From Tepidicella baoligensis (lineage in GTDB: Bacteria; Pseudomonadota; Gammaproteobacteria; Burkholderiales; Burkholderiaceae_C), in NCBI RefSeq assembly GCF_013432195.1, contig NZ_JACCDB010000004.1, forward strand, positions 38,818 to 102,817: a DNA stretch of 64,000 nt, read 5' to 3'. Positions 1 through 64,000 of the stretch are shown piece after piece (the stretch's first letter is position 1; each line of letters opens with the position of its first letter). The position numbers were made by a program, and so were the translations under genes. The notes below the pieces were generated by a model. The model saw only the letters and a program-made list of their open reading frames with translations. It had not been told where the DNA came from and searched no databases.

Positions 1-1243
1 TGGGGTGCCGCAAGAAGTGCCGGCCATCATGGCGCAACGCATCTGCGGCACCGGCTTCGAGCTGTTCCGCCAAGCCGGCGAGCAGATCGAAGCCGGTGTG
101 TGCGACGCCGCGCTGGTGGTCGGCACCGAGAGCATGACGCGCAACCCCATCGCGGCCTTCGACCGCCGCACCGGCTTCGAGCTGTCCCGCCAAGCCGGCG
201 AGCAGATCGCAGCCGGTGTGTGCGACGCCGCGCGGGTGGTCGGCACCGAGAGCCTGACGCGCAACCCCATCGCGGCCTTCGACCGCCGCACCGGCTTCGA
301 GCTGTCCCGCCAAGCCGGCGAGCAGATCGCAGCCGGTGTGTGCGACGCCGCGCGGGTGGTCGGCACCGAGAGCCTGACGCGCAACCCCATCGCCGCCTTC
401 GACCACCGCACCGGCTTCAAGCTGGGTGCGCCGGTGGGTTTCAAGGACTACATGTGGGAGGCGTTGAAAGACCCGGCCGCTGGCATCAACATGATTCAGA
501 CCGCCGAGAACCTGGCCAAGAAGTACGGCATCAGCCGCGAGGACGTGGACCGCTTCGCCAGCGACTCCTTCGCCAAGGCCGTGGCCGCTCAGGAAGCCGG
601 TTTCTTCGACGGCGAAATCGTGCCGGTGGTGACCGAGAAGTTCGAACTGGAAGGCTACAAGACCCGGGGCATCAAGCTGCAAGGCAAGGTCACCAGCGTG
701 GACCGCGACACCCACCCGCGCCCCTCACCCGTGGAAGTGCTCGCCAAGCTCAAGCCGGTGTACGAAGGCGGCGTGCAGACCGGCGGCAACAGCTCCGCGC
801 TGGTCGACGCGGCAGCGGCGTGCATCGTCACCTCGGGGGCTTACGCGAAAGCACAAGGCAAGAAGCCCGCCGCCCGTGTGGTGGCCGCCGCCGCCGTGGG
901 CGTGCCGCCCGAGATCATGGGCATCGGCCCGGCCCCGGCCATCCGCCTGCTGCTGGAGCGCACTGGCCTGCAACTGTCCGACATCGGCCGCTTCGAGATC
1001 AACGAAGCCCAGGGTGCCCAGACCCTGGCCGTGGGCCGCGAGTTGGACCTGGACCTCACCAGGCTCAACGTCAACGGCGGTGCCATCGCGCTGGGCCACC
1101 CACTGGCCGCCACCGGCGTGCGTCTGACCATCACCCTGGCCCGCGAGCTGCGCCGCAGCGGCCACCGCTGGGGCATCTGCAGCGCCTGCGTGGGTGGTGG
1201 CCAGGGCATAGCGCTGCTGATCGAAAACCCGGACGCGGCTTGA
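1..1243 (+). CDS. Acetyl-CoA acetyltransferase (thiolase), 5'-truncated, with internal 40-residue triplication
   Basis: Thiolase-superfamily enzyme, expected to cleave a 3-ketoacyl-CoA with CoA as the last step of a beta-oxidation-like route. The reading frame runs off the left edge, so roughly the first 80 residues are missing, judged from the usual position of the nucleophilic cysteine, here in RICGTGFEL (codon at 44). The C-terminal half is intact: NEAQGAQ, the GGAIALGHP histidine loop and the CVGGGQG second cysteine. Directly after the nucleophile a 40-residue segment (GFELxRQAGEQI...AAFDRRT) occurs three times, encoded by a 120-bp tandem repeat, where a normal thiolase has it once. This adds 80 residues inside the core fold, and copies 2 and 3 carry Leu-to-Arg in a strand-like stretch (ALVVG to ARVVG). 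Activity is therefore doubtful unless the extra copies loop out. The gene heads the block with the SDR 26 bp downstream. Confidence 0.85.
   Translation, partial: GVPQEVPAIMAQRICGTGFELFRQAGEQIEAGVCDAALVVGTESMTRNPIAAFDRRTGFELSRQAGEQIAAGVCDAARVVGTESLTRNPIAAFDRRTGFELSRQAGEQIAAGVCDAARVVGTESLTRNPIAAFDHRTGFKLGAPVGFKDYMWEALKDPAAGINMIQTAENLAKKYGISREDVDRFASDSFAKAVAAQEAGFFDGEIVPVVTEKFELEGYKTRGIKLQGKVTSVDRDTHPRPSPVEVLAKLKPVYEGGVQTGGNSSALVDAAAACIVTSGAYAKAQGKKPAARVVAAAAVGVPPEIMGIGPAPAIRLLLERTGLQLSDIGRFEINEAQGAQTLAVGRELDLDLTRLNVNGGAIALGHPLAATGVRLTITLARELRRSGHRWGICSACVGGGQGIALLIENPDAA
61..420 (+). repeat. Three tandem copies of a 120-bp in-frame repeat inside the thiolase
   Basis: Copies span 61-180, 181-300 and 301-420. 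Copies 2 and 3 are identical over their first 90 bases and differ at only a few positions near the end (CGC/CAC for Arg/His and the last GAG/AAG boundary). Copy 1 differs from copy 2 by four substitutions, all amino-acid changing (F/S, E/A, L/R, M/L). The array is flanked by a short direct repeat, GCACCGGCTTC-G/A-AGCTG, at 48-64 and 408-424. In an unexpanded gene these would lie 120 bp apart, which explains the unit length by slipped mispairing. An assembly artefact is possible. Confidence 0.95.
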
Positions 1244-1269
1244 ACCTCACACCCAACCAAGGAAGCATC

Positions 1270-2055
1270 ATGGACATTCAAGGCAAAGCAGCCCTCGTCA
1301 CCGGCGGCGGTTCCGGCTTGGGCGCAGCCACCGCCCGCGAACTCGCCCGCCTGGGCGCCCAAGTGGCCGTGCTCGACATCCATCAGGCCAACGCCGAGCG
1401 CGTGGCCCATGACATCAACACCGCATGCGGCGCGGGCACGGCTCTGGCGCTTGCTTGCGACGTCACCAGCCCCGAGAGTGTGCAAGCCGCCATCGACACA
1501 GCCGCCGCGGCCCACGGACCGGCGCGCATCCTCATGCAGATCGCCGGCATTGGAACCGCCAAGCGGGTCATCGGCAAGGACGGCAGCCCCGCTGCGCTGG
1601 AAGACTTCGCCAAGGTCGTCAACGTCAACCTGGTGGGCACCTACAACGTGGCCCGGCTGTTCGCCGCTGCCTGTGCCAGACTGGATCCGATGGAAGACGA
1701 CGAGCGCGGAGTCATGGTGTTCACCGCCTCGGTCGCCGCCTATGACGGCCAGGTGGGCCAGCAGGCCTACAGCGCCTCCAAAGCTGGCGTGGTGGGCATG
1801 ACCCTGCCCATGGCGCGCGACCTGTCGCAGCACGGCATCCGCGTCTGCACCATTGCCCCCGGCCTGTTCGCCACGCCCCTCATGAAGCAGTTGCCCGAGC
1901 CGGTGCAGGCATCGCTGGCGGCCAGCATCCCGTTTCCCCGGCGCCTGGGCAAACCCGAGGAATTCGCCGAGCTGGCATGTCACATCGTCCGCAACGGCCA
2001 CCTCAACGGTGAAACCATCCGCCTGGACGGTGCCTTGCGCATGGCCCCGCGCTGA
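1270..2055 (+). CDS. SDR-family 3-hydroxyacyl-CoA dehydrogenase (type II, HSD10-like)
   Basis: A 261-residue short-chain dehydrogenase. The N-terminal TGGGSGLGAATA loop binds NAD(H), and the catalytic Ser and YSASK lie at about residues 155-170. The insert around LDPMEDDERGVMVFTASVAAYDGQ and the ending GETIRLDGALRMAPR are typical of type II 3-hydroxyacyl-CoA dehydrogenases, which oxidise 3-hydroxyacyl-CoA to 3-ketoacyl-CoA in the cytoplasm. That product would be the substrate of the thiolase just upstream. The ATG at 1270 follows a GGAAG ribosome site. The same frame stays open much further upstream only because it shadows the thiolase. Substrate chain type cannot be read from the sequence. 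Confidence 0.88.
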   Translation: MDIQGKAALVTGGGSGLGAATARELARLGAQVAVLDIHQANAERVAHDINTACGAGTALALACDVTSPESVQAAIDTAAAAHGPARILMQIAGIGTAKRVIGKDGSPAALEDFAKVVNVNLVGTYNVARLFAAACARLDPMEDDERGVMVFTASVAAYDGQVGQQAYSASKAGVVGMTLPMARDLSQHGIRVCTIAPGLFATPLMKQLPEPVQASLAASIPFPRRLGKPEEFAELACHIVRNGHLNGETIRLDGALRMAPR

Positions 2056-2067
2056 AAAGGATTGAAC

Positions 2068-2487
2068 ATGAGCAAAACCGTCGTGTACGAAGTGGAAGTG
2101 ATGTTCGGCGACTGCGACCCCGCCGGCATCGTCTTCTTCCCCAATTTCTCCAAATGGATGGACGCTTCGTCACTGAACTTCTTCGTGAAGTGCGGCGTCC
2201 CGCCCTGGCGCGAGCTGGTCAAGACGCGCGGCATCGTTGGCACCCCGCTGCTCGAAATCCACACCAAGTTCATGCGCCCGGCCACCTACGGTGAGCGGCT
2301 GCAGGTGCACACCAGCGTCATCGAATGGCGCGACAAGGTGTTCATCCACAAGCACGTGGTCAAACGGGGCGACGAGGTGCTGTGCGAAGGCACGGAAACC
2401 CGCGCCTTCGTCATCAAACACCCCGACGACCCAGACCGCATCAAGGCCATCTCGGTGCCCGGGGACATCAAGGCCCTGTGCAGCTAA
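2068..2487 (+). CDS. 4-hydroxybenzoyl-CoA thioesterase-family hotdog protein
   Basis: A 139-residue single-hotdog acyl-CoA thioesterase. The motif GDCDPAGIVFFPNFSKWMD near the N-terminus contains the catalytic aspartate (DPAG...Y/F) of the 4-hydroxybenzoyl-CoA thioesterase family from Pseudomonas. Such enzymes hydrolyse aromatic or short acyl-CoA and often recycle CoA from dead-end thioesters. The ATG at 2068 with AAAAGG 8 bases upstream is preferred over a TTG at 2062. It follows the SDR by 12 bp and ends the enzyme part before the transporter genes, so it is probably co-transcribed with the thiolase and SDR. Confidence 0.85.
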   Translation: MSKTVVYEVEVMFGDCDPAGIVFFPNFSKWMDASSLNFFVKCGVPPWRELVKTRGIVGTPLLEIHTKFMRPATYGERLQVHTSVIEWRDKVFIHKHVVKRGDEVLCEGTETRAFVIKHPDDPDRIKAISVPGDIKALCS

Positions 2488-2503
2488 CGCCATCTCGTTT
2501 TAA

Positions 2504-2525
2504 GCCGGCCACCCAAGAAGCCGGC
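2504..2525 (+). terminator. GC-rich hairpin after the thioesterase gene
   Basis: GCCGGC at 2504-2509 pairs with GCCGGC at 2520-2525 across a 10-base loop and is followed by CTTTCC. The stem is short and the U-tract poor, so it may be a partial terminator or a processing site between the enzyme genes and livK. Confidence 0.4.
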
Positions 2526-2571
2526 CTTTCCTCACCTCTGTACCACCCTTGTCCTTTTAGGAGACTGACCC

Positions 2572-3705
2572 ATGAAGTTCACAAAAGCCCTGCTTTCAGC
2601 CACCATCCTGGCCACTGCCACCGCGGCCATGGCCGACGTGAAGATCGGCGTGATCTTGCCGCTTACCGGCCCTGCGTCCGGGTTGGGCATTCCGGCCAAG
2701 AACCAGATCGCGCTGTGGCCCACCACCATCGCCGGGGAAAAGCTGCAGGTCACCATTCTCGACGATGCAACCGATCCCACCAACGGTGTCAAGAACGCCC
2801 GCCGCTTCACCACCGAAGACAAGGTCGACCTGATCGTCGGCTCCGTGGCAACCCCGGTGGGCGTGGCCATTGCCGATGTCGCACTGGACACCAAAACACC
2901 CCAGCTGGCGCTCACACCCATTGGCCTACCCCCAGGCAAAGATGCCTGGAGCTTCCGCATGCCCCAATCAAACGGCGTAATGGCCACGGCCATCGTGTCG
3001 CACATGCAGAAGCTGGGCATCAAGTCGGTCGGCTACCTCGGCTACACCGACGCCTACGGTGAGCAGTGGCTGCAAGCGTTCACTCCGTTGGCCGAAAAGG
3101 CTGGCATCCAGATCGTGGGCGTGGAGCGTTTCGCCCGCAACGACACCAGCGTGACTGCCCAAGCCCTGAAGCTGGTCGCCGCCAACCCAGACGCGATGCT
3201 GATCGTCGCTTCCGGCAGCGGGGCCGCGATGCCGCACAAGAGCATCGTCGAACGCGGGTTCAAAGGCAAGATTTACCAGACCCACGGTGCGGCCACCAAA
3301 GACCTGATGCGCGTGGGTGGCAAGGACGTAGAAGGCGCCTTCGTTGTCGCCGGCCCGGTGATCGCCCCCTCGCAGTTGCCCGACAGCAACCCATCCAAAA
3401 AGATTGCCATGGACTTTGCTCAGCAATACGACAAGGCCTACGGCGCCGGAACTGCGAACCAGTTCGCCGGTCATGCCCACGACGTGGTGTTGGTGCTCGA
3501 GAAGGCGTTGCCCATCGCGCTCAAAAAGGCCAAGCCCGGCACGCCGGAGTTCCGTACGGCTTTGCGCGACGCGTTTGAAACCATGGGACCCACCGTGGTT
3601 GCCCACGGCACGCTGAACTGGACGAAGGACGACCACTGGGGTTACACGCCCGACACCGGCGTGATCTACAAAGTCGTCAACGGCGACTGGAAGTTCGAGA
3701 AGTAA
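2572..3705 (+). CDS. Periplasmic substrate-binding protein of a Liv-type ABC importer
   Basis: A 377-residue type I periplasmic binding protein of the LivK/HAAT family. Residues 1-21 form a clear signal peptide (MKFTKALLSATILATATAAMA), followed by DVKIGVILPLTGPASGLGIP, the usual first strand and loop of the ligand pocket. It captures an amino acid or a carboxylate and delivers it to the membrane components encoded by the next three genes. An AGGAGA site lies 11 bases before the ATG. In aromatic-degradation clusters this family often binds aromatic acids, which fits the CoA-ester genes upstream, but the ligand is unknown. Confidence 0.9.
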   Translation: MKFTKALLSATILATATAAMADVKIGVILPLTGPASGLGIPAKNQIALWPTTIAGEKLQVTILDDATDPTNGVKNARRFTTEDKVDLIVGSVATPVGVAIADVALDTKTPQLALTPIGLPPGKDAWSFRMPQSNGVMATAIVSHMQKLGIKSVGYLGYTDAYGEQWLQAFTPLAEKAGIQIVGVERFARNDTSVTAQALKLVAANPDAMLIVASGSGAAMPHKSIVERGFKGKIYQTHGAATKDLMRVGGKDVEGAFVVAGPVIAPSQLPDSNPSKKIAMDFAQQYDKAYGAGTANQFAGHAHDVVLVLEKALPIALKKAKPGTPEFRTALRDAFETMGPTVVAHGTLNWTKDDHWGYTPDTGVIYKVVNGDWKFEK

Positions 3706-3718
3706 TTGACCAAAGGGA

Positions 3719-3744
3719 GCCACGGGCGCACCGATGCCCGTGGC
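3719..3744 (+). promoter_or_regulatory. Perfect 9-bp hairpin between livK and livH
   Basis: GCCACGGGC (3719-3727) and GCCCGTGGC (3736-3744) are exact reverse complements around an 8-base loop, starting 14 bases after the livK stop. No U-tract follows, so it is more likely a 3'-end stabiliser or attenuator than a full terminator. A second small stem (CCCCG/CGGGG) lies just before the livH start. Such elements usually make binding protein more abundant than permease. Confidence 0.6.
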
Positions 3745-3837
3745 ATTACTCGATTGAGGTCGACCCTTCCATGCCGGCCTCTCCCGGCCCGATTTGCCCC
3801 ATCAGCCTAATGAGCCCCGTTGATTCGGGGTCGCCCT

Positions 3838-4878
3838 ATGGACTCAACGATCGTCAGCATCTTGCTGGTTGACGGACTCACCAACGGTGCCATTTATGCC
3901 CTTCTGGGCTTGGCCACCGTGCTGGTATTTGCCGTCACCCGCGTGATATTCATTCCCCAGGGGGAGTTTGTGGCTTACGGCGCCCTGACCCTTGCCCTGT
4001 TTCAAACCGGCCAGGTGCCCGGCACGGTCTGGCTGCTGTTGCTGCTCGCCGTGGTCGCCGCCCTGATGGAGGGTTACACCACCTGGCGCCACCGACACAG
4101 CGCAGTTGCAGGCTTACAGGCCGGAGTCAAACTGTTGGCGATTCCCGCGGTGGTGGCGGCTCTGGGCTGGTGGGCGGCACCGCAGCAGTTTCCGCTGGCG
4201 GTCCAGGCACTGCTGAGCGTCGCCATCGTCACGGCGTTCGGCCCGCTGGTCTATCGCGTGGCCTACCAGTCGCTCGAAGACGCCACGCCTCTGGTGTTGC
4301 TGATCGTGTCGGTCGGCGTGCACTTCGCCATGGTTGGCCTGGGACTGCTATTTTTCGGTGCCGAAGGCTTCCGCAATCCGGCCTTCTGGGACGAGCGTTT
4401 CGCCCTAGGCGCTGTGATGCTGTCTGGGCAAGCCATCATCATCGGCCTCGCGGCCATTTCGCTGATCGTCTTGCTGTGGCTGTTTTTCGAGCGCACTCTG
4501 TACGGCAAGGCGCTACGCGCCACGGCAGTGAACCGGCTCGGCGCGCGGCTCATGGGCATTTCGTCCCACGCCAGCGGTCAGCTTACCTTCACCATGGCGG
4601 CCTTGATCGGGGCCCTGTCGGGGCTGCTCATTGGCCCTACCACCACGGTGTTCTACGATTCCGGTTTCCTCATTGGCCTCAAAGGTTTCGTGGCGGCGGT
4701 GATCGCTGGACTGTCCAGCTACCCGGTGGCGCTGGTCGGTGCCCTTTTCGTGGGCGTGGTGGAAGCCTTCAGCTCATTCTGGGCAAGCGCCTTCAAGGAG
4801 GTGATCGTTTTTACTCTGATTCTGCCCATCCTGCTATGGCGCTCACTGGCCAGTGGCCATTCTGAGGAGGAGCATTGA
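3838..4878 (+). CDS. Liv-type ABC importer permease (LivH-like)
   Basis: A 346-residue hydrophobic inner-membrane protein with about eight or nine predicted transmembrane segments. The beginning [39 protein letters not shown] matches the LivH family pattern. The stretch around [24 protein letters not shown] is the cytoplasmic coupling loop that docks onto the ATPase. It forms the channel with the LivM half of the next gene. The ATG at 3838 follows a short GGGG. A TTG at 3820 is in frame but less likely. The stop lies 1 base before the next ATG, implying coupled translation. Confidence 0.9.
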
Positions 4879-4879
4879 T

Positions 4880-6646
4880 ATGCCTATCCGTCGCATGGGC
4901 TGGATCGGCTTGATCGTGGTGCTGGCTGCGATCGCGCTGCTGCCACTTCCCGATTTCTGGATTCTTCAACTGAACTACATCGGGCTCTACAGCTTGGTCT
5001 GCCTGGGGCTGGTGTTGCTGACGGGCGTCGCCGGGCTCACTTCGTTCGGCCAAGCAGCATTCGTGGGCATTGCTGCCTACACCAGCGCCTGGCTCACGTT
5101 GAATCTGGGGTGGTCACCCTGGGTCACGCTGTTCGCGGGCCTGCTGCTCACGGGCATTTCGGCCTTTATCGTCGGCTGCATCACGCTTCGCATGTCGGGA
5201 CACTATCTGCCGTTGGCCACTATTGCGTGGGGGTTGTCGCTGTACTACCTGATGGGCAATCTCGACGCCCTGGGCAAGTACGACGGCTTGCTGGGCATCA
5301 CCGGTATCAGCGTGTTCGGTCATGACCTAGGCCAGGGGCGCGGCATTTACGTGCTGATCTGGTTATGCGTGCTGGCAGCGGTGTGGGCCATTCAGCACTT
5401 GCTCGACTCCAGGCCCGGACGCGCCATCCGTGCTCTCAAAGGTGCCACGCAGATGGCCGAAGCCATGGGAGTAAACACCCTGCGGTACAAGATCATCATT
5501 TTCGTGCTAGCGGCTTTGCTGGCGGCCATCTCAGGCTGGCTGTTCGCCCACTTCCAGCGCTCGATCAACCCATCGCCCTTTGGCCTGAAAATGGGCATTG
5601 AATACCTGTTCATGGCCGTCATCGGTGGCGTAGGCCAGGTCTGGGGGGCGCTTACCGGCGCCTTCCTCACCAAGGTTCTGGAAGATCAATTGCAGGTGCT
5701 GCTGCCCAAGCTGCTGGGGACGAGTGGCAGCTTTGAAGTCATCGTGTTTGGCATCCTGCTGGTACTGATGCTGAAATTCCTGCCCCAAGGCCTATGGTCG
5801 CTGGTGGAGCAGCGTCTTCCGCTCCCCCCGCGTCAGATGGACTGGGCCGATGCCCCGGATCTGCCTGCCCGCGCCCAACCCGGCCACGGCGAGTTGGTCC
5901 TCGACGTGCGCAGCATCCGCAAGCAGTTCGGCGGGCTCACGGCCGTTAACGATATCAGCTTCCAGATCCACGCCGGCGAAATCGTCGGTCTCATCGGGCC
6001 GAATGGCGCCGGCAAGTCCACCACCTTCAACCTCGTCACCGGGGTGCTCGCCAAGACCTCTGGCGAGGTGCATTTCCGAGGCAAAGACATCACCCGCCTG
6101 CGCTCGCGCGACATCTTGCGCGAAGGCATGGCCCGCACCTTCCAGCACGTCAAGATGATTCCCGACATGACCGTGCTGGAAAACGTGGCCCTGGGCGCCT
6201 ACACGCGCGGCCAGGCCGGCGTGGTGCGGTCGATGCTGCACCTCAACCAGGCCGAAGAGCGCCAGTTGTTCAAGCAGGCTCAGCGCCAGCTGGAACGTAT
6301 CGGCATGGGACAGTACCTTCACGAGCAGGCCGGCAACCTCGCCATGGGGCCGCAGCGCCTGATGGAAATTGCACGCGCCCTGTGCTGTGACCCGGCGTTG
6401 CTGCTGCTCGATGAACCGGCGGCCGGGTTGCGCCACAAGGAAAAGGTGGCACTAACCAATGTGCTGCGCCAGCTGCGCAGCGAGGGCATGAGCATTTTGC
6501 TGGTGGAACACGACATGGATCTGGTCATGGACGTCTGCGACCAGTTGGTGGTGATGGAATTCGGCACTCTGTTGACCTGCGGCACCCCTGCCGAGGTACA
6601 AGCCAACCCGGCGGTTCGTGCGGCCTACCTAGGAACGGAACATTGA
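4880..6646 (+). CDS. Fused LivM permease-LivG ATPase of a Liv-type ABC importer
   Basis: A 588-residue fusion. Residues 1 to about 310 are a LivM-type permease (for example TSFGQAAFVGIAAYTSAWL). After a linker rich in Pro, Ala and Asp, residues from about 340 form a LivG-type ATPase: Walker A GPNGAGKST near 373, signature LAMGPQRLMEIARAL near 488, and Walker B LLLLDEP near 507. The signature is a variant of the usual LSYGxQR but keeps its glycine. Fusion fixes one permease to one ATPase, which differs from the separate livM and livG of the second Liv cluster in this window. GAGGAGG precedes the ATG at 4880. An upstream in-frame TTG is not needed. Confidence 0.9.
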   Translation: MPIRRMGWIGLIVVLAAIALLPLPDFWILQLNYIGLYSLVCLGLVLLTGVAGLTSFGQAAFVGIAAYTSAWLTLNLGWSPWVTLFAGLLLTGISAFIVGCITLRMSGHYLPLATIAWGLSLYYLMGNLDALGKYDGLLGITGISVFGHDLGQGRGIYVLIWLCVLAAVWAIQHLLDSRPGRAIRALKGATQMAEAMGVNTLRYKIIIFVLAALLAAISGWLFAHFQRSINPSPFGLKMGIEYLFMAVIGGVGQVWGALTGAFLTKVLEDQLQVLLPKLLGTSGSFEVIVFGILLVLMLKFLPQGLWSLVEQRLPLPPRQMDWADAPDLPARAQPGHGELVLDVRSIRKQFGGLTAVNDISFQIHAGEIVGLIGPNGAGKSTTFNLVTGVLAKTSGEVHFRGKDITRLRSRDILREGMARTFQHVKMIPDMTVLENVALGAYTRGQAGVVRSMLHLNQAEERQLFKQAQRQLERIGMGQYLHEQAGNLAMGPQRLMEIARALCCDPALLLLDEPAAGLRHKEKVALTNVLRQLRSEGMSILLVEHDMDLVMDVCDQLVVMEFGTLLTCGTPAEVQANPAVRAAYLGTEH

Positions 6647-6647
6647 T

Positions 6648-7382
6648 ATGCCCACACCCTTCTTGAAAGTCAGTGAGCTGCGCGCCGGTTACGGCAGGGC
6701 TGAAGTCCTCCACGGCCTCAGCCTGGAAGCTGGCAAAGGCAGCGTCATCACCGTGATCGGACCCAACGGCGCCGGCAAGTCCACCCTGCTCAACACCCTG
6801 ATGGGCATCCTGCCCGGCAAAGGCCAGATCGAGCTCGGTGGCACGGCCCTCCATGAACTGACGCTGGAAGAACGGGTGATGGCCGGTATTGCGCTGGTGC
6901 CCGAAAAGCGTGAACTGTTCGGCTCCATGTCGGTGGAAGACAATCTGGTCCTGGGCGGCTTTCGCCAGATGCGTCTGGGCCAGCGCGACTGGCGCGACCG
7001 GCTCGATGAGGTCTTCACCACCTTCCCCCGACTGAAGGAGCGCCGAACCCAACAAGCGGGCACGCTATCGGGCGGTGAACGGCAGATGCTGGCCGTGGGT
7101 CGCGCGCTCATGTCAGGGCCGTCGCTGCTGATGCTCGATGAGCCAAGCTTAGGTCTTGCGCCGCTGATCGTTCGCGAAATCTTCACCATCATCGAAAGCC
7201 TTCGCAAGACCGGCGTGACCATCGTGCTGGTAGAGCAAAACGCTCGGGCTGCCCTGCAAGTAGCCGACTATGGCTATGTATTGGAAATGGGTGAACTCAG
7301 CACTCAAGGCCCTGCCACGCAACTGTTAGACGACCCCCGCGTGATCGAGACCTATCTGGGCGCTGCCCGCAAACACCACTGA
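6648..7382 (+). CDS. Liv-type ABC importer ATPase (LivF-like)
   Basis: A 244-residue ATPase with Walker A GPNGAGKST at 38-46, signature LSGGE near 140 and Walker B LLMLDEPSLGL. All key residues are canonical. It pairs with the ATPase half of the preceding fusion protein to drive import. Its ATG lies 1 base after the upstream stop, and the acyl-CoA dehydrogenase starts 7 bases downstream, so transporter and enzyme are one transcription unit. Confidence 0.92.
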   Translation: MPTPFLKVSELRAGYGRAEVLHGLSLEAGKGSVITVIGPNGAGKSTLLNTLMGILPGKGQIELGGTALHELTLEERVMAGIALVPEKRELFGSMSVEDNLVLGGFRQMRLGQRDWRDRLDEVFTTFPRLKERRTQQAGTLSGGERQMLAVGRALMSGPSLLMLDEPSLGLAPLIVREIFTIIESLRKTGVTIVLVEQNARAALQVADYGYVLEMGELSTQGPATQLLDDPRVIETYLGAARKHH

Positions 7383-7389
7383 CCCCACC

Positions 7390-9072
7390 ATGAACGCCTA
7401 TCGTCCCATCGCCTCCGACATTGGTTTCATCCTGCTCGACGTCTTGCGAGCCCAGGACACCTTGGCACCACTGCCAGCCCTGGCCGACAACGCCGACCCC
7501 GATCTGATGCGCCAGGTGCTGGAAGAGGCAGGCAAGTTCGTGGGCGAGGTGGTGGCACCGCTCAACCGCGACGGTGACGAGATCGGTGCCCGGTGGCAGG
7601 ACGGCCGTGTCACCATGCCCCCGGGGTTCCGCGACGCCTACCAGGCCTTCTGGCAGGCAGGCTGGCCTGCCCTCTCGGCCGCACCCGAAGACGGCGGCCA
7701 GGGCCTGCCCACCGTGCTGGAAATGGTCCTGTACGAATGGCTCAGCGCCGCCAACCACGGCTGGACCATGGCGCCGGGCCTGCTGCATGGCGCCTACGAC
7801 TGCATCAAGCACCACGCCAGCCCCGAACTCAAGGCCCGCTACCTGGAGAAAGTGGCCACCGGCGAGTGGCTCGCCACCATGTGCCTGACCGAACCCCACG
7901 CCGGCAGCGACCTCGGCCTGGCCCGCACCAAGGCCGTGCCACAAGCCGACGGCAGCTACCGCATCAGCGGCACCAAGATCTTCATCAGCGGTGGCGAGCA
8001 CGACCTCACCGACAACATCGTCCACCTGGTGCTGGCCCGCCTGCCCGACAGCCCGCCCGGCCCCAAGGGCCTCTCGCTGTTCCTCGTGCCCAAGTTCTAC
8101 GAAAACGGCAGCCGCAGCCCCGTGGTGTGCGAGCGCATCGAAGAAAAAATGGGCCTGCACGGCAGCCCCACCTGCGTCATGCGCTTCGACGAAGCCACCG
8201 GCTGGTTGGTGGGCGAACACGGCAAAGGCCTCAACGCCATGTTCCTGATGATGAACGCTGCCCGCCTGCACGTGGCCTTGCAAGGCGTGGGCCTGCTCGA
8301 CGCCGCCTGGCAAAAAGCCGACGCTTACGCCCGCGACCGCCGCCAGATGCGCGCTCCGGTGCGGCGCGACCCGTCACAACCGGCCGACCCCATCATCGAA
8401 CACCCGGCGGTGCAGCGCCTGCTCGACACCCAGCGCGCCTGGGTGGATACCGGCCGCGTCATCGCCTACCAGACGGCGATCGAGCTCGACGTGGCCAAAC
8501 ATCACCCCGACGCTGCCCGCCGCCAGCAGGCGCAGCAGTGGTGCGCCCTGGCCACCCCCGTGCTCAAGGCCGCCTGGACGGACCAGGCCTTCCACGGCGC
8601 CAGCGACTGCCTGCAGGTCTTCGGCGGCCACGGCTACGTGCGCGAATGGGGCATCGAGCAGGTGGTGCGCGATGCGCGCGTGACCATGATCTACGAAGGC
8701 ACCAACGAAATCCAGGCACAAGACCTGCTGTTCCGCAAAGTGCTCGCCGACGGGGGACGCAGCTTCAGCACCTGGCTCGACCGGCTGGATGGCGACCTCA
8801 CCCACACGCACTCCCCCAGCGCCCCACGCGCCCGCCGCGACGTCGATGCCCTGCGCGACCTGGCCGCCGCCCTGCCGGCCGCCCAGCCCACCGCGCTCTA
8901 CCCCGTAGCGGGCGATTTTCTGCGCGCCGTCGCCCTGACGCTGATGGGCTGGGCCGTCTGCCGCCTGGAAGCCGGCGCGAACGGCACATCGCCCGTACCG
9001 GAGGCCTTTGGCCGCTCGGTGTGGCCCGAATGTGCCATGCGCCGCGAGATGGTCCGCGCGGCCCTAAACTGA
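7390..9072 (+). CDS. Acyl-CoA dehydrogenase with C-terminal extension
   Basis: A 560-residue FAD-dependent acyl-CoA dehydrogenase that introduces a 2,3-double bond. Visible family marks are CLTEPHAGSDLG, the FISGGEH segment, GGHGYVREWGIEQVVRD and the catalytic glutamate in MIYEGTNEIQ (about residue 436). It is longer than classical 380-residue enzymes, with an extra N-terminal helical part and a C-terminal domain, like the electron-transferring-flavoprotein-linked dehydrogenases often found with broad acyl-CoA clusters. It supplies the first oxidation step missing from the SDR-thiolase pair upstream. No enoyl-CoA hydratase lies in this left block. Confidence 0.9.
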   Translation: MNAYRPIASDIGFILLDVLRAQDTLAPLPALADNADPDLMRQVLEEAGKFVGEVVAPLNRDGDEIGARWQDGRVTMPPGFRDAYQAFWQAGWPALSAAPEDGGQGLPTVLEMVLYEWLSAANHGWTMAPGLLHGAYDCIKHHASPELKARYLEKVATGEWLATMCLTEPHAGSDLGLARTKAVPQADGSYRISGTKIFISGGEHDLTDNIVHLVLARLPDSPPGPKGLSLFLVPKFYENGSRSPVVCERIEEKMGLHGSPTCVMRFDEATGWLVGEHGKGLNAMFLMMNAARLHVALQGVGLLDAAWQKADAYARDRRQMRAPVRRDPSQPADPIIEHPAVQRLLDTQRAWVDTGRVIAYQTAIELDVAKHHPDAARRQQAQQWCALATPVLKAAWTDQAFHGASDCLQVFGGHGYVREWGIEQVVRDARVTMIYEGTNEIQAQDLLFRKVLADGGRSFSTWLDRLDGDLTHTHSPSAPRARRDVDALRDLAAALPAAQPTALYPVAGDFLRAVALTLMGWAVCRLEAGANGTSPVPEAFGRSVWPECAMRREMVRAALN

Positions 9073-9124
9073 AACCTTCGGTGAGGGGGTGAGGCCATAC
9101 GACAACACGGTAACATTTCGGGCT

Positions 9125-9622
9125 ATGCCGCCTTTCACGCCCACTCAACGCCCGCCTTCCGCCGCAGTGCCACCCACCGAAACCGCCCCCGCCGTGGATG
9201 CCACCTTTCTCGAAGGGCTGATCGGCTACAACGCCCGCCGCGCGGCGCTGGCGGTGATCTCGGTGTTTCTGGAGCGCATGGCCCCTTACGGCCTGCGGGT
9301 CGTCGACTTTTCCGTGCTCACCCTGATCGCCCACAATCCCGGTGTGACCTCACGGCAACTGAGCAGCGCACTGGCCATCTTGCCCCCCAATCTGGTGGGG
9401 TTGGTGCGTCAACTCGAAGAGCGCGGGCTGATCGAGAAACGCCCTCACCCCCACGACCGGCGGGCTCAAGGGCTGTACCTGACCGCCGCAGGCGAACGCC
9501 TGCAAGGCGAAGCCCAGTCTGTGGTCGCATCCCTCGAAACGGAAGCCATCACCCACCTCACGGAAGAGGAACGCCGCACCCTCATCGGCCTGCTGCGCAA
9601 AGTCTATCAACCCGCCGGCTGA
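9125..9622 (+). CDS. MarR-family transcriptional regulator
   Basis: A 165-residue winged-helix regulator. Residues from about 40 to 150 hold the MarR fold: VLTLIAHNPGVTSRQLSSALAILPPNLVGLVRQLEERGLIEKRPHPHDRRAQGLYLTAAG contains the recognition helix and the wing with its DRRAQ motif. The Pro- and Thr-rich N-terminal 20 residues are probably disordered. MarR proteins beside CoA-ester pathways usually respond to an aromatic acid or its CoA thioester and repress the cluster. ATG at 9125 is chosen because the in-frame start at 9089 would add a stretch unlike the family. It could also act on the palindrome upstream of the flavoprotein gene near 46.6 kb, which is only a guess. Confidence 0.88.
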   Translation: MPPFTPTQRPPSAAVPPTETAPAVDATFLEGLIGYNARRAALAVISVFLERMAPYGLRVVDFSVLTLIAHNPGVTSRQLSSALAILPPNLVGLVRQLEERGLIEKRPHPHDRRAQGLYLTAAGERLQGEAQSVVASLETEAITHLTEEERRTLIGLLRKVYQPAG

Positions 9623-9647
9623 GCACCGCCCTTGCGCATCGCCCCCC

Positions 9648-10496
9648 TCAAACGGCCCGGCGCATCACCGTCTGCCGTTGCGTACCCAGCACCGGACTGC
9701 CCAGGGTGATCACGTCGCCCTCGCGCAGAAACACCGGAGGCTTTTGTCCCATACCCACACCGGGGGGTGTACCGGTCGGGATCAGATCACCAGGCTCCAG
9801 CCGCATGAACTGACTCAGGTAACTCACGAGGGTGGCCACATCGAAGATCATGGTGCGCGTGTTGCCAGTCTGGCGGCGCACCCCGTTCACATCCAGCCAC
9901 AGGTCGATGTTTTGCGGATCGGCCACTTCATCGGCGGTGACCAGCCAAGGACCCATGGGACAGTGGCTGGGATAGCTCTTGCCCTTGACCCACTGGCCTT
10001 CGCGCTCCATCTGGTAGGCCCGCTCCGACACGTCGTTGACCAAACAGTAACCGGCCACACAAGCCAGCGCTTCCGCGCGCGACACGTGCCAGGCGGGCCG
10101 GCCGATCACCACCCCCAACTCCACCTCCCAATCCAGCTTCTGCGAATCCGGGGGCAGCCATACCGGGTCGTTGGGCCCGCTGATACTGCCGCTGTGCTTG
10201 TTGAACACGATGGGCTGACTCGGGGGCTGCAGACCGGCTTCGGCGGCATGGTCGGCATAATTGAGCCCGATGGCCACGACGTTGCGCACCTGGCCTACGC
10301 ACGGGCCCAGTCGGGCCTGCGGTGATACCACCGGCAGCGTAGCCAGGTCCAGCGTGGCCAGTCGGGCCAGGGAGGCCGGCGTCAGCACGGCCGGCGTGAG
10401 GTCGTCGAGCACTTGCGAAAGGTCTCGCCGCACACCCTGGGCATCCAGCACACCCGGGCGTTCCTGACCAGACTCCCCATAACGAAACAATTTCAT
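9648..10496 (-). CDS. Fumarylacetoacetate hydrolase (FAH) family protein
   Basis: A 282-residue FAH-family hydrolase or isomerase. After an N-terminal domain, the catalytic domain begins near residue 75 (VAIGLNYADHAAEAG). Metal-binding acidic residues appear in LDWEVELGVVIG, and CLVNDVSERAYQ matches the conserved NDVS(A/E)R motif. SGDLIPTGTP is represented by EPGDLIPTGTPPGVGMG. Members open or hydrate acylpyruvates, 2-oxo-hept-4-ene-1,7-dioate and similar ring-cleavage products. The gene converges with the MarR gene and diverges from grpE. AAGGAG lies 8 bases before its ATG. The precise substrate is not determinable. Confidence 0.88.
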   Translation of the reverse strand: MKLFRYGESGQERPGVLDAQGVRRDLSQVLDDLTPAVLTPASLARLATLDLATLPVVSPQARLGPCVGQVRNVVAIGLNYADHAAEAGLQPPSQPIVFNKHSGSISGPNDPVWLPPDSQKLDWEVELGVVIGRPAWHVSRAEALACVAGYCLVNDVSERAYQMEREGQWVKGKSYPSHCPMGPWLVTADEVADPQNIDLWLDVNGVRRQTGNTRTMIFDVATLVSYLSQFMRLEPGDLIPTGTPPGVGMGQKPPVFLREGDVITLGSPVLGTQRQTVMRRAV

Positions 10497-10538
10497 CGAT
10501 CATCTCCTTCGACAGCGCCAGATTCTGGCATGTCGGGC

Positions 10539-10566
10539 CTTGAAACCCATCGATGCGGCCTCAGCT
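10539..10566 (+). promoter_or_regulatory. Candidate sigma32 promoter of grpE
   Basis: A perfect heat-shock -35 box CTTGAAA (10539-10545) is followed after 13 bases by CCTCAGCT (10559-10566), close to the sigma32 -10 consensus CCCCATNT. It lies 38 bases upstream of the grpE ATG, in the gap divergent from the FAH-family gene. Assignment rests on motif match alone. Confidence 0.55.
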
Positions 10567-10604
10567 GAGGCATTTTGAAGTACACACAACCCTGACGCCC
10601 CACC

Positions 10605-11168
10605 ATGCAACACGAGCAAGATCCCACCTACACCAAGCCCGATCCGAACGCCCCTGTCAGCCCCGAGCAAACCGAAACAGGCGCCTCGGCCCAGGCCGCC
10701 GAGCAGGCCAACAGCCCCGCTGACGAACTGGCCACCCTCAAGGCCCAAAACGCCGAACTCGTCGAGCAGTACCTGCGTGCCAAGGCCGAAGTGGAAAACA
10801 TGCGGCGCCGTACCGAAGAAGAAGTGGCCAAAGTGCGTAAATTCGCCGTGGAAGGTTTTGCTGAAAGCCTGCTGCCGGTGCTCGACAGCCTGGAAGCCGG
10901 CCTGGCCGTCCAGGAAGCCACGCTGGAGCAGATCCGTGAAGGCGCCGAAGCCACCCTCAAGCAGCTTCAGTCTGCACTGAGCCGCCACAAGGTACTCCCC
11001 ATCGACCCTGCCCCTGGCGACAAGTTCGACCCCCATTACCACCAAGCGATCAGCATGGTGCCTGCAGACCAGGAACCCAATACCGTGGTGACGGTGCTCC
11101 AGAAGGGCTACCTGATCAGCGAACGGGTACTGCGACCGGCCCTGGTCACCGTGGCTGGGGCCAAGTAA
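10605..11168 (+). CDS. grpE: Nucleotide exchange factor GrpE
   Basis: A 187-residue co-chaperone that releases ADP from DnaK and acts as a homodimer. The first 40 residues are acidic and unstructured. The long coiled-coil helix spans about 40-95 ([20 protein letters not shown] onward, with the [12 protein letters not shown] motif). The C-terminal beta domain contains [13 protein letters not shown] and [21 protein letters not shown], both diagnostic. Length is normal for betaproteobacteria. It precedes dnaK by 88 bp, with a separate heat-shock-like promoter between them. Confidence 0.97.
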
Positions 11169-11178
11169 GGCTCGCGGG

Positions 11179-11206
11179 CTTGAAAAGCCGTCTGGCAGCC
11201 ACACAT
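11179..11206 (+). promoter_or_regulatory. Candidate sigma32 promoter of dnaK
   Basis: A second exact CTTGAAA (11179-11185) occurs in the grpE-dnaK gap, followed after 13 bases by CCACACAT (11199-11206), a weaker match to the sigma32 -10 box. It would let dnaK be induced independently of grpE. Confidence 0.45.
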
Positions 11207-11256
11207 TCACATCAGTTCAATTTTTCCAAATTCCCAAGCATACTCAGGAGTAACAC

Positions 11257-13197
<1,941 letters not shown>

Positions 13198-13206
13198 AGC
13201 CTCACC

Positions 13207-13234
13207 GCGTGCGTCGGCGCGGCTCGACGCACGC
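13207..13234 (+). promoter_or_regulatory. Perfect 10-bp hairpin between dnaK and dnaJ
   Basis: GCGTGCGTCG (13207-13216) is the exact reverse complement of CGACGCACGC (13225-13234), with an 8-base loop, beginning 9 bases after the dnaK stop. It is followed by CCTATT rather than a run of T. It is probably an attenuator or RNA-stability element giving less dnaJ than dnaK. A leaky terminator is also possible. Confidence 0.6.
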
Positions 13235-13309
13235 CCTATTCGCCGCCGCGTCAGGGCACCCCGGTGACCTGGCGCGGCGTTTGCACTCGAAACGAGCACT
13301 GGTACCGAC

Positions 13310-14443
13310 ATGGCCAAACGAGACTTTTACGAGATCCTGGGCGTCGCCAAAAACGCCAGCGACGACGAGATCAAAAAAGCCTATCGCAAGCTCGCGATGA
13401 AGTATCACCCTGACCGTAATCAGGGGGACAAGGCCAAGGAAGCCGAAGAAAAATTCAAGGAAGCCAAGGAAGCTTACGAAATGTTGAGCGACCCGCAGAA
13501 ACGGGCTGCTTACGATCAGTATGGCCATGCTGGCGTGGATCCCAATATGCGGGGTGCTCCAGGCGGGCCGGAAGGCTTTGGTGGCTTTGCCGACGCCTTC
13601 GGCGACATCTTCGGCGACATCTTTGGCGGCCACCGTGGCGCAGGCCGGGGCCGGCAGGTCTATCGTGGCAGCGATTTGTCTTATGCCATGGAGATCACGC
13701 TGGAAGAAGCCGCCCACGGCAAGGACGCACAGATCCGCATTCCCAGCTGGGAAGATTGCGACACCTGCCACGGCAGCGGTGCCAAACCCGGCACCAGCGT
13801 CAAGACCTGCCCCACCTGCAACGGTGCCGGCGTGGTGCAGATGCGCCAGGGTTTCTTCAGCGTGCAGCAGACCTGCCCGCACTGTCACGGCAGTGGCAAG
13901 GTCATTCCCGAACCCTGCCCCGCCTGCAACGGTCAGGGCAAGCTCAAGAAGCACAAGACGCTGGAAATCAAGATCCCGGCCGGCATCGACGACGGCATGC
14001 GCATCCGCTCCGCCGGCAATGGCGAGCCCGGTCGCAACGGCGGGCCACCCGGCGATCTGTTCATCGAAATCCGCATCCGCAAGCACGACATCTTCGAGCG
14101 CGACGGCGACGACCTGCACTGCCAGGTACCGGTGAGCATCACCACCGCCGCCCTGGGTGGCGAGATCGCCGTGCCCACACTCCAGGGCAAGGCCACCATC
14201 GAGATCCCGGAAGGGACCCAGCATGGCAAAACCTTCCGGCTCCGCGGGCGCGGCATCAAGGGTCTGCGCTCCAGCTACCCGGGCGACCTGTACTGCCACA
14301 TCGTGGTCGAGACGCCCGTCAAGCTCACCGAGCACCAGCGCAAGTTGCTGCGCGAGCTCGATGAGTCGTTCCAGCGCGGCGGCCACCGCCACAGCCCCAA
14401 CGACAAGGGCTGGTTTGAGAAAGCCAAGGCATTTTTCTCGTAA
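13310..14443 (+). CDS. dnaJ: Molecular chaperone DnaJ (Hsp40)
   Basis: A 377-residue type I Hsp40. The J-domain (residues 1-70) has the HPD triplet in [11 protein letters not shown] Gly/Phe-rich linker follows ([23 protein letters not shown]). The zinc region from about residue 149 has four CxxCxGxG repeats: [24 protein letters not shown] and CPACNGQG. The C-terminal substrate domains end with [21 protein letters not shown]. It delivers clients to DnaK and stimulates its ATPase. No strong ribosome site is visible before the ATG at 13310, consistent with lower expression than dnaK. Confidence 0.98.
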
Positions 14444-14465
14444 GAAACTGTGGTGAAATGAACGC

Positions 14466-15830
14466 ATGAGCGTTCGGATCACCTTTCTGGGCGGAGCCGG
14501 TACCGTCACCGGCTCCAAGTTTCTCGTGCAGCACGACGACCAGCGCCTGTTGGTCGATTGCGGTCTGTTTCAGGGCTACAAGCAGCTGCGGCTGCGCAAC
14601 CGCACACCGCTGCCGTTCGAGCCCAACCATCTGCAGGCCGTCATCCTCACCCACGCCCACCTGGACCACAGCGGCTACTTCCCACTGCTGGTCAAGGAAG
14701 GCTTCAAGGGCAAGGCGTGGTGCACTCCCGGCACACGCGACCTGTGCCAGATCCTGCTGCCCGACAGCGGCCACCTCCAGGAAGAAGACGCCGCCTTTGC
14801 CAACCGGCACGGTTTCTCCAAACATTCTCCTGCGCTCCCGCTCTACACCGAAGACGATGCTGTGCGCAGCCTCAAGCTGCTCAAAACCGTGCCGCCGCTG
14901 CGCGAGTTCGAACCCATCCAGGGCTGGAAGGCCCGCTTTTACGGCGCTGGGCACATCCTGGGAGCGTCCAGCGTGTCACTCGAAGTCGGCGGCAAGCGGC
15001 TGCTGTTCTCGGGCGATCTGGGCCGACCGGACGACCTCATCATGCTCCCGCCCGACCCGCCCCCGGGCGCCGATGCGGTGATCGTCGAATCCACCTATGG
15101 GGACCGCGACCACCCCAACGACAACCTGATCGACGAACTCGCACCGCTGCTGGAAAAAGTGGCCGCGCGCGGTGGTACGGCCGTGGTACCGGTATTTGCC
15201 GTGGGTCGGGCCCAGGCGCTGCTGCACGCCATCGCCGAACTGAAACGCCAGCATCGCCTGCCCCGATCCCTGCCCGTGTACCTGGACAGCCCCATGGCCA
15301 TCCACAGCACCGAGGTTTTCACACAGCACCTGGGCGAGCACCGGCTCAACGCCGCCGAGTGCAACGCCATGGCCAAGGTGGCCAAAATGGTTCGCACGCC
15401 CGATGAATCCAAGGCCATTGCCACCCACCACGGCCCCAAGGTCATCCTGGCCGCCAGTGGCATGGCCACCGGTGGGCGGGTACTGCACCATCTGGTGCAG
15501 TACCTCGGCGATCACCGCCACATGGTCGTCCTCACCGGCTACCAGGCACCAGGCACGCGTGGCGCCACCCTGGTCAAAGGGGGCACGAGCTTGCGCATCC
15601 ACGGGCAGGACGTGCCGGTACGCGCCGAAGTGGCCCAGCTGTGCTCCTCCTCCGCCCATGCCGACGCCGGCCAGCTCATGCAATGGTTGCGCGCCATCCC
15701 CGGCCAGCCACATCGGGCCTTCGTGGTCCACGGCGACCAGGAAGCCGCCGACTGCCTGCGCCGCCGCATCGAAAATGAACTCCGTTGGCACGCCATGGTG
15801 CCGGAGCATGGGTCCACCTGGGCGGTATGA
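14466..15830 (+). CDS. Metallo-beta-lactamase/beta-CASP-fold RNA-processing exonuclease family protein
   Basis: A 454-residue protein of the Ysh1/CPSF73-like branch. The MBL part has GGAGTVTGSKFLV at the start, the zinc motif HAHLDHSG near 63-70, GAGHILGASSV and the FSGDLGRPDDLI aspartate. The beta-CASP insert follows from about 200 (ADAVIVESTYGDR, FAVGRAQ, YLDSPMA, ASGMATGGRVLHH). The C-terminal HADAGQL and FVVHGD provide further ligands. Relatives are endo- or exoribonucleases, so RNA processing is the likely role. It starts 22 bp after dnaJ on the same strand and may share its transcript. Confidence 0.88.
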   Translation: MSVRITFLGGAGTVTGSKFLVQHDDQRLLVDCGLFQGYKQLRLRNRTPLPFEPNHLQAVILTHAHLDHSGYFPLLVKEGFKGKAWCTPGTRDLCQILLPDSGHLQEEDAAFANRHGFSKHSPALPLYTEDDAVRSLKLLKTVPPLREFEPIQGWKARFYGAGHILGASSVSLEVGGKRLLFSGDLGRPDDLIMLPPDPPPGADAVIVESTYGDRDHPNDNLIDELAPLLEKVAARGGTAVVPVFAVGRAQALLHAIAELKRQHRLPRSLPVYLDSPMAIHSTEVFTQHLGEHRLNAAECNAMAKVAKMVRTPDESKAIATHHGPKVILAASGMATGGRVLHHLVQYLGDHRHMVVLTGYQAPGTRGATLVKGGTSLRIHGQDVPVRAEVAQLCSSSAHADAGQLMQWLRAIPGQPHRAFVVHGDQEAADCLRRRIENELRWHAMVPEHGSTWAV

Positions 15831-16087
15831 GCATGGCCGCCCTCGCAGGTGCAACCATATTGCAGCTTTCGCAACGCACGCTGGGCACGGGCGGCATCCA
15901 GCGTCGAAACCGTTCGATGCCAGCCCCGTGATGGCCAGCCAATCAACTGCGCGCCAAATCGAACAAGTCAGCGCTCAGGCCTGGCGCCTGCTTTACACGT
16001 ACAACCCCACAAAGACAGGTATCATCCCCAATAACCGCACCCCAAAGGGGGGAATTGATTTCGTGTGGCAACCGAGGCGATTGGAAC
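15831..16087 (+). other. Intergenic region before the exporter operon
   Basis: This 257-base gap is among the longest in the window. I see no convincing coding frame, no tRNA and no strong terminator. An A/T-richer stretch near 15990-16030 (TTTACA and TATCAT) could hold a promoter for the following operon, but the 22-base spacing between those boxes is too long to call one. Confidence 0.5.
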
Positions 16088-17161
16088 ATGACTGAAAAAA
16101 ACAAAACCATTCTCGGTGCAACAGTCCTGATCGCCGTGATCATGGCCGTGGCAGCGTATCTATGGCATCAAACCTATAAAGACGGTGCGCTGGAGCACAT
16201 CGCCAGTGGCAACGGTCGCATCGAGGCGGTGGAGATCGATATTGCGCCACGTCAGCCGGGCCGGGTCGCGGCCATCGAAGTGGCTGAAGGTGACTTGGTG
16301 CACACCGGGCAAATACTGGTCCACATGGACACCGAGTCGCTGCAAGCGCAACTGCGGCAGGCCGAAGCCCGTGCCCGGCAGGCAGAGGACGGGGTGAGTA
16401 CGGCGCGCAGCCAACTGGCCCAGCGCGAGAGCGAGAAGGCCGCCATGCAGGCCGTGGTGGTGCAGCGCCAGACCGAATGGGCTGCCGCAAAGCGGCGCGC
16501 CCAGCGCTTCGCCGAGCTGCACCAGCAAGCCTTCATCTCGCAGCAACAACTGGATGACCAGGCCGAAGTCGTGGATCGTGCCGCCGCCGCGCTGGCCGCC
16601 GCGCGGGCTCAGGTGGCAGCCAGTGATGCGGCGATCGCCGCGGCGCGCAACCAGGTCCGGGCCAGCGAATCGGCGGTGGAGGCCGCCCATGCGGAAGTGG
16701 CGCGCATCCGTACCGACATCGACGACAGCGTGCTCAAGGCCCCGCGCGACGGCCGCGTGCAGATCATCGTGGCCCGTCCTGGCGAGGTGGTCGGCGGCGG
16801 CGGACGGGTGCTGAACCTGGTGGACCTCAAGGACGTCTACATGACCTTCTTCCTGCCCACCCGCGCGGTCGGGCGGGTGGCCGTGGGCAGCGAGGCGCGG
16901 CTGGTGCTGGATGCGTTTCCCCAGCACGTGATCCCGGCCCGTATTTCCTTTGTGGCGGACGTGGCGCAGTTCACGCCGAAGACCGTCGAAACCGAGGTCG
17001 AGCGCGAGAAGCTGATGTTCCGGGTGCGGGCGCAGATCCCGCCGGACCTGCTGGAGAGACACCTGGCCCAGGTCAAGACCGGGCTGCCCGGTGTGGCCCA
17101 TGTCAAACTCGATGCCGACGCGCCCTGGCCGCCGCAGTTGCAGGTGAGGCTGCCGGAGTGA
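16088..17161 (+). CDS. HlyD/MFP-family periplasmic adaptor (YhiI-like)
   Basis: A 357-residue membrane-fusion protein. An N-terminal membrane anchor ([19 protein letters not shown], about 8-26) is followed by a first lipoyl half ([29 protein letters not shown]), a long Ala/Gln-rich coiled coil (about 75-210) and the returning lipoyl and beta-barrel part ([27 protein letters not shown]). Length and operon position match E. coli YhiI. It would link the inner-membrane exporter of the next two genes to an outer-membrane channel. ATG at 16088 is preferred to the in-frame TTG at 16055. Its stop overlaps the next start (GTGA). Confidence 0.88.
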
Positions 17162-19920
17162 ACTCCGTGGCCGGCTCTGCGCCCGCGCCGGTGGTGCGTT
17201 TGCACGAGGTGGGCTTGCACTATGGGAAGGTGCAGGCGTTACGGGGCATCGATCTGGATGTCCCGGCCGGGGTGATGGCCGGCCTGATCGGCCCGGACGG
17301 AGTGGGCAAGTCCAGCCTGCTGGCCCTCGTTGCCGGCGCGCGCGCCTTGCAGCGCGGGCGCATCGAGGTGCTGGGGGGCGACATGGCCAGCGCGCGTTTT
17401 CGCGCCGAGGTGTGCCCGCGCATCGCCTACATGCCGCAGGGCCTGGGCAAGAACCTCTACCCGACCCTGTCGGTGTTCGAGAACGTGGATTTCTTCGGCC
17501 GGCTGTTCGGCCATGATCGGGCTGAGCGCGAGCGGCGCATCGCCGCACTGCTGGCCGCCACCGGGCTCGCCCCCTTCGCCGGCCGGCCGGCCGGCAAGCT
17601 CTCGGGCGGCATGAAGCAGAAACTCGGGCTGTGCTGCGCGCTGATCCACGACCCCGATCTGTTGATCCTCGATGAACCCACCACCGGGGTCGATCCGCTG
17701 TCGCGGCGCCAGTTCTGGGCCTTGATCGACGACATCCGCGCCGAGCGCCCCGGCATGAGCGTGCTGGTGGCCACCGCCTATATGGAGGAGGCCGCGCGCT
17801 TCGACTGGCTGGCCGCGATGGACGCAGGGCGCGTGCTCGCCACCGGCAGCCCGGCGGCATTGCTCGAGCGCACCGGCTGCCAGACGCTCGAACAGGCCTT
17901 CATCGCCTTGCTGCCGGAAGCCAAACGCGCCGGCTACCGGCCGGTGGACATCGTGCCGCACGAAACCAGCGCCGAGGCGGAGGTGGCCATCGAGGCGCGC
18001 AACCTCACCATGCGCTTTGGCGATTTCACGGCGGTGGACCGGGTGAATTTCCGCATCCGGCGTGGCGAGATCTTCGGCTTCCTCGGCTCCAACGGCTGCG
18101 GCAAGACCACCACCATGAAGATGCTCACCGGGCTGCTGCCCGCCAGTGAAGGCGAGGCGCTGCTGTTTGGCAAGCCGCTCGACCCCCACGACCTGGCCAC
18201 CCGCCGCCGCGTCGGCTTCATGACCCAGAGCTTTTCGCTCTATGGCGAATTGACGGTGCGGCAAAACCTGGTGCTGCACGCGCGCCTGTACGGCCTGCCG
18301 GAAGCCGACGTCGCGCCCCGGGTGCAGGCCATGGCCGAACGCTTCGATTTGCTGGACATCCTGGATGCCTTGCCCGACGCCCTGCCGCTGGGCGATCGGC
18401 AACGCCTGTCGCTGGCGGTGGCGATGATCCATGGCCCGGAGATGTTGATCCTCGACGAGCCCACTTCGGGCGTGGACCCGGTGGCGCGCGACGCCTTCTG
18501 GCAGACGCTGATCGAACTGTCGCGCAAGGATGGCGTGACCATCTTCATTTCCACCCACTTCATGAACGAGGCCGAGCGCTGCGACCGCATCTCGCTGATG
18601 CACGCCGGGCGCGTGCTGGTGAGCGACACGCCGCAGGCCATCGTGGCCTCGCGCGCGGCAAAGACGCTGGACGACGCCTTCGTCGCCTACCTGCAGGAGG
18701 CGGCCGGCGAGGCGCCGCAGGCGCGCGAGCGCAAAGCCCGCCCGGTGGACTCGGCGCCCGCCCAAGCGACGCCGACGCCTGATGTCCGCAGCGCCTTCAG
18801 CCTGCGTCGCCTGTTGAGTTTCACCCGGCGCGAATCACTGGAACTGCGCCGCGATCCAATCCGGCTAAGCCTGGCCGCTCTGGGCAGCATCGTGCTGATG
18901 CTGGTGCTGGGCTACGGCATCACCCTGGATGTGGAAGACCTGACCTTTGCCGTGCTCGATCATGACCAGACCAGCATCAGCCGCGATTACAGCCTGAGCC
19001 TGTCGGGCTCGCGCTATTTCGAAGAGCGCGCGCCGCTTGCCGACTACGCCGAGTTGGACCGCCGCATGCGCGCCGGCGAGATCAGCCTGGCCATCGAGAT
19101 TCCGCCTGGATTCGGACGCGATCTGTTGCGCGGCCGGCCGGTGCAGGTCGGCGCGTGGATCGACGGTGCCATGCCGCAGCGTGCCGAGACCGTACGCGGC
19201 TATGTCCAGGGCATCCACCAGCACTGGTTGAGCCAGCGAATGCGCGAGGCGATGGGCGACACGGCAATGACCCCGCTGGCGACCGTGGAGACGCGTTTCC
19301 GCTACAACCCCGATGTGCGCAGCCTGCCGGCCATGGTGCCGGCGGTGATCCCGCTGCTGCTGATGCTGATTCCGGCCATCCTCGCCGCCCTGTCGGTGGT
19401 GCGCGAGAAGGAACTGGGCTCGATCATCAACTTCTACGTCACCCCGGCCACCCGGCTCGAATTCCTGCTCGGCAAGCAGATTCCCTACATCGTGCTGGCA
19501 ATGGCGAGTTTCCTGCTGCTGGTGGTGTTGGCGGTGGTGCTGTTTCGCGTACCGGTCACCGGCAGCTTCGCGGCACTGGCGCTGGGCGCCTTCCTGTATG
19601 TCATCAGCGCCACCGCCTTTGGCCTGCTGATCTCCTCCTTCGTGCGCAGCCAAGTCGCCGCCCTGTTCGGCACGGCCTTGCTGACCATCCTGCCGGCGGT
19701 CCAGTTCTCCGGACTGATCGATCCGGTGAGTTCGCTCGAAGGTGCCGGACGCCTGATCGGCGAGATCTTTCCGACCACGCACTTCGTCATCATTTCCCGC
19801 GGCACCTTCTCCAAGGCGCTGGAATTCGGTGATCTCTGGGCCTCGTTCGTTCCGCTGCTGATCAGTGCCCCGGTGCTGGTCGGCTTGACCGCCCTGCTGC
19901 TGAGGAAGCAGGAAAAATGA
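17158..19920 (+). CDS. rbbA: RbbA-type fused double ATPase and ABC-2 permease
   Basis: A 920-residue fusion, close in length to E. coli RbbA/YhiH. The first ATPase domain has Walker [10 protein letters not shown] near residue 45, [10 protein letters not shown] and [13 protein letters not shown]. The second has GSNGCGKTT near 311, the RbbA-style signature [15 protein letters not shown] and [12 protein letters not shown]. From about residue 560 an ABC-2 permease follows, with a first membrane segment ([17 protein letters not shown]), a large periplasmic loop and five further segments ending at LLLRKQEK. E. coli RbbA was described as ribosome-associated, but the operon implies an exporter. The GTG start overlaps the adaptor's stop, and the end overlaps the next ATG by 4 bases. 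Confidence 0.88.
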
Positions 19921-21047
19921 TCCGCCAGCGCCTGCGCAACATCACCCAACTGGCACTCAAGGAGCTGCACAGCCTGCTGCGCGACCCGATCATGCTGGTG
20001 CTGATCGTCTACGCCTTCAGTGCCTCGATCTACACCGCCGCCACCGCGATGCCCGAGACGCTCAACAAGGCCCCCATCGCGGTGATCGACGAGGATCGCT
20101 CGCCCTTGTCCCGGCACATCATCGACGCCCTGTATCCACCGTACTTCATGCCACCGGTGCTGATCACATCAGCCGAGCTGGACGCGCGCATGGACGCGGG
20201 CCTCGACACCTTCGCCCTGTACATCCCGGCCGGCTTCCAGCGCGACGTGCTGGCCGGTCGCGCCCCGGCCATCCAGTTGAGCGTGGACGCCACCCGCATG
20301 AGCCAGGCCTTCACCGGCAGCGGCCATATCCAGGTGATCGTCCAGGAACAGGTCAACGAATTCGTGCGCCGCCACCGTGCGGTGGAAAGCCCCCCCGTGG
20401 ACCTGGCCCTGCGCGCCCGCTTCAACCCGCAGCTGAACAAGGCCTGGTTCGGCGGCGTGATGCAGATCATCAACAACATCACCATGCTGTCCATCGTGCT
20501 CACCGGTGCGGCGCTGATCCGCGAGCGCGAACACGGCACCCTGGAACATCTGCTGGTGATGCCGGTCACCCCGTTCGAGATCATGACCGCCAAGGTGCTG
20601 GCGATGGCCGCCGTGGTCCTGGTCGCCTCGGCGTTTGCGCTCAACGTCGTCGTGCGGGGCTTGATGGGGGTGCCCATCGAAGGCTCGCTGCTGCTGTTCT
20701 TCAGCGGCGCGGCCCTGCACCTGTTCGCCACCACGTCGCTGGGTATTTTCCTGGCAACCCTGGCGCGTTCGATGCCGCAGTTCGGCATGCTGCTGCTGAT
20801 GGTGCTGCTGCCGCTACAGATGCTCTCCGGCGGCAGTACGCCGCGCGAGAGCATGCCCGAGCTGGTCCAGCTCGTGATGCTGGCCGCACCCAATACCCAC
20901 TTCGTGATGCTGTCGCAAAGTATCCTTTACCGCGGCGCCGGCCTGGATGTGGTCTGGCCCCAGTTGATCAGCCTGGCCGTGATCGGGTCGGCCTTGTTCA
21001 TCTTCTCGCTGGCGCGTTTCCGCAAGACCCTGGCGGCCATGGGTTGA
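19917..21047 (+). CDS. ABC-2-type permease (YhhJ-like)
   Basis: A 376-residue inner-membrane permease with the same plan as the permease part of the preceding protein: one N-terminal segment ([20 protein letters not shown]), a long periplasmic domain (about 45-170) and a C-terminal set of five segments, including [33 protein letters not shown], the conserved ABC-2 coupling element. It probably forms the second half of the export channel. The ATG overlaps the rbbA stop (ATGA), so the three genes form one tightly coupled operon of the yhiI-rbbA-yhhJ order. Substrate unknown. Confidence 0.88.
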
Positions 21048-21107
21048 GTGCGATCACAGCAGGCCCATGCGCGCCAGGATCTTCACGCCTGTCAATGGAG
21101 AAACCGA

Positions 21108-21968
21108 GTGAAACTTGTCGTCAAACACATGTCCCCGCGCGTGGTCCTACTGGCATTCATCATGGCACCTCTGGCCGCTCAGGCCGACGGCGATGCGCCG
21201 GTGGACCCGCGCTCCGAGTCTCCCCCGCCTTCCCTCGTGGAGGTACTGGCGGATCGCCAAGAACCGGCCCTGACGGTCAATGAGCCCATGTACTTCGTCG
21301 TGGGCAAAGACGGTGGCGACACCAAGGCCCGCTTCCAACTCAGCCTCAAGTACCGGATCCTGGACGAAAACTCGGGAGTCGTACAGAAACTACCGTGGCT
21401 GGAAAACCTACATTTCGCCTACACCCAGACCTCGCTTTGGAACCTCAGCAAGGACAGCGCGCCTTTCGAAGACACCAGCTATCGACCCTCGCTGTTCTGG
21501 GAGTTTGGACGTATGCGTGGCCCTGACCGCACCCATTTCCTCAGGGTGGGCTACGAGCATGAATCCAACGGCCAAGCCGGTGAAAAATCGCGTTCCATCG
21601 ACACCCTGTTCTTTATGCCTGGCCTGGCTACCCGAGCCTTCGGCCGCGATCTGGTGTTCACGCCGAAACTTTATACCTACCTGGAGCGCAGCGACAACCC
21701 GGACATCGCCGACTATCGCGGCCACGGCGACTTCATCGTGCGTTACGGCAACGACGACAGCACCGTGATTCAGCTCATGTACCGGCATGGAAAAAGCGGG
21801 CGCCACACCACCCAGCTCGATCTCAGCATCCCCATCCGGGAACGGATTTTTGCCCGCACCGGCGCCTTTTTCTACGTCCAGGCATTCGACGGGTACGGTG
21901 AAACCCTCCGGAATTACAACCAACGTACCTCGTGGAATGTTCGGGTAGGGCTGGCCATCGTACGATGA
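21108..21968 (+). CDS. pldA: Outer-membrane phospholipase A (OMPLA family)
   Basis: A 286-residue outer-membrane beta-barrel phospholipase, near the 289 of E. coli PldA. The first 26 residues are a signal peptide ending in PLAAQA. The catalytic motif is GYEHESNGQAGEKSRSID, giving the His and Ser (HxSNG) of the active site. The C-terminal strand GYGETLRNYNQRTSWNVRVGLAIVR matches the family ending. It hydrolyses mislocalised phospholipids in the outer leaflet in a calcium- and dimer-dependent manner. GTG at 21108 is chosen because ATGGAG lies 7 bases upstream. An ATG at 21129 would shorten the signal peptide. It follows yhhJ by 60 bp. Confidence 0.87.
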   Translation: MKLVVKHMSPRVVLLAFIMAPLAAQADGDAPVDPRSESPPPSLVEVLADRQEPALTVNEPMYFVVGKDGGDTKARFQLSLKYRILDENSGVVQKLPWLENLHFAYTQTSLWNLSKDSAPFEDTSYRPSLFWEFGRMRGPDRTHFLRVGYEHESNGQAGEKSRSIDTLFFMPGLATRAFGRDLVFTPKLYTYLERSDNPDIADYRGHGDFIVRYGNDDSTVIQLMYRHGKSGRHTTQLDLSIPIRERIFARTGAFFYVQAFDGYGETLRNYNQRTSWNVRVGLAIVR

Positions 21969-21985
21969 TGGTGTGATGCGCAGCC

Positions 21986-22483
21986 TCAATCGCTTGTCGG
22001 TGACGCAGGCTCACGGCGGCGGAACATGCCGTAGCCTTCCATGTGCAGGACCTTCTGCTCGTCCTGGTTGAACATTTCCCACACCGTGCGTACCAAACCG
22101 ACGTCGGGCCGCTTGTTCATGGGGCGCTTCTCCACGATGCGGTGTTGCAGGCGCAAGGTGTCGCCCGGAAACACGGGCCGCAGCCATTTCAAGCTGTCCA
22201 GGCCGGGAGAACCCAGACTGGACGTTTGGTGCAGAAAGTTCGTGACCATCAACCGCATGGCCAGGGCGCAGGTGTGCCAGCCGCTGGCGCAGAGTCCCCC
22301 GAAAACCGAATGCCGGGCCGCCTCCGGGTCCAGGTGAAAGGGCTGGGGGTCGAACTGGCGAGCGAAGGCCACGATCTCTTCTGCCGTGGGGGAGATGGTG
22401 CCGAGGTCGCGCACCTCACCCACCGACAGGTCTTCCCACCAGATGCTGATGTGCGGACTTTGATCGGGGTTGATTGCGGTCAT
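21986..22483 (-). CDS. MaoC-like enoyl-CoA hydratase/dehydratase
   Basis: A 165-residue R-hydratase-type hotdog protein. The family motif appears as AFARQFDPQPFHLDPEAARHSVFGGLCASGWHT, with catalytic Asp and His in the DPQPFH stretch. Members hydrate enoyl-CoA to (R)-3-hydroxyacyl-CoA or act on modified acyl-CoA. GAGGAG precedes the ATG. It is divergent from the class II aldolase gene and converges with pldA. The neighbouring aldolase and acyl-CoA synthetase suggest an acyl-CoA route, but the substrate is unknown. Confidence 0.87.
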   Translation of the reverse strand: MTAINPDQSPHISIWWEDLSVGEVRDLGTISPTAEEIVAFARQFDPQPFHLDPEAARHSVFGGLCASGWHTCALAMRLMVTNFLHQTSSLGSPGLDSLKWLRPVFPGDTLRLQHRIVEKRPMNKRPDVGLVRTVWEMFNQDEQKVLHMEGYGMFRRREPASPTSD

Positions 22484-22658
22484 GCGGGACTCCTCGGTAG
22501 CGGTTTCAGGCCATGGAGCGCACCTTACACCAGACCACCCTGACGCGCATACAGGGAGTTGTCACACAACGGACTGGAGGGGCCAGCGACCGTCACATCC
22601 GTTACAGGCCAGAGGAACGGTCGCCGCCAGAATGCCTCCAACCCCCAGGAGCCGGCCC

Positions 22659-23432
22659 ATGCAGCAACAGGAGACAGCACCCCCTTCGATCCGCAGCCAG
22701 GTGAGCGACGCAGAATGGCAAATCCGCGTCGATCTGGCCGCAGCCTACCGCTTGGTGGCCCTGTTTGGCTGGGACGACCTGATCTTCACCCACATTTCCG
22801 CCCGGGTGCCCGGCGAAGCGGAGCATTTCCTCATCAACCCCTATGGGCAGTTGTTCGACGAGATCACCGCCTCCAGCCTGGTGAAAGTGGACGCCCGCGG
22901 CGAGCCGGTGCTGGAGACGCGGTTTCCGGTCAACCCGGCAGGCTTCACCATTCACAGCGCCATCCACGACGCCCGACCGGACGTGCAATGCGTGCTGCAC
23001 ACCCACACCCCGAGCGGGGTGGCGGTCTCGGCCCAGCAGGGGGGGCTGCTGCCGCTGTCGCAGCAATCGATTTTTCCGTTGGCCAGCCTGGCCTACCACG
23101 ACTACGAAGGCGTGGCCCTGCGCGACGACGAAAAGCCACGCCTGGTGCGCGACCTGGGCAACGCCAACCACATGATTTTGCGCAACCACGGTCTGTTGAC
23201 CTGTGGCCGCAGCGTGGCCGAGGCGTTCCTGGCCATGTACACCCTGGAATCGGCCTGCCGCATCCAGATCCTGGCGCAGTCGGGTGGAGCGGGCCTGATC
23301 GAAATCCCACTGTCGGTACGGGCCAATGCCGCCGAACAGGCACGGCAGGTAACCAAGGGGCTGGGTGGCGGGCTGGCCTGGCCCGGGCTGCTGCGGCGGC
23401 TGGACCGACTTTCACCCGGCTACGCAGCGTGA
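22659..23432 (+). CDS. Class II aldolase/adducin family protein
   Basis: A 257-residue protein of the fuculose-aldolase/adducin fold. Zinc ligands are visible in HTHTPSGVAV (two His) and RNHGLLTCG (third His). The conserved opening is WQIRVDLAAAYRLVALFGWDDLIFTHISARVPG. The family includes aldolases, epimerases and decarboxylases, and many bacterial members have no known reaction. ATG at 22659 has CCAGGA 8 bases upstream. The frame is open further left but without family sequence. Its stop overlaps the GTG start of the acyl-CoA synthetase by 4 bases, which strongly suggests a shared pathway. Confidence 0.87.
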   Translation: MQQQETAPPSIRSQVSDAEWQIRVDLAAAYRLVALFGWDDLIFTHISARVPGEAEHFLINPYGQLFDEITASSLVKVDARGEPVLETRFPVNPAGFTIHSAIHDARPDVQCVLHTHTPSGVAVSAQQGGLLPLSQQSIFPLASLAYHDYEGVALRDDEKPRLVRDLGNANHMILRNHGLLTCGRSVAEAFLAMYTLESACRIQILAQSGGAGLIEIPLSVRANAAEQARQVTKGLGGGLAWPGLLRRLDRLSPGYAA

Positions 23433-25153
23433 CACCTGTACTCCCGATGGCTCCACGTCCCCTGCCCCACCCCCATTGGCCACCGGGCCTGCCGGCACAC
23501 CTGACCCTGCCCCAAACCAGCCTGTTCTACAACGCGGAGGTATCGGCCCGGCGCTTTCCGGACAAGCCGTTCATCCTCTACTACGGCACGCCGCTGACCT
23601 TCGCCGACTTTCACGCCCAGGCCGAGCGGCTGGCGGGCTATCTGCAGCGGCACTGTGGTGTTCAATCGGGTGAGCGCGTTCTGCTCTACCTGCAAAACAG
23701 CCCTCAATGGGTATTGGCTTACTATGCCATTCTGCGTGCCAACGCCGTGGTGGTGCCGGTGAACCCGATGAACAAGACGGACGAACTGGAGCACCTGATC
23801 CACGACAGCGGTGCCCGGGTGGCCTTCGCGGCTCAGGACCTGCTGCCTGTCCTGCAACCTCTGCTGGGTCGCGCAACCACCGGTGCAAATGGTCTGGACC
23901 ACGTAGTGGTGGCTACCTACAGCGACTATCTGGGGCCTGAAACCGCAGGCCTGCCCCTGCCCGACTGGCTCACCGCTCCGGCCATCCCTCTGGCACAGCC
24001 CGGTTTGCACGCCTGGCAGCAGGCGCTGGCAACGGATGCGCGACCCGGCCCCCACACCCGTGGGCCTGACGACCTGTGCGTGCTCCCTTACACCTCCGGC
24101 ACCACCGGGCAGCCGAAAGGCTGCATGCACACCCACCGCAGCGTGGCCGCCACGGCCGTGGGGGGCATGCAGTGGTTCGGACGCACGCAGGATGCGGTGC
24201 TGCTCTCCGTGCTGCCCTTCTTCCACGTCACCGGCATGGCCAGCGGCATGAACGGTCCGCTGTACGTGGGCGCCACCATCGTGCTGATGTCGCGCTGGGA
24301 CCGGGCACTGGCCGCCCGCCTGATCGCCCAGCACCGGGTGACGAACTGGCAAGCCATTTCCACCATGGTGGTGGACTTCCTGGCACAACCCGGAATCGAA
24401 CAGGCGGACCTCTCCTCCCTGCAAGGCATACGCGGCGGTGGCGCCGCCATGCCCGAAGCCGTGGCGCAACGCTTGAAGGCTCTCACCGGGCTGGATTATG
24501 TGGAGGGCTACGGCATGTCCGAGACCATGGCGGCCACCCACATCAACCCACCCCATCGGCCCAAACCGCAGTGCCTGGGCATTCCCGTGTTCGACGTGGA
24601 CGCCCGCCTGATCGACCCGCAGACGCTGCAGCCGGTGCCGGCAGGCGAAACCGGCGAGATCGTGGTACACGGCCCGCAGGTGATGCTGGGCTACTGGCGC
24701 AACGAGGCGGCCACCCGAGAAGCGTTCATCGAACTGGAAGGCCGGCCATACCTTCGCACCGGCGACCTGGCCCGGGTCGATGACGAGGGCTATTTTTTCA
24801 TGGTGGACCGCCTCAAGCGCATGGTCAACGCCTCGGGCTTCAAGGTCTGGCCCGCCGAGGTGGAGGCCATGCTCTACCACCACCCCGCCATTCACGAGGT
24901 GTGCGTCATCGGCGCGCGCGACGCGCGACGCGGGGAAACCGTCAAGGCCTTCGTCGTCTGCCGGCCCGAGCACCGGGGCACGGTGAACGAGGCAGACATC
25001 ATCCGTTGGGCCCATGACCACATGGCAGCCTACAAGGTACCGCGCATCGTGGAGTTCGTCGAGCAACTCCCAAAGTCTGGCAGCGGCAAGATCCTGTGGC
25101 GCCAGTTGCAGGAAGAACAGGACCGGCTAGACCGCGCCATTTCCACCCCCTAG
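23429..25153 (+). CDS. AMP-dependent acyl-CoA synthetase/ligase
   Basis: A 574-residue ANL-superfamily ligase that activates a carboxylic acid as acyl-AMP and then acyl-CoA. Motifs are the P-loop YTSGTTGQPKGCM, GYGMSETMAATH, the hinge region YLRTGDLARVDDEGYFFMVDRLKRMVNASGFKVWP, and the C-terminal catalytic lysine in PKSGSGKILWRQL. The GTG at 23429 overlaps the aldolase stop (GTGA). The alternative ATG at 23447 would remove six residues. The downstream neighbour is an orphan TctC binding protein 15 bp away, so the acid may be imported and activated by this set. Chain type is not evident. Confidence 0.9.
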   Translation: MTPVLPMAPRPLPHPHWPPGLPAHLTLPQTSLFYNAEVSARRFPDKPFILYYGTPLTFADFHAQAERLAGYLQRHCGVQSGERVLLYLQNSPQWVLAYYAILRANAVVVPVNPMNKTDELEHLIHDSGARVAFAAQDLLPVLQPLLGRATTGANGLDHVVVATYSDYLGPETAGLPLPDWLTAPAIPLAQPGLHAWQQALATDARPGPHTRGPDDLCVLPYTSGTTGQPKGCMHTHRSVAATAVGGMQWFGRTQDAVLLSVLPFFHVTGMASGMNGPLYVGATIVLMSRWDRALAARLIAQHRVTNWQAISTMVVDFLAQPGIEQADLSSLQGIRGGGAAMPEAVAQRLKALTGLDYVEGYGMSETMAATHINPPHRPKPQCLGIPVFDVDARLIDPQTLQPVPAGETGEIVVHGPQVMLGYWRNEAATREAFIELEGRPYLRTGDLARVDDEGYFFMVDRLKRMVNASGFKVWPAEVEAMLYHHPAIHEVCVIGARDARRGETVKAFVVCRPEHRGTVNEADIIRWAHDHMAAYKVPRIVEFVEQLPKSGSGKILWRQLQEEQDRLDRAISTP

Positions 25154-25168
25154 AAAAGGAGACGAACC

Positions 25169-26149
25169 ATGAAAAAACCCGTTTCACGCCGCCTGGTGCT
25201 GGGCGCGGCTTCCGCCGCCGTGATGGCCCCATGGGTCGCCCCGCAGGCCTGGGCCCAGAGCTTCCCGAGCCGGCCCATCACGCTCATCGTGCCTTGGCCC
25301 GCCGGTGGTTCCACCGACCGGCACCTGCGCACCCTGGCCGAAATCGCCAGCACGCACCTGGGGCAGCCCATCGTGGTGGACAACCGCCCGGGTGCCGGCG
25401 GCACCCTGGGCCCGGGCACCATGGCCCTGCAGGCACGCCCCGACGGCTACACCATCGCCCAGTTCCCGCTGGGCATGCTGCGCATGCCGCACATGCAGCG
25501 CACCAACTGGCACCCGATCAACGACTTCAGCTTCATCCTGGGCGTTTCGGGTTACACCTTCGGTTTCGTGGTGCGGGCCGACTCGCCTTACAAGACCTTC
25601 CAGGACTATGTGGAGGCCGCGCGCAGGGAACCGGGCAAGATCGACTACGGCTCCACAGGCACCGGCACCAGCCCGCACTTGCTCATGGAGGAAGTGGCCA
25701 CGGCGGTGGGTATCAAGCTGAACCATGTTCCATTCCGAGGCAATGCCGACCTGATGCAGGCCGTGCTGGGCGGCCACGTGAGCGCGGGCAGCGACGCCAC
25801 GGGCTGGGACCGGTTCGTGGATGCCGGCCAGATGCGCCTGCTCCTGACCTTCGGCGAACAGCGCACCAAGCGTTGGCCCGACGTGCCCACGGCCAAGGAC
25901 CTGGGCTACAACGTGGTGTCGCAGTCGCCTTACGGGCTGGTCGGCCCCAAGGGTATGGATCCGGCGGTGGTGCGCACGCTGCACGACGCATTCAAGAAGG
26001 CCATGGAAGACCCGCGTCACCTGGAGGTGCTTGGGCAGCTCAACCAGGAGGTGTGGTACCGCAACAGCGAAGACTACCGGGCCTGGGCCATCGCCACCTT
26101 CGAGAAAGACCGCCAACTGATCGAACGCCTGGGGCTGGCAGCCAAATGA
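25169..26149 (+). CDS. Tripartite tricarboxylate transporter substrate-binding protein (Bug/TctC family)
   Basis: A 326-residue periplasmic binding protein. The N-terminus has a twin-arginine-like SRRLVLGAA followed by a hydrophobic stretch and AWAQ, so export by Tat or Sec is possible. The mature start SFPSRPITLIVPWPAGGSTD and VVDNRPGAGGTLGPG are hallmarks of the Bug family, which binds carboxylates through water-mediated contacts. No TctA or TctB membrane genes are in the window, as is common for the many orphan Bug genes of Burkholderiales. It follows the acyl-CoA synthetase by 15 bp, with AAAAGGAG before the ATG. Confidence 0.92.
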   Translation: MKKPVSRRLVLGAASAAVMAPWVAPQAWAQSFPSRPITLIVPWPAGGSTDRHLRTLAEIASTHLGQPIVVDNRPGAGGTLGPGTMALQARPDGYTIAQFPLGMLRMPHMQRTNWHPINDFSFILGVSGYTFGFVVRADSPYKTFQDYVEAARREPGKIDYGSTGTGTSPHLLMEEVATAVGIKLNHVPFRGNADLMQAVLGGHVSAGSDATGWDRFVDAGQMRLLLTFGEQRTKRWPDVPTAKDLGYNVVSQSPYGLVGPKGMDPAVVRTLHDAFKKAMEDPRHLEVLGQLNQEVWYRNSEDYRAWAIATFEKDRQLIERLGLAAK

Positions 26150-26170
26150 TCACGCGACGGCCGGTCAGCC

Positions 26171-26416
26171 TCAAGGCCGAGGCTTGCGCCGCAAGGCCAC
26201 ATTGAGTTGATCAATGACCGGAGCCCAGTCGGCATCTTCCAGCAATTCCTCGCGCAGCAGGGCACGCTGGGCTTCGGTCCAGAACGGTGCCTCGTGCAAC
26301 GGCATGTCGTCCGGCAACGGTGAATGTGACTCGATGAATTGGCCGATACTGGCCGGGTCGTCTGGCAGACCCAGTTGAGCAAACAGCTCGCCTAAGTGGT
26401 GGTAGGGTGATTCCAT
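26171..26416 (-). CDS. DUF2789 domain protein
   Basis: An 81-residue acidic, mainly helical protein matching DUF2789 over its whole length. Conserved pieces are LFAQLGLPDD, LHEAPFWTEAQRALLREEL and EDADWAPVIDQLN. There is no signal peptide and no membrane segment. The family has no assigned function. It converges with the tctC gene, and a small stem AGCCTC/GAGGCT (26167-26184) overlaps its end. It diverges from ybaK across a 50-base gap. Confidence 0.8.
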   Translation of the reverse strand: MESPYHHLGELFAQLGLPDDPASIGQFIESHSPLPDDMPLHEAPFWTEAQRALLREELLEDADWAPVIDQLNVALRRKPRP

Positions 26417-26466
26417 GACTACACTCTATCGCTTACCATGCCGGGCGGTCAATCATCGCCATCACC

Positions 26467-26958
26467 ATGTCCAAAGCCTCCCGAATCAGCGAGACCCCGG
26501 CCACCGCCCTGCTCAAGTCTCGCGGGGTGGTGTTCAGTGAACACCCTTACGAGTACCTGGAACACGGTGGCGCCCTGCACAGTGCCGAGGTGCTGGGACT
26601 GGACCCTTTTGCCGTGGTGAAAACCCTCGTCATGCAGGACGACAAGGCAGCCCCGCTGCTGGTGCTCATGCACGGCAACCGCAGTGTGTCCACCAAGAAC
26701 CTGGCGCGCCAGATCGGCGCCAAGTCGGTGGAGCCTTGCAAACCCGAAGTGGCCAACCGCCACAGCGGCTATCTGGTGGGGGGTACGTCGCCGTTCGGTA
26801 CCCGGCGCGAGATGCCAGTGTATGTACAACGCACGGTGCTGGAACTCCCCCGCATCTGGCTCAACGGCGGGCGGCGCGGCTACCTCATCGGAATCGAGCC
26901 CCGTGTGCTCACAGACATACTGGGTGCCCGCCCCGTGGACTGCGCCTTGCCCCTCTGA
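26467..26958 (+). CDS. ybaK: Cys-tRNA(Pro)/Cys-tRNA(Cys) deacylase YbaK
   Basis: A 163-residue editing-domain protein of the YbaK/EbsC family, which hydrolyses Cys mischarged on tRNA(Pro) in trans to prolyl-tRNA synthetase. Family marks are TPATALLKSRGVVFSEHPYEY, VVKTLVMQDD with the conserved lysine, GYLVGGTSPFGTRREMPVY (the GxxPFG substrate loop) and the terminal NGGRRGYLIGIEP. Length is normal. It converges with gph across 8 bases. Confidence 0.93.
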   Translation: MSKASRISETPATALLKSRGVVFSEHPYEYLEHGGALHSAEVLGLDPFAVVKTLVMQDDKAAPLLVLMHGNRSVSTKNLARQIGAKSVEPCKPEVANRHSGYLVGGTSPFGTRREMPVYVQRTVLELPRIWLNGGRRGYLIGIEPRVLTDILGARPVDCALPL

Positions 26959-26966
26959 AACGGACC

Positions 26967-27671
26967 TCAACGGACGCTGCCGGTCTGTGGGTCGGGGAGC
27001 AGCCACGAAACGTCCTGGATGACCCGGTCCGGTGCGCAGGCTTCGATGGGCTCGCCCATGTTGTAGCCATAGGGCAGCGCCCAGACGGCCATGGCCGCGC
27101 GGCGTGCCGTGTCCACGTCGATGGACGAGTCCCCCACCAGGAGCGTTCGCCCAGGTTCCACACCGAAGCGCTGCATGCAATCCTGCGCACCACGGGGGTC
27201 CGGCTTTTTCACGGCGAAGGTATCGCCACAGACGACGTGATCGAACAAGGGCACCAGGGCGTGAGCGTCGAGCACGCGCTGGGTGTAACGCCCTTCCTTG
27301 TTGGTAAGCACCGCGAGCTTGACACCGATCCCGCGCAGCGCCTGCAGGGTTTCGCGCACCCTCGGGTACAGGCGACTGCGGGTACCACAGCGTTGCAGGT
27401 AGTGTGCGGCAAACCGGCTCTCCACCGCCGCGAATGCCCCGGATGCCCGCGCCTGAGTCACCGGCACCCCCGAACGAAAGGCCAGCGCCTGCGCCAGCAG
27501 CTCACGCGTGCCCAGGCCAATCCAGCGTTCCACGCGTGGTTGCTCCAGCGGCGCCAGGGCCAGCTCGGCCAATGTGTCGTTGACGGCATCGGCGATCTCG
27601 GCAGCCGTCTCGACGAGTGTGCCGTCCAGATCGAACAGGATCAGATCGAAAGGGTAGGAAGATTCGGGCAT
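26967..27671 (-). CDS. gph: HAD-superfamily phosphatase, phosphoglycolate phosphatase-like
   Basis: A 234-residue HAD hydrolase. Motif I FDLDGTLVET holds the nucleophilic aspartate, motif II is LTNK, motif III KKPDP, and motif IV VGDSSIDVDTA. The helical cap (about 15-90) places it with phosphoglycolate phosphatases, which dispose of 2-phosphoglycolate from DNA repair. Other small sugar-phosphate substrates are possible. It ends 8 bases from ybaK and starts 18 bases after the chrA stop on the same strand, so the two may be co-transcribed. Confidence 0.85.
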   Translation of the reverse strand: MPESSYPFDLILFDLDGTLVETAAEIADAVNDTLAELALAPLEQPRVERWIGLGTRELLAQALAFRSGVPVTQARASGAFAAVESRFAAHYLQRCGTRSRLYPRVRETLQALRGIGVKLAVLTNKEGRYTQRVLDAHALVPLFDHVVCGDTFAVKKPDPRGAQDCMQRFGVEPGRTLLVGDSSIDVDTARRAAMAVWALPYGYNMGEPIEACAPDRVIQDVSWLLPDPQTGSVR

Positions 27672-27689
27672 GCCCGAGGTTATACCTGC

Positions 27690-28877
27690 TTACGCCGCGG
27701 CCCAGCCGATCACCGCACAACCCAGCACCACCAGCCACGGCGGCAGGCGCCAGAACATGAGTGCCACCAGGGCCAGCAGCGCCAGGATGAATTCGTGTAC
27801 GCCCACAATGGCGCTGGTCCAGACCGGGTGGTAGAGCGCTGCCAGCAGCAAGCCCACCACGGCGGCATTCACACCCGCCAGCGCGGCCCGCGCCAGCGGG
27901 TGGCTGCGCAACACCTCCCAGAACGGCAGGGCGCCCACCACGAGCAGGAAAGACGGCAGGAAAATGGCCACCAGCGCCAGCGCACCACCCCACCAGCCCG
28001 TAGGCCCCTGCAACGACGACGCCCCCAAAAACGCCGCAAAGGTGAACAGCGGCCCCGGTACCGCCTGCGCCGCACCGTAACCAGCCAGGAATACATCGTT
28101 GTTCACCCAACCTGTGGGCACCAGCTCCGCCTGCAGCAGCGGCAACACCACGTGCCCGCCGCCAAACACCAGCGACCCGGCACGGTAGAAGGCATCTGCC
28201 ATCTGCAAGGCAGGGGATGACAGGCTAAACGCCAACAACGGCAGGCCCAACAACCCCCCGAAGAACAATACCAGCCACAGCGCACCCGCACGGCGCCCCA
28301 CCCGCTGCGGCAACGGTTCGTGATCGCCCACCTGGCCTGCCGGCAGCCACCACACACCGGCCACGCCGGCCAGCAGCAAGCAGCCCACCTGCACCCAAGC
28401 TGTGGGCACGAGCAGCACCACGGCAGCCGTCAGCGCCATGAAGGTCACACGCTGGGCATCGGGGCACAACTGGCGTGCCATGCCCCAAACCGCCTGGGCC
28501 ACCACCGCCACCGCGGCCACCTTCAACCCCTGCAAGGCGCCACCAGAGATGACCTCATCCATCGCCCCCAAACCGAGCGCAAACAGGATCAGCAACAGCG
28601 CCGAAGGCAACGTGAACCCCAGCCATGCGGCCAAGGCACCCCGATAACCCGCCTGGTTGAGCCCCAACGCCATGCCCACCTGGCTGCTGGCTGGCCCGGG
28701 CAGAAACTGGCATAGCGCCACCACGTCGGCATAGGCTCTTTCACTCATCCAGCGCCGGCGGTTGACAAATTCCTCGCGAAAATAGGCCAAGTGCGCCACC
28801 GGCCCACCAAAAGAGGTCAGGCCCAGACGCAAGAACGCCCAAAACACAGTCCAGGCGGAGGTTGGTTCAGGTGACAT
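27690..28877 (-). CDS. chrA: Chromate transporter ChrA
   Basis: A 395-residue long-form CHR-family membrane protein with two homologous halves. The first half holds GLTSFGGPVAHLAYFREEFV, FLPGPASSQVGM and GFTLPSALLL. The second repeats the plan with GSLVFGGGHVVLPLLQAELV and AQAVPGPLFTFAAFLGA. Ten or more hydrophobic segments are visible. ChrA exports chromate or takes part in sulfate exchange and gives chromate resistance in Pseudomonas and Cupriavidus. No chrB regulator is adjacent, so its control and true ion are uncertain. Confidence 0.9.
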   Translation of the reverse strand: MSPEPTSAWTVFWAFLRLGLTSFGGPVAHLAYFREEFVNRRRWMSERAYADVVALCQFLPGPASSQVGMALGLNQAGYRGALAAWLGFTLPSALLLILFALGLGAMDEVISGGALQGLKVAAVAVVAQAVWGMARQLCPDAQRVTFMALTAAVVLLVPTAWVQVGCLLLAGVAGVWWLPAGQVGDHEPLPQRVGRRAGALWLVLFFGGLLGLPLLAFSLSSPALQMADAFYRAGSLVFGGGHVVLPLLQAELVPTGWVNNDVFLAGYGAAQAVPGPLFTFAAFLGASSLQGPTGWWGGALALVAIFLPSFLLVVGALPFWEVLRSHPLARAALAGVNAAVVGLLLAALYHPVWTSAIVGVHEFILALLALVALMFWRLPPWLVVLGCAVIGWAAA

Positions 28878-28944
28878 GCCTCCATCCTAATGGATCACCA
28901 CGCCCTGCCATCCCGGCCCAACATCATGCGCCTGCCAGTCAACC

Positions 28945-29790
28945 CTAAAGCGCCGGCCGGCACTCCAGGGCGGCGTTCTGGAGCAGGGGCAACAGCTCGG
29001 CCTGGACCGCCCCTGACTGAAGCCTGGCCGTAGAGACCACGGCGTTGAGCGCAGCCACCGTACGACCAGCCATGTTTCTGAGAGGAACCGCGACGGCATG
29101 CACCCCCAGCTCGTGCTCCTCGCTGGCCAGGCACCAGTCCTGCCGGCGCACCTGCGACAGAATGCGCCGCAATCCCTTGTGCTCGATCACGGTATAAGGC
29201 GTCAGCCGGGACAGCAACCGCCCCTTGAGCCATGCCGTCAATTCAGCCGTTGGGAGGCTGGCGAGCAACACCCGCCCGGTGGAGGTTGCATGCGCGGGCA
29301 AACGCGCCCCCAGATGCAGGCCATGCGCCGTCCAGCGCACATCCTGTGACGGGCGAAGCGGGTTACCCAGTGAGGATTCCAGCCAGTCGTTGCGGGAGCC
29401 GTCCTTCGCTGCAAGTACGCTGCGCGCCACGATCACGACCGAATCGCCCTCCAGCACGGCCACAGAGAAAGAATCCCCCGTGTAAGCGGCCAGCCGATTG
29501 AGCACGGGCTGCACCGTCCTGGGCAGTCGGGCGCTGGCCAGATAGCTGCCGGAAAAACGCAGCACCTTGGACGACAACCAGAAGTAACTGCCATCGGTTT
29601 CCAGATAACCCAGATGCGCGAGCGTGAGCAAATGGCGTCGGGCTGCAGCCCGGGTGATCCCGGCTCGCTGCGCCGCCAGCGTGGCGTTGAGGCGCTGACG
29701 CTCGGTATCGAAACTTTCCAGCACCGCCATCCCTTTGGCCATGCTCTCGATGAAGTCGGCCTTGGCGATGACGAAGTTTTGCGCGCTCAT
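28945..29790 (-). CDS. IclR-family transcriptional regulator (PobR/PcaR-like)
   Basis: A 281-residue IclR regulator. The winged helix-turn-helix lies at about 20-75 (MAVLESFDTERQRLNATLAAQRAGITRAAARRHLLTLAHLGYLETDG), followed by the effector domain ending near TARLQSGAVQAELLPLLQNAALE. It diverges from pobA, the classical arrangement for a 4-hydroxybenzoate- or protocatechuate-responsive activator (PobR, PcaU and PcaR are all IclR members). The first codons overlap one half-site of the presumed operator, so it may autoregulate. The ATG at 29790 lacks a good ribosome site. Confidence 0.9.
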   Translation of the reverse strand: MSAQNFVIAKADFIESMAKGMAVLESFDTERQRLNATLAAQRAGITRAAARRHLLTLAHLGYLETDGSYFWLSSKVLRFSGSYLASARLPRTVQPVLNRLAAYTGDSFSVAVLEGDSVVIVARSVLAAKDGSRNDWLESSLGNPLRPSQDVRWTAHGLHLGARLPAHATSTGRVLLASLPTAELTAWLKGRLLSRLTPYTVIEHKGLRRILSQVRRQDWCLASEEHELGVHAVAVPLRNMAGRTVAALNAVVSTARLQSGAVQAELLPLLQNAALECRPAL

Positions 29791-29817
29791 CGCGCAATTG
29801 TTTCACACATCGCGCAA
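29777..29817. promoter_or_regulatory. Triple half-site, likely IclR-type operator between the regulator gene and pobA
   Basis: TTGCGCG (29779-29785, extended TTTTGCGCG from 29777) and CGCGCAA (29791-29797) form a palindrome with a 5-base spacer. A second CGCGCAA copy lies at 29811-29817, exactly 20 bases, two helical turns, from the first. ATCGCGCAA is repeated exactly at 29789 and 29809. A palindrome plus a direct repeat is the known layout of PobR and PcaU sites in Acinetobacter. The site overlaps the regulator's start codon. Confidence 0.6.
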
Positions 29818-29859
29818 AAGCGCTGCTGCACGCCCCCCAAACCGCTTGGCCCTGCCTAG

Positions 29860-31077
<1,218 letters not shown>

Positions 31078-31093
31078 CCTTATGATGAGGGGC

Positions 31094-31981
31094 ATGAAAC
31101 CCCTCCAACCCCTGCGGGGCGTGCGCGTGCTCAGCCTCGCCCTCAACCTCCCAGGCCCGGCGGCGCTGATGCGCCTGCGGGCCATGGGCGCCCGCTGCAC
31201 CAAGCTCGAAGCCCCTGCACCGCAAGGCTTGGACAGCAGCGACCCGATGGCCCAGTACAGCCGCAAGGCTTACGACGAGATGCACACGGGCATTCGGCGC
31301 ATCGAAGCCGACCTCAAGTCCCCGACCGGCCAGCGCAAGCTGCACCGGACTCTGGCGAGCAGCGATGTGCTGCTCACCTCCTTTCGCCCCTCGGCGCTGC
31401 GCAAGCTCGGACTCGACTGGCCAGCCCTGCGCCGAACCTACCCGGCCTTGTGCATGGTGGCCATCGTCGGCAGCCCCGGCGAGCGGGCGGACGAGCCCGG
31501 GCACGACCTCACCTACCTCGCCGAGGCCGGCTTGGTCGATGGCCTGAACACCCCACCCACCCTGTTTGCCGACATGGGTGGCGCCCTGCTGGCATCGGAA
31601 GCCGTGCTGCGGGCCATGCTGCACCGTCAACACAGTGGAAAAGGCTGCTTCCAAGAGGTGGCTCTGTCGGAAGCCGCCGATTGGCTGGCCTTGCCTCGCC
31701 ACTGGGGGCTGACGGTGCCGGGCGCCGCCGTGGGAGGCGGGCACGCGGGGTATCGGGTCTATCCGTGCAAGGACGGGCGGGTGGCCGTGGCCGCGCTGGA
31801 GCCCCACTTCGCCCGAGCCCTGTGCACCGTGGCGGGCCTGACCCCGCGCAGCTTGGCCGGCATGTTCGACGCGGACACCCACGAGGCCATCGCGGCCTAC
31901 CTGCGCAGCAAGACGCGGCGGCAACTGGACAAGCTCGCCACCGAGCACGACCTCCCCTTGCACACCCTGCCGGCGAACTGA
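31094..31981 (+). CDS. Short family III (CaiB/BaiF) CoA-transferase
   Basis: A 295-residue family III CoA-transferase or racemase, shorter than the usual 380-410. The N-terminal part LRGVRVLSLALNLPGPAALMRLRAMGARCTKLEAP and the central PALCMVAIVGSPGERADEPGHDLTYLAEAGL fit the family. The expected catalytic aspartate is in FADMGGALLASEAVLRAML. The C-terminal part is reduced but ends cleanly at LHTLPAN. It starts about 17 bases after pobA, so co-transcription is likely, although a role in 4-hydroxybenzoate metabolism is not evident. ATGs at 31082 and 31085 are alternative starts. It converges with the YgiQ gene across 9 bases. Confidence 0.75.
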   Translation: MKPLQPLRGVRVLSLALNLPGPAALMRLRAMGARCTKLEAPAPQGLDSSDPMAQYSRKAYDEMHTGIRRIEADLKSPTGQRKLHRTLASSDVLLTSFRPSALRKLGLDWPALRRTYPALCMVAIVGSPGERADEPGHDLTYLAEAGLVDGLNTPPTLFADMGGALLASEAVLRAMLHRQHSGKGCFQEVALSEAADWLALPRHWGLTVPGAAVGGGHAGYRVYPCKDGRVAVAALEPHFARALCTVAGLTPRSLAGMFDADTHEAIAAYLRSKTRRQLDKLATEHDLPLHTLPAN

Positions 31982-31990
31982 CCTGGGGTT

Positions 31991-34366
<2,376 letters not shown>

Positions 34367-34538
34367 GATCGGGCAGTCAACAGGCAATTATCCCGGCAAA
34401 GGGGGCAACCCCACAACTCCCGGGGAGCTGCATCGCAGGGGTGGCTGTCATCAAAAATTCCACTGCGTGTGACACACTGGTCGTCTGCGACTGTGTCGCT
34501 GCTTGCTTGTCTTCTGTCGTTTCTTTCAAAACGGTTGC

Positions 34539-36116
34539 ATGAAACTGCGTTACAAATTGCCTTTGTCGTTCGGCGCGCTGATGCTGGTGATGCTGCTGGC
34601 CTCCGCAGTCGGCATGTTCCAACTCAGCCGAGTCATCGCTTTCTTCCAGACCGATGTCGAGGAAATAGCCCAAGTAGAGCGCCAAGTCGTGGAGACCGAG
34701 CTGCGGTTCCGGACCCAGGTGCAGGAATGGAAAAACCTGTTGTTGCGCGGGTATGCGGCCGATGATCTCGAACGCTATTGGAACGCCTTTCAGCAGGAAG
34801 AGGCCGCGGTGGCCGAGCAGGTACGCCAGATCATGGCCTCCATGCCAGACAACGAGCGCATTCAGGACATCGGCCAGCGCTTTCTGGACGCTCATACCGC
34901 CATGGCCACGGGTTACCGACGCGGCTATGCTTCGTTCGAAGCCTCGCTGTTCGACCACCGCGCCGGAGACCAGGCTGTGGCGGGTCAAGATCGGCAGCCT
35001 GCACAGATGTTGCGTGAACTGCGTATGGCCGTTGCCGAATACAACCAGGCGGTCACCACACAAGCCGCCAACATGGCCCGCCTGACGCTCTGGACCGCCG
35101 TCATCGTGCTGTTGCTCGCCGCCATTGGAGGTCTCGTTTTTGCCGTGTACACCTCCCGCTCCATGGTCAGGCCACTCGATGCAACCCTGACGCTGGCGCG
35201 CCGCGTAGCTGAAGGTGATCTGACCACCCCGGTGGAGGTACAAGGCCGCGACGAAATCGCCCAGCTCCGTGAAGCCATGCGCGACATGCAGGGGGCACTC
35301 ACCGCCATCGTCCAGGAGGTCCGGCAATCGGCCGACAACCTTTCCAACACCAGCCAACAGATCGCCAGTGGCAACCAGGACCTGGGCGCACGCACCGAAT
35401 CGCAGGCCGGATCGCTGGAGGAGACGGCTGCCTCCATGGAGCAGCTCAGCGCCACGGTGAGCCAGAACGCCGACAACGCGCAGACGGCCAACACCCTGGC
35501 CACCGAAGCCAGCCAGGTGGCCTCCGAAGGCGGACAGGTTGTGAACGAGCTGGTACAGACCATGCAGGGGATCACGCAAAGTTCTCGGCGTATCGGCGAC
35601 ATCATCGGTGTGATTGACGGCATTGCCTTCCAGACCAACATCCTGGCCCTGAACGCCGCCGTGGAAGCGGCCCGGGCTGGAGAGGCTGGCCGCGGGTTTG
35701 CCGTGGTGGCCTCCGAGGTGCGCAGCCTGGCCGGCCGCAGCGCCGAAGCCGCCAAGGAAATCAAGCAACTCATCAACGACAGCCTGCAGCGCGTGGAAAC
35801 CGGCAACCAACAGGCCACACTGGCCGGCGACACCATGATCCGGGTGGTGGACTCCATTGCCAAGGTGTCCAGGGTGATGGCCGACATCACCGCTGCCAGC
35901 CGGGAACAGAGCGACGGCGTGGCACAGATTGGCCAGGCCGTGAGCGAACTGGATCAGACGACCCAGCAGAACGCCGCCCTGGTGGAAGAAATGGCCGCCG
36001 CTGCCGATGCCCTCAAGCAACAGGCGGCGGCCCTGGTTCGCACGGTGTCGGTGTTCAAACTGGCCATCGGGTCCCAGAACATGTCATCGGCGGTCGCGCT
36101 GGCTGTGCGAGGCTGA
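34539..36116 (+). CDS. Methyl-accepting chemotaxis protein
   Basis: A 525-residue chemoreceptor. One membrane segment lies at about 10-28 ([21 protein letters not shown]) and a second near 187-208 ([21 protein letters not shown]). The helical periplasmic sensor between them is of the four-helix type (about 30-185). A HAMP domain follows ([34 protein letters not shown]). The signalling tip is [57 protein letters not shown]. There is no C-terminal CheR-binding pentapeptide. Ligand unknown. The ribosome site is weak. Confidence 0.93.
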
Positions 36117-36155
36117 AGAACCCACCCCCCCCAGCTTCGCACGCCGTCCGGGGCA

Positions 36156-37154
36156 TCAGTCTCCGAACGCCTGACGCAGCGCCCGCGCCGCGTCCTGATG
36201 CGCTTGCAGTGCCTCGGGAATGGCCCGGCCCATCTTGATGAACTCGTGCGTCACACCGCGGTAGATCTCCAGGTCCACTGGCACCCCGGCCATGCGGAAG
36301 CGGTCGGCCATCATCACGCCCTCGTCCACCAGCGGGTCGCATTCCGCCAAGCCCATCCACACCGGGGCCGCGCCATCCAGGTCGGGAGCGTTCAACGGGG
36401 AAAAGCGCCAATCGTCCCGATCGGCGGGGGTGTTGACGTACTGGTTGAAGAACCAGGTGATGCTGGCCTCCTCTAGCACAAAGCCGTGGGCATAGGTTTT
36501 GTGGGAGGGGGTGTCCTGGTGCGCGGCGCAGCCGGGGTAGAACAGCAATTGCAGCCGCAAGGACAGACCGGCATCGCGGGCTTGCAGAGCCGTCACGATG
36601 CTGAGCGTGCCCCCGGCGCTGTCGCCCCCGATGGCGATGCGTGCCGCATCCAGCCCGAGCGCAGGGGCCTGGGTGTGCAGCCATTGCAGGGCATCCCAGG
36701 CATCGTTCACGGCGGTGGGGAATTTGTGCTCCGGTGCCAACCGATAGTCCAACGACAGCACCGCGCAATGCGCCAGATGGGCGAGGTGTCGGCAAAGGCT
36801 GGCGTGGGTGGCCACGCTGCCCACGGTGAAGCCGCCGCCATGCAGGTACAGCAGCACCGGCCACGGCGCGTGCATCTGTGCGTCATCAACCCCTTTGAGG
36901 TGTGGCACCACCAGTTCAGCGGGCAGTTCGGCACCGTCGCGTGTGGGAATTCGCAACGCCTCCACCCGCGCCATCTTGTGAGGCGGAATGTCCAGCACGC
37001 CGGAGCCGACCTCGTAGAACGCGCGGGCTTGCTGGGGCGACAGGGCATGCATGGGCGGGCGGCCGGCACGGGCCATGCGGTCGATCACACCGCGCATGGC
37101 AGGGGTCAACAGGGAACGGGGGTTGGCATGGGCACGCATGGACCGCATTGTCAC
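36156..37154 (-). CDS. Alpha/beta hydrolase of the hormone-sensitive-lipase family (family IV esterase)
   Basis: A 332-residue esterase. The oxyanion motif HGGGFTVGS and nucleophile motif GDSAGGTLS define the HSL/family IV group. The acid residue is in ECDPLVDEG and the histidine in GVTHEFIKMG. It hydrolyses short or medium acyl esters in the cytoplasm, and no signal peptide is seen. The frame opens with GTG at 37154, preceded by GGAG 5 bases upstream. An ATG two codons in is the alternative. It converges with the chemoreceptor gene and diverges from the alcohol dehydrogenase. Confidence 0.92.
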   Translation of the reverse strand: MTMRSMRAHANPRSLLTPAMRGVIDRMARAGRPPMHALSPQQARAFYEVGSGVLDIPPHKMARVEALRIPTRDGAELPAELVVPHLKGVDDAQMHAPWPVLLYLHGGGFTVGSVATHASLCRHLAHLAHCAVLSLDYRLAPEHKFPTAVNDAWDALQWLHTQAPALGLDAARIAIGGDSAGGTLSIVTALQARDAGLSLRLQLLFYPGCAAHQDTPSHKTYAHGFVLEEASITWFFNQYVNTPADRDDWRFSPLNAPDLDGAAPVWMGLAECDPLVDEGVMMADRFRMAGVPVDLEIYRGVTHEFIKMGRAIPEALQAHQDAARALRQAFGD

Positions 37155-37220
37155 ATCCGCTCCATCGTGTCCAAGCCGTAGGCGCTATATTGCTTGGCAA
37201 AAACCACGACGGAGACAAGC

Positions 37221-38369
37221 GTGTCACAGATCCTCTACCTGACGAACATCCAGATCGAATGCGGTGCCTTGAAGCTGTTGGCCAGCGAATGCGAGCGCAC
37301 CGGCATGCGCAAGCCGCTGATCGTGACCGACCCCGGCGTGAAAGCCGCCGGGCTGCTGGATCGGACCGTGGCAGCCCTGGGTACAAGCACCAGCGCCCTG
37401 CCCCATGCGGTGTTCGACCAGACACCCTCCAATCCCACCGAGGCGGCTGTGCGTGCGGCCCAGGCGATTTTCGAAGCCCACGGTTGCGACGGCCTGGTGG
37501 CGTTGGGCGGCGGCAGCGCCATCGACTGCGCCAAGGGCGTGGCCATTGCCGTGGCCCACCCCGGCCCGCTCAAGACCTATGCCACCATCGAAGGCGGCTC
37601 GCCCAAGATCACCGATCGCGTGCCGCCGCTCATCGCCATTCCCACCACTGCAGGCACCGGCAGCGAGGTGGCTCGCGGCGCCATCGTCATCGTGGACGAC
37701 GGACGCAAACTGGGCTTCCACAGCTGGCACATCCTGCCCAAGACCGCCCTGCTCGACCCCGAACTCACCCTGGGCCTGCCGCCACTGCTCACCGCCGCCA
37801 CCGGCATGGACGCCATCGCGCACTGCATGGAAACCTTCATGGCTGCCCCCTTCAACCCACCCGCCGACGGCATCGCGCTGGACGGCTTGGAGCGCGGCTG
37901 GTCGCACATCGAACGCGCCACCCGAAACGGCAACGACCGCGAGGCCCGGCTGCAGATGATGAGCGCCAGCATGCAAGGCGCCCTAGCCTTCCAGAAAGGG
38001 CTGGGGTGCGTGCATTCGCTCAGCCACAGCCTGGGTGGGGTGAACCCGCGCCTGCACCATGGCACCCTCAACGCCCTCTTCCTACCCGAGGTGATCGCCT
38101 TCAATGCGGAGGCTGAGTCGGTGCGGAAAGAGCGCCGGCTGGAGCGCATGGTGCGCGCCATGGGCTTGGGCAGTGCGGCCGATCTGGGACTGGCCATCCG
38201 CGACATGAACGCCCGCCTGGGTCTGCCCAACGGCCTCGCCGCCCTGGGCGTCACCGAGGCCCTGTTCGACCGGGTGATCGAAGGCGCACTGGCCGATCAC
38301 TGCCACAAAACCAATCCAAGGCTGGCCAGCGCGGACGACTACCGGCGCATGTTGCAAGCCGCCCTGTGA
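37221..38369 (+). CDS. Iron-containing alcohol dehydrogenase
   Basis: A 382-residue group III (Fe-ADH) oxidoreductase. NAD(P) binding is shown by GGGSAIDCAKGVAI near residue 95 and PTTAGTGSEVARGAIV. Metal-ligand histidines lie in MDAIAHCMETFM, GCVHSLSHSLGG and LHHGTLNALFLPEV. The substrate could be an alcohol, lactaldehyde, maleylacetate or a 4-hydroxy acid. The GTG at 37221 has GGAGAC 6 bases upstream and begins MSQILYLTNIQIE. A TTG at 37194 is in frame but less likely. Confidence 0.92.
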   Translation: MSQILYLTNIQIECGALKLLASECERTGMRKPLIVTDPGVKAAGLLDRTVAALGTSTSALPHAVFDQTPSNPTEAAVRAAQAIFEAHGCDGLVALGGGSAIDCAKGVAIAVAHPGPLKTYATIEGGSPKITDRVPPLIAIPTTAGTGSEVARGAIVIVDDGRKLGFHSWHILPKTALLDPELTLGLPPLLTAATGMDAIAHCMETFMAAPFNPPADGIALDGLERGWSHIERATRNGNDREARLQMMSASMQGALAFQKGLGCVHSLSHSLGGVNPRLHHGTLNALFLPEVIAFNAEAESVRKERRLERMVRAMGLGSAADLGLAIRDMNARLGLPNGLAALGVTEALFDRVIEGALADHCHKTNPRLASADDYRRMLQAAL

Positions 38370-38429
38370 TGCGTGGCCCAGGGGGTACAAGGCAGAGGGG
38401 GAGAAGAGCCCACTGCACCCTGAATGATT

Positions 38430-39500
38430 TCACAGGGGCAGGATCACCGAAGGATCGGGCCGCTGCAGCCACTGCGCGAATTCGTCGGCCAGTTGCTGGC
38501 TGGCCGCCACGGCAGCTCCCCAGGCCCGCATGCGGGCCGGCAAGTCGGCACCATAGCGGGGAAAGTCCGCCCGGTCCGGCAGCTTGCCATTGGGCAGGCG
38601 GCTCACCCAGGCCGGATCGGGTGCCAGCACCAGAACATGGTCCAGGAAGGACGTGGCCCGGTGACGCCATTTCCACGCCTTGTCCAGCCACCCGGGCACC
38701 ACTTGACGCTGGAAGTGCGGGTACAGCACCAACCCGCGTTCAGGCCGGTAGGCCAGATGCAGGTGGTAATCGGTGATGCCGCCATCCCAGTACGCGCCAC
38801 GCGGCGCGCCTGCAATATCGTGCACCGCTTCCAGCAGGAACGGGATCGAGCAACTCGCCTGCAGAGCGGGCATGAAGTTCGCTTCGTCCAGCCACACCTG
38901 GCGCGTGCGGTAGTCGTGCGTGGCAAACGGTAAGGGCGTCGCCCGCGTGCTGAACACCACACGCTCCAGCCAGGCCCCCATCGCTCGCCGGTGCAACGCG
39001 TTCGTGAGGTAGGCACCCAGATAGCCGGCTGGTGTGCGCCACCCGCCTTCCCGAGCCAGCACATGCCGTCCGCGAGAGGTGACGATGTGCACCCGGTAGC
39101 GGGGATGTTCCAGCACCTCACGAATCCGCCCCCCGTAAAAAGCCTGCAGGCTCTCCCCGAACCGCTCACTCACATGCCGCGCGCTGGGGCGCTTGCGCCC
39201 GGGAGGGACTTCGTAATCCTGCCCGATGTAGTCGCGCTCCAGCCGCAGGAAGGCCTGTACCGGGTCGTTCAGGCAGGCCGTGGCCATGCGCCATGCCCCG
39301 ATAGAAGCCCCGACCAAGTCCACTGGATGAGCTTCTCTGGCGAGCCATTCACCAAAAATCAGCCGGTCCAGCGGTCCGAGAATGAGCCCCTTGGGGCCAC
39401 CGGCAGCGCCGGCCACCACCCCCACATGCGAGGGCTGCAACCCCTCGGAACGGATATGCGCCCAAGCTTCGGGGCCCGCGTAGATGCGCAATGCCTGCAT
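38430..39500 (-). CDS. Patatin-like phospholipase family protein
   Basis: A 356-residue patatin-fold protein. The oxyanion-type glycine loop is AGAAGGPKGLIL, the nucleophile motif GASIGAWR (GxSxG), and the catalytic aspartate is in DGGITDYH (DGG). It is predicted to be an acyl hydrolase on membrane lipids or lipid droplets. No signal peptide or membrane segment is seen, so it is probably cytoplasmic. The ATG at 39500 begins MQALRIYAG. A GTG at 39512 is possible. It lies 15 bases after the HDOD pair on the same strand, which may mean co-transcription. Confidence 0.87.
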   Translation of the reverse strand: MQALRIYAGPEAWAHIRSEGLQPSHVGVVAGAAGGPKGLILGPLDRLIFGEWLAREAHPVDLVGASIGAWRMATACLNDPVQAFLRLERDYIGQDYEVPPGRKRPSARHVSERFGESLQAFYGGRIREVLEHPRYRVHIVTSRGRHVLAREGGWRTPAGYLGAYLTNALHRRAMGAWLERVVFSTRATPLPFATHDYRTRQVWLDEANFMPALQASCSIPFLLEAVHDIAGAPRGAYWDGGITDYHLHLAYRPERGLVLYPHFQRQVVPGWLDKAWKWRHRATSFLDHVLVLAPDPAWVSRLPNGKLPDRADFPRYGADLPARMRAWGAAVAASQQLADEFAQWLQRPDPSVILPL

Positions 39501-39515
39501 ACCGTGGACCACCCG

Positions 39516-40331
39516 CTACCACCCGCCACCCAAAGCGTCGAGCCCGGCCACATCAGGTGCCACGAGCAGGTCGGGATCGAGTTCAAGCACCTCGCCCAAG
39601 GCGTCGGGATAGGTGTGGATCAGGTCATCGCTGCGGTTGCCCGACAACAGCAGCCGCGCTCGCCAGCTCGCCAAGTGGACCACGGCCGCCAACGGATCCA
39701 GCGGGTCGTGTTCCATCGGGTTCGCATGTTGCGCGATCGCATCCACCAGCAAGCGAGGCAGGCGCCAGTGCTGCGCCAAGGCGCCACCTGCTTCGGCATA
39801 AGAGTAGCCCAGCGCCAGGTATTCCGCACGGCCGCGATTCAGATCGAAAACATCGAGATTGTGGTCGATCGCCTGCATGGTCTCGGGCATACCGATGTGC
39901 ATGACCAGCTCCCCCACACCGTGCAGCAGCGCCGCGGTAAAGGCCACGTTTTCGTCCAAACGGCGTGGCAGGCAGATCAGTTTGGCCACGCTCGCTGCGG
40001 CAAAGCTGAAGTGCCAGAAACGTTCGAGATTGACGCCACTGACCGCATGAAAACTGTCGTTCAGCGCCGCGCCGATGACGAGGGCGCGCACCTTGTGGAG
40101 CCCGAGCACCATCAGGGCATCGCGCACCGTACCCACCGGCCGGATGAGTCGGAAAAAAGAGGAATTCGCCTGCTGCAGCAGCCGCGCCACCAGCGCCGGG
40201 TCATGTTCGATTTCCCCCGCGATGCTGGACAAGTCAACATGTTCCTGCTCAAACGTTTCGATGAGCCGGGCCGCCAGTTCGGGGACCACGGGCAGGGCCT
40301 GGGGTTGGCGCAGCAACTCGTCGAGCTGCAT
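39516..40331 (-). CDS. HDOD domain protein (second of a tandem pair)
   Basis: A 271-residue protein made almost entirely of an HDOD domain: ALPVVPELAARLIETF, the DPALVARLLQQANSSFF helix and the GTVRDALMVLGLHKVRALV segment. HDOD proteins are HD-related, often without phosphodiesterase activity, and act in signalling, motility or biofilm control. No output domain is fused here. ATG at 40331 has GGGG upstream. A GTG at 40337 overlaps the stop of the upstream gene. It is clearly a paralogue of the preceding gene. Confidence 0.88.
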   Translation of the reverse strand: MQLDELLRQPQALPVVPELAARLIETFEQEHVDLSSIAGEIEHDPALVARLLQQANSSFFRLIRPVGTVRDALMVLGLHKVRALVIGAALNDSFHAVSGVNLERFWHFSFAAASVAKLICLPRRLDENVAFTAALLHGVGELVMHIGMPETMQAIDHNLDVFDLNRGRAEYLALGYSYAEAGGALAQHWRLPRLLVDAIAQHANPMEHDPLDPLAAVVHLASWRARLLLSGNRSDDLIHTYPDALGEVLELDPDLLVAPDVAGLDALGGGW

Positions 40332-40333
40332 GT

Positions 40334-41161
40334 TCACCCCATGAACGCCGACAACTCACCGGCCGAAGTCCATTCGCTCGGGTCTTTGTCCAGCACCATG
40401 TCCAGCTCCAGCCCCAGGAGGATGGCGACCACGTCGGGAAAGGTGGCGGTGAGCCCTGCACGGTCCATGTGGATTTCCTGCGCCCGGGCGCGCCAGGAGG
40501 CCATGTGCACCACCCCCGCCATGGGCTCGTAGATGTCACCCTCGAACGGCAGCAATTGGTGTTTGAGCGCTGTGACGATGACTTCCGGAAAATCCCATTT
40601 CTGGGCGAACGCAGCGCTCACGTCGGCATAGGTGTAACCGAGCGCCGCGCGCTCGGCTTCGGCACGCTTCAAGTCGAGGGGTGACACCGTCCAGTCGAGC
40701 TTGGCCACAACCTCAGGCATGCCGATGTGCATCACCAGATCACCTACGGCATGGACCAAGCCGGCGGTGAAGGCGGCCCCATCGTTGTAACGCAGGCTTT
40801 TGGCCAGCGTGCGGCAGATCTTGGCGGTGTTGAGGCTGTAGCGCCAGAACTGTTCCAGATTCACGCCTGGCACCGTTTTGAAACTGCTGCTGAGCGCCAC
40901 CGCCTGCACCAGTGTGCGCACATGATGGAAGCCCAGGACGCTGATCGCATCCTGCACACTGAGAATTTCCCGCGTGAGCCCGAAAAAGGCCGAATTCGCC
41001 AGCTTGAGCATACGCGCCGTCAGGCCCGGATCGGTCGCGACGGCCTCGCTGATGAGGCGCGGGTCGGGATCGTCCTTGTTCAGCTCGGCCATGACTTCGG
41101 AGACCACCCGGGGAATGCTGGGCAGTGCCTTGGCTTGGGCCAGGAGCTCTTCGAGTTGCAT
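40334..41161 (-). CDS. HDOD domain protein (first of a tandem pair)
   Basis: A 275-residue HDOD protein with the same domain limits as its neighbour: ALPSIPRVVSEVMAEL, TDPGLTARMLKLANSAFFGL, LSVQDAISVLGFHHVRTLVQAV. The two appear to have arisen by tandem duplication and then diverged widely, judging by eye. The end overlaps or abuts the start of the second copy, so they are translationally coupled. It lies 48 bases after the tex start-to-stop region on the same strand but probably has its own promoter, since TATACT is seen in the gap. Confidence 0.88.
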   Translation of the reverse strand: MQLEELLAQAKALPSIPRVVSEVMAELNKDDPDPRLISEAVATDPGLTARMLKLANSAFFGLTREILSVQDAISVLGFHHVRTLVQAVALSSSFKTVPGVNLEQFWRYSLNTAKICRTLAKSLRYNDGAAFTAGLVHAVGDLVMHIGMPEVVAKLDWTVSPLDLKRAEAERAALGYTYADVSAAFAQKWDFPEVIVTALKHQLLPFEGDIYEPMAGVVHMASWRARAQEIHMDRAGLTATFPDVVAILLGLELDMVLDKDPSEWTSAGELSAFMG

Positions 41162-41209
41162 GACGGCACTGGATCGAAGCTATTGATGAGGGCAGTATAG
41201 TGGACGCAA

Positions 41210-43606
<2,397 letters not shown>

Positions 43607-43621
43607 GCGTTCAAAGCAGAA

Positions 43622-43639
43622 GCCGACCCGCAGGTCGGC
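43622..43639 (-). terminator. Rho-independent-type terminator after the RidA-family gene
   Basis: On the - strand GCCGACC and GGTCGGC pair perfectly (7 bp, 4-base loop) and are followed by TTCTGCTTTG. The hairpin lies 49 bases beyond the RidA-family stop and just before the tex start codon. It would close the flavoprotein-RidA operon. Confidence 0.6.
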
Positions 43640-43687
43640 CTCAGGGTTCCATCGAATGGGTCGAGTTTGCCAGAAAAATCCACCCAG

Positions 43688-44080
43688 TCAGTCGGGCACG
43701 ACAGCGGTGACTTCGATTTCCACCTTGGCCCGGTCCTCGATCAGGGCCGACACCTCCACCGCCGTCATGGCCGCGTTGTAGCAGCCGATCAGTTCCTTGA
43801 ACGCCTTGCCGATGTCGGGGTAGGCCGCCACGTATTCGCGCTTGTCGGTCACGTACCAGGTCATGCGCACGATGTGCTCCGGCTTGGCACCACCTTCGGC
43901 CAGTACCGCGACCACGTTCTCCAGCGCCTGCCGTGCTTGGACGCCGATGTCGTCGCTATGGAAAACCCCTTGTGCATCCCAACCGATCATGCCGGCAACG
44001 AATACCATGCGGCCACGGGCCGTGACCCCATTGGCATACCCCTTGGGGCGCGGCCAACCGGGCGGAAGCAGTACTTGCAT
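43688..44080 (-). CDS. RidA-family (YjgF/YER057c) protein lacking the catalytic arginine
   Basis: A 130-residue Rid-family protein. The fold marks are GYANGVTARGRMVFVAGMIGWDAQG, the ALENVVAVLAEGG helix and the C-terminal VEVSALIEDRAKVEIEVTAVV. RidA enzymes hydrolyse 2-enamine/imine intermediates using an arginine (Arg105 in E. coli, in PARS-VEV). Here the aligned position, also residue 105, is methionine (NAAMTAVEV). So it falls with Rid subfamilies not expected to be imine deaminases by that mechanism. GGAGAG precedes the ATG at 44080. It follows the flavoprotein gene by 111 bases on the same strand and probably shares its transcript. Confidence 0.88.
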   Translation of the reverse strand: MQVLLPPGWPRPKGYANGVTARGRMVFVAGMIGWDAQGVFHSDDIGVQARQALENVVAVLAEGGAKPEHIVRMTWYVTDKREYVAAYPDIGKAFKELIGCYNAAMTAVEVSALIEDRAKVEIEVTAVVPD

Positions 44081-44191
44081 GTCAACTCTCCTTGAAAAGG
44101 CTTGTGAACCGTGGTCCGATGGCTCGGCGTACATCGTCGGGGCGGAACGGAGTCCGGAACACGGTCAGCAGGCAACCCTGCACCGCCGCAC

Positions 44192-46531
44192 TCATTTTGC
44201 CCCCGCGGCTTGGGCGGCCATGGCCTTTTCACGGGCAAAGAGCGTTTCCATCTGCGCCTTGGCCGAGCGGTACTGCTTCGGCCATTCGAGCATGGTATAG
44301 CCGATCTTGGCCGCTTCGGTCAGCGTCCAGGCCGGGTTGGCCAGGTGTGGACGGGCCACCGCGCACAGGTCGGCCCGGCCGGCGGCGAGAATGGAATTGG
44401 CATGATCGGCTTCACTGATCGCTCCCACCGCAATGGTGGGGATACCGGCCTCCTGACGGATGCGATCGGCAAAGGGTGTTTGGAACATGCGGCCATAGAC
44501 CGGCTTTTCCTTCTTGCTCACCTGGCCAGAGGAGCAGTCAATCATATCGGCGCCGGCGGTCTTGAAGGCCTTGGCGATCTCGACCGCGTCGTCCGGTGTG
44601 GTGCCACCCTCGACCCAGTCGTGGGCGGAAATGCGCACCGACATCGGCTTGTCCGCCGGCCACACCGCGCGCACCGCCTGAAACACCTCCAGCGGGTAGC
44701 GCAAGCGGTTTTCCAAGCTGCCGCCGTACTCGTCGCGGCGATGATTGGTCAGCGGTGAAATGAAGCTCGACAACAAGTAGCCGTGCGCGCAGTGCAGCTC
44801 CAACCAGTCTGCACCGGCCTCGGCAGCAGCCCGAGCGGACGCAACGAACTGGGCTTTGACCTCGTCCATGTCGGCCCGAGTCATTTCACGAGCCATCTGG
44901 CTCACGCCCTCCAGGTACTGCTGCGGCGAAGCCGCCATGATCGGCCAGTTGCCGCTTTCCAGCGGCTGGTCGATGCCCTCCCACGCCACACGGGTGGACG
45001 CTTTGGGACCCGCGTGTCCGATCTGGATGCCAAACTTGGCATCGGTGTGTTGGTGGATCCAGTCCGCAATGCGTTTGAAACCGGCGGTGTGCTCGGGCTT
45101 GTAGAGGCCGGGACAGCCGGGGGTGATGCGACCCTCGGGGCTGACACAGGTCATCTCGGCAAACACCAGGCCGGCCCCACCCATGGCCCGCGCACCCAGG
45201 TGCACCAGGTGGTAGTCGGCCACCAGACCGTCCACGGCGGAATACTGCGCCATGGGCGAGACCACGATGCGGTTCTTCAAGGTCACGCCGCGCACCGTGT
45301 AGGGCGTGAACATGGGTGGAGGCACGGGCGCGGCGTCGGACACCTGAACACCAGCCCTCTCGGCAAACCAACGCTCATATCCTTCCAGCCATTGTTTGTC
45401 ACGCAGGCGCAGGTTTTCATGGCTGATGCGCTGGCTACGCGTGAGCATGGAGTACATGAACTGCTCCGGCTCGAACTGGTCGCAGTAGCGCTGACCGCAC
45501 ACCTCGAACCACTCCATGGCGTTCCAGGCCGCGTTTTGCAGGCGCAGCGTCTCCACACGGCGCAGTTCCTGGTAAGTCGCCAGCACCTCGGGCAACTTCT
45601 CGGGGCTGTCGCCCAGCAACTGAAACTGGCGGGTGAGCTCGATCGCGTCCTCGATGGCCAGTTTGGTACCAGAACCGATCGCGAAGTGTGCCGTGTGCAC
45701 GGCGTCGCCCATCAGCACCACATGGCTGCCGTTGGCATTCCTGAGCCACCACTGCTCGCACACCACGCGCTGGAAATTGAGCCAGGCCGAGCCGCGCAGG
45801 TGGCGGGCATTGGTCATCAGCTTATGGCCTTGCAGGGTATCCTTGAACAGGTTTTCACAGAAGGCGATCGACTGCTCCTGGTTCGCCTTGTCCAGCCCGT
45901 GGGCCAGCCACACCTGCTCAGGGCATTCCACGATGAACGTGGTGGTGTTCTGATCGAATTTGTAGATATGGGCCTGAAACCAGCCGTGCTCGGTCTTCTG
46001 GAAATCAAAGGTGAAGGCATCGTACAGGCGGTTCGTGCCCAGCCAGATGTAGCGGTTCGGCCGGGTGACGATATCAGGCTTGAACACCTCCTGATACCGG
46101 GTGCGGATGCGGGAGTTGATGCCATCACTGGCAACGATCAAGTCTGCATCCGGAAAATCCAGGTCCGAATCCACCTCGGTCTCGAACACCAGTTTCACAC
46201 CCAGTTGCTCGCAACGAGCCTGGAGGATGTTGAGCAGCTTTTTACGGCCAATGCCCACGAAACCATGCCCGCCGGAGCGGATGATGCGCCCCTTGAAGCG
46301 CAATTCGATGTCATCCCAGTGGTTGAAGGCCTCCTGGATCTCGTCGGCGGTTTCGCGGTCCCACTGGCGCATGTTGTCCATGGTTGCGTCCGAAAACACC
46401 ACGCCCCAGCCGAAGGTGTCGTAGGGGCGGTTGCGTTCGACCACGGTCACGTCGTGCCCGGCGTCCAGCTTCTTCATCAACAGACCCAGATACAAGCCAG
46501 CCGGGCCGCCGCCGATGCAGACGATTTTCAT
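44192..46531 (-). CDS. Two-domain flavoprotein: 2-aminobenzoyl-CoA monooxygenase/reductase or salicylyl-CoA 5-hydroxylase type
   Basis: A 779-residue fusion. Residues 1 to about 395 are a class A flavin monooxygenase ([23 protein letters not shown] motif [26 protein letters not shown]). Residues from about 405 are an old-yellow-enzyme domain ([75 protein letters not shown]). This architecture is that of Azoarcus evansii 2-aminobenzoyl-CoA monooxygenase/reductase, which hydroxylates and then reduces the ring. Close relatives are annotated as bifunctional salicylyl-CoA 5-hydroxylases. The substrate is probably an ortho-substituted benzoyl-CoA, but no matching aryl-CoA ligase is adjacent. ATG at 46531 follows AAGGAG. 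Confidence 0.9.
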
Positions 46532-46584
46532 GAGGACTCCTTCGATGGGTTGATGGACGGATGCACCATTCATTCATAAATAGT

Positions 46585-46601
46585 TTAAGCCTGAAGCTTA
46601 A
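46585..46601. promoter_or_regulatory. Palindromic operator upstream of the flavoprotein gene
   Basis: TTAAGC (46585-46590), five bases CTGAA, then GCTTAA (46596-46601) form a perfect 6-bp inverted repeat in an A/T-rich island 54 bases before the flavoprotein ATG. Size and spacing suit a MarR-family dimer. The remaining gap to 46730 holds no gene that I can support. Confidence 0.5.
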
Positions 46602-46730
46602 GAAGGAGATCCGGGATTACCCTTGATGCGTGCATCCAACCCCTAGCCAAGGAGATGTCTCGGGTCAGCAGTGCGGCGGGCGCCTGCGAACCTGCCCACC
46701 CCAGTGGGGCGGATGAACTTCAGGCGGGTC

Positions 46731-47639
46731 TCAGGCTGCAGTGCGCAGCGCCGCGCGTAACCGTTCGCCCACTTCGGGGCGTTCGGCAAACGGATCGGGC
46801 GGGTTGAGACCCGACACGATGGCCTCCATGCGCGTGCGCACATTGCCCAGCGCCTGGGGGTGGCTGTAGATGTAGAACGTGCCGGTCTCCAGGGCGTCAA
46901 ACACCCGGGCTGCCACTTCAGCCGCCGTCACCTTGCCGCTGCTCACGGCCTTGTCGCTCATGGCCTGGCCAATCAACTGGCTGCGCGTGGGCTGCCCACC
47001 CGCGAGCTCATCCGGCCGGTTGCGCTGGCTCTGGCTGATGCCTGTGGGCACGAAATACGGGCACAGCACGCTGGCACTCACCTGGTCGGTCACCAGTGCC
47101 AGATCCTGGTACAGCGTTTCAGTCAGGGCCACCACCGCATGCTTGCTCACGTTGTACACACCCATGTTGGGCGGCGTGAGCAGGCCCGCCATGCTGGCGG
47201 TGTTCACGATGTGCCCCCGGTAAGAGGGGTCAGACTGGGCAGCCGCCAGCATGCGCGGGGTGAACACACGCACCCCATGCACCGCCCCCCACAGGTTGAC
47301 GCCGAGCACCCAGTTCCAGTCGGCCACGGTGTTTTCCCAGATCAGCCCCCCCGCCGCCACCCCCGCGTTGTTGAACACGAAATGCGGTGCCCCGAAACGC
47401 TCCTGTACCTCCACTGCGAGCGCTTCCATGGCCTCGGCGTTGGACACATCCACCCGGCGGGCCAGCACCTCCGCACCCTGGGTTTGCAGTTCCTCACGTG
47501 CCCGCTCCAGCGCATCGGCCTGCACATCCACGAGCACCAGCTTCATACCCCGCGCGGCGCCGATGCGCGCCACTTCCAGCCCAAACCCCGAGCCCGCACC
47601 GGTGAGCACGGCGGTCTTGCCCTTGAAAGTCTCTATCAT
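46731..47639 (-). CDS. SDR-family oxidoreductase
   Basis: A 302-residue classical short-chain dehydrogenase. The cofactor loop is TGAGSGFGLEVARIGAARG with DVQADA after the second strand, and NNAG appears as FNNAGVAAGG. The catalytic triad is seen in VNTASMAGLL and YNVSKHAVVALTE. The C-terminal 50 residues extend past the core and mention a FYIYSHPQ segment typical of a large family of uncharacterised SDRs near acyl-CoA genes. It is the last gene of the long - strand run, 15 bases after the AidB-like gene. Substrate unknown. Confidence 0.88.
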   Translation of the reverse strand: MIETFKGKTAVLTGAGSGFGLEVARIGAARGMKLVLVDVQADALERAREELQTQGAEVLARRVDVSNAEAMEALAVEVQERFGAPHFVFNNAGVAAGGLIWENTVADWNWVLGVNLWGAVHGVRVFTPRMLAAAQSDPSYRGHIVNTASMAGLLTPPNMGVYNVSKHAVVALTETLYQDLALVTDQVSASVLCPYFVPTGISQSQRNRPDELAGGQPTRSQLIGQAMSDKAVSSGKVTAAEVAARVFDALETGTFYIYSHPQALGNVRTRMEAIVSGLNPPDPFAERPEVGERLRAALRTAA

Positions 47640-47654
47640 GTCCCTGCCTCCTGT

Positions 47655-49307
47655 TCAGCGCGGCCGGGCCCGCGCAATGATGCCGTCCATATCGACGCCC
47701 GCTCCCAACGAGCCGAAGCTGTGGCCCCACCTGCCCGCGATGCGCGAATCACAAAAGGCCCCGAACACGGCCGGCGGGGCACTGGGGGCCAACCAAGCAG
47801 CCTGCACCGCAAGGGCGACCGCCTCCGCCAGACGACGGGCCTCTGCCTCATGAGCCATGGCCTCCATCTGTTGCGGCAGGCGCTCTATCCAACGGTCCAG
47901 CGCCTCATGCATCCCACGGACAGGGACCAGCTCCTGGGCCAGAGCCGCCGCCGCATCGGCCTGACGCAACGCCCGCAACAGGTCCAGCGCCATGATGTTG
48001 CCGGCACCTTCCCAGATGCTGTTGACCGGCATTTCCCGGTAGATCCGGGCCATGACACCCTCACCCTGCTCCTCCACGTAACCGTTGCCCCCGAGGCATT
48101 CCATCGCCTCCTGGGCGAACAGGCTGCCGCGTTTGCAGATCCAGAACTTCGCCACCGGCGTAAGCAGCCGCTGCATCACACGCTCGTGCTCGTCGGCAGA
48201 GGCGCGGTCGAAGCTGTGCGCCAGCCTCAAGGCCAGCGCCGTTGCCGCTTCCGACTCCAGGGCCAAGTCGGCGAGCACATTCTTCATGAGCGGCTGCTCG
48301 ATCAGCTTCTTGCCGAAGGCGCTGCGCTGACGGGTATGGTCGATCGCGAGCGACAAGGCCTGTCGCATCAGCCCACTGGTGCCCAGAGCGCAGTCCAGGC
48401 GCGTCATCGTTCCCATGGCGAGGATTTGCGGTACCCCCCGCCCTTCTTCGCCCACCAGCCAGGCCGCTGCCCCCTGAAACTCCACCTCCGCGCTGGCGTT
48501 GGCTTTGTTGCCCAGCTTGTCTTTCAGGCGCTGGATGTGCAGAGCGTTGAGCGTGCCATCCGGCAACACACGCGGCAGAAACAGGCACGACAGGCCGGCA
48601 GCCGTCTGAGCCAGAATCAAGAAGGCGTCAGACATGGGGGCGGAGAAAAACCACTTGTGCCCGGTGACCCGATATCGCGCTCCCCAGCCGTCGCTGCCAT
48701 CTGGCTCTGCGCTGGTGGTGTTGGCGCGCACATCGGAGCCGCCCTGCTTTTCCGTCATCCCCATGCCCATGGTCACGCCAGGCTTGTCTTTCCAGAGCCG
48801 CAGGTCCGGATCGTAGGCCCGGCTGGTGAGTTGCGGCGACCAGTCCCGGTAGATCGCGGGCTGCCCCCGCAACGCCGGTGTGGCGGCATAGGTCATGGAT
48901 ATCGGGCACAGCGTGGATGGCTCCAACTCCGTGAACAGCATGAAGCCAGCCGCCCGCTTCAGATGGGCATGCCCGCTGGCCTGCTCGGCGTCGGCAAAAG
49001 GCGTGCCGTGCAAACCCGCCGCCGTGGCCGCACGCATCAGGGCGTGGTAACTCGGGTGGAATTCCACCCGGTCGATCCGGTGCCCGTAGCGACTGTGGGT
49101 ACGCAACTGAGGAACGAATACGTTGGCCAAACGGGCATGGGTCTGCATCTCCGCACTGCCGGCCAGTGCTCCCAGCCGCTCCAGGGGCTCGGTATCCAGT
49201 GTGGGCGCATGCAGCCGCAACGCATCCTGCATGGGCCGGTTGCCCTCGAACAGGTTCACATCCGCCAGAGGCTCTGCCTGGTTGAAGACCTGATGCGTGG
49301 CGTTCAT
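47655..49307 (-). CDS. AidB-like acyl-CoA dehydrogenase family protein
   Basis: A 550-residue flavoprotein resembling E. coli AidB (541 residues) and isovaleryl-CoA dehydrogenase-like enzymes. Marks are NVFEGNRP-like VNLFEGNRPMQDAL, MGMTEKQGGSDVRANTT, GHKWFFSAPMSDAFL, RQRSAFGKKLIEQPLM, ECLGGNGYVEE and SIWEGAGNIMALDLLRAL with the glutamate in the catalytic position. AidB itself is induced in adaptive response to alkylation, but members in catabolic operons act as acyl-CoA dehydrogenases. Position in this operon favours the latter. The next gene begins 15 bases downstream. Confidence 0.88.
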   Translation of the reverse strand: MNATHQVFNQAEPLADVNLFEGNRPMQDALRLHAPTLDTEPLERLGALAGSAEMQTHARLANVFVPQLRTHSRYGHRIDRVEFHPSYHALMRAATAAGLHGTPFADAEQASGHAHLKRAAGFMLFTELEPSTLCPISMTYAATPALRGQPAIYRDWSPQLTSRAYDPDLRLWKDKPGVTMGMGMTEKQGGSDVRANTTSAEPDGSDGWGARYRVTGHKWFFSAPMSDAFLILAQTAAGLSCLFLPRVLPDGTLNALHIQRLKDKLGNKANASAEVEFQGAAAWLVGEEGRGVPQILAMGTMTRLDCALGTSGLMRQALSLAIDHTRQRSAFGKKLIEQPLMKNVLADLALESEAATALALRLAHSFDRASADEHERVMQRLLTPVAKFWICKRGSLFAQEAMECLGGNGYVEEQGEGVMARIYREMPVNSIWEGAGNIMALDLLRALRQADAAAALAQELVPVRGMHEALDRWIERLPQQMEAMAHEAEARRLAEAVALAVQAAWLAPSAPPAVFGAFCDSRIAGRWGHSFGSLGAGVDMDGIIARARPR

Positions 49308-49326
49308 GGCCGTGCTTCCCGGGACA

Positions 49327-50343
49327 TCAAATCAATTTGACCAGCTGCTTGCCGAAGTTGCGGCCCTTGAGCAACCCCAAAAAGGCCTCGGGCGCCGACT
49401 CGATGCCTTGTGCCACCGTCTCTCGGGGGCGGAAACGGCCGCTGCCCACCAGCTCGGCCAGTTCGGCCAGGGCCTGCGGCCACACCTCCATGTGTTCACT
49501 GACGATGAACCCCTCGACCCGCATGCGGTTGACCAGAATCAAGGCCGGGTTGGCCATCGGCAGCGGCTGGCCATCGTAGCCGGCGATCATGCCGCAGACC
49601 GCGATGCGCGAAAACGCATTGGAGCGCAGCATCACGGCGTCCAGCACCATCCCCCCCACATTCTCGAAATGCCCGTCGATGCCGTTGGGGCACGCCTGTT
49701 TGAGCGCCTTGGCCAGCGACAGGCCATCCTTGTGTTCACGGTAGTCGATGCAGTCGTCGAAACCGAGTTCGTGTTTGACGTAGGCGCATTTGTCGGGGCC
49801 ACCGGCGATGCCCACCACCCGGCACCCACGTGCCTTGGCCAAGACCCCCACGGCACTGCCCACCGCGCCGCTGGCCGCGCTCACCGTCACGGTCTGGCCC
49901 GGCTTGGGTTCGATGATCTTCACCAAGCCGTACCAAGCCGTCACGCCCGGCATGCCCACGGCACCCAGGTAGTGGCTCAGCGGCACGCGCGTGGTATCCA
50001 CTTTGCGCAACACCCCCGGCTGGGACGCATCCACCACACTGTACTGCTGCCACCCTCCCATGCCAACCACCCGGTCCCCCGGCGCGTAATCCGGGTGGCG
50101 ACTCTCGACCACTTCGCCCACCGTGCCGCCTATCATCACCTCCCCCAGGGGTTGTGGTGGGGCATAGCTCTTGGTGTCGTTCATGCGGCCACGCATGTAC
50201 GGATCGAGGCTCAGATAATGGTGGCGCACCAGCACCTGCCCTTCGGCCAGCGCGGGGGTTTCCACGGTTTCGATCTTGAAGTTGCTGACACTGGCCTCGC
50301 CCTGGGGGCGATTGTCCAGCAGGATGCGGGTATTGGTCGGCAT
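49327..50343 (-). CDS. Zinc-free NADP-dependent MDR oxidoreductase (CurA/leukotriene B4 dehydrogenase-like)
   Basis: A 338-residue medium-chain reductase without structural or catalytic zinc motifs. The start NTRILLDNRPQGEASVSNFK and LSLDPYMRGRM are signatures of the CurA/PTGR group, and the NADP site is TVTVSAASGAVGSAVGVLAKARGCRVVGIAGG. GHFENVGGMVLDAV also fits. These enzymes reduce alpha,beta-unsaturated ketones or aldehydes. In this operon it may reduce an enoyl intermediate that blocks ordinary beta-oxidation. ATG at 50343 begins MPTNTRILL. A longer frame upstream is not supported. Confidence 0.9.
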   Translation of the reverse strand: MPTNTRILLDNRPQGEASVSNFKIETVETPALAEGQVLVRHHYLSLDPYMRGRMNDTKSYAPPQPLGEVMIGGTVGEVVESRHPDYAPGDRVVGMGGWQQYSVVDASQPGVLRKVDTTRVPLSHYLGAVGMPGVTAWYGLVKIIEPKPGQTVTVSAASGAVGSAVGVLAKARGCRVVGIAGGPDKCAYVKHELGFDDCIDYREHKDGLSLAKALKQACPNGIDGHFENVGGMVLDAVMLRSNAFSRIAVCGMIAGYDGQPLPMANPALILVNRMRVEGFIVSEHMEVWPQALAELAELVGSGRFRPRETVAQGIESAPEAFLGLLKGRNFGKQLVKLI

Positions 50344-50389
50344 GGTGTCTCCTGGGTCGGGCGACAAAGGCCCGGTGGGTGGCGTGGAA

Positions 50390-50830
50390 TCAGTCGGTCG
50401 CAATACCGGCCGCTGAGACGTTGAGTTCATGCACGCCCCTGGCATTCACGGGCAAGCGCTTCACATATTTGAAGGTGCCGGTGGCGTGGGCACACAACCT
50501 GCCATCGGCATCGAACACCTGGCCTTCGGTGAAGGCCAGGGTGGTCGTGCGGTGCAGCAGTCGGCCGCGTGCACGCTGTGGTCCCTTGGCTGCCTGCATG
50601 AACGAGGTCTTCATCTCGATCGTCACGACACCCATGTCCTGCTGGACACTGCGCGCGGCATGGGCCATGACCACGTCCAGCAGCGTCATGCTTGCCCCAC
50701 CATGTACCACGTTGAAGGAATTCAGGTGCTCGGGCGCCGGGTCGAAGGTGATCTCGGCCTCGCCATCCACCCAATGCTGGAGCACGAAACCCAAATGCTC
50801 GACGAAAGGGATGCGGACCTGGAATTCCAC
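50390..50830 (-). CDS. PaaI-family hotdog thioesterase
   Basis: A 146-residue hotdog protein of the PaaI/acyl-CoA thioesterase II type. The central motif NVVHGGASMTLLDVVMAHAARS carries the usual HGG and the catalytic acidic residue. It probably hydrolyses stalled acyl-CoA to free CoA. The GTG start at 50830 directly abuts the stop of the upstream SDR, a coupling that supports the non-ATG start. About 46 bases separate it from the next gene. Confidence 0.85.
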   Translation of the reverse strand: MEFQVRIPFVEHLGFVLQHWVDGEAEITFDPAPEHLNSFNVVHGGASMTLLDVVMAHAARSVQQDMGVVTIEMKTSFMQAAKGPQRARGRLLHRTTTLAFTEGQVFDADGRLCAHATGTFKYVKRLPVNARGVHELNVSAAGIATD

Positions 50831-51622
50831 TCAGCCCCCCGTGACGATGCTGACGCCACCATCCACCGCCAGCCATTGACCGGTGATGTGTTTGCCGGCG
50901 TCGGAGGCATACAGCAGTGTCAGACCCTTGAGGTCCTCGTCGTCGCCGAGGCGGCCCAGCGGCGCATGTTGGGCCAGACGCTCTTCGCCCAAAGCCTCCA
51001 GTGTGCCCTTGGTCATTTTGCTGGGGAAAAAACCGGGGCAGATGGCGTTGACCCTGATGCCATACGGCCCCCACTCGGCCGCCAGCGCCCGCGTGAAATT
51101 GATCACCGCACCCTTGGAGGTGTTGTAGGCAATGGTGTTCATGCCGCGCGGGTTACCCCCCAGCCCGGCGATGGAGGCCACGTTGATGATGCTGCCTTTG
51201 CGCCGTGCAATCATGTGGTGCTTCGCCAGGTACTGGCTCAGGATGAAGTAGCCGCGCACGTTGAGGTTCATCACCTTGTCCCACGCCTCGATCGGGTGAT
51301 CTTCGGCCGGAGCTCCCCAGGCGGCCCCGGCATTGTTCACGAGGATGTCCACCGCACCCATGCGCTGCAGGGTTTCGGCCGCGAGGCGGTGGATGTCGGC
51401 CTCCTGGGCACAGTCGGCCGCGATCCACTGCGCGTCGATGCCGGCGGCTTTGAGCTGGGCCACCGCCTCTTCGAGTTCGCCCGCCTTGCGGGCCGTTACC
51501 AGCACCCGGGCACCGGCCTCGCCCAATGCGTGGGCCATCTGCAGGCCCAGTCCGCGGGAGCCGCCCGTCACCAAGGCCACCTGGCCCTTGAGGTCGAACA
51601 GCTGTTGAATGGTTCGTGTCAT
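50831..51622 (-). CDS. SDR-family oxidoreductase (3-ketoacyl reductase/3-hydroxyacyl-CoA dehydrogenase-like)
   Basis: A 263-residue classical SDR. The cofactor loop is TGGSRGLGLQMAHALGEAG with an arginine after strand 2 (TARKAGELEE), suggesting NADP. NNAGAAWG, the serine in INVASIAGL, YNTSKGAVINFTRAL and PGFFPSKMT follow in normal order, and the end is GQWLAVDGGVSIVTGG. It is close in style to FabG-like and gluconate dehydrogenase enzymes, so substrate assignment is open. The preceding acyl-CoA dehydrogenase ends 30 bases upstream. Confidence 0.88.
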   Translation of the reverse strand: MTRTIQQLFDLKGQVALVTGGSRGLGLQMAHALGEAGARVLVTARKAGELEEAVAQLKAAGIDAQWIAADCAQEADIHRLAAETLQRMGAVDILVNNAGAAWGAPAEDHPIEAWDKVMNLNVRGYFILSQYLAKHHMIARRKGSIINVASIAGLGGNPRGMNTIAYNTSKGAVINFTRALAAEWGPYGIRVNAICPGFFPSKMTKGTLEALGEERLAQHAPLGRLGDDEDLKGLTLLYASDAGKHITGQWLAVDGGVSIVTGG

Positions 51623-51652
51623 GCGTGTCTCCTTGTGGGGCCGTGGCCCGGT

Positions 51653-53506
51653 TCAGAATGCGTCTTCGGCCAGTTCGGTGCAAGTCATGTCACGGTTGGA
51701 CACCACCTGCAACCAGGCGCCGATCTTGGGCAGTTCGTAGCGGAAGAAATAACGGCAGGCGGCCAGCCTTCCCTGTTGGGCCGGTGCGGCAGCCGCTCGA
51801 GTCGCCACCAGCGCCACGTCCAACCAGATCCACGCCAGCACCGTGTGCCCGAACGCCTGCATATAGGGTACGGCATTGGCCAGCGCTTCGGTAGGCTCGC
51901 CTGTCGCCCAGGCGGCTTGGGTAGCAGCCCCGACCTGTTGCAAGGCCTGGGCGAGGTCTTTCGCTTCACGTGCGAGTTCCGGCACCTGGAGCGCGCGGTC
52001 GATCGTGCCCTGCATGTGCGCAGCCAGCAGCTTGAGGCCCTTGCCGTTTTCCATCAGCACCTTGCGCGCCAGCAGGTCCATGGCCTGGATGCCGTGGGTC
52101 CCCTCGTGGATCATGTTCAGGCGGTTGTCGCGCCAATATTGCTCGACGGGAAAATCGCGCGTGTAGCCATATCCGCCGTGGATCTGAATGGCCAGGCTGT
52201 TGGCCTCCAGACACCATTCGCTGGGCCAGCTCTTGGCGATGGGGGTCAGCACCTCCAGCAGCAGGCGAGCGTCGTCGGCCGCTTCGGGAGCGCCCGTGTG
52301 CTGTTCGTCCACCAGGCGGGCACAGTACAGCTCCAAGGCCAGCGCCCCCTCACAGTAGGCCTTCTGGGCCAGCAACATGCGCTTCACATCGGCATGCTCG
52401 ATGATGCGCACCTGCGGTTGGGTCGGGTCTTTGCCGCTGGCGCCCATCGGTCTTCCCTGGGGACGGTTTTTCGCATAGTCCAGGCTCGCGTGGTAGCCGG
52501 CCATGCCCAGCATGGTGGCCGCCATGCCCACCCCGATGCGCGCCTCGTTCATCATGTGGAACATGTAGCCCAGGCCCTTGCCCGGCTCCCCCACCAGGTA
52601 GCCTATGGCCCCGGCGCCTTGCCCGTCCAGGCCAAGCCCCATGCCTTCACCCAGGACCGGGAACTTGCCTTCGCCGAAGTTCAGCAGCGTGTTCGTGGTC
52701 CCACGCCAGCCACATTTGTGATTCAGACCGGCCAGCGCCACGTCGTTGCGCACGCCAGTCAACCGCCCATCGGTATCCACCAGCTTCTTCGGCACGACGA
52801 ACAGGGACAGCCCTTTCACCCCGGGCGGCAGTTTGCCGTCGGGGCCGGGAATCTTGGCCAGCACCAGGTGAATGATGTTCTCGGTCAACTCGTGCTCGCC
52901 GGCGGAAATCCACATCTTGTTGCCGCGCAGCCGGTAGCGGGGTCCCAGGGGATCGGCCTCAAAGCCCTCGCCATCGGGCACGGCACGGGTGGCCACGTCG
53001 CTGAGGCTGGAACCCGCCTGCGGCTCGCTCAGGCACATGGTGCCCGAAAACCGGCCATTGAATTCGTTGAGCGCAAACACCTCGCGTTGCAACGCCGAGC
53101 CGTGCGCCATCAGCAGGTTGGCATTGCCCACCGTAAGCATGCCCGCCCCGATGCTGACCGACGCCATGGCGAAAAACGCATTGCCCGCTGCCTCCACCGT
53201 GTAGGGCAACTGCATCCCGCCCACGTCATAGTCCTGCGCGGCACTGAGCATACCGGAAGCGGCATAGGCATCCCAAGCATCTTTCGTGGCTTGGGGCAGG
53301 ATCACCTTCTCGCCATCGAACTGCGGCTCCTGGATGTCCACCAGCCGGTTGAACGGCGCGTACTTTTCGCGGGCGATGCGTTCACAGATGTCGAGCACCG
53401 CGTCAAAGGTTTCGCGGCTGTGCTCAGCGAAACGCTCACGTTCACTGAGAGCTTGCGCCCCCAGCCAGTCGTACAAAAGAAAATCGACGGTGAGGCGCAA
53501 GCTCAT
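51653..53506 (-). CDS. Long-form acyl-CoA dehydrogenase with C-terminal domain
   Basis: A 617-residue acyl-CoA dehydrogenase of the DmdC/FadE-like long class. Marks are TMCLSEPQAGSSLSDV, NKMWISAGEHELTENIIHLVLAK, IQIHGGYGYTRDFPVEQYWRD and the catalytic glutamate in MIHEGTHGIQAMDLLARKV. A helical C-terminal domain (about 480-617) follows, as in 3-methylmercaptopropionyl-CoA dehydrogenases and long-chain enzymes. It starts the beta-oxidation cycle whose later enzymes are encoded just upstream. ATG at 53506 has GGAG 5 bases before it, 13 bases after the thiolase stop. Confidence 0.92.
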   Translation of the reverse strand: MSLRLTVDFLLYDWLGAQALSERERFAEHSRETFDAVLDICERIAREKYAPFNRLVDIQEPQFDGEKVILPQATKDAWDAYAASGMLSAAQDYDVGGMQLPYTVEAAGNAFFAMASVSIGAGMLTVGNANLLMAHGSALQREVFALNEFNGRFSGTMCLSEPQAGSSLSDVATRAVPDGEGFEADPLGPRYRLRGNKMWISAGEHELTENIIHLVLAKIPGPDGKLPPGVKGLSLFVVPKKLVDTDGRLTGVRNDVALAGLNHKCGWRGTTNTLLNFGEGKFPVLGEGMGLGLDGQGAGAIGYLVGEPGKGLGYMFHMMNEARIGVGMAATMLGMAGYHASLDYAKNRPQGRPMGASGKDPTQPQVRIIEHADVKRMLLAQKAYCEGALALELYCARLVDEQHTGAPEAADDARLLLEVLTPIAKSWPSEWCLEANSLAIQIHGGYGYTRDFPVEQYWRDNRLNMIHEGTHGIQAMDLLARKVLMENGKGLKLLAAHMQGTIDRALQVPELAREAKDLAQALQQVGAATQAAWATGEPTEALANAVPYMQAFGHTVLAWIWLDVALVATRAAAAPAQQGRLAACRYFFRYELPKIGAWLQVVSNRDMTCTELAEDAF

Positions 53507-53519
53507 GGCCACTCCGCCG

Positions 53520-54695
53520 TCACAAGACCTCGAAGACGCCGGCCGCGCCCATGCCGCCGCCGATACACATGGTCACGCACACCCGCTTGGCGCCCCGGCG
53601 TTTGCCCTCGATCAGGGCATGACCGGTGAGCCGTTGGCCCGACACCCCATAGGGGTGACCCAGCGCAATGGCACCGCCGTTCACGTTGAGGCGATCATTC
53701 GGGATGCCCAACCGGTCTCGGCAATAGATCACCTGCACCGCAAAGGCCTCGTTCAACTCCCACAGGTCGATGTCCTCGACCTTCAGGCCGAGCTTTTGCA
53801 GCACCTTGGGCACGGCGAACACCGGGCCGATGCCCATCTCGTCCGGCTCGCAGCCGGCCACGGCAAAGCCCAGGAAACGCCCCAGCGGCTGGAGGTTGTG
53901 GCGGCTGGCATACGCCTCGCTGACGACCACGCAGGCCCCAGCCCCATCGCTGAACTGGCTGGCATTGCCCGCGGCCACCAGCCCGCCCGGCAGCGCCGGC
54001 CGAATGCCGCTGATGCCTTCTTTGGTGGTGCCTTCGCGCAGCCCTTCGTCTTTGCTCACCGTCACCTGCCGGGTGATGAGGCCCAGCGTCTTGTCGGCCA
54101 CCCCCATGGTCACGGTGATCGGCGCGATTTCCGCCTCGAACAACCCGGCGGCCTGCGCCGCGCAGGCTTTCTGCTGGCTCGCCGCGCCATACTCGTCCAT
54201 CGCGTCGCGGCCGATGCCGTACCGCTTGGCCACCTGCTCGGCCGTTTGCAGCATGGTCCAGTAAATCTCAGGTTTTTTCTTCTTCAGCAGGGGATCGAAG
54301 GCCATGTGCATGTTCATTTCCTGCTGCACGCAGGAAATGCTTTCCACGCCACCGGCCACGTACACATCGCCCTCACCGGCGATGATGCGCTGCGCCGCCA
54401 AGGCAATCGTCTGCAAGCCGGAGGAGCAAAACCGGTTGACCGTCAGCCCGGAGGTGGTGATCGGGCAGCCGGCGGCCAACGCGATCTGGCGCGCGATGTT
54501 CATGCCAGTCGCCCCTTCCGGGTTGGCGCAGCCCATGATCACGTCTTCCACCTCGGCGGCGTCGATGCCGGCGCGGGCAATCGCGTGCTGCACGGCATGG
54601 CCCCCAAGGGTGGCGCCATGGGTCATGTTGAAAGCCCCTTTCCAGCTCTTGGCCAGCGGGGTGCGTGCGGTCGATACGATGACGGCTTGGGTCAT
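53520..54695 (-). CDS. Acetyl-CoA C-acyltransferase (3-ketoacyl-CoA thiolase)
   Basis: A 391-residue degradative thiolase of normal length. The nucleophile is in [17 protein letters not shown] (about residue 90), followed by NEAFAVQ, the [14 protein letters not shown] histidine and the [10 protein letters not shown] cysteine. It has no internal duplication, unlike the thiolase at the left edge. It is FadA-like and lies 37 bases after the fused hydratase-dehydrogenase gene, the usual fadB-fadA order, so together they complete beta-oxidation. Confidence 0.95.
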
Positions 54696-54732
54696 GGTCG
54701 TTCCTTGCGATTCGGGATGGGGTGGCGAGGCA

Positions 54733-56856
54733 TCAGCGGTTGAGGTCGGCGAAGGTCTTGCCTTCGGCCAGCAGGCGCCGGATCAGAGGGGCGGGCTGCC
54801 AGAATTGCGCGTCGTCATGCGGATTGCGGGCAAAGCGCTTCATGGCCTCGGCCACGTTGAACAGCCCCACGAAATCGGCGTAGTGCATCGGGCCGCCCCG
54901 GTGGACCGGGAAGCCATAGCCCGTGAGGTACACCATGTCGATGTCGCTCGGCCGGCTGGCAATGCCTTCCTCCAGAATGTGCGCCGCCTCGTTGACCAGC
55001 GCATACACCAGGCGCTGCACGATTTCCTCGTCTGCAATCTGACGCGGGGTGATGCCCAGCGCCTGGCGATGCCGCTCGATCATCTCGACCACCACCGGGC
55101 TGGGAATGGCATCGCGCTTGCCGGGGGCGTAGTCGTACCAGCCGGCGCCGGTTTTCTGCCCAAAACGCCCCATCTCGCACAGCAAATCGGCCGTCTTGCT
55201 GTAGCGCAGATGGGGTTTTTCCACATAGCGGCGCTTGCGAATGGCCCAGCCAATGTCGTTGCCGGCCAGGTCGCCCATGCGGAATGGCCCCATGGCAAAG
55301 CCGAACTTCTCGATCGCCTGATCGACTTGCTGAGGCGTACACCCCTCTTCCAGCAAAAACCCGGCTTGGCGGCTGTACTGCTCGATCATGCGGTTGCCGA
55401 TGAAGCCATCGCACACCCCAGCGACCACGCAAGTCTTCTTGATCTTCTTGCCGATGGCCATCACGGTGGCCAGCACATCCTTGGCGGTTTTCTCGCCACG
55501 CACCACTTCCAGCAGCTTCATCACATTGGCCGGGCTGAAGAAGTGCATCCCCACCACGTCCTGCGGGCGCTGGGTGAATGCGGCAATCTTGTTCACATCC
55601 AGCGTGGAGGTGTTGGTGGCCAGGATGGCGCCGGGCTTGATCACCGCATCGAGTTGCCTGAACACCTGCTCTTTCACCCCTATCTCCTCAAAAACCGCTT
55701 CGATCACCAAGTCGGCGTCGGCAATGTCCTGATAGTTCAAGGTGGTGGAGAGCAGCGCCATGCGCTGCTCGTAGATGTCCTGCTTGAGCTTGCCTTTGGC
55801 CACCTGGGCTTCGTAGTTCTTGCGGATGGTGGCCAGCCCGCGGTCCAGCGCCTCCTGCTTCATTTCCAGGATCGTGACCGGAATGCCCGCATTGAGGAAG
55901 TTCATGCTGATGCCGCCACCCATGGTGCCAGCACCGATGACGGCCACCTTCGCCACCGTGCGTTGCGGGGTGTCGGCCGGCACATCCGGGATTTTGCTGG
56001 CCGCCCGCTCGGCCACGAACAGGTGGCGCAGCGCCATGCACTCCGGGGTCATCATCAGGTTGACGAAGGTCTCGCGCTCATAGGCCATGCCCTCATCAAA
56101 CTTTTTCTTCGTGGCAGCTTCCACCGCATCCACGCATTTGACCGGCGCCGGAAAGTGCTTCGCCATGCCGCGAACCATGTTGCGGGCAAACTGGAAGTAG
56201 CCGTCGCCCTGGGGGTGCTTGCAGGGCAGGTCGCGCAACCGCGGCAGCGGCTCGCCTGCGGCGTGCTTGGCCGCCACCTCCCGGGCCAGCGCCAGGGCCT
56301 CATCCATCAGGCTGTCGGCGCTGGCCGCCAGCTTGTCAAAGAGCTTTTGGCCAGGGATCTGGGCCAGCAACTCGCTTTTCACCGGCTCACCGCTGACGAT
56401 GAGGTTGAGCGCCGGCTCCACGCCAATGGCGCGGGGCAGCCGCTGCGTCCCGCCCGCGCCCGGAATCAAGCCGAGCTTGACCTCCGGCAGGGCCACGCTG
56501 GCACCGGGCGCGGCAATCCGGTAATGGCACCCCAGCGACAGTTCCAACCCTCCCCCCATCACCACGGTGTGCAACGCGGCCACGACAGGCTTGGGCGAGG
56601 CTTCCAGCGCGTTGATCACACTGATGAGATTCGGGTCCTGGTAAGCCTTGGGTGAGCCAAATTCCTTGATGTCGGCGCCACTGGAAAAGGCCTTGCCAGC
56701 CCCGGTGAGCACGATGGCCTTGATCGCCGAGTTCTCGTTGGCCTGCTCCAGCGCCCGCACAATGCCCTGCCGGGTGCTCAGCCCCAGTCCATTCATCGGG
56801 GGGTTGTCCAGGGTGATGACGGCCACGTCGCCGTGGTCTTGGTAATGCGCGGTCAT
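54733..56856 (-). CDS. Fused enoyl-CoA hydratase/3-hydroxyacyl-CoA dehydrogenase (FadB/FadJ-like)
   Basis: A 707-residue bifunctional beta-oxidation enzyme. Residues 1-190 are a crotonase domain with [13 protein letters not shown] and both glutamates ([17 protein letters not shown] and [20 protein letters not shown]). From about 297 the NAD domain starts with [21 protein letters not shown], and [17 protein letters not shown] marks the dehydrogenase site. Two C-terminal helical domains follow. Length and order resemble peroxisomal MFE1-type enzymes as much as E. coli FadB. It is first in the long - strand enzyme operon, with a palindrome about 43 bases upstream. Confidence 0.93.
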
Positions 56857-56898
56857 GCGGTCTCCTTGTCTATCGGTAGCAGAAAAACGGCCGAAAAA

Positions 56899-56910
56899 GA
56901 ACGACCGTTC
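56899..56910. promoter_or_regulatory. Palindrome upstream of the fadB-like operon
   Basis: GAACG-AC-CGTTC (56899-56910) is a perfect inverted repeat, extended by ...GT on the right, 43 bases before the fadB-like ATG. It resembles TetR-type operators that control acyl-CoA genes. No TetR gene is present in the window, so the regulator would be encoded elsewhere. Confidence 0.45.
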
Positions 56911-56990
56911 GTGTTATTGCATGATCGGAAGTCTGCCTGATTCCGGAGGGTGCGCCTGTCACCTGTTTGTCTCCGGCATCACATCATGCA

Positions 56991-57686
56991 TCAGACCTCC
57001 AGCCACTCCTTGCGCACATAGGGGTTGGCCTTGAGCGCCGCGGGTGTATCGTCGAACACGATGCTGCCGTGCCCCATCACCAACGCGCGGTCCGAAATGT
57101 GGAGCGCGATCGTCAGCTTTTGCTCGATCAGCAGCACCGAGATGCCTTTTTCCTTGAGTTTCTTGAGGAAGTCGGCCACCTGCTCCACGATCTTGGGTGC
57201 CAAGCCTTCGGTGGGCTCATCGATGATGATCAGCTCCGGATCTCCCATCAGCGTGCGGCACAGGGTCAGCATCTGCTGCTCCCCGCCAGACATCACGCCC
57301 GCTTCGGTATGTTGGCGTTCCTTGAGGCGCGGAAACATGGCGTACATGTCATCGAACGACCAGCGGCTGCCCTTGCCGTTGCCTTTCTGGCCCAGCATGA
57401 GGTTCTGGTGCACGGTGAGCTTGGGGAAAATGTCGCGGTTTTCTGGCACATAACCAATCCCCAAATGGGCAATTTCGAAAGGTTTCATGCCACGGATGGG
57501 CTTGCCTTTCCATACGACGTCACCATCGGCATCCACCAGCCCCATGATGGCCTGGGCCGTGGTGGAACGGCCCGAGCCGTTGCGTCCGAGCAAGGCGACG
57601 ATCTCGCCCTGCCCGACCTTGAAATGCACGCCATGCAGCACATGGCTTTTGCCGTAATAAGCGTGCAGGTTGTTGATGTCGAGCAT
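56991..57686 (-). CDS. Liv-type ABC importer ATPase (LivF-like) with Walker A Lys-to-Arg change
   Basis: A 231-residue ATPase. Walker A reads GRNGSGRST at about 34-42, with Arg40 (codon at 57567-57569) replacing the invariant lysine. The rest is canonical: signature MSGGEQQMLTLCRTL near 131, Walker B LIIIDEPTEGL and the H-loop region LLIEQKLTIAL. The lysine contacts the ATP phosphates, so this site should hydrolyse poorly. ATG at 57686 follows AAGGGA with 9-base spacing. A TTG at 57704 overlapping the livG stop is possible. It is the last gene of the second Liv operon. Confidence 0.9.
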   Translation of the reverse strand: MLDINNLHAYYGKSHVLHGVHFKVGQGEIVALLGRNGSGRSTTAQAIMGLVDADGDVVWKGKPIRGMKPFEIAHLGIGYVPENRDIFPKLTVHQNLMLGQKGNGKGSRWSFDDMYAMFPRLKERQHTEAGVMSGGEQQMLTLCRTLMGDPELIIIDEPTEGLAPKIVEQVADFLKKLKEKGISVLLIEQKLTIALHISDRALVMGHGSIVFDDTPAALKANPYVRKEWLEV

Positions 57687-57700
57687 GTTATCCGGTCCCT

Positions 57701-58483
57701 TCAATGTGCCGCGCCCGCGGCCTGCTCTTCGGCCAGCACCGAGCCCAGGTAGGCCTCCTGCACACGCGCGTTGGCACGCACCGCTTCAGGCGTGTCAAAA
57801 GCAATGACTTCGCCATAAACGACCACGGCGATCTTGTCCGCCAACCCGAACACCACCCCCATATCGTGCTCCACGGTCAACAGCGTCTTGCCGACCGTGA
57901 TCTCTCGAATCAGGTCAATGAATCGCTTGGTCTCGCTTTTGCTCATGCCTGCCGTCGGCTCATCCAGCAGCACCACATTGGCCCCACCGGCGATGGTGAT
58001 ACCGATCTCCAACGCCCGCTGCTCCGCATAGGTGAGGTTCATGGCGAGCGTGTCGCGCTTCTTGTCCAGGCGGATCATCTCCAGCAACTCATCGGCGCGC
58101 TGGTTCGCGTCCTCCAGGTCGGCCAGGAACTTGAAGAAGGTGTACTTGTAGCCCAGGCTCCACAACACCCCGCAGCGCAGGTTCTCGAACACGCTGAGCT
58201 TGGGAAAAATGTTGGTGATCTGGAAGCTGCGCGACAACCCGAGTCGGTTGATCTGGAATGGCTTCTTGCCGTCGATGCGCTGGCCGTTGAGCCACACCTC
58301 TCCCGAGGTGGGGGCGAAACGGCCGCTGATCAGGTTGAACAACGTGGACTTACCCGCCCCGTTCGGGCCGATGATGGCCACCCGTTCCCCCGCGCTGACC
58401 GCCAGGTTCGCGCCACGAATGATTTCGGTTTTGCCGAAACTCTTGCGCAGATCTTTCAGTTCCAGAGCATAAGGTGTGGACAT
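57701..58483 (-). CDS. Liv-type ABC importer ATPase (LivG-like) with altered signature motif
   Basis: A 260-residue ATPase. Walker A GPNGAGKST at 39-47 and Walker B VVLLDEPTAGM are canonical. The signature is LTYAEQRALEIG (about 149-160), where the family has LSYGEQRRLEIA, so the invariant signature glycine is alanine. Because ATP sites pair one subunit's Walker A with the partner's signature, this change and the LivF arginine fall in the same composite site. The other site uses this Walker A and the intact LivF signature. ATG at 58483 shares one base with the livM stop. Confidence 0.9.
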   Translation of the reverse strand: MSTPYALELKDLRKSFGKTEIIRGANLAVSAGERVAIIGPNGAGKSTLFNLISGRFAPTSGEVWLNGQRIDGKKPFQINRLGLSRSFQITNIFPKLSVFENLRCGVLWSLGYKYTFFKFLADLEDANQRADELLEMIRLDKKRDTLAMNLTYAEQRALEIGITIAGGANVVLLDEPTAGMSKSETKRFIDLIREITVGKTLLTVEHDMGVVFGLADKIAVVVYGEVIAFDTPEAVRANARVQEAYLGSVLAEEQAAGAAH

Positions 58484-59775
58484 CAGGAAGTCTCCCGGCG
58501 TTTGATTTCTTTCTCGATATAGGTCTGGATCTCGGCCCATTGCAGCCGGAAGTGGTAGCGCGTGAGCTCGAACAGCCCCAACCCGGTGAGCGCCACGAAA
58601 ATGGAGCCAAACCAGCTCGACGTCTCGCGGGCATTCAGCGTCACGCCCAGGAAGCGGACCTCATCGCCCAGCGCCGTGTTGAGCTGCAGGTGATAGATCA
58701 TCTCGATCATCGCCCCGGCTCCGGCCAGGAACACCAGAGCCGTCACCGCCAGCGCCAGATAGCTCACCCACAGCTCCCGCAGCCGCCCGAACATGGCCAC
58801 CCGCAGGTTCATCATGATCAGGCTGGCAATGCCACCTGGGGCATACATCACCATGAACAGGAAAATCAGGCCCAGATACAGCAGCCAGGCCTTGGTGATT
58901 TCAGAGAACAGCACGAACGCCAGCACCATCAACACACCCCCGATGATGGGACCGAAGAAAAACGTCGCCCCCCCCAGGAAGGTGAAGAGCAGGTAGCCTC
59001 CGGAACGGATCGGTCCCACCACCTCGGCCGTGACGATCTCGAACTGGATCGCCGCCAGCCCGCCGGCAATGCCAGCGAAGAAACCGGCGATGATGAACAC
59101 CAGGTATCGCACCACCTGGGTGTTGTAGCCGATGAACTCGACCCGCTCGGGGTTGTCACGCACGGCATTGATGATCCGGCCCAGCGGTGTGCGGGTGAAG
59201 GCGTACATCAGCGCCACGCACACGAAGGTGTACACCGCAATCAAGTAGTACACCTGTATGTTCGGCCCATAAGTGATGCCAAACACCGCATCGCCCACCA
59301 CCCGGTCTGCAGAAATCCCAGCCTCGCCGCCGAAAAAGTCCGAAAACATCAGCGACATGGCAAACACCAGTTCACCCACGCCGAGCGTGATCATGGCAAA
59401 CGTGGTACCGGCCTTCTTCGTGGTCACATAGCCGAACAGGATGGCGAAGAACAGCCCCGCCAGTCCACCGATGAGCGGGATCAGGCTCACGGGCACCGAC
59501 ATCAGTCCATCGGAAACACGCAGCAGCACGTGAATGGCCACATAAGAACCCAGCCCGGTATAGACGGCATGGCCGAAGCTCAGCATCCCGCCTTGCCCGA
59601 GCAGCATGTTGTAAGACAGGCAGGCAATGATGGCAATGCCCATTTGGGCCAACATGCTGACCGACAGATTGCTGTCGAATACCTGCGGCGCAAAGATCAG
59701 CACCAGCGCAAACAGCGACCAGATGATCCAGCGCCCGACGTTGTACGGTTTGAAACTGTAATAAGCGGTTGTCAT
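58483..59775 (-). CDS. Liv-type ABC importer permease (LivM-like) with extra C-terminal region
   Basis: A 430-residue inner-membrane permease, longer than the usual 320-360. The core has LSYNMLLGQGGMLSFGHAVYTGLGSYVAIH and the coupling loop TPLGRIINAVRDNPERVEFIGYN. After the normal end near GGIASLIMMNLR, about 110 more residues follow, with two further hydrophobic stretches (YLALAVTALVFLAGAGAM and WFGSIFVALTGLGLFEL) and a charged tail EIQTYIEKEIKRRETS. The addition may anchor or link to other proteins. It starts 12 bases after the livH stop. Confidence 0.9.
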   Translation of the reverse strand: MTTAYYSFKPYNVGRWIIWSLFALVLIFAPQVFDSNLSVSMLAQMGIAIIACLSYNMLLGQGGMLSFGHAVYTGLGSYVAIHVLLRVSDGLMSVPVSLIPLIGGLAGLFFAILFGYVTTKKAGTTFAMITLGVGELVFAMSLMFSDFFGGEAGISADRVVGDAVFGITYGPNIQVYYLIAVYTFVCVALMYAFTRTPLGRIINAVRDNPERVEFIGYNTQVVRYLVFIIAGFFAGIAGGLAAIQFEIVTAEVVGPIRSGGYLLFTFLGGATFFFGPIIGGVLMVLAFVLFSEITKAWLLYLGLIFLFMVMYAPGGIASLIMMNLRVAMFGRLRELWVSYLALAVTALVFLAGAGAMIEMIYHLQLNTALGDEVRFLGVTLNARETSSWFGSIFVALTGLGLFELTRYHFRLQWAEIQTYIEKEIKRRETS

Positions 59776-59787
59776 GGATGTGCAGCC

Positions 59788-60819
59788 TCAGGTTTCACGG
59801 TTACCCAGCAAGCCCCTGGGGCGGAAGATCAGAATCAGCACGAGGAACAAATACGGCAAGATCGGGGCCACCTGCGAGATGGTCAGACGCAACAGATCGT
59901 TCTGGCGCGCCGCATCCGACAACTCCACCCCCATGTTCTGCAACACCCCGGCGATCGAGTGGTCCATGGCCACCGCAAACGTCTGGATGACCCCTATGAG
60001 TAGGGAGGCCAGAAACGCGCCAGACAACGAGCCCAGCCCCCCGACCACCACCACCACGAAGATCAGCGACCCCAGCGTCAACGCCATCGCCGGCTCGGTC
60101 ACGAAGGTGCTGCCACCGATCACGCCGGCCAGACCGGCAAGCGCAGTCCCAGCCCCGAACACCAGCATGAAAACCCTGGGCACGTTGTGGCCCAGCGCCT
60201 CCACCATCTCGGGGTGTGTCAGCGCGGCTTGAATGACCAGGCCTACCCGGGTGCGCGTGATCAGCAGCCACAGGCTCACCAGCATCACGATCGCCACCAG
60301 CATCATGAAAGCCCGGGTGGCCGGGAAGTAGGCGCACACCGTACCTGTGGCGGCGCCGCACAGCTCGGCGGGTGCCCGCCCGAACATGAATCCGATGGTG
60401 TCATCGGCATGGTGCAACAGGGTGAAAGCGGAGCCTTGCAGCAGCTCGGCAGGGCGGAACTCCACCGCCGCACGGCCCCAAATCAATTGGACCAGTTCGA
60501 GAATGATGTACGACAACCCGAAGGTGACCAGCAGCTCGGGCACATGGCCATACTTGTGCACCTTGCGCAGACTGGTGCGTTCGAAGGCCGCCCCCAACAC
60601 CCCCACCAGCACGGGTGCCAGCAGCAGCGCCACCCAAAAGCCAGCCACTTGGGCAATCGAATAGCCCAGATAAGCGCCGACCATGTAAAAGCTGGCATGC
60701 GCGAAGTTCAGCACGCCCATCATGCTGAAGATCAGGGTCAGACCGGAGCTGAGCATGAACAGCAGCAAGCCGTAACTCAGCCCGTTCAGCATGGAAATGA
60801 TGAAAAATTCCAGCGTCAC
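59788..60819 (-). CDS. Liv-type ABC importer permease (LivH-like)
   Basis: A 343-residue inner-membrane permease. The N-terminus SMLNGLSYGLLLFMLSSGLTLIFSMMGVLNFAHASFYMVGAYLGYSI is the LivH signature region, and TRVGLVIQAALTHPEMVEALGHN is the ATPase-coupling loop. A polar insertion near residues 115-165 (including AELCGAATGTVCAYFP) may be a periplasmic loop. It pairs with the LivM-like protein encoded next. It follows livK by 140 bases that contain a hairpin. Confidence 0.92.
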   Translation of the reverse strand: MTLEFFIISMLNGLSYGLLLFMLSSGLTLIFSMMGVLNFAHASFYMVGAYLGYSIAQVAGFWVALLLAPVLVGVLGAAFERTSLRKVHKYGHVPELLVTFGLSYIILELVQLIWGRAAVEFRPAELLQGSAFTLLHHADDTIGFMFGRAPAELCGAATGTVCAYFPATRAFMMLVAIVMLVSLWLLITRTRVGLVIQAALTHPEMVEALGHNVPRVFMLVFGAGTALAGLAGVIGGSTFVTEPAMALTLGSLIFVVVVVGGLGSLSGAFLASLLIGVIQTFAVAMDHSIAGVLQNMGVELSDAARQNDLLRLTISQVAPILPYLFLVLILIFRPRGLLGNRET

Positions 60820-60911
60820 ATCGTTTCTGGCGGGTGGCCAGCCTCTCGGAGGAAAAAACAGCCCCGGACCACGCGAACGGCAGTCGGATCACAGGGTCTG
60901 AAAACCTAAAT

Positions 60912-60938
60912 CGGAGCCTGACGCCCAGCCAGGCTCCG
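60912..60938 (-). promoter_or_regulatory. Perfect 9-bp hairpin between livK and livH of the second cluster
   Basis: CGGAGCCTG (60912-60920) and CAGGCTCCG (60930-60938) are exact complements around a 9-base loop, 21 bases after the livK stop on the - strand. The sequence then runs into TTTAGGTTTTC, so partial termination is likely. The position matches the hairpin of the first Liv cluster. Confidence 0.65.
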
Positions 60939-60959
60939 GATCAGGGGTGGGGACGGCGG

Positions 60960-62195
60960 TCAGCCCGGACGCCGCATCTGGCAGCTCGTGGGCGTGCTGG
61001 CCACGTAGGCAGGGAATTCACGCACCGGCACCAGGGTCATCCCGGTGTTCTCCGGGCTGTACGGGTGTTTGGCGTCCACTTTCTGCCAGCGGGTCAGGTA
61101 CAGGGGTTGCTGCAATTGGTGATCCGTGCGGCGCATTTCCACTTCGCCGTTGTAGCCCTGGAACTTCAAGCCGGAAAGGGCATGCGCCACCTTCACCGGA
61201 TCGGTGCTCTTGGCGTTAGCCATGGCCTGCGCAAGCCCCTTGTAGATGTTCACCACGGACCCAGTGTAGAAGTCATCGTTGAAGCGCTGCTTGAACTCGG
61301 CCATCCATTTGTCCATCTGGCCGCCCATGTTGTAGTGGTTGTAACCCACCTGGTACACCCGGCCTTCGGCCTGGGTACCCAGCGCGGTCGGGGTACCCGT
61401 CACGCCCGCGTAGTAAGTGAAGAAGCGCACATTCAAACCGGCCTCATTGGCGGCACGCACCAGCAGGGAGAGGTCGGAGCCCCAGTTGCCAGTGATCACC
61501 GTATCAGCACCCGAGGCGCGAATCTTGGCGACATAGGGCGCAAAATCACGAACTTGGGCCAGCGGATGCAGGTCTTCGCCCACGATCTCGATGTCGGGGC
61601 GCTTGCGCTTGAGGCTTTCCTTGGCGTACTTTGCCACCTGATGGCCATGGGAGTAGTTCTGGTTGATCAGGAACACCTTCTTGATGGTCGGATCGTCCTT
61701 CATGAAGGCGGTCATTGCTTCGATCTTCATGGAGGTGTCGGCATCGAAGCGGAAGTGCCAGAAGCTGCATTTGCTGTTGGTGAAGTCAGGGTCCACAGCA
61801 GAATGGTTCAGGAACACCACCTCCTTGCCAGGGTTGCGGCTGTTGTGGCGGTTGAGCGCGTCGATCAGGGCACCGGCCACCGAAGAGCCGTTGCCCTGCG
61901 TGATGTAGCGAACACCCTGATCGATCGCGGCCTGCAGAGCCGTGAGGCTTTCGGCGGGACTGAGCTTGTTGTCGAAGCCTATCACCTCGAACTTGACTCC
62001 AGCGGGGTTGGCATCGCCACTCAATTTTTCTGCGAAGAACTGGAAACTGCGCAGCTGGTTGGTGCCCACCGGGGCCATGAGGCCCGACAGTGGGTCGATC
62101 CAGGCAATCTTCACCGTTTCGCCCTTCTGGGCGAACGCCGTGAAGGCGCAGGTCAGCATGGCAGCACCGGTCAGGGCTTTGATCATGAGTTTCAT
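60960..62195 (-). CDS. Periplasmic substrate-binding protein of the second Liv-type importer
   Basis: A 411-residue type I periplasmic binding protein. The signal peptide MKLMIKALTGAAMLTCAFTAFA precedes QKGETVKIAWIDPLSGLMAPVG. The body has TQGNGSSVAGALIDALN, NHSAVDPDFTNSKCSFWHFRFDADT and VFLINQNYSHGHQVAKYAKESL, which are typical of aromatic- or acyl-acid-associated members rather than the leucine-specific ones. It probably binds the compound broken down by the neighbouring acyl-CoA enzymes. ATG at 62195 has AAGGAGACA upstream. The longer frame from 62228 adds a non-signal segment and is rejected. Confidence 0.92.
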   Translation of the reverse strand: MKLMIKALTGAAMLTCAFTAFAQKGETVKIAWIDPLSGLMAPVGTNQLRSFQFFAEKLSGDANPAGVKFEVIGFDNKLSPAESLTALQAAIDQGVRYITQGNGSSVAGALIDALNRHNSRNPGKEVVFLNHSAVDPDFTNSKCSFWHFRFDADTSMKIEAMTAFMKDDPTIKKVFLINQNYSHGHQVAKYAKESLKRKRPDIEIVGEDLHPLAQVRDFAPYVAKIRASGADTVITGNWGSDLSLLVRAANEAGLNVRFFTYYAGVTGTPTALGTQAEGRVYQVGYNHYNMGGQMDKWMAEFKQRFNDDFYTGSVVNIYKGLAQAMANAKSTDPVKVAHALSGLKFQGYNGEVEMRRTDHQLQQPLYLTRWQKVDAKHPYSPENTGMTLVPVREFPAYVASTPTSCQMRRPG

Positions 62196-62258
62196 CGGTT
62201 TGTCTCCTTGGGGTGGTGGAACGTACAAAGCTTACTGGGGACTTGCAAACACGCTCTC

Positions 62259-62280
62259 AGGGATAGCCCTAGCCCCTATC
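62259..62280. promoter_or_regulatory. Nested inverted repeats upstream of the second livK
   Basis: AGGG-ATAG-CCCT (62259-62270) overlaps GATAG-N9-CTATC (62262-62266 and 62276-62280), about 64 bases before the livK start. It could be an operator for the Liv operon or the terminator-proximal region of the ligase gene. No regulator gene is nearby. Confidence 0.35.
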
Positions 62281-62305
62281 GCCTGAGTGACTGCGCGGCC
62301 CGGCA

Positions 62306-63943
62306 TCACAGCCCCGGGAGCCGGTAATCGGCCAGCTGCTCACGCAGCTTGACCTTCTGCATCTTGCCGGTGGCGCCCAGCGGAATGGATTCCACGAACA
62401 CCACGTCATCTGGAATCTGCCACTTGGCGATCTTGCCTTCATAGAAAGCCAGCAATTCCTCGCGGGTCACCTCCTGGCCGGGTTTCTTGACCACGACCAC
62501 GATGGGGCGTTCATCCCACTTGGGGTGCTTCACCCCAATACAGGCCGCCATCAACACGGCGGGATGCGCCATGGCGATGTTCTCCACGTCGATGGAACTG
62601 ATCCACTCCCCACCGGACTTGATCACGTCCTTGCTGCGGTCGGTGATCTGCATGAAACCGTCGGCGTCGATGGTGGCCACATCGCCGGTGGGGAACCAGC
62701 CGTCCACCAGCGGAGGCGGGCCCTCGCCCTTGTAGTAGTCGCGGATGACCCAGGGGCCCTTGACCAGCAGATCGCCCGAGGTCTTGCCGTCCCAGGGCAG
62801 TTCCCGCCCGTCGGGGCCCACCACCTTCATGTCGATGCCAAAGATCGCGCGCCCCTGCTTGAGGCGAATCTTCATCTGCTCGTCTTCCGGCAGCAGCAAG
62901 TGCTTGTTCTTCAGCGTGCACAGCGTGCCCAGCGGGCTCATCTCGGTCATGCCCCAGGCATGCAGGACCTCCACGTCGTACTCTTCCCGGAAGGCCTTGA
63001 TCATGGCGGGGGGGCAGGCCGAGCCGCCGATCACGGTGCGCGTCAGGTGCGGCAGCTTCAGGCCATTCTGCGCCATGTGGGTGAGCAGCATCTGCCACAC
63101 CGTGGGCACGCCGGCCGCGAAGGTCACACGCTCGCCATCCAGCAACTCGTAGATAGACTTCCCGTCCATGGCCGGGCCGGGGAACACCAGCTTGCAGCCG
63201 ACCGCGCAGGCCGAGTAAGGCAGGCCCCAGGCGTTGACGTGGAACATGGGCACCACGGGCAGCACGCTGTCGCGGGCGCTCAGGCACATCACGTCGGGCA
63301 ACGCAGCGGCATAAGCGTGCAAGATGGTGGACTTGTGGCTGTACAGCACCGCCTTGGGGTTGCCGGTGGTGCCACTGGTGTAGCACATGCTGGAGGCGGT
63401 CTGGTCGTCGAACCGGGGCCAAGTGTAGGTGGTGGGCTGCCCGGCGATCAACGTTTCGTAGCTCACCAGGTTGGGTATGGCAGCACCTTCGGTCACCTTG
63501 GCCAGATGGGCGTCATCGCACAGCGCCACCCAATGCTTCACAGCGGGACAGCGGCCCTGAATGGCCTTGATGATGGGCCAAAAGGTCACATCGAAAAACA
63601 GCGCCTGGTCCTCGGCATGGTTGACGATCCAGGCGATCTGGTCCGGAATCAGGCGCGGATTGATCGTGTGCAACACCCGCCCGGAGCCGCTCACACCGAA
63701 ATACATCTCGAAATGGCGATAGCCGTTCCAGGCCAAAGAGGCCACACGGTCGCCTTGGGCCAGACCCATGGCGTCCAGAGCGCCGGCCAACTGGCGCGCG
63801 CGGCCAGCCGCCTCCCGGTAGGTGGTGCGGTGGATGTCGCCCTCCACGCGCCGCGAAACGATCTCCACATCCCCGTGATGACGGGCAGCGTGTTCGATCA
63901 GGTCTGAAATCAGCAAGGGTTGGTCTTGCATCAAGCCTAGCAT
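62306..63943 (-). CDS. AMP-dependent fatty-acid-type acyl-CoA ligase
   Basis: A 545-residue ANL ligase of the medium/long-chain or 3-methylmercaptopropionate ligase type. P-loop [22 protein letters not shown], then [49 protein letters not shown] and the catalytic lysine in [16 protein letters not shown]. It activates the acid imported by the second Liv system or a fatty acid for the acyl-CoA enzymes downstream. ATG at 63943 ([13 protein letters not shown]) is chosen because GGAG lies 6 bases upstream. An earlier GTG at 63967 adds residues not seen in the family. The last 57 bases of the window to its right hold no gene I can support. Confidence 0.92.
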
Positions 63944-64000
63944 TTGCATCTCCATTGGTGTCTGCACATAAAACCAGTCAAACTATCTAGCGTTCCGGCT

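Follow-up and report, generated by a model that had tools for sequence, protein, structure and literature searches.

A conserved Rid lineage with methionine in place of Arg105 accompanies flavoproteins of the 2-aminobenzoyl-CoA monooxygenase/reductase type

Introduction

In RidA, Arg105 binds the free carboxylate of the substrate and is termed essential for imine hydrolysis. A locus of Tepidicella baoligensis raises the question of why a Rid-family protein with methionine at this position should be encoded beside a flavoprotein whose probable product is an enamine. We examined this locus within a stretch of 64,000 nucleotides from one contig (the window), together with related loci and two samples of genomes. 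The 2-aminobenzoyl-CoA route, through which the turnover of tryptophan and anthranilate is connected with central metabolism, is summarised with its ACMR flavoprotein in Azoarcus evansii in the accessible text of PMC4539516 and PMC3534580; according to the part of PMC9007349 available to us, a catabolic-pathway tool omitted the route for lack of knowledge.

Results

The Rid gene lies at 43688..44080 on the minus strand. Its reading frame was listed from 44134; we set the start at the ATG at 44080, just behind an AAGGAG motif, which yields a protein of 130 aa and places the replaced residue at Met105 exactly, confirming the preliminary description on this point. The protein belongs to the Rid superfamily by Pfam (77 bits against PF01042, cut-off 27.3) and by its AlphaFold model, which has a mean pLDDT of 93.4 and resembles solved structures of Rid proteins (2dyy, Foldseek E 8.6e-12). 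It falls below the cut-offs of both TIGR00004, the Rid family detoxifying hydrolase model (54.6 bits; cut-off 106.25), and the RutC model TIGR03610 (29.9 bits; cut-off 169.1). Tyr15 and Glu121, which correspond to Tyr17 and Glu120 of RidA, are kept, so that of the two residues that mark the RidA imine deaminase subfamily the protein has Glu120 and lacks Arg105.

The flavoprotein gene, at 44192..46531 on the minus strand, encodes 779 aa. Its reading frame was listed as 44192-46573, and the start was set at the ATG at 46531, again with AAGGAG ahead, in agreement with the end point given earlier. A Pfam search found FAD_binding_3 and Oxidored_FMN domains, and the protein scored 1385 bits against the NCBIfam model NF006101 (cut-off 1078); this is the architecture of ACMR, an FAD monooxygenase fused to an old-yellow-enzyme domain in about 780 aa, and it supports the type originally assigned, as well as our naming of the protein as a 2-aminobenzoyl-CoA monooxygenase/reductase type.

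The Rid gene follows the flavoprotein gene after 111 bases on the same strand, and no promoter-like sequence was found in the stretch scanned (0.5 expected), making it plausible that the two are cotranscribed. After the Rid gene, at 43613..43639 on the minus strand, the inverted repeat GCCGACC-TGCG-GGTCGGC followed by TTCTGCTTT may mark the end of the transcript; we grade it as weak because it was seen by eye and is absent from the scan output. A pattern search also located a perfect dyad, TTAAGC-N5-GCTTAA, at 46585..46601, 53 bases ahead of the ATG of the flavoprotein gene, as a possible operator. With up to two mismatches allowed it is the one match in the window (0.30 expected). Of 96 upstream regions, only the one from this genome has the strict form, so the dyad is not conserved; a looser TTAA dyad is found in 15 of the 96. 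Several pathway genes of this cluster type, namely ligase, hydratase-family, acyl-CoA dehydrogenase and MarR genes, sit on another contig (C23) and not beside the pair. Thus, of the earlier proposal of a single operon, the pair itself remains plausible, while the pathway as a whole is divided. The C23 ligase is 68% identical to a cluster ligase and is a candidate 2-aminobenzoate ligase. No operator common to the two halves was found, the C23 stretch having one match, with two mismatches, at 1533, far from the operon.

Co-occurrence was examined in two samples, of 369 and 398 genomes, which share the T. baoligensis genome and five flavoprotein genomes in all. Among the matches listed, the Rid was present in 17 of 17 flavoprotein genomes and 3 of 352 others in the first sample, and in 69 of 71 and 0 of 327, respectively, in the second; at most 10 or 11 candidates per genome were listed with scores, the weakest matches being absent from one list, and Fisher p-values for the association ignore the kinship of the genomes. 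The two genes lie within 15 kb of each other in 61 of the 71 genomes of the second sample. Plasmid 1 of Paracoccus denitrificans PD1222 also carries the two in a single cluster. Pooled, 81 of 83 flavoprotein genomes carry the Rid, which bears out the link first suggested from this one locus; the neighbourhood survey proposed at that stage could have found the Rid missing from most homologous clusters, and it did not. Two of the 71 genomes (G673 and G726) have no Rid of this kind, which counts against a role tied to the flavoprotein. Because the search profile, A1, was derived from the Rids at flavoprotein loci, it could have overlooked a Met105 lineage that is more distant and lies elsewhere.

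In one of the three genomes with the Rid only, the flavoprotein is cut off by a contig end. G332 has an unexplained Rid, with no flavoprotein, that adjoins genes for an SDR, carboxylesterases and a stress protein, and the G295 Rid comes after an ABC transporter. Chance adjacency in a single genome was also considered as a source of the pairing, and is ruled out by the counts in the two samples (17/17 and 69/71 against 3/352 and 0/327).

We compared the gene content of the window and of the best 80 matches of one scan, whose titles place almost all of them in Burkholderiales or related betaproteobacteria. Across these 81 loci, many of them broken by contig ends, we found the flavoprotein in 81, an enoyl-CoA hydratase family gene in 61, an acyl-CoA dehydrogenase in 55, a benzoate-CoA-ligase family gene in 49, an SDR in 40, MarR in 37, a thioesterase in 21 and ABC transporter genes in 16-17. 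The Rid was assigned to 47 loci by ORF clustering and to 54 of the best 80 by tblastn of the flanks, some copies being clipped at the edge. Where about 10 kb was available on both sides, it was present in 35 of 43 loci, and for six of the remaining eight the coordinates, which match and are taken to be on the same contig, place it where the stretch ends or some 1 kb outside it. Of the 26 loci with no Rid in the flank, 25 were searched genome-wide (all except L065), and 23 of these genomes contain one. Over the 28 genomes searched, which comprise these 25 and three with a clipped Rid, it is absent from two, those of L068 and L087, again a count against the reading that we prefer.

The same loci bear on the substrate, which the preliminary description had left as 2-aminobenzoyl-CoA or salicylyl-CoA. 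NF006101 is titled 'bifunctional salicylyl-CoA 5-hydroxylase/oxidoreductase', and if the flavoprotein were such a hydroxylase the Rid would have no nitrogen chemistry to do. The flavoprotein of the Arthrobacter plasmid pAL1 carries the identical name, yet it adjoins an anthranilate-CoA ligase gene, so the name cannot decide the substrate; anthranilate-CoA ligase activity is reported for the pAL1 ligase gene in the accessible text of PMC3534580 (record matched by position). On this plasmid a ligase, the flavoprotein and a Met105 Rid occur together, although the Rid is only 36.6% identical. Tryptophan or kynurenine genes flank a few clusters, including a tryptophan dioxygenase gene in Ruegeria and a kynureninase gene in Arthrobacter ERGS1:01, though they were found near only two of the best 80 loci, which tempers this argument; the T. 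baoligensis genome has genes for both enzymes. A dearomatised amino product is also the better fit for an enzyme that has a reductase domain and to which a Rid is strictly linked. Gene context thus points to 2-aminobenzoate as the substrate of the pathway; of the two candidates first named, 2-aminobenzoyl-CoA is favoured and salicylyl-CoA, despite the model's title, is highly improbable.

The methionine is not peculiar to one protein, as had been supposed. All 41 aligned sequences (the window Rid and 40 homologues, 17 of 57 homologues having been dropped as truncated or of doubtful start) have Met at the RidA Arg105 column, as do 135 of the 137 rows that score more than 100 bits, some genes appearing twice; of the other two, one has Ser and one falls short of the site. 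In a comparison of the clade with other Rids, Met105 was found in 49 of 50 clade rows (one gene counted twice) against 0 of 35 others, with the Ser105 paralogue L238 excluded from both sides. It is therefore a fixed mark of a whole lineage, and such recurrence rules out a sequencing or alignment slip. One archaeal version has Leu at residue 105. Glu120 is present in 50 of 50 clade rows and in all 35 other Rids, Tyr17 in 47 of the 50, and Gly31 is invariant; conserved Trp34, Asn17 and Tyr83 further mark the clade. The Rid tree is a quick build from 131 columns and leaves many forks open.

Discussion

We suggest, from gene context and residue conservation, and at slightly better than an even chance, that the pair belongs to a CoA-thioester route of anthranilate breakdown in which the Met105 Rid hydrolyses the enamine product of the flavoprotein and has no need of the arginine. 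In aerobic 2-aminobenzoate (anthranilate) breakdown, a ligase would form 2-aminobenzoyl-CoA, and the flavoprotein would hydroxylate and reduce it to 2-amino-5-oxocyclohex-1-ene-1-carbonyl-CoA, the product given in the literature, an enamine adjoining a thioester. Hydrolytic deamination by the Rid would then yield 2,5-dioxocyclohexane-1-carbonyl-CoA and ammonia, and this beta-oxo thioester could pass to ring opening by other cluster enzymes. In the pocket, a hydrophobic residue (Met, once Leu) would replace Arg105, with Glu120, Gly31 and mostly Tyr17 retained. This substrate has its carboxyl group in a CoA thioester, so there would be no free carboxylate to hold, as Arg105 does in RidA, and the arginine would be dispensable. 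The aminated product is unstable below pH 5 according to the accessible text of PMC3534580, so an enzyme for its deamination near neutral pH would make sense. Whether the Met105 Rids form a separate subfamily of true enamine deaminases for this CoA thioester is, in our judgement, evenly balanced.

Several observations weigh against this proposal. In the accessible portions of the papers concerned, Arg-less Rids are described as lacking deaminase activity and as proteins whose role is not known (PMC5619798, PMC9714295, PMC8113886; PMC4433059), and an R104A change abolishes RutC activity (PMC5619798, PMC9714295, PMC8113886). The Rid4 to Rid7 groups likewise have no Arg105, and their function is not known; by description only, they differ from the Met105 clade in having Trp (Rid4 and Rid7) or a variable residue (Rid5 and Rid6) in place of Met (PMC4433059, in part). 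A plasmid-free mutant still grows on anthranilate, with chromosomal copies suspected (PMC3534580, accessible text), and the pAL1 genes, the Rid included, are therefore not essential there.

The Rid might act in the pathway without deaminating, by binding, tautomerising or shielding the unstable dearomatised CoA ester en route to the next enzyme. The inactivity of the Arg-less Rids assayed to date in those three papers would fit such a role, as would a hydrophobic residue 105 with the clade-specific Trp34, Asn17 and Tyr83. We regard it as unlikely, because Glu120, the candidate general acid/base, never varies in the clade (though neither does it in the other Rids), and because a deamination is required that no other conserved cluster gene obviously supplies. 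The hydratase-family enzyme of the cluster could in principle add water itself, which counts against the Rid as the deaminase. That enzyme has the main deamination in a damage-control reading, where the Rid clears a leaked imine-type intermediate or 5-hydroxyanthraniloyl-CoA. RidA is itself a damage-control enzyme (PMC4433059, in part), and the accessible text of PMC3534580 cites a hydroxylated aromatic by-product that arises when NADH is limiting; even so, the reading seems distinctly unlikely to us, given that pAL1 and ERGS1:01 have the Rid with no hydratase-family gene found in the 20-24 kb stretches examined. The gene could lie elsewhere, and the PLSDB tables are incomplete.

A further alternative is deamination of a later, ring-opened enamine. 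AmnE, which its authors place in the RidA subfamily, deaminates the dicarboxylate 2-aminomuconate (PMC6742747, accessible text) and is a precedent as a Rid-fold enzyme acting on an enamine in aromatic-amine catabolism. Such a step would suit Rhizobium p3 and two Arthrobacter plasmids, whose lower module is of another kind: thioesterase, cupin and FAA-hydrolase genes lie close to those for the flavoprotein and Rid. However, once the thioester is hydrolysed, the ring-opened product should bear a free carboxylate. AmnE has for this purpose a conserved arginine in its cleft, Arg117, which we equate with RidA Arg105; the Met105 clade has no such arginine, and the substrate that we propose for it is a CoA thioester. 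As the Rhizobium and Arthrobacter cupins also had no match in the best 80 loci (E up to 1e-6), we consider this alternative very unlikely.

The T. baoligensis genes resemble the Azoarcus evansii ACMR cluster in having a two-domain flavoprotein, a CoA ligase and beta-oxidation type enzymes, and differ in being split between two contigs. Schuhle et al. in 2001 are said to have described in the A. evansii cluster a regulator of the MarR family and a 'putative translation inhibitor' gene. Rid proteins formerly went by that name, so by this account the pairing of flavoprotein and Rid is old. What appears to be new is the conserved Met105 subfamily, together with its explanation. The accessible text of the literature on the ACMR route contained no mention of the change from Arg105 to Met or its conservation, and no paper among the matches listed names a Rid as the deaminase of the route, which is weak evidence of absence, as most subscription papers lie outside the search.

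The Met105 clade thus shares with RidA its fold, Glu120, Gly31 and mostly Tyr17, and differs in residue 105 and in the proposed substrate, a CoA thioester instead of a free carboxylate. An Arg-less lineage tied almost one to one to an enamine-producing enzyme offers a candidate substrate and a chemical rationale for the lost arginine, along with a simple assay. If the proposal is true, the 2-aminobenzoyl-CoA route would have an enzyme for its deamination and Arg-less Rids would gain their first likely job; the arginine rule that separates active from inactive Rids would become a rule about free-carboxylate substrates, and Arg-less Rids in general would be worth searching for substrates without a free carboxylate.

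The flavoprotein and Rid genes

The flavoprotein gene (44192-46531, minus strand) was found by ORF, domain and NCBIfam searches to encode a 779-aa protein in which an FAD monooxygenase domain is joined to an old-yellow-enzyme domain. Its match to NF006101, named 'bifunctional salicylyl-CoA 5-hydroxylase/oxidoreductase' (1385 bits; cut-off 1078), agrees with the two-domain type assigned in the preliminary description. Among the best 60 of 113 PDB matches (E <= 1e-20), each spans one domain and none spans both. The Rid gene (43688-44080, minus strand; 130 aa) follows after a gap of 111 bases, and in both genes AAGGAG lies a few bases 5' of the ATG. A longer Rid start called by the ORF tool, at 44134, is unsupported by aligned relatives, which are mostly about 130 aa; counted from the ATG at 44080, the replaced residue is at position 105. 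The best PDB sequence matches of the Rid protein were Rid chains (43 bits), and its AlphaFold model (mean pLDDT 93.4) matched solved Rid structures, 2dyy best.

Just 5' of the flavoprotein gene, the perfect dyad TTAAGC-N5-GCTTAA (46585-46601), which occurs once in the window, is possibly a regulator site; it was not conserved in the upstream regions of relatives that were scanned, nor in the scanned stretch of contig C23 of the same genome (discussed later).

Residue 105 in related Rid proteins

Met occupied the Arg105 column in all 41 aligned sequences and in 135 of the 137 rows scoring above 100 bits, in which some genes appear twice. The absence of the catalytic Arg, first recorded for the window's protein, was confirmed as a property of its relatives (hereafter, the clade): in a mixed set, Met105 was present in 49/50 clade rows versus 0/35 other Rids, 16 of which, including the typed E. 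coli RidA, have Arg105. This set contains one gene twice and omits from both sides a Ser105 paralogue (locus L238) that the tree places within the clade. The sole exception, with Leu105, comes from an archaeal plasmid cluster (Haladaptatus) that also encodes a member of the benzoate-CoA ligase family and a flavoprotein homologue of 39% identity. Two Arthrobacter Rids have Met105 despite only about 36% identity to the window's Rid. The clade rows retain Glu120 and Gly31 of RidA in 50/50 and Tyr17 in 47/50, and are additionally marked by Trp34, Asn17, Tyr83 and Gly91 (window protein numbering). A quick, weakly resolved tree grouped all clade Rids and the Ser105 paralogue to one side of a branch whose SH-aLRT value is 88%.

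Co-occurrence of the two proteins

Two genome samples, each including the window's genome, were searched with NF006101 (E <= 1e-150) and then with A1, a profile built from 24 Rids. The class sample (369 genomes) contained 17 genomes with the flavoprotein, all 17 with a Rid of at least 155 bits, and a Rid at this score was found in 3 of the other 352 genomes. In G060, which has Rid and no full flavoprotein counted, the flavoprotein is truncated by the contig end; in G295 and G332, where no flavoprotein was counted, the Rid gene lies behind an ABC transporter and is accompanied by an SDR only, respectively. Locus L230 (8399-9568), from a genome with no flavoprotein match at E <= 1e-150, carries a Met105 Rid behind an SDR, near carboxylesterase genes. 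In the phylum sample (398 genomes), Rid of at least 146 bits was present in 69 of 71 flavoprotein genomes and in 0/327 others; the A1 search found no such Rid in the flavoprotein genomes G673 and G726. Rid is present in 81 of the 83 pooled flavoprotein genomes, five of which are common to both samples; its absence from most homologous clusters, named in the preliminary description as a refuting result, did not occur. The Fisher values (1e-26 and 9e-76) are indicative only, as they treat genomes as independent. By a hand count from the tables, genomes with both proteins carry 26 family labels.

Of the 71 flavoprotein genomes of the phylum sample, 61 had Rid no more than 15 kb from the flavoprotein, 3 had it farther away on the same contig and 5 on another contig, and 2 lacked it. 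Among the matches listed, a wide score gap lies below the clade Rids, with paralogues at 108-130 bits, in ten genomes that also have the flavoprotein, and then matches of at most 64 bits. One such paralogue is L238 (8634-9023), the single copy read, which has Ser105; similar genes occur in nine more genomes with the family label f216.

Gene clusters, including that of the window's genome

The usual gene set comprises the flavoprotein, an SDR, MarR, an enoyl-CoA hydratase family protein (NF006107), an acyl-CoA dehydrogenase and a benzoate-CoA ligase family protein (TIGR02262), then Rid; some loci additionally have a branched-chain-type ABC transporter and a thioesterase ahead of Rid. Among 80 named loci (the best matches listed), Rid was inside the fetched flank in 54. 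At the genome level, 23 of 25 loci examined among the remainder of the 80 had Rid elsewhere in the genome, six of these at the border of the fetched region or roughly 1 kb outside it, after transporter genes; no Rid was found in the genomes of L068 and L087. Annotated plasmids of Comamonas, Paracoccus, Ruegeria, Sulfitobacter, Azospirillum and Deinococcus carry a similar set.

In L023, the closest relative found (flavoprotein 93% identical to the window's), hydratase, dehydrogenase and ligase genes follow the flavoprotein, and two SDRs and a CurA-type reductase resembling those of the window lie on its other side. In the window's genome, MarR, hydratase family, acyl-CoA dehydrogenase and CoA ligase genes stand in a row on contig C23 (L115 6981-11219), the last three proteins being 70%, 56% and 68% identical, respectively, to cluster proteins; the 2-aminobenzoate cluster is split between contigs. 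Kynureninase and tryptophan dioxygenase genes adjoin on contig C12 and, together with the C23 genes, allow a homology-based route to be drawn that leads from tryptophan via anthranilate to the flavoprotein. On the same strand, 5' of the flavoprotein gene, FadB-type (54733-56856) and thiolase (53520-54695) genes may serve the lower pathway. Relatives of the former lie a short way after Rid in four other loci (L027, L035, L039 and L040), with the gene immediately following Rid in L027, L039 and L040, and relatives of the latter do so in three (L038, L040 and L073). The intervening AidB-type acyl-CoA dehydrogenase, SDR and CurA-type genes are outside the common set. The only other PF01042 match found in this genome (L002, contig C45) has, by eye, Arg at the Arg105 motif of RidA.

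Probable substrate and proposed role of the Rid protein

The described route leads from 2-aminobenzoate through 2-aminobenzoyl-CoA to 2-amino-5-oxocyclohex-1-ene-1-carbonyl-CoA (PMC4539516, PMC3534580). Plasmid pAL1 of Arthrobacter encodes a flavoprotein with 50% identity to the window's, a ligase and Rid, and its ligase gene is reported to give anthranilate-CoA ligase activity in E. coli (PMC3534580). The same source describes a CoA ester of C7H8O4 in anthranilate-grown cells, which might be the deaminated cyclohexanedione compound, and growth on anthranilate of a mutant without pAL1 (PMC3534580), so that chromosomal copies must exist in this host. Tryptophan dioxygenase adjoins the cluster in Ruegeria, as does kynureninase in a second Arthrobacter; among the 80 best-match loci, two have both, and the fetched flanks of the other 78 have neither (E <= 1e-15). 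Indolepyruvate-ferredoxin-oxidoreductase-like alpha and beta genes near the flavoprotein (L039, L040, L083, L098 and L233) possibly provide another way to 2-aminobenzoyl-CoA, perhaps from isatinate; among the 80 loci, an alpha gene occurs in five, a beta gene in five and both in four. In the Deinococcus plasmid cluster (L240 9555-11968), genes for a PF04199 cyclase and a thiamine-diphosphate enzyme stand between those for ligase and Rid, as would be consistent with hydrolysis of isatin and decarboxylation of isatinate; relatives of this cyclase occur in 6/80 loci.

In RidA, Arg105 is described as holding the substrate carboxylate (PMC4433059). The dearomatised flavoprotein product would be bound to CoA and without a carboxylate, so that Arg would give the pocket nothing and a hydrophobic residue could serve; the water-activating residue would have to remain, and Glu120 does. 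The Rid step would be a deamination yielding a beta-oxo thioester, the form used by ring-opening enzymes. Since the aminated product is reported to be unstable below pH 5 (PMC3534580), this step should need help in the cell. Against this reading, the Arg-less Rids tested so far are reported as inactive, and an Arg-to-Ala change abolished RutC activity; as far as these sources describe them, the substrates in those tests had a free carboxylate (PMC5619798, PMC9714295, PMC8113886). A binding, tautomerising or damage-control role is possible instead.

Rhizobium p3 and two Arthrobacter plasmids combine the flavoprotein and Rid with a different lower module of thioesterase, small cupin and FAA hydrolase (L276 8583-10692, L273 9562-11861 and L278 8496-9600, the FAA-hydrolase match in L278 being only partial). 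The 80 best-match loci contain no match to the Rhizobium and Arthrobacter cupins (E <= 1e-6) and one to the Ruegeria cupin, in L067. The alternative module argues either for Rid acting immediately after the flavoprotein, in a step that the two modules share, or for its acting on a later enamine. The window itself has an FAA-hydrolase family gene (9663-10496) that shares 59% identity with its Rhizobium cluster counterpart and lies about 33 kb from Rid.

A 2001 paper on Azoarcus evansii reportedly listed a 'putative translation inhibitor' among its cluster genes, a term formerly used for Rid proteins. A regulon study from 2019 predicted that benzoate regulons include Rid-family genes and attributed to these the quenching of enamines (PMC6449761); among the literature matches listed, the conserved Met105, the strict link to the flavoprotein and a CoA-thioester substrate are undescribed. 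Most likely, we infer, the Met105 Rid deaminates the dearomatised CoA ester, its Met105 suiting a thioester that lacks the carboxylate.
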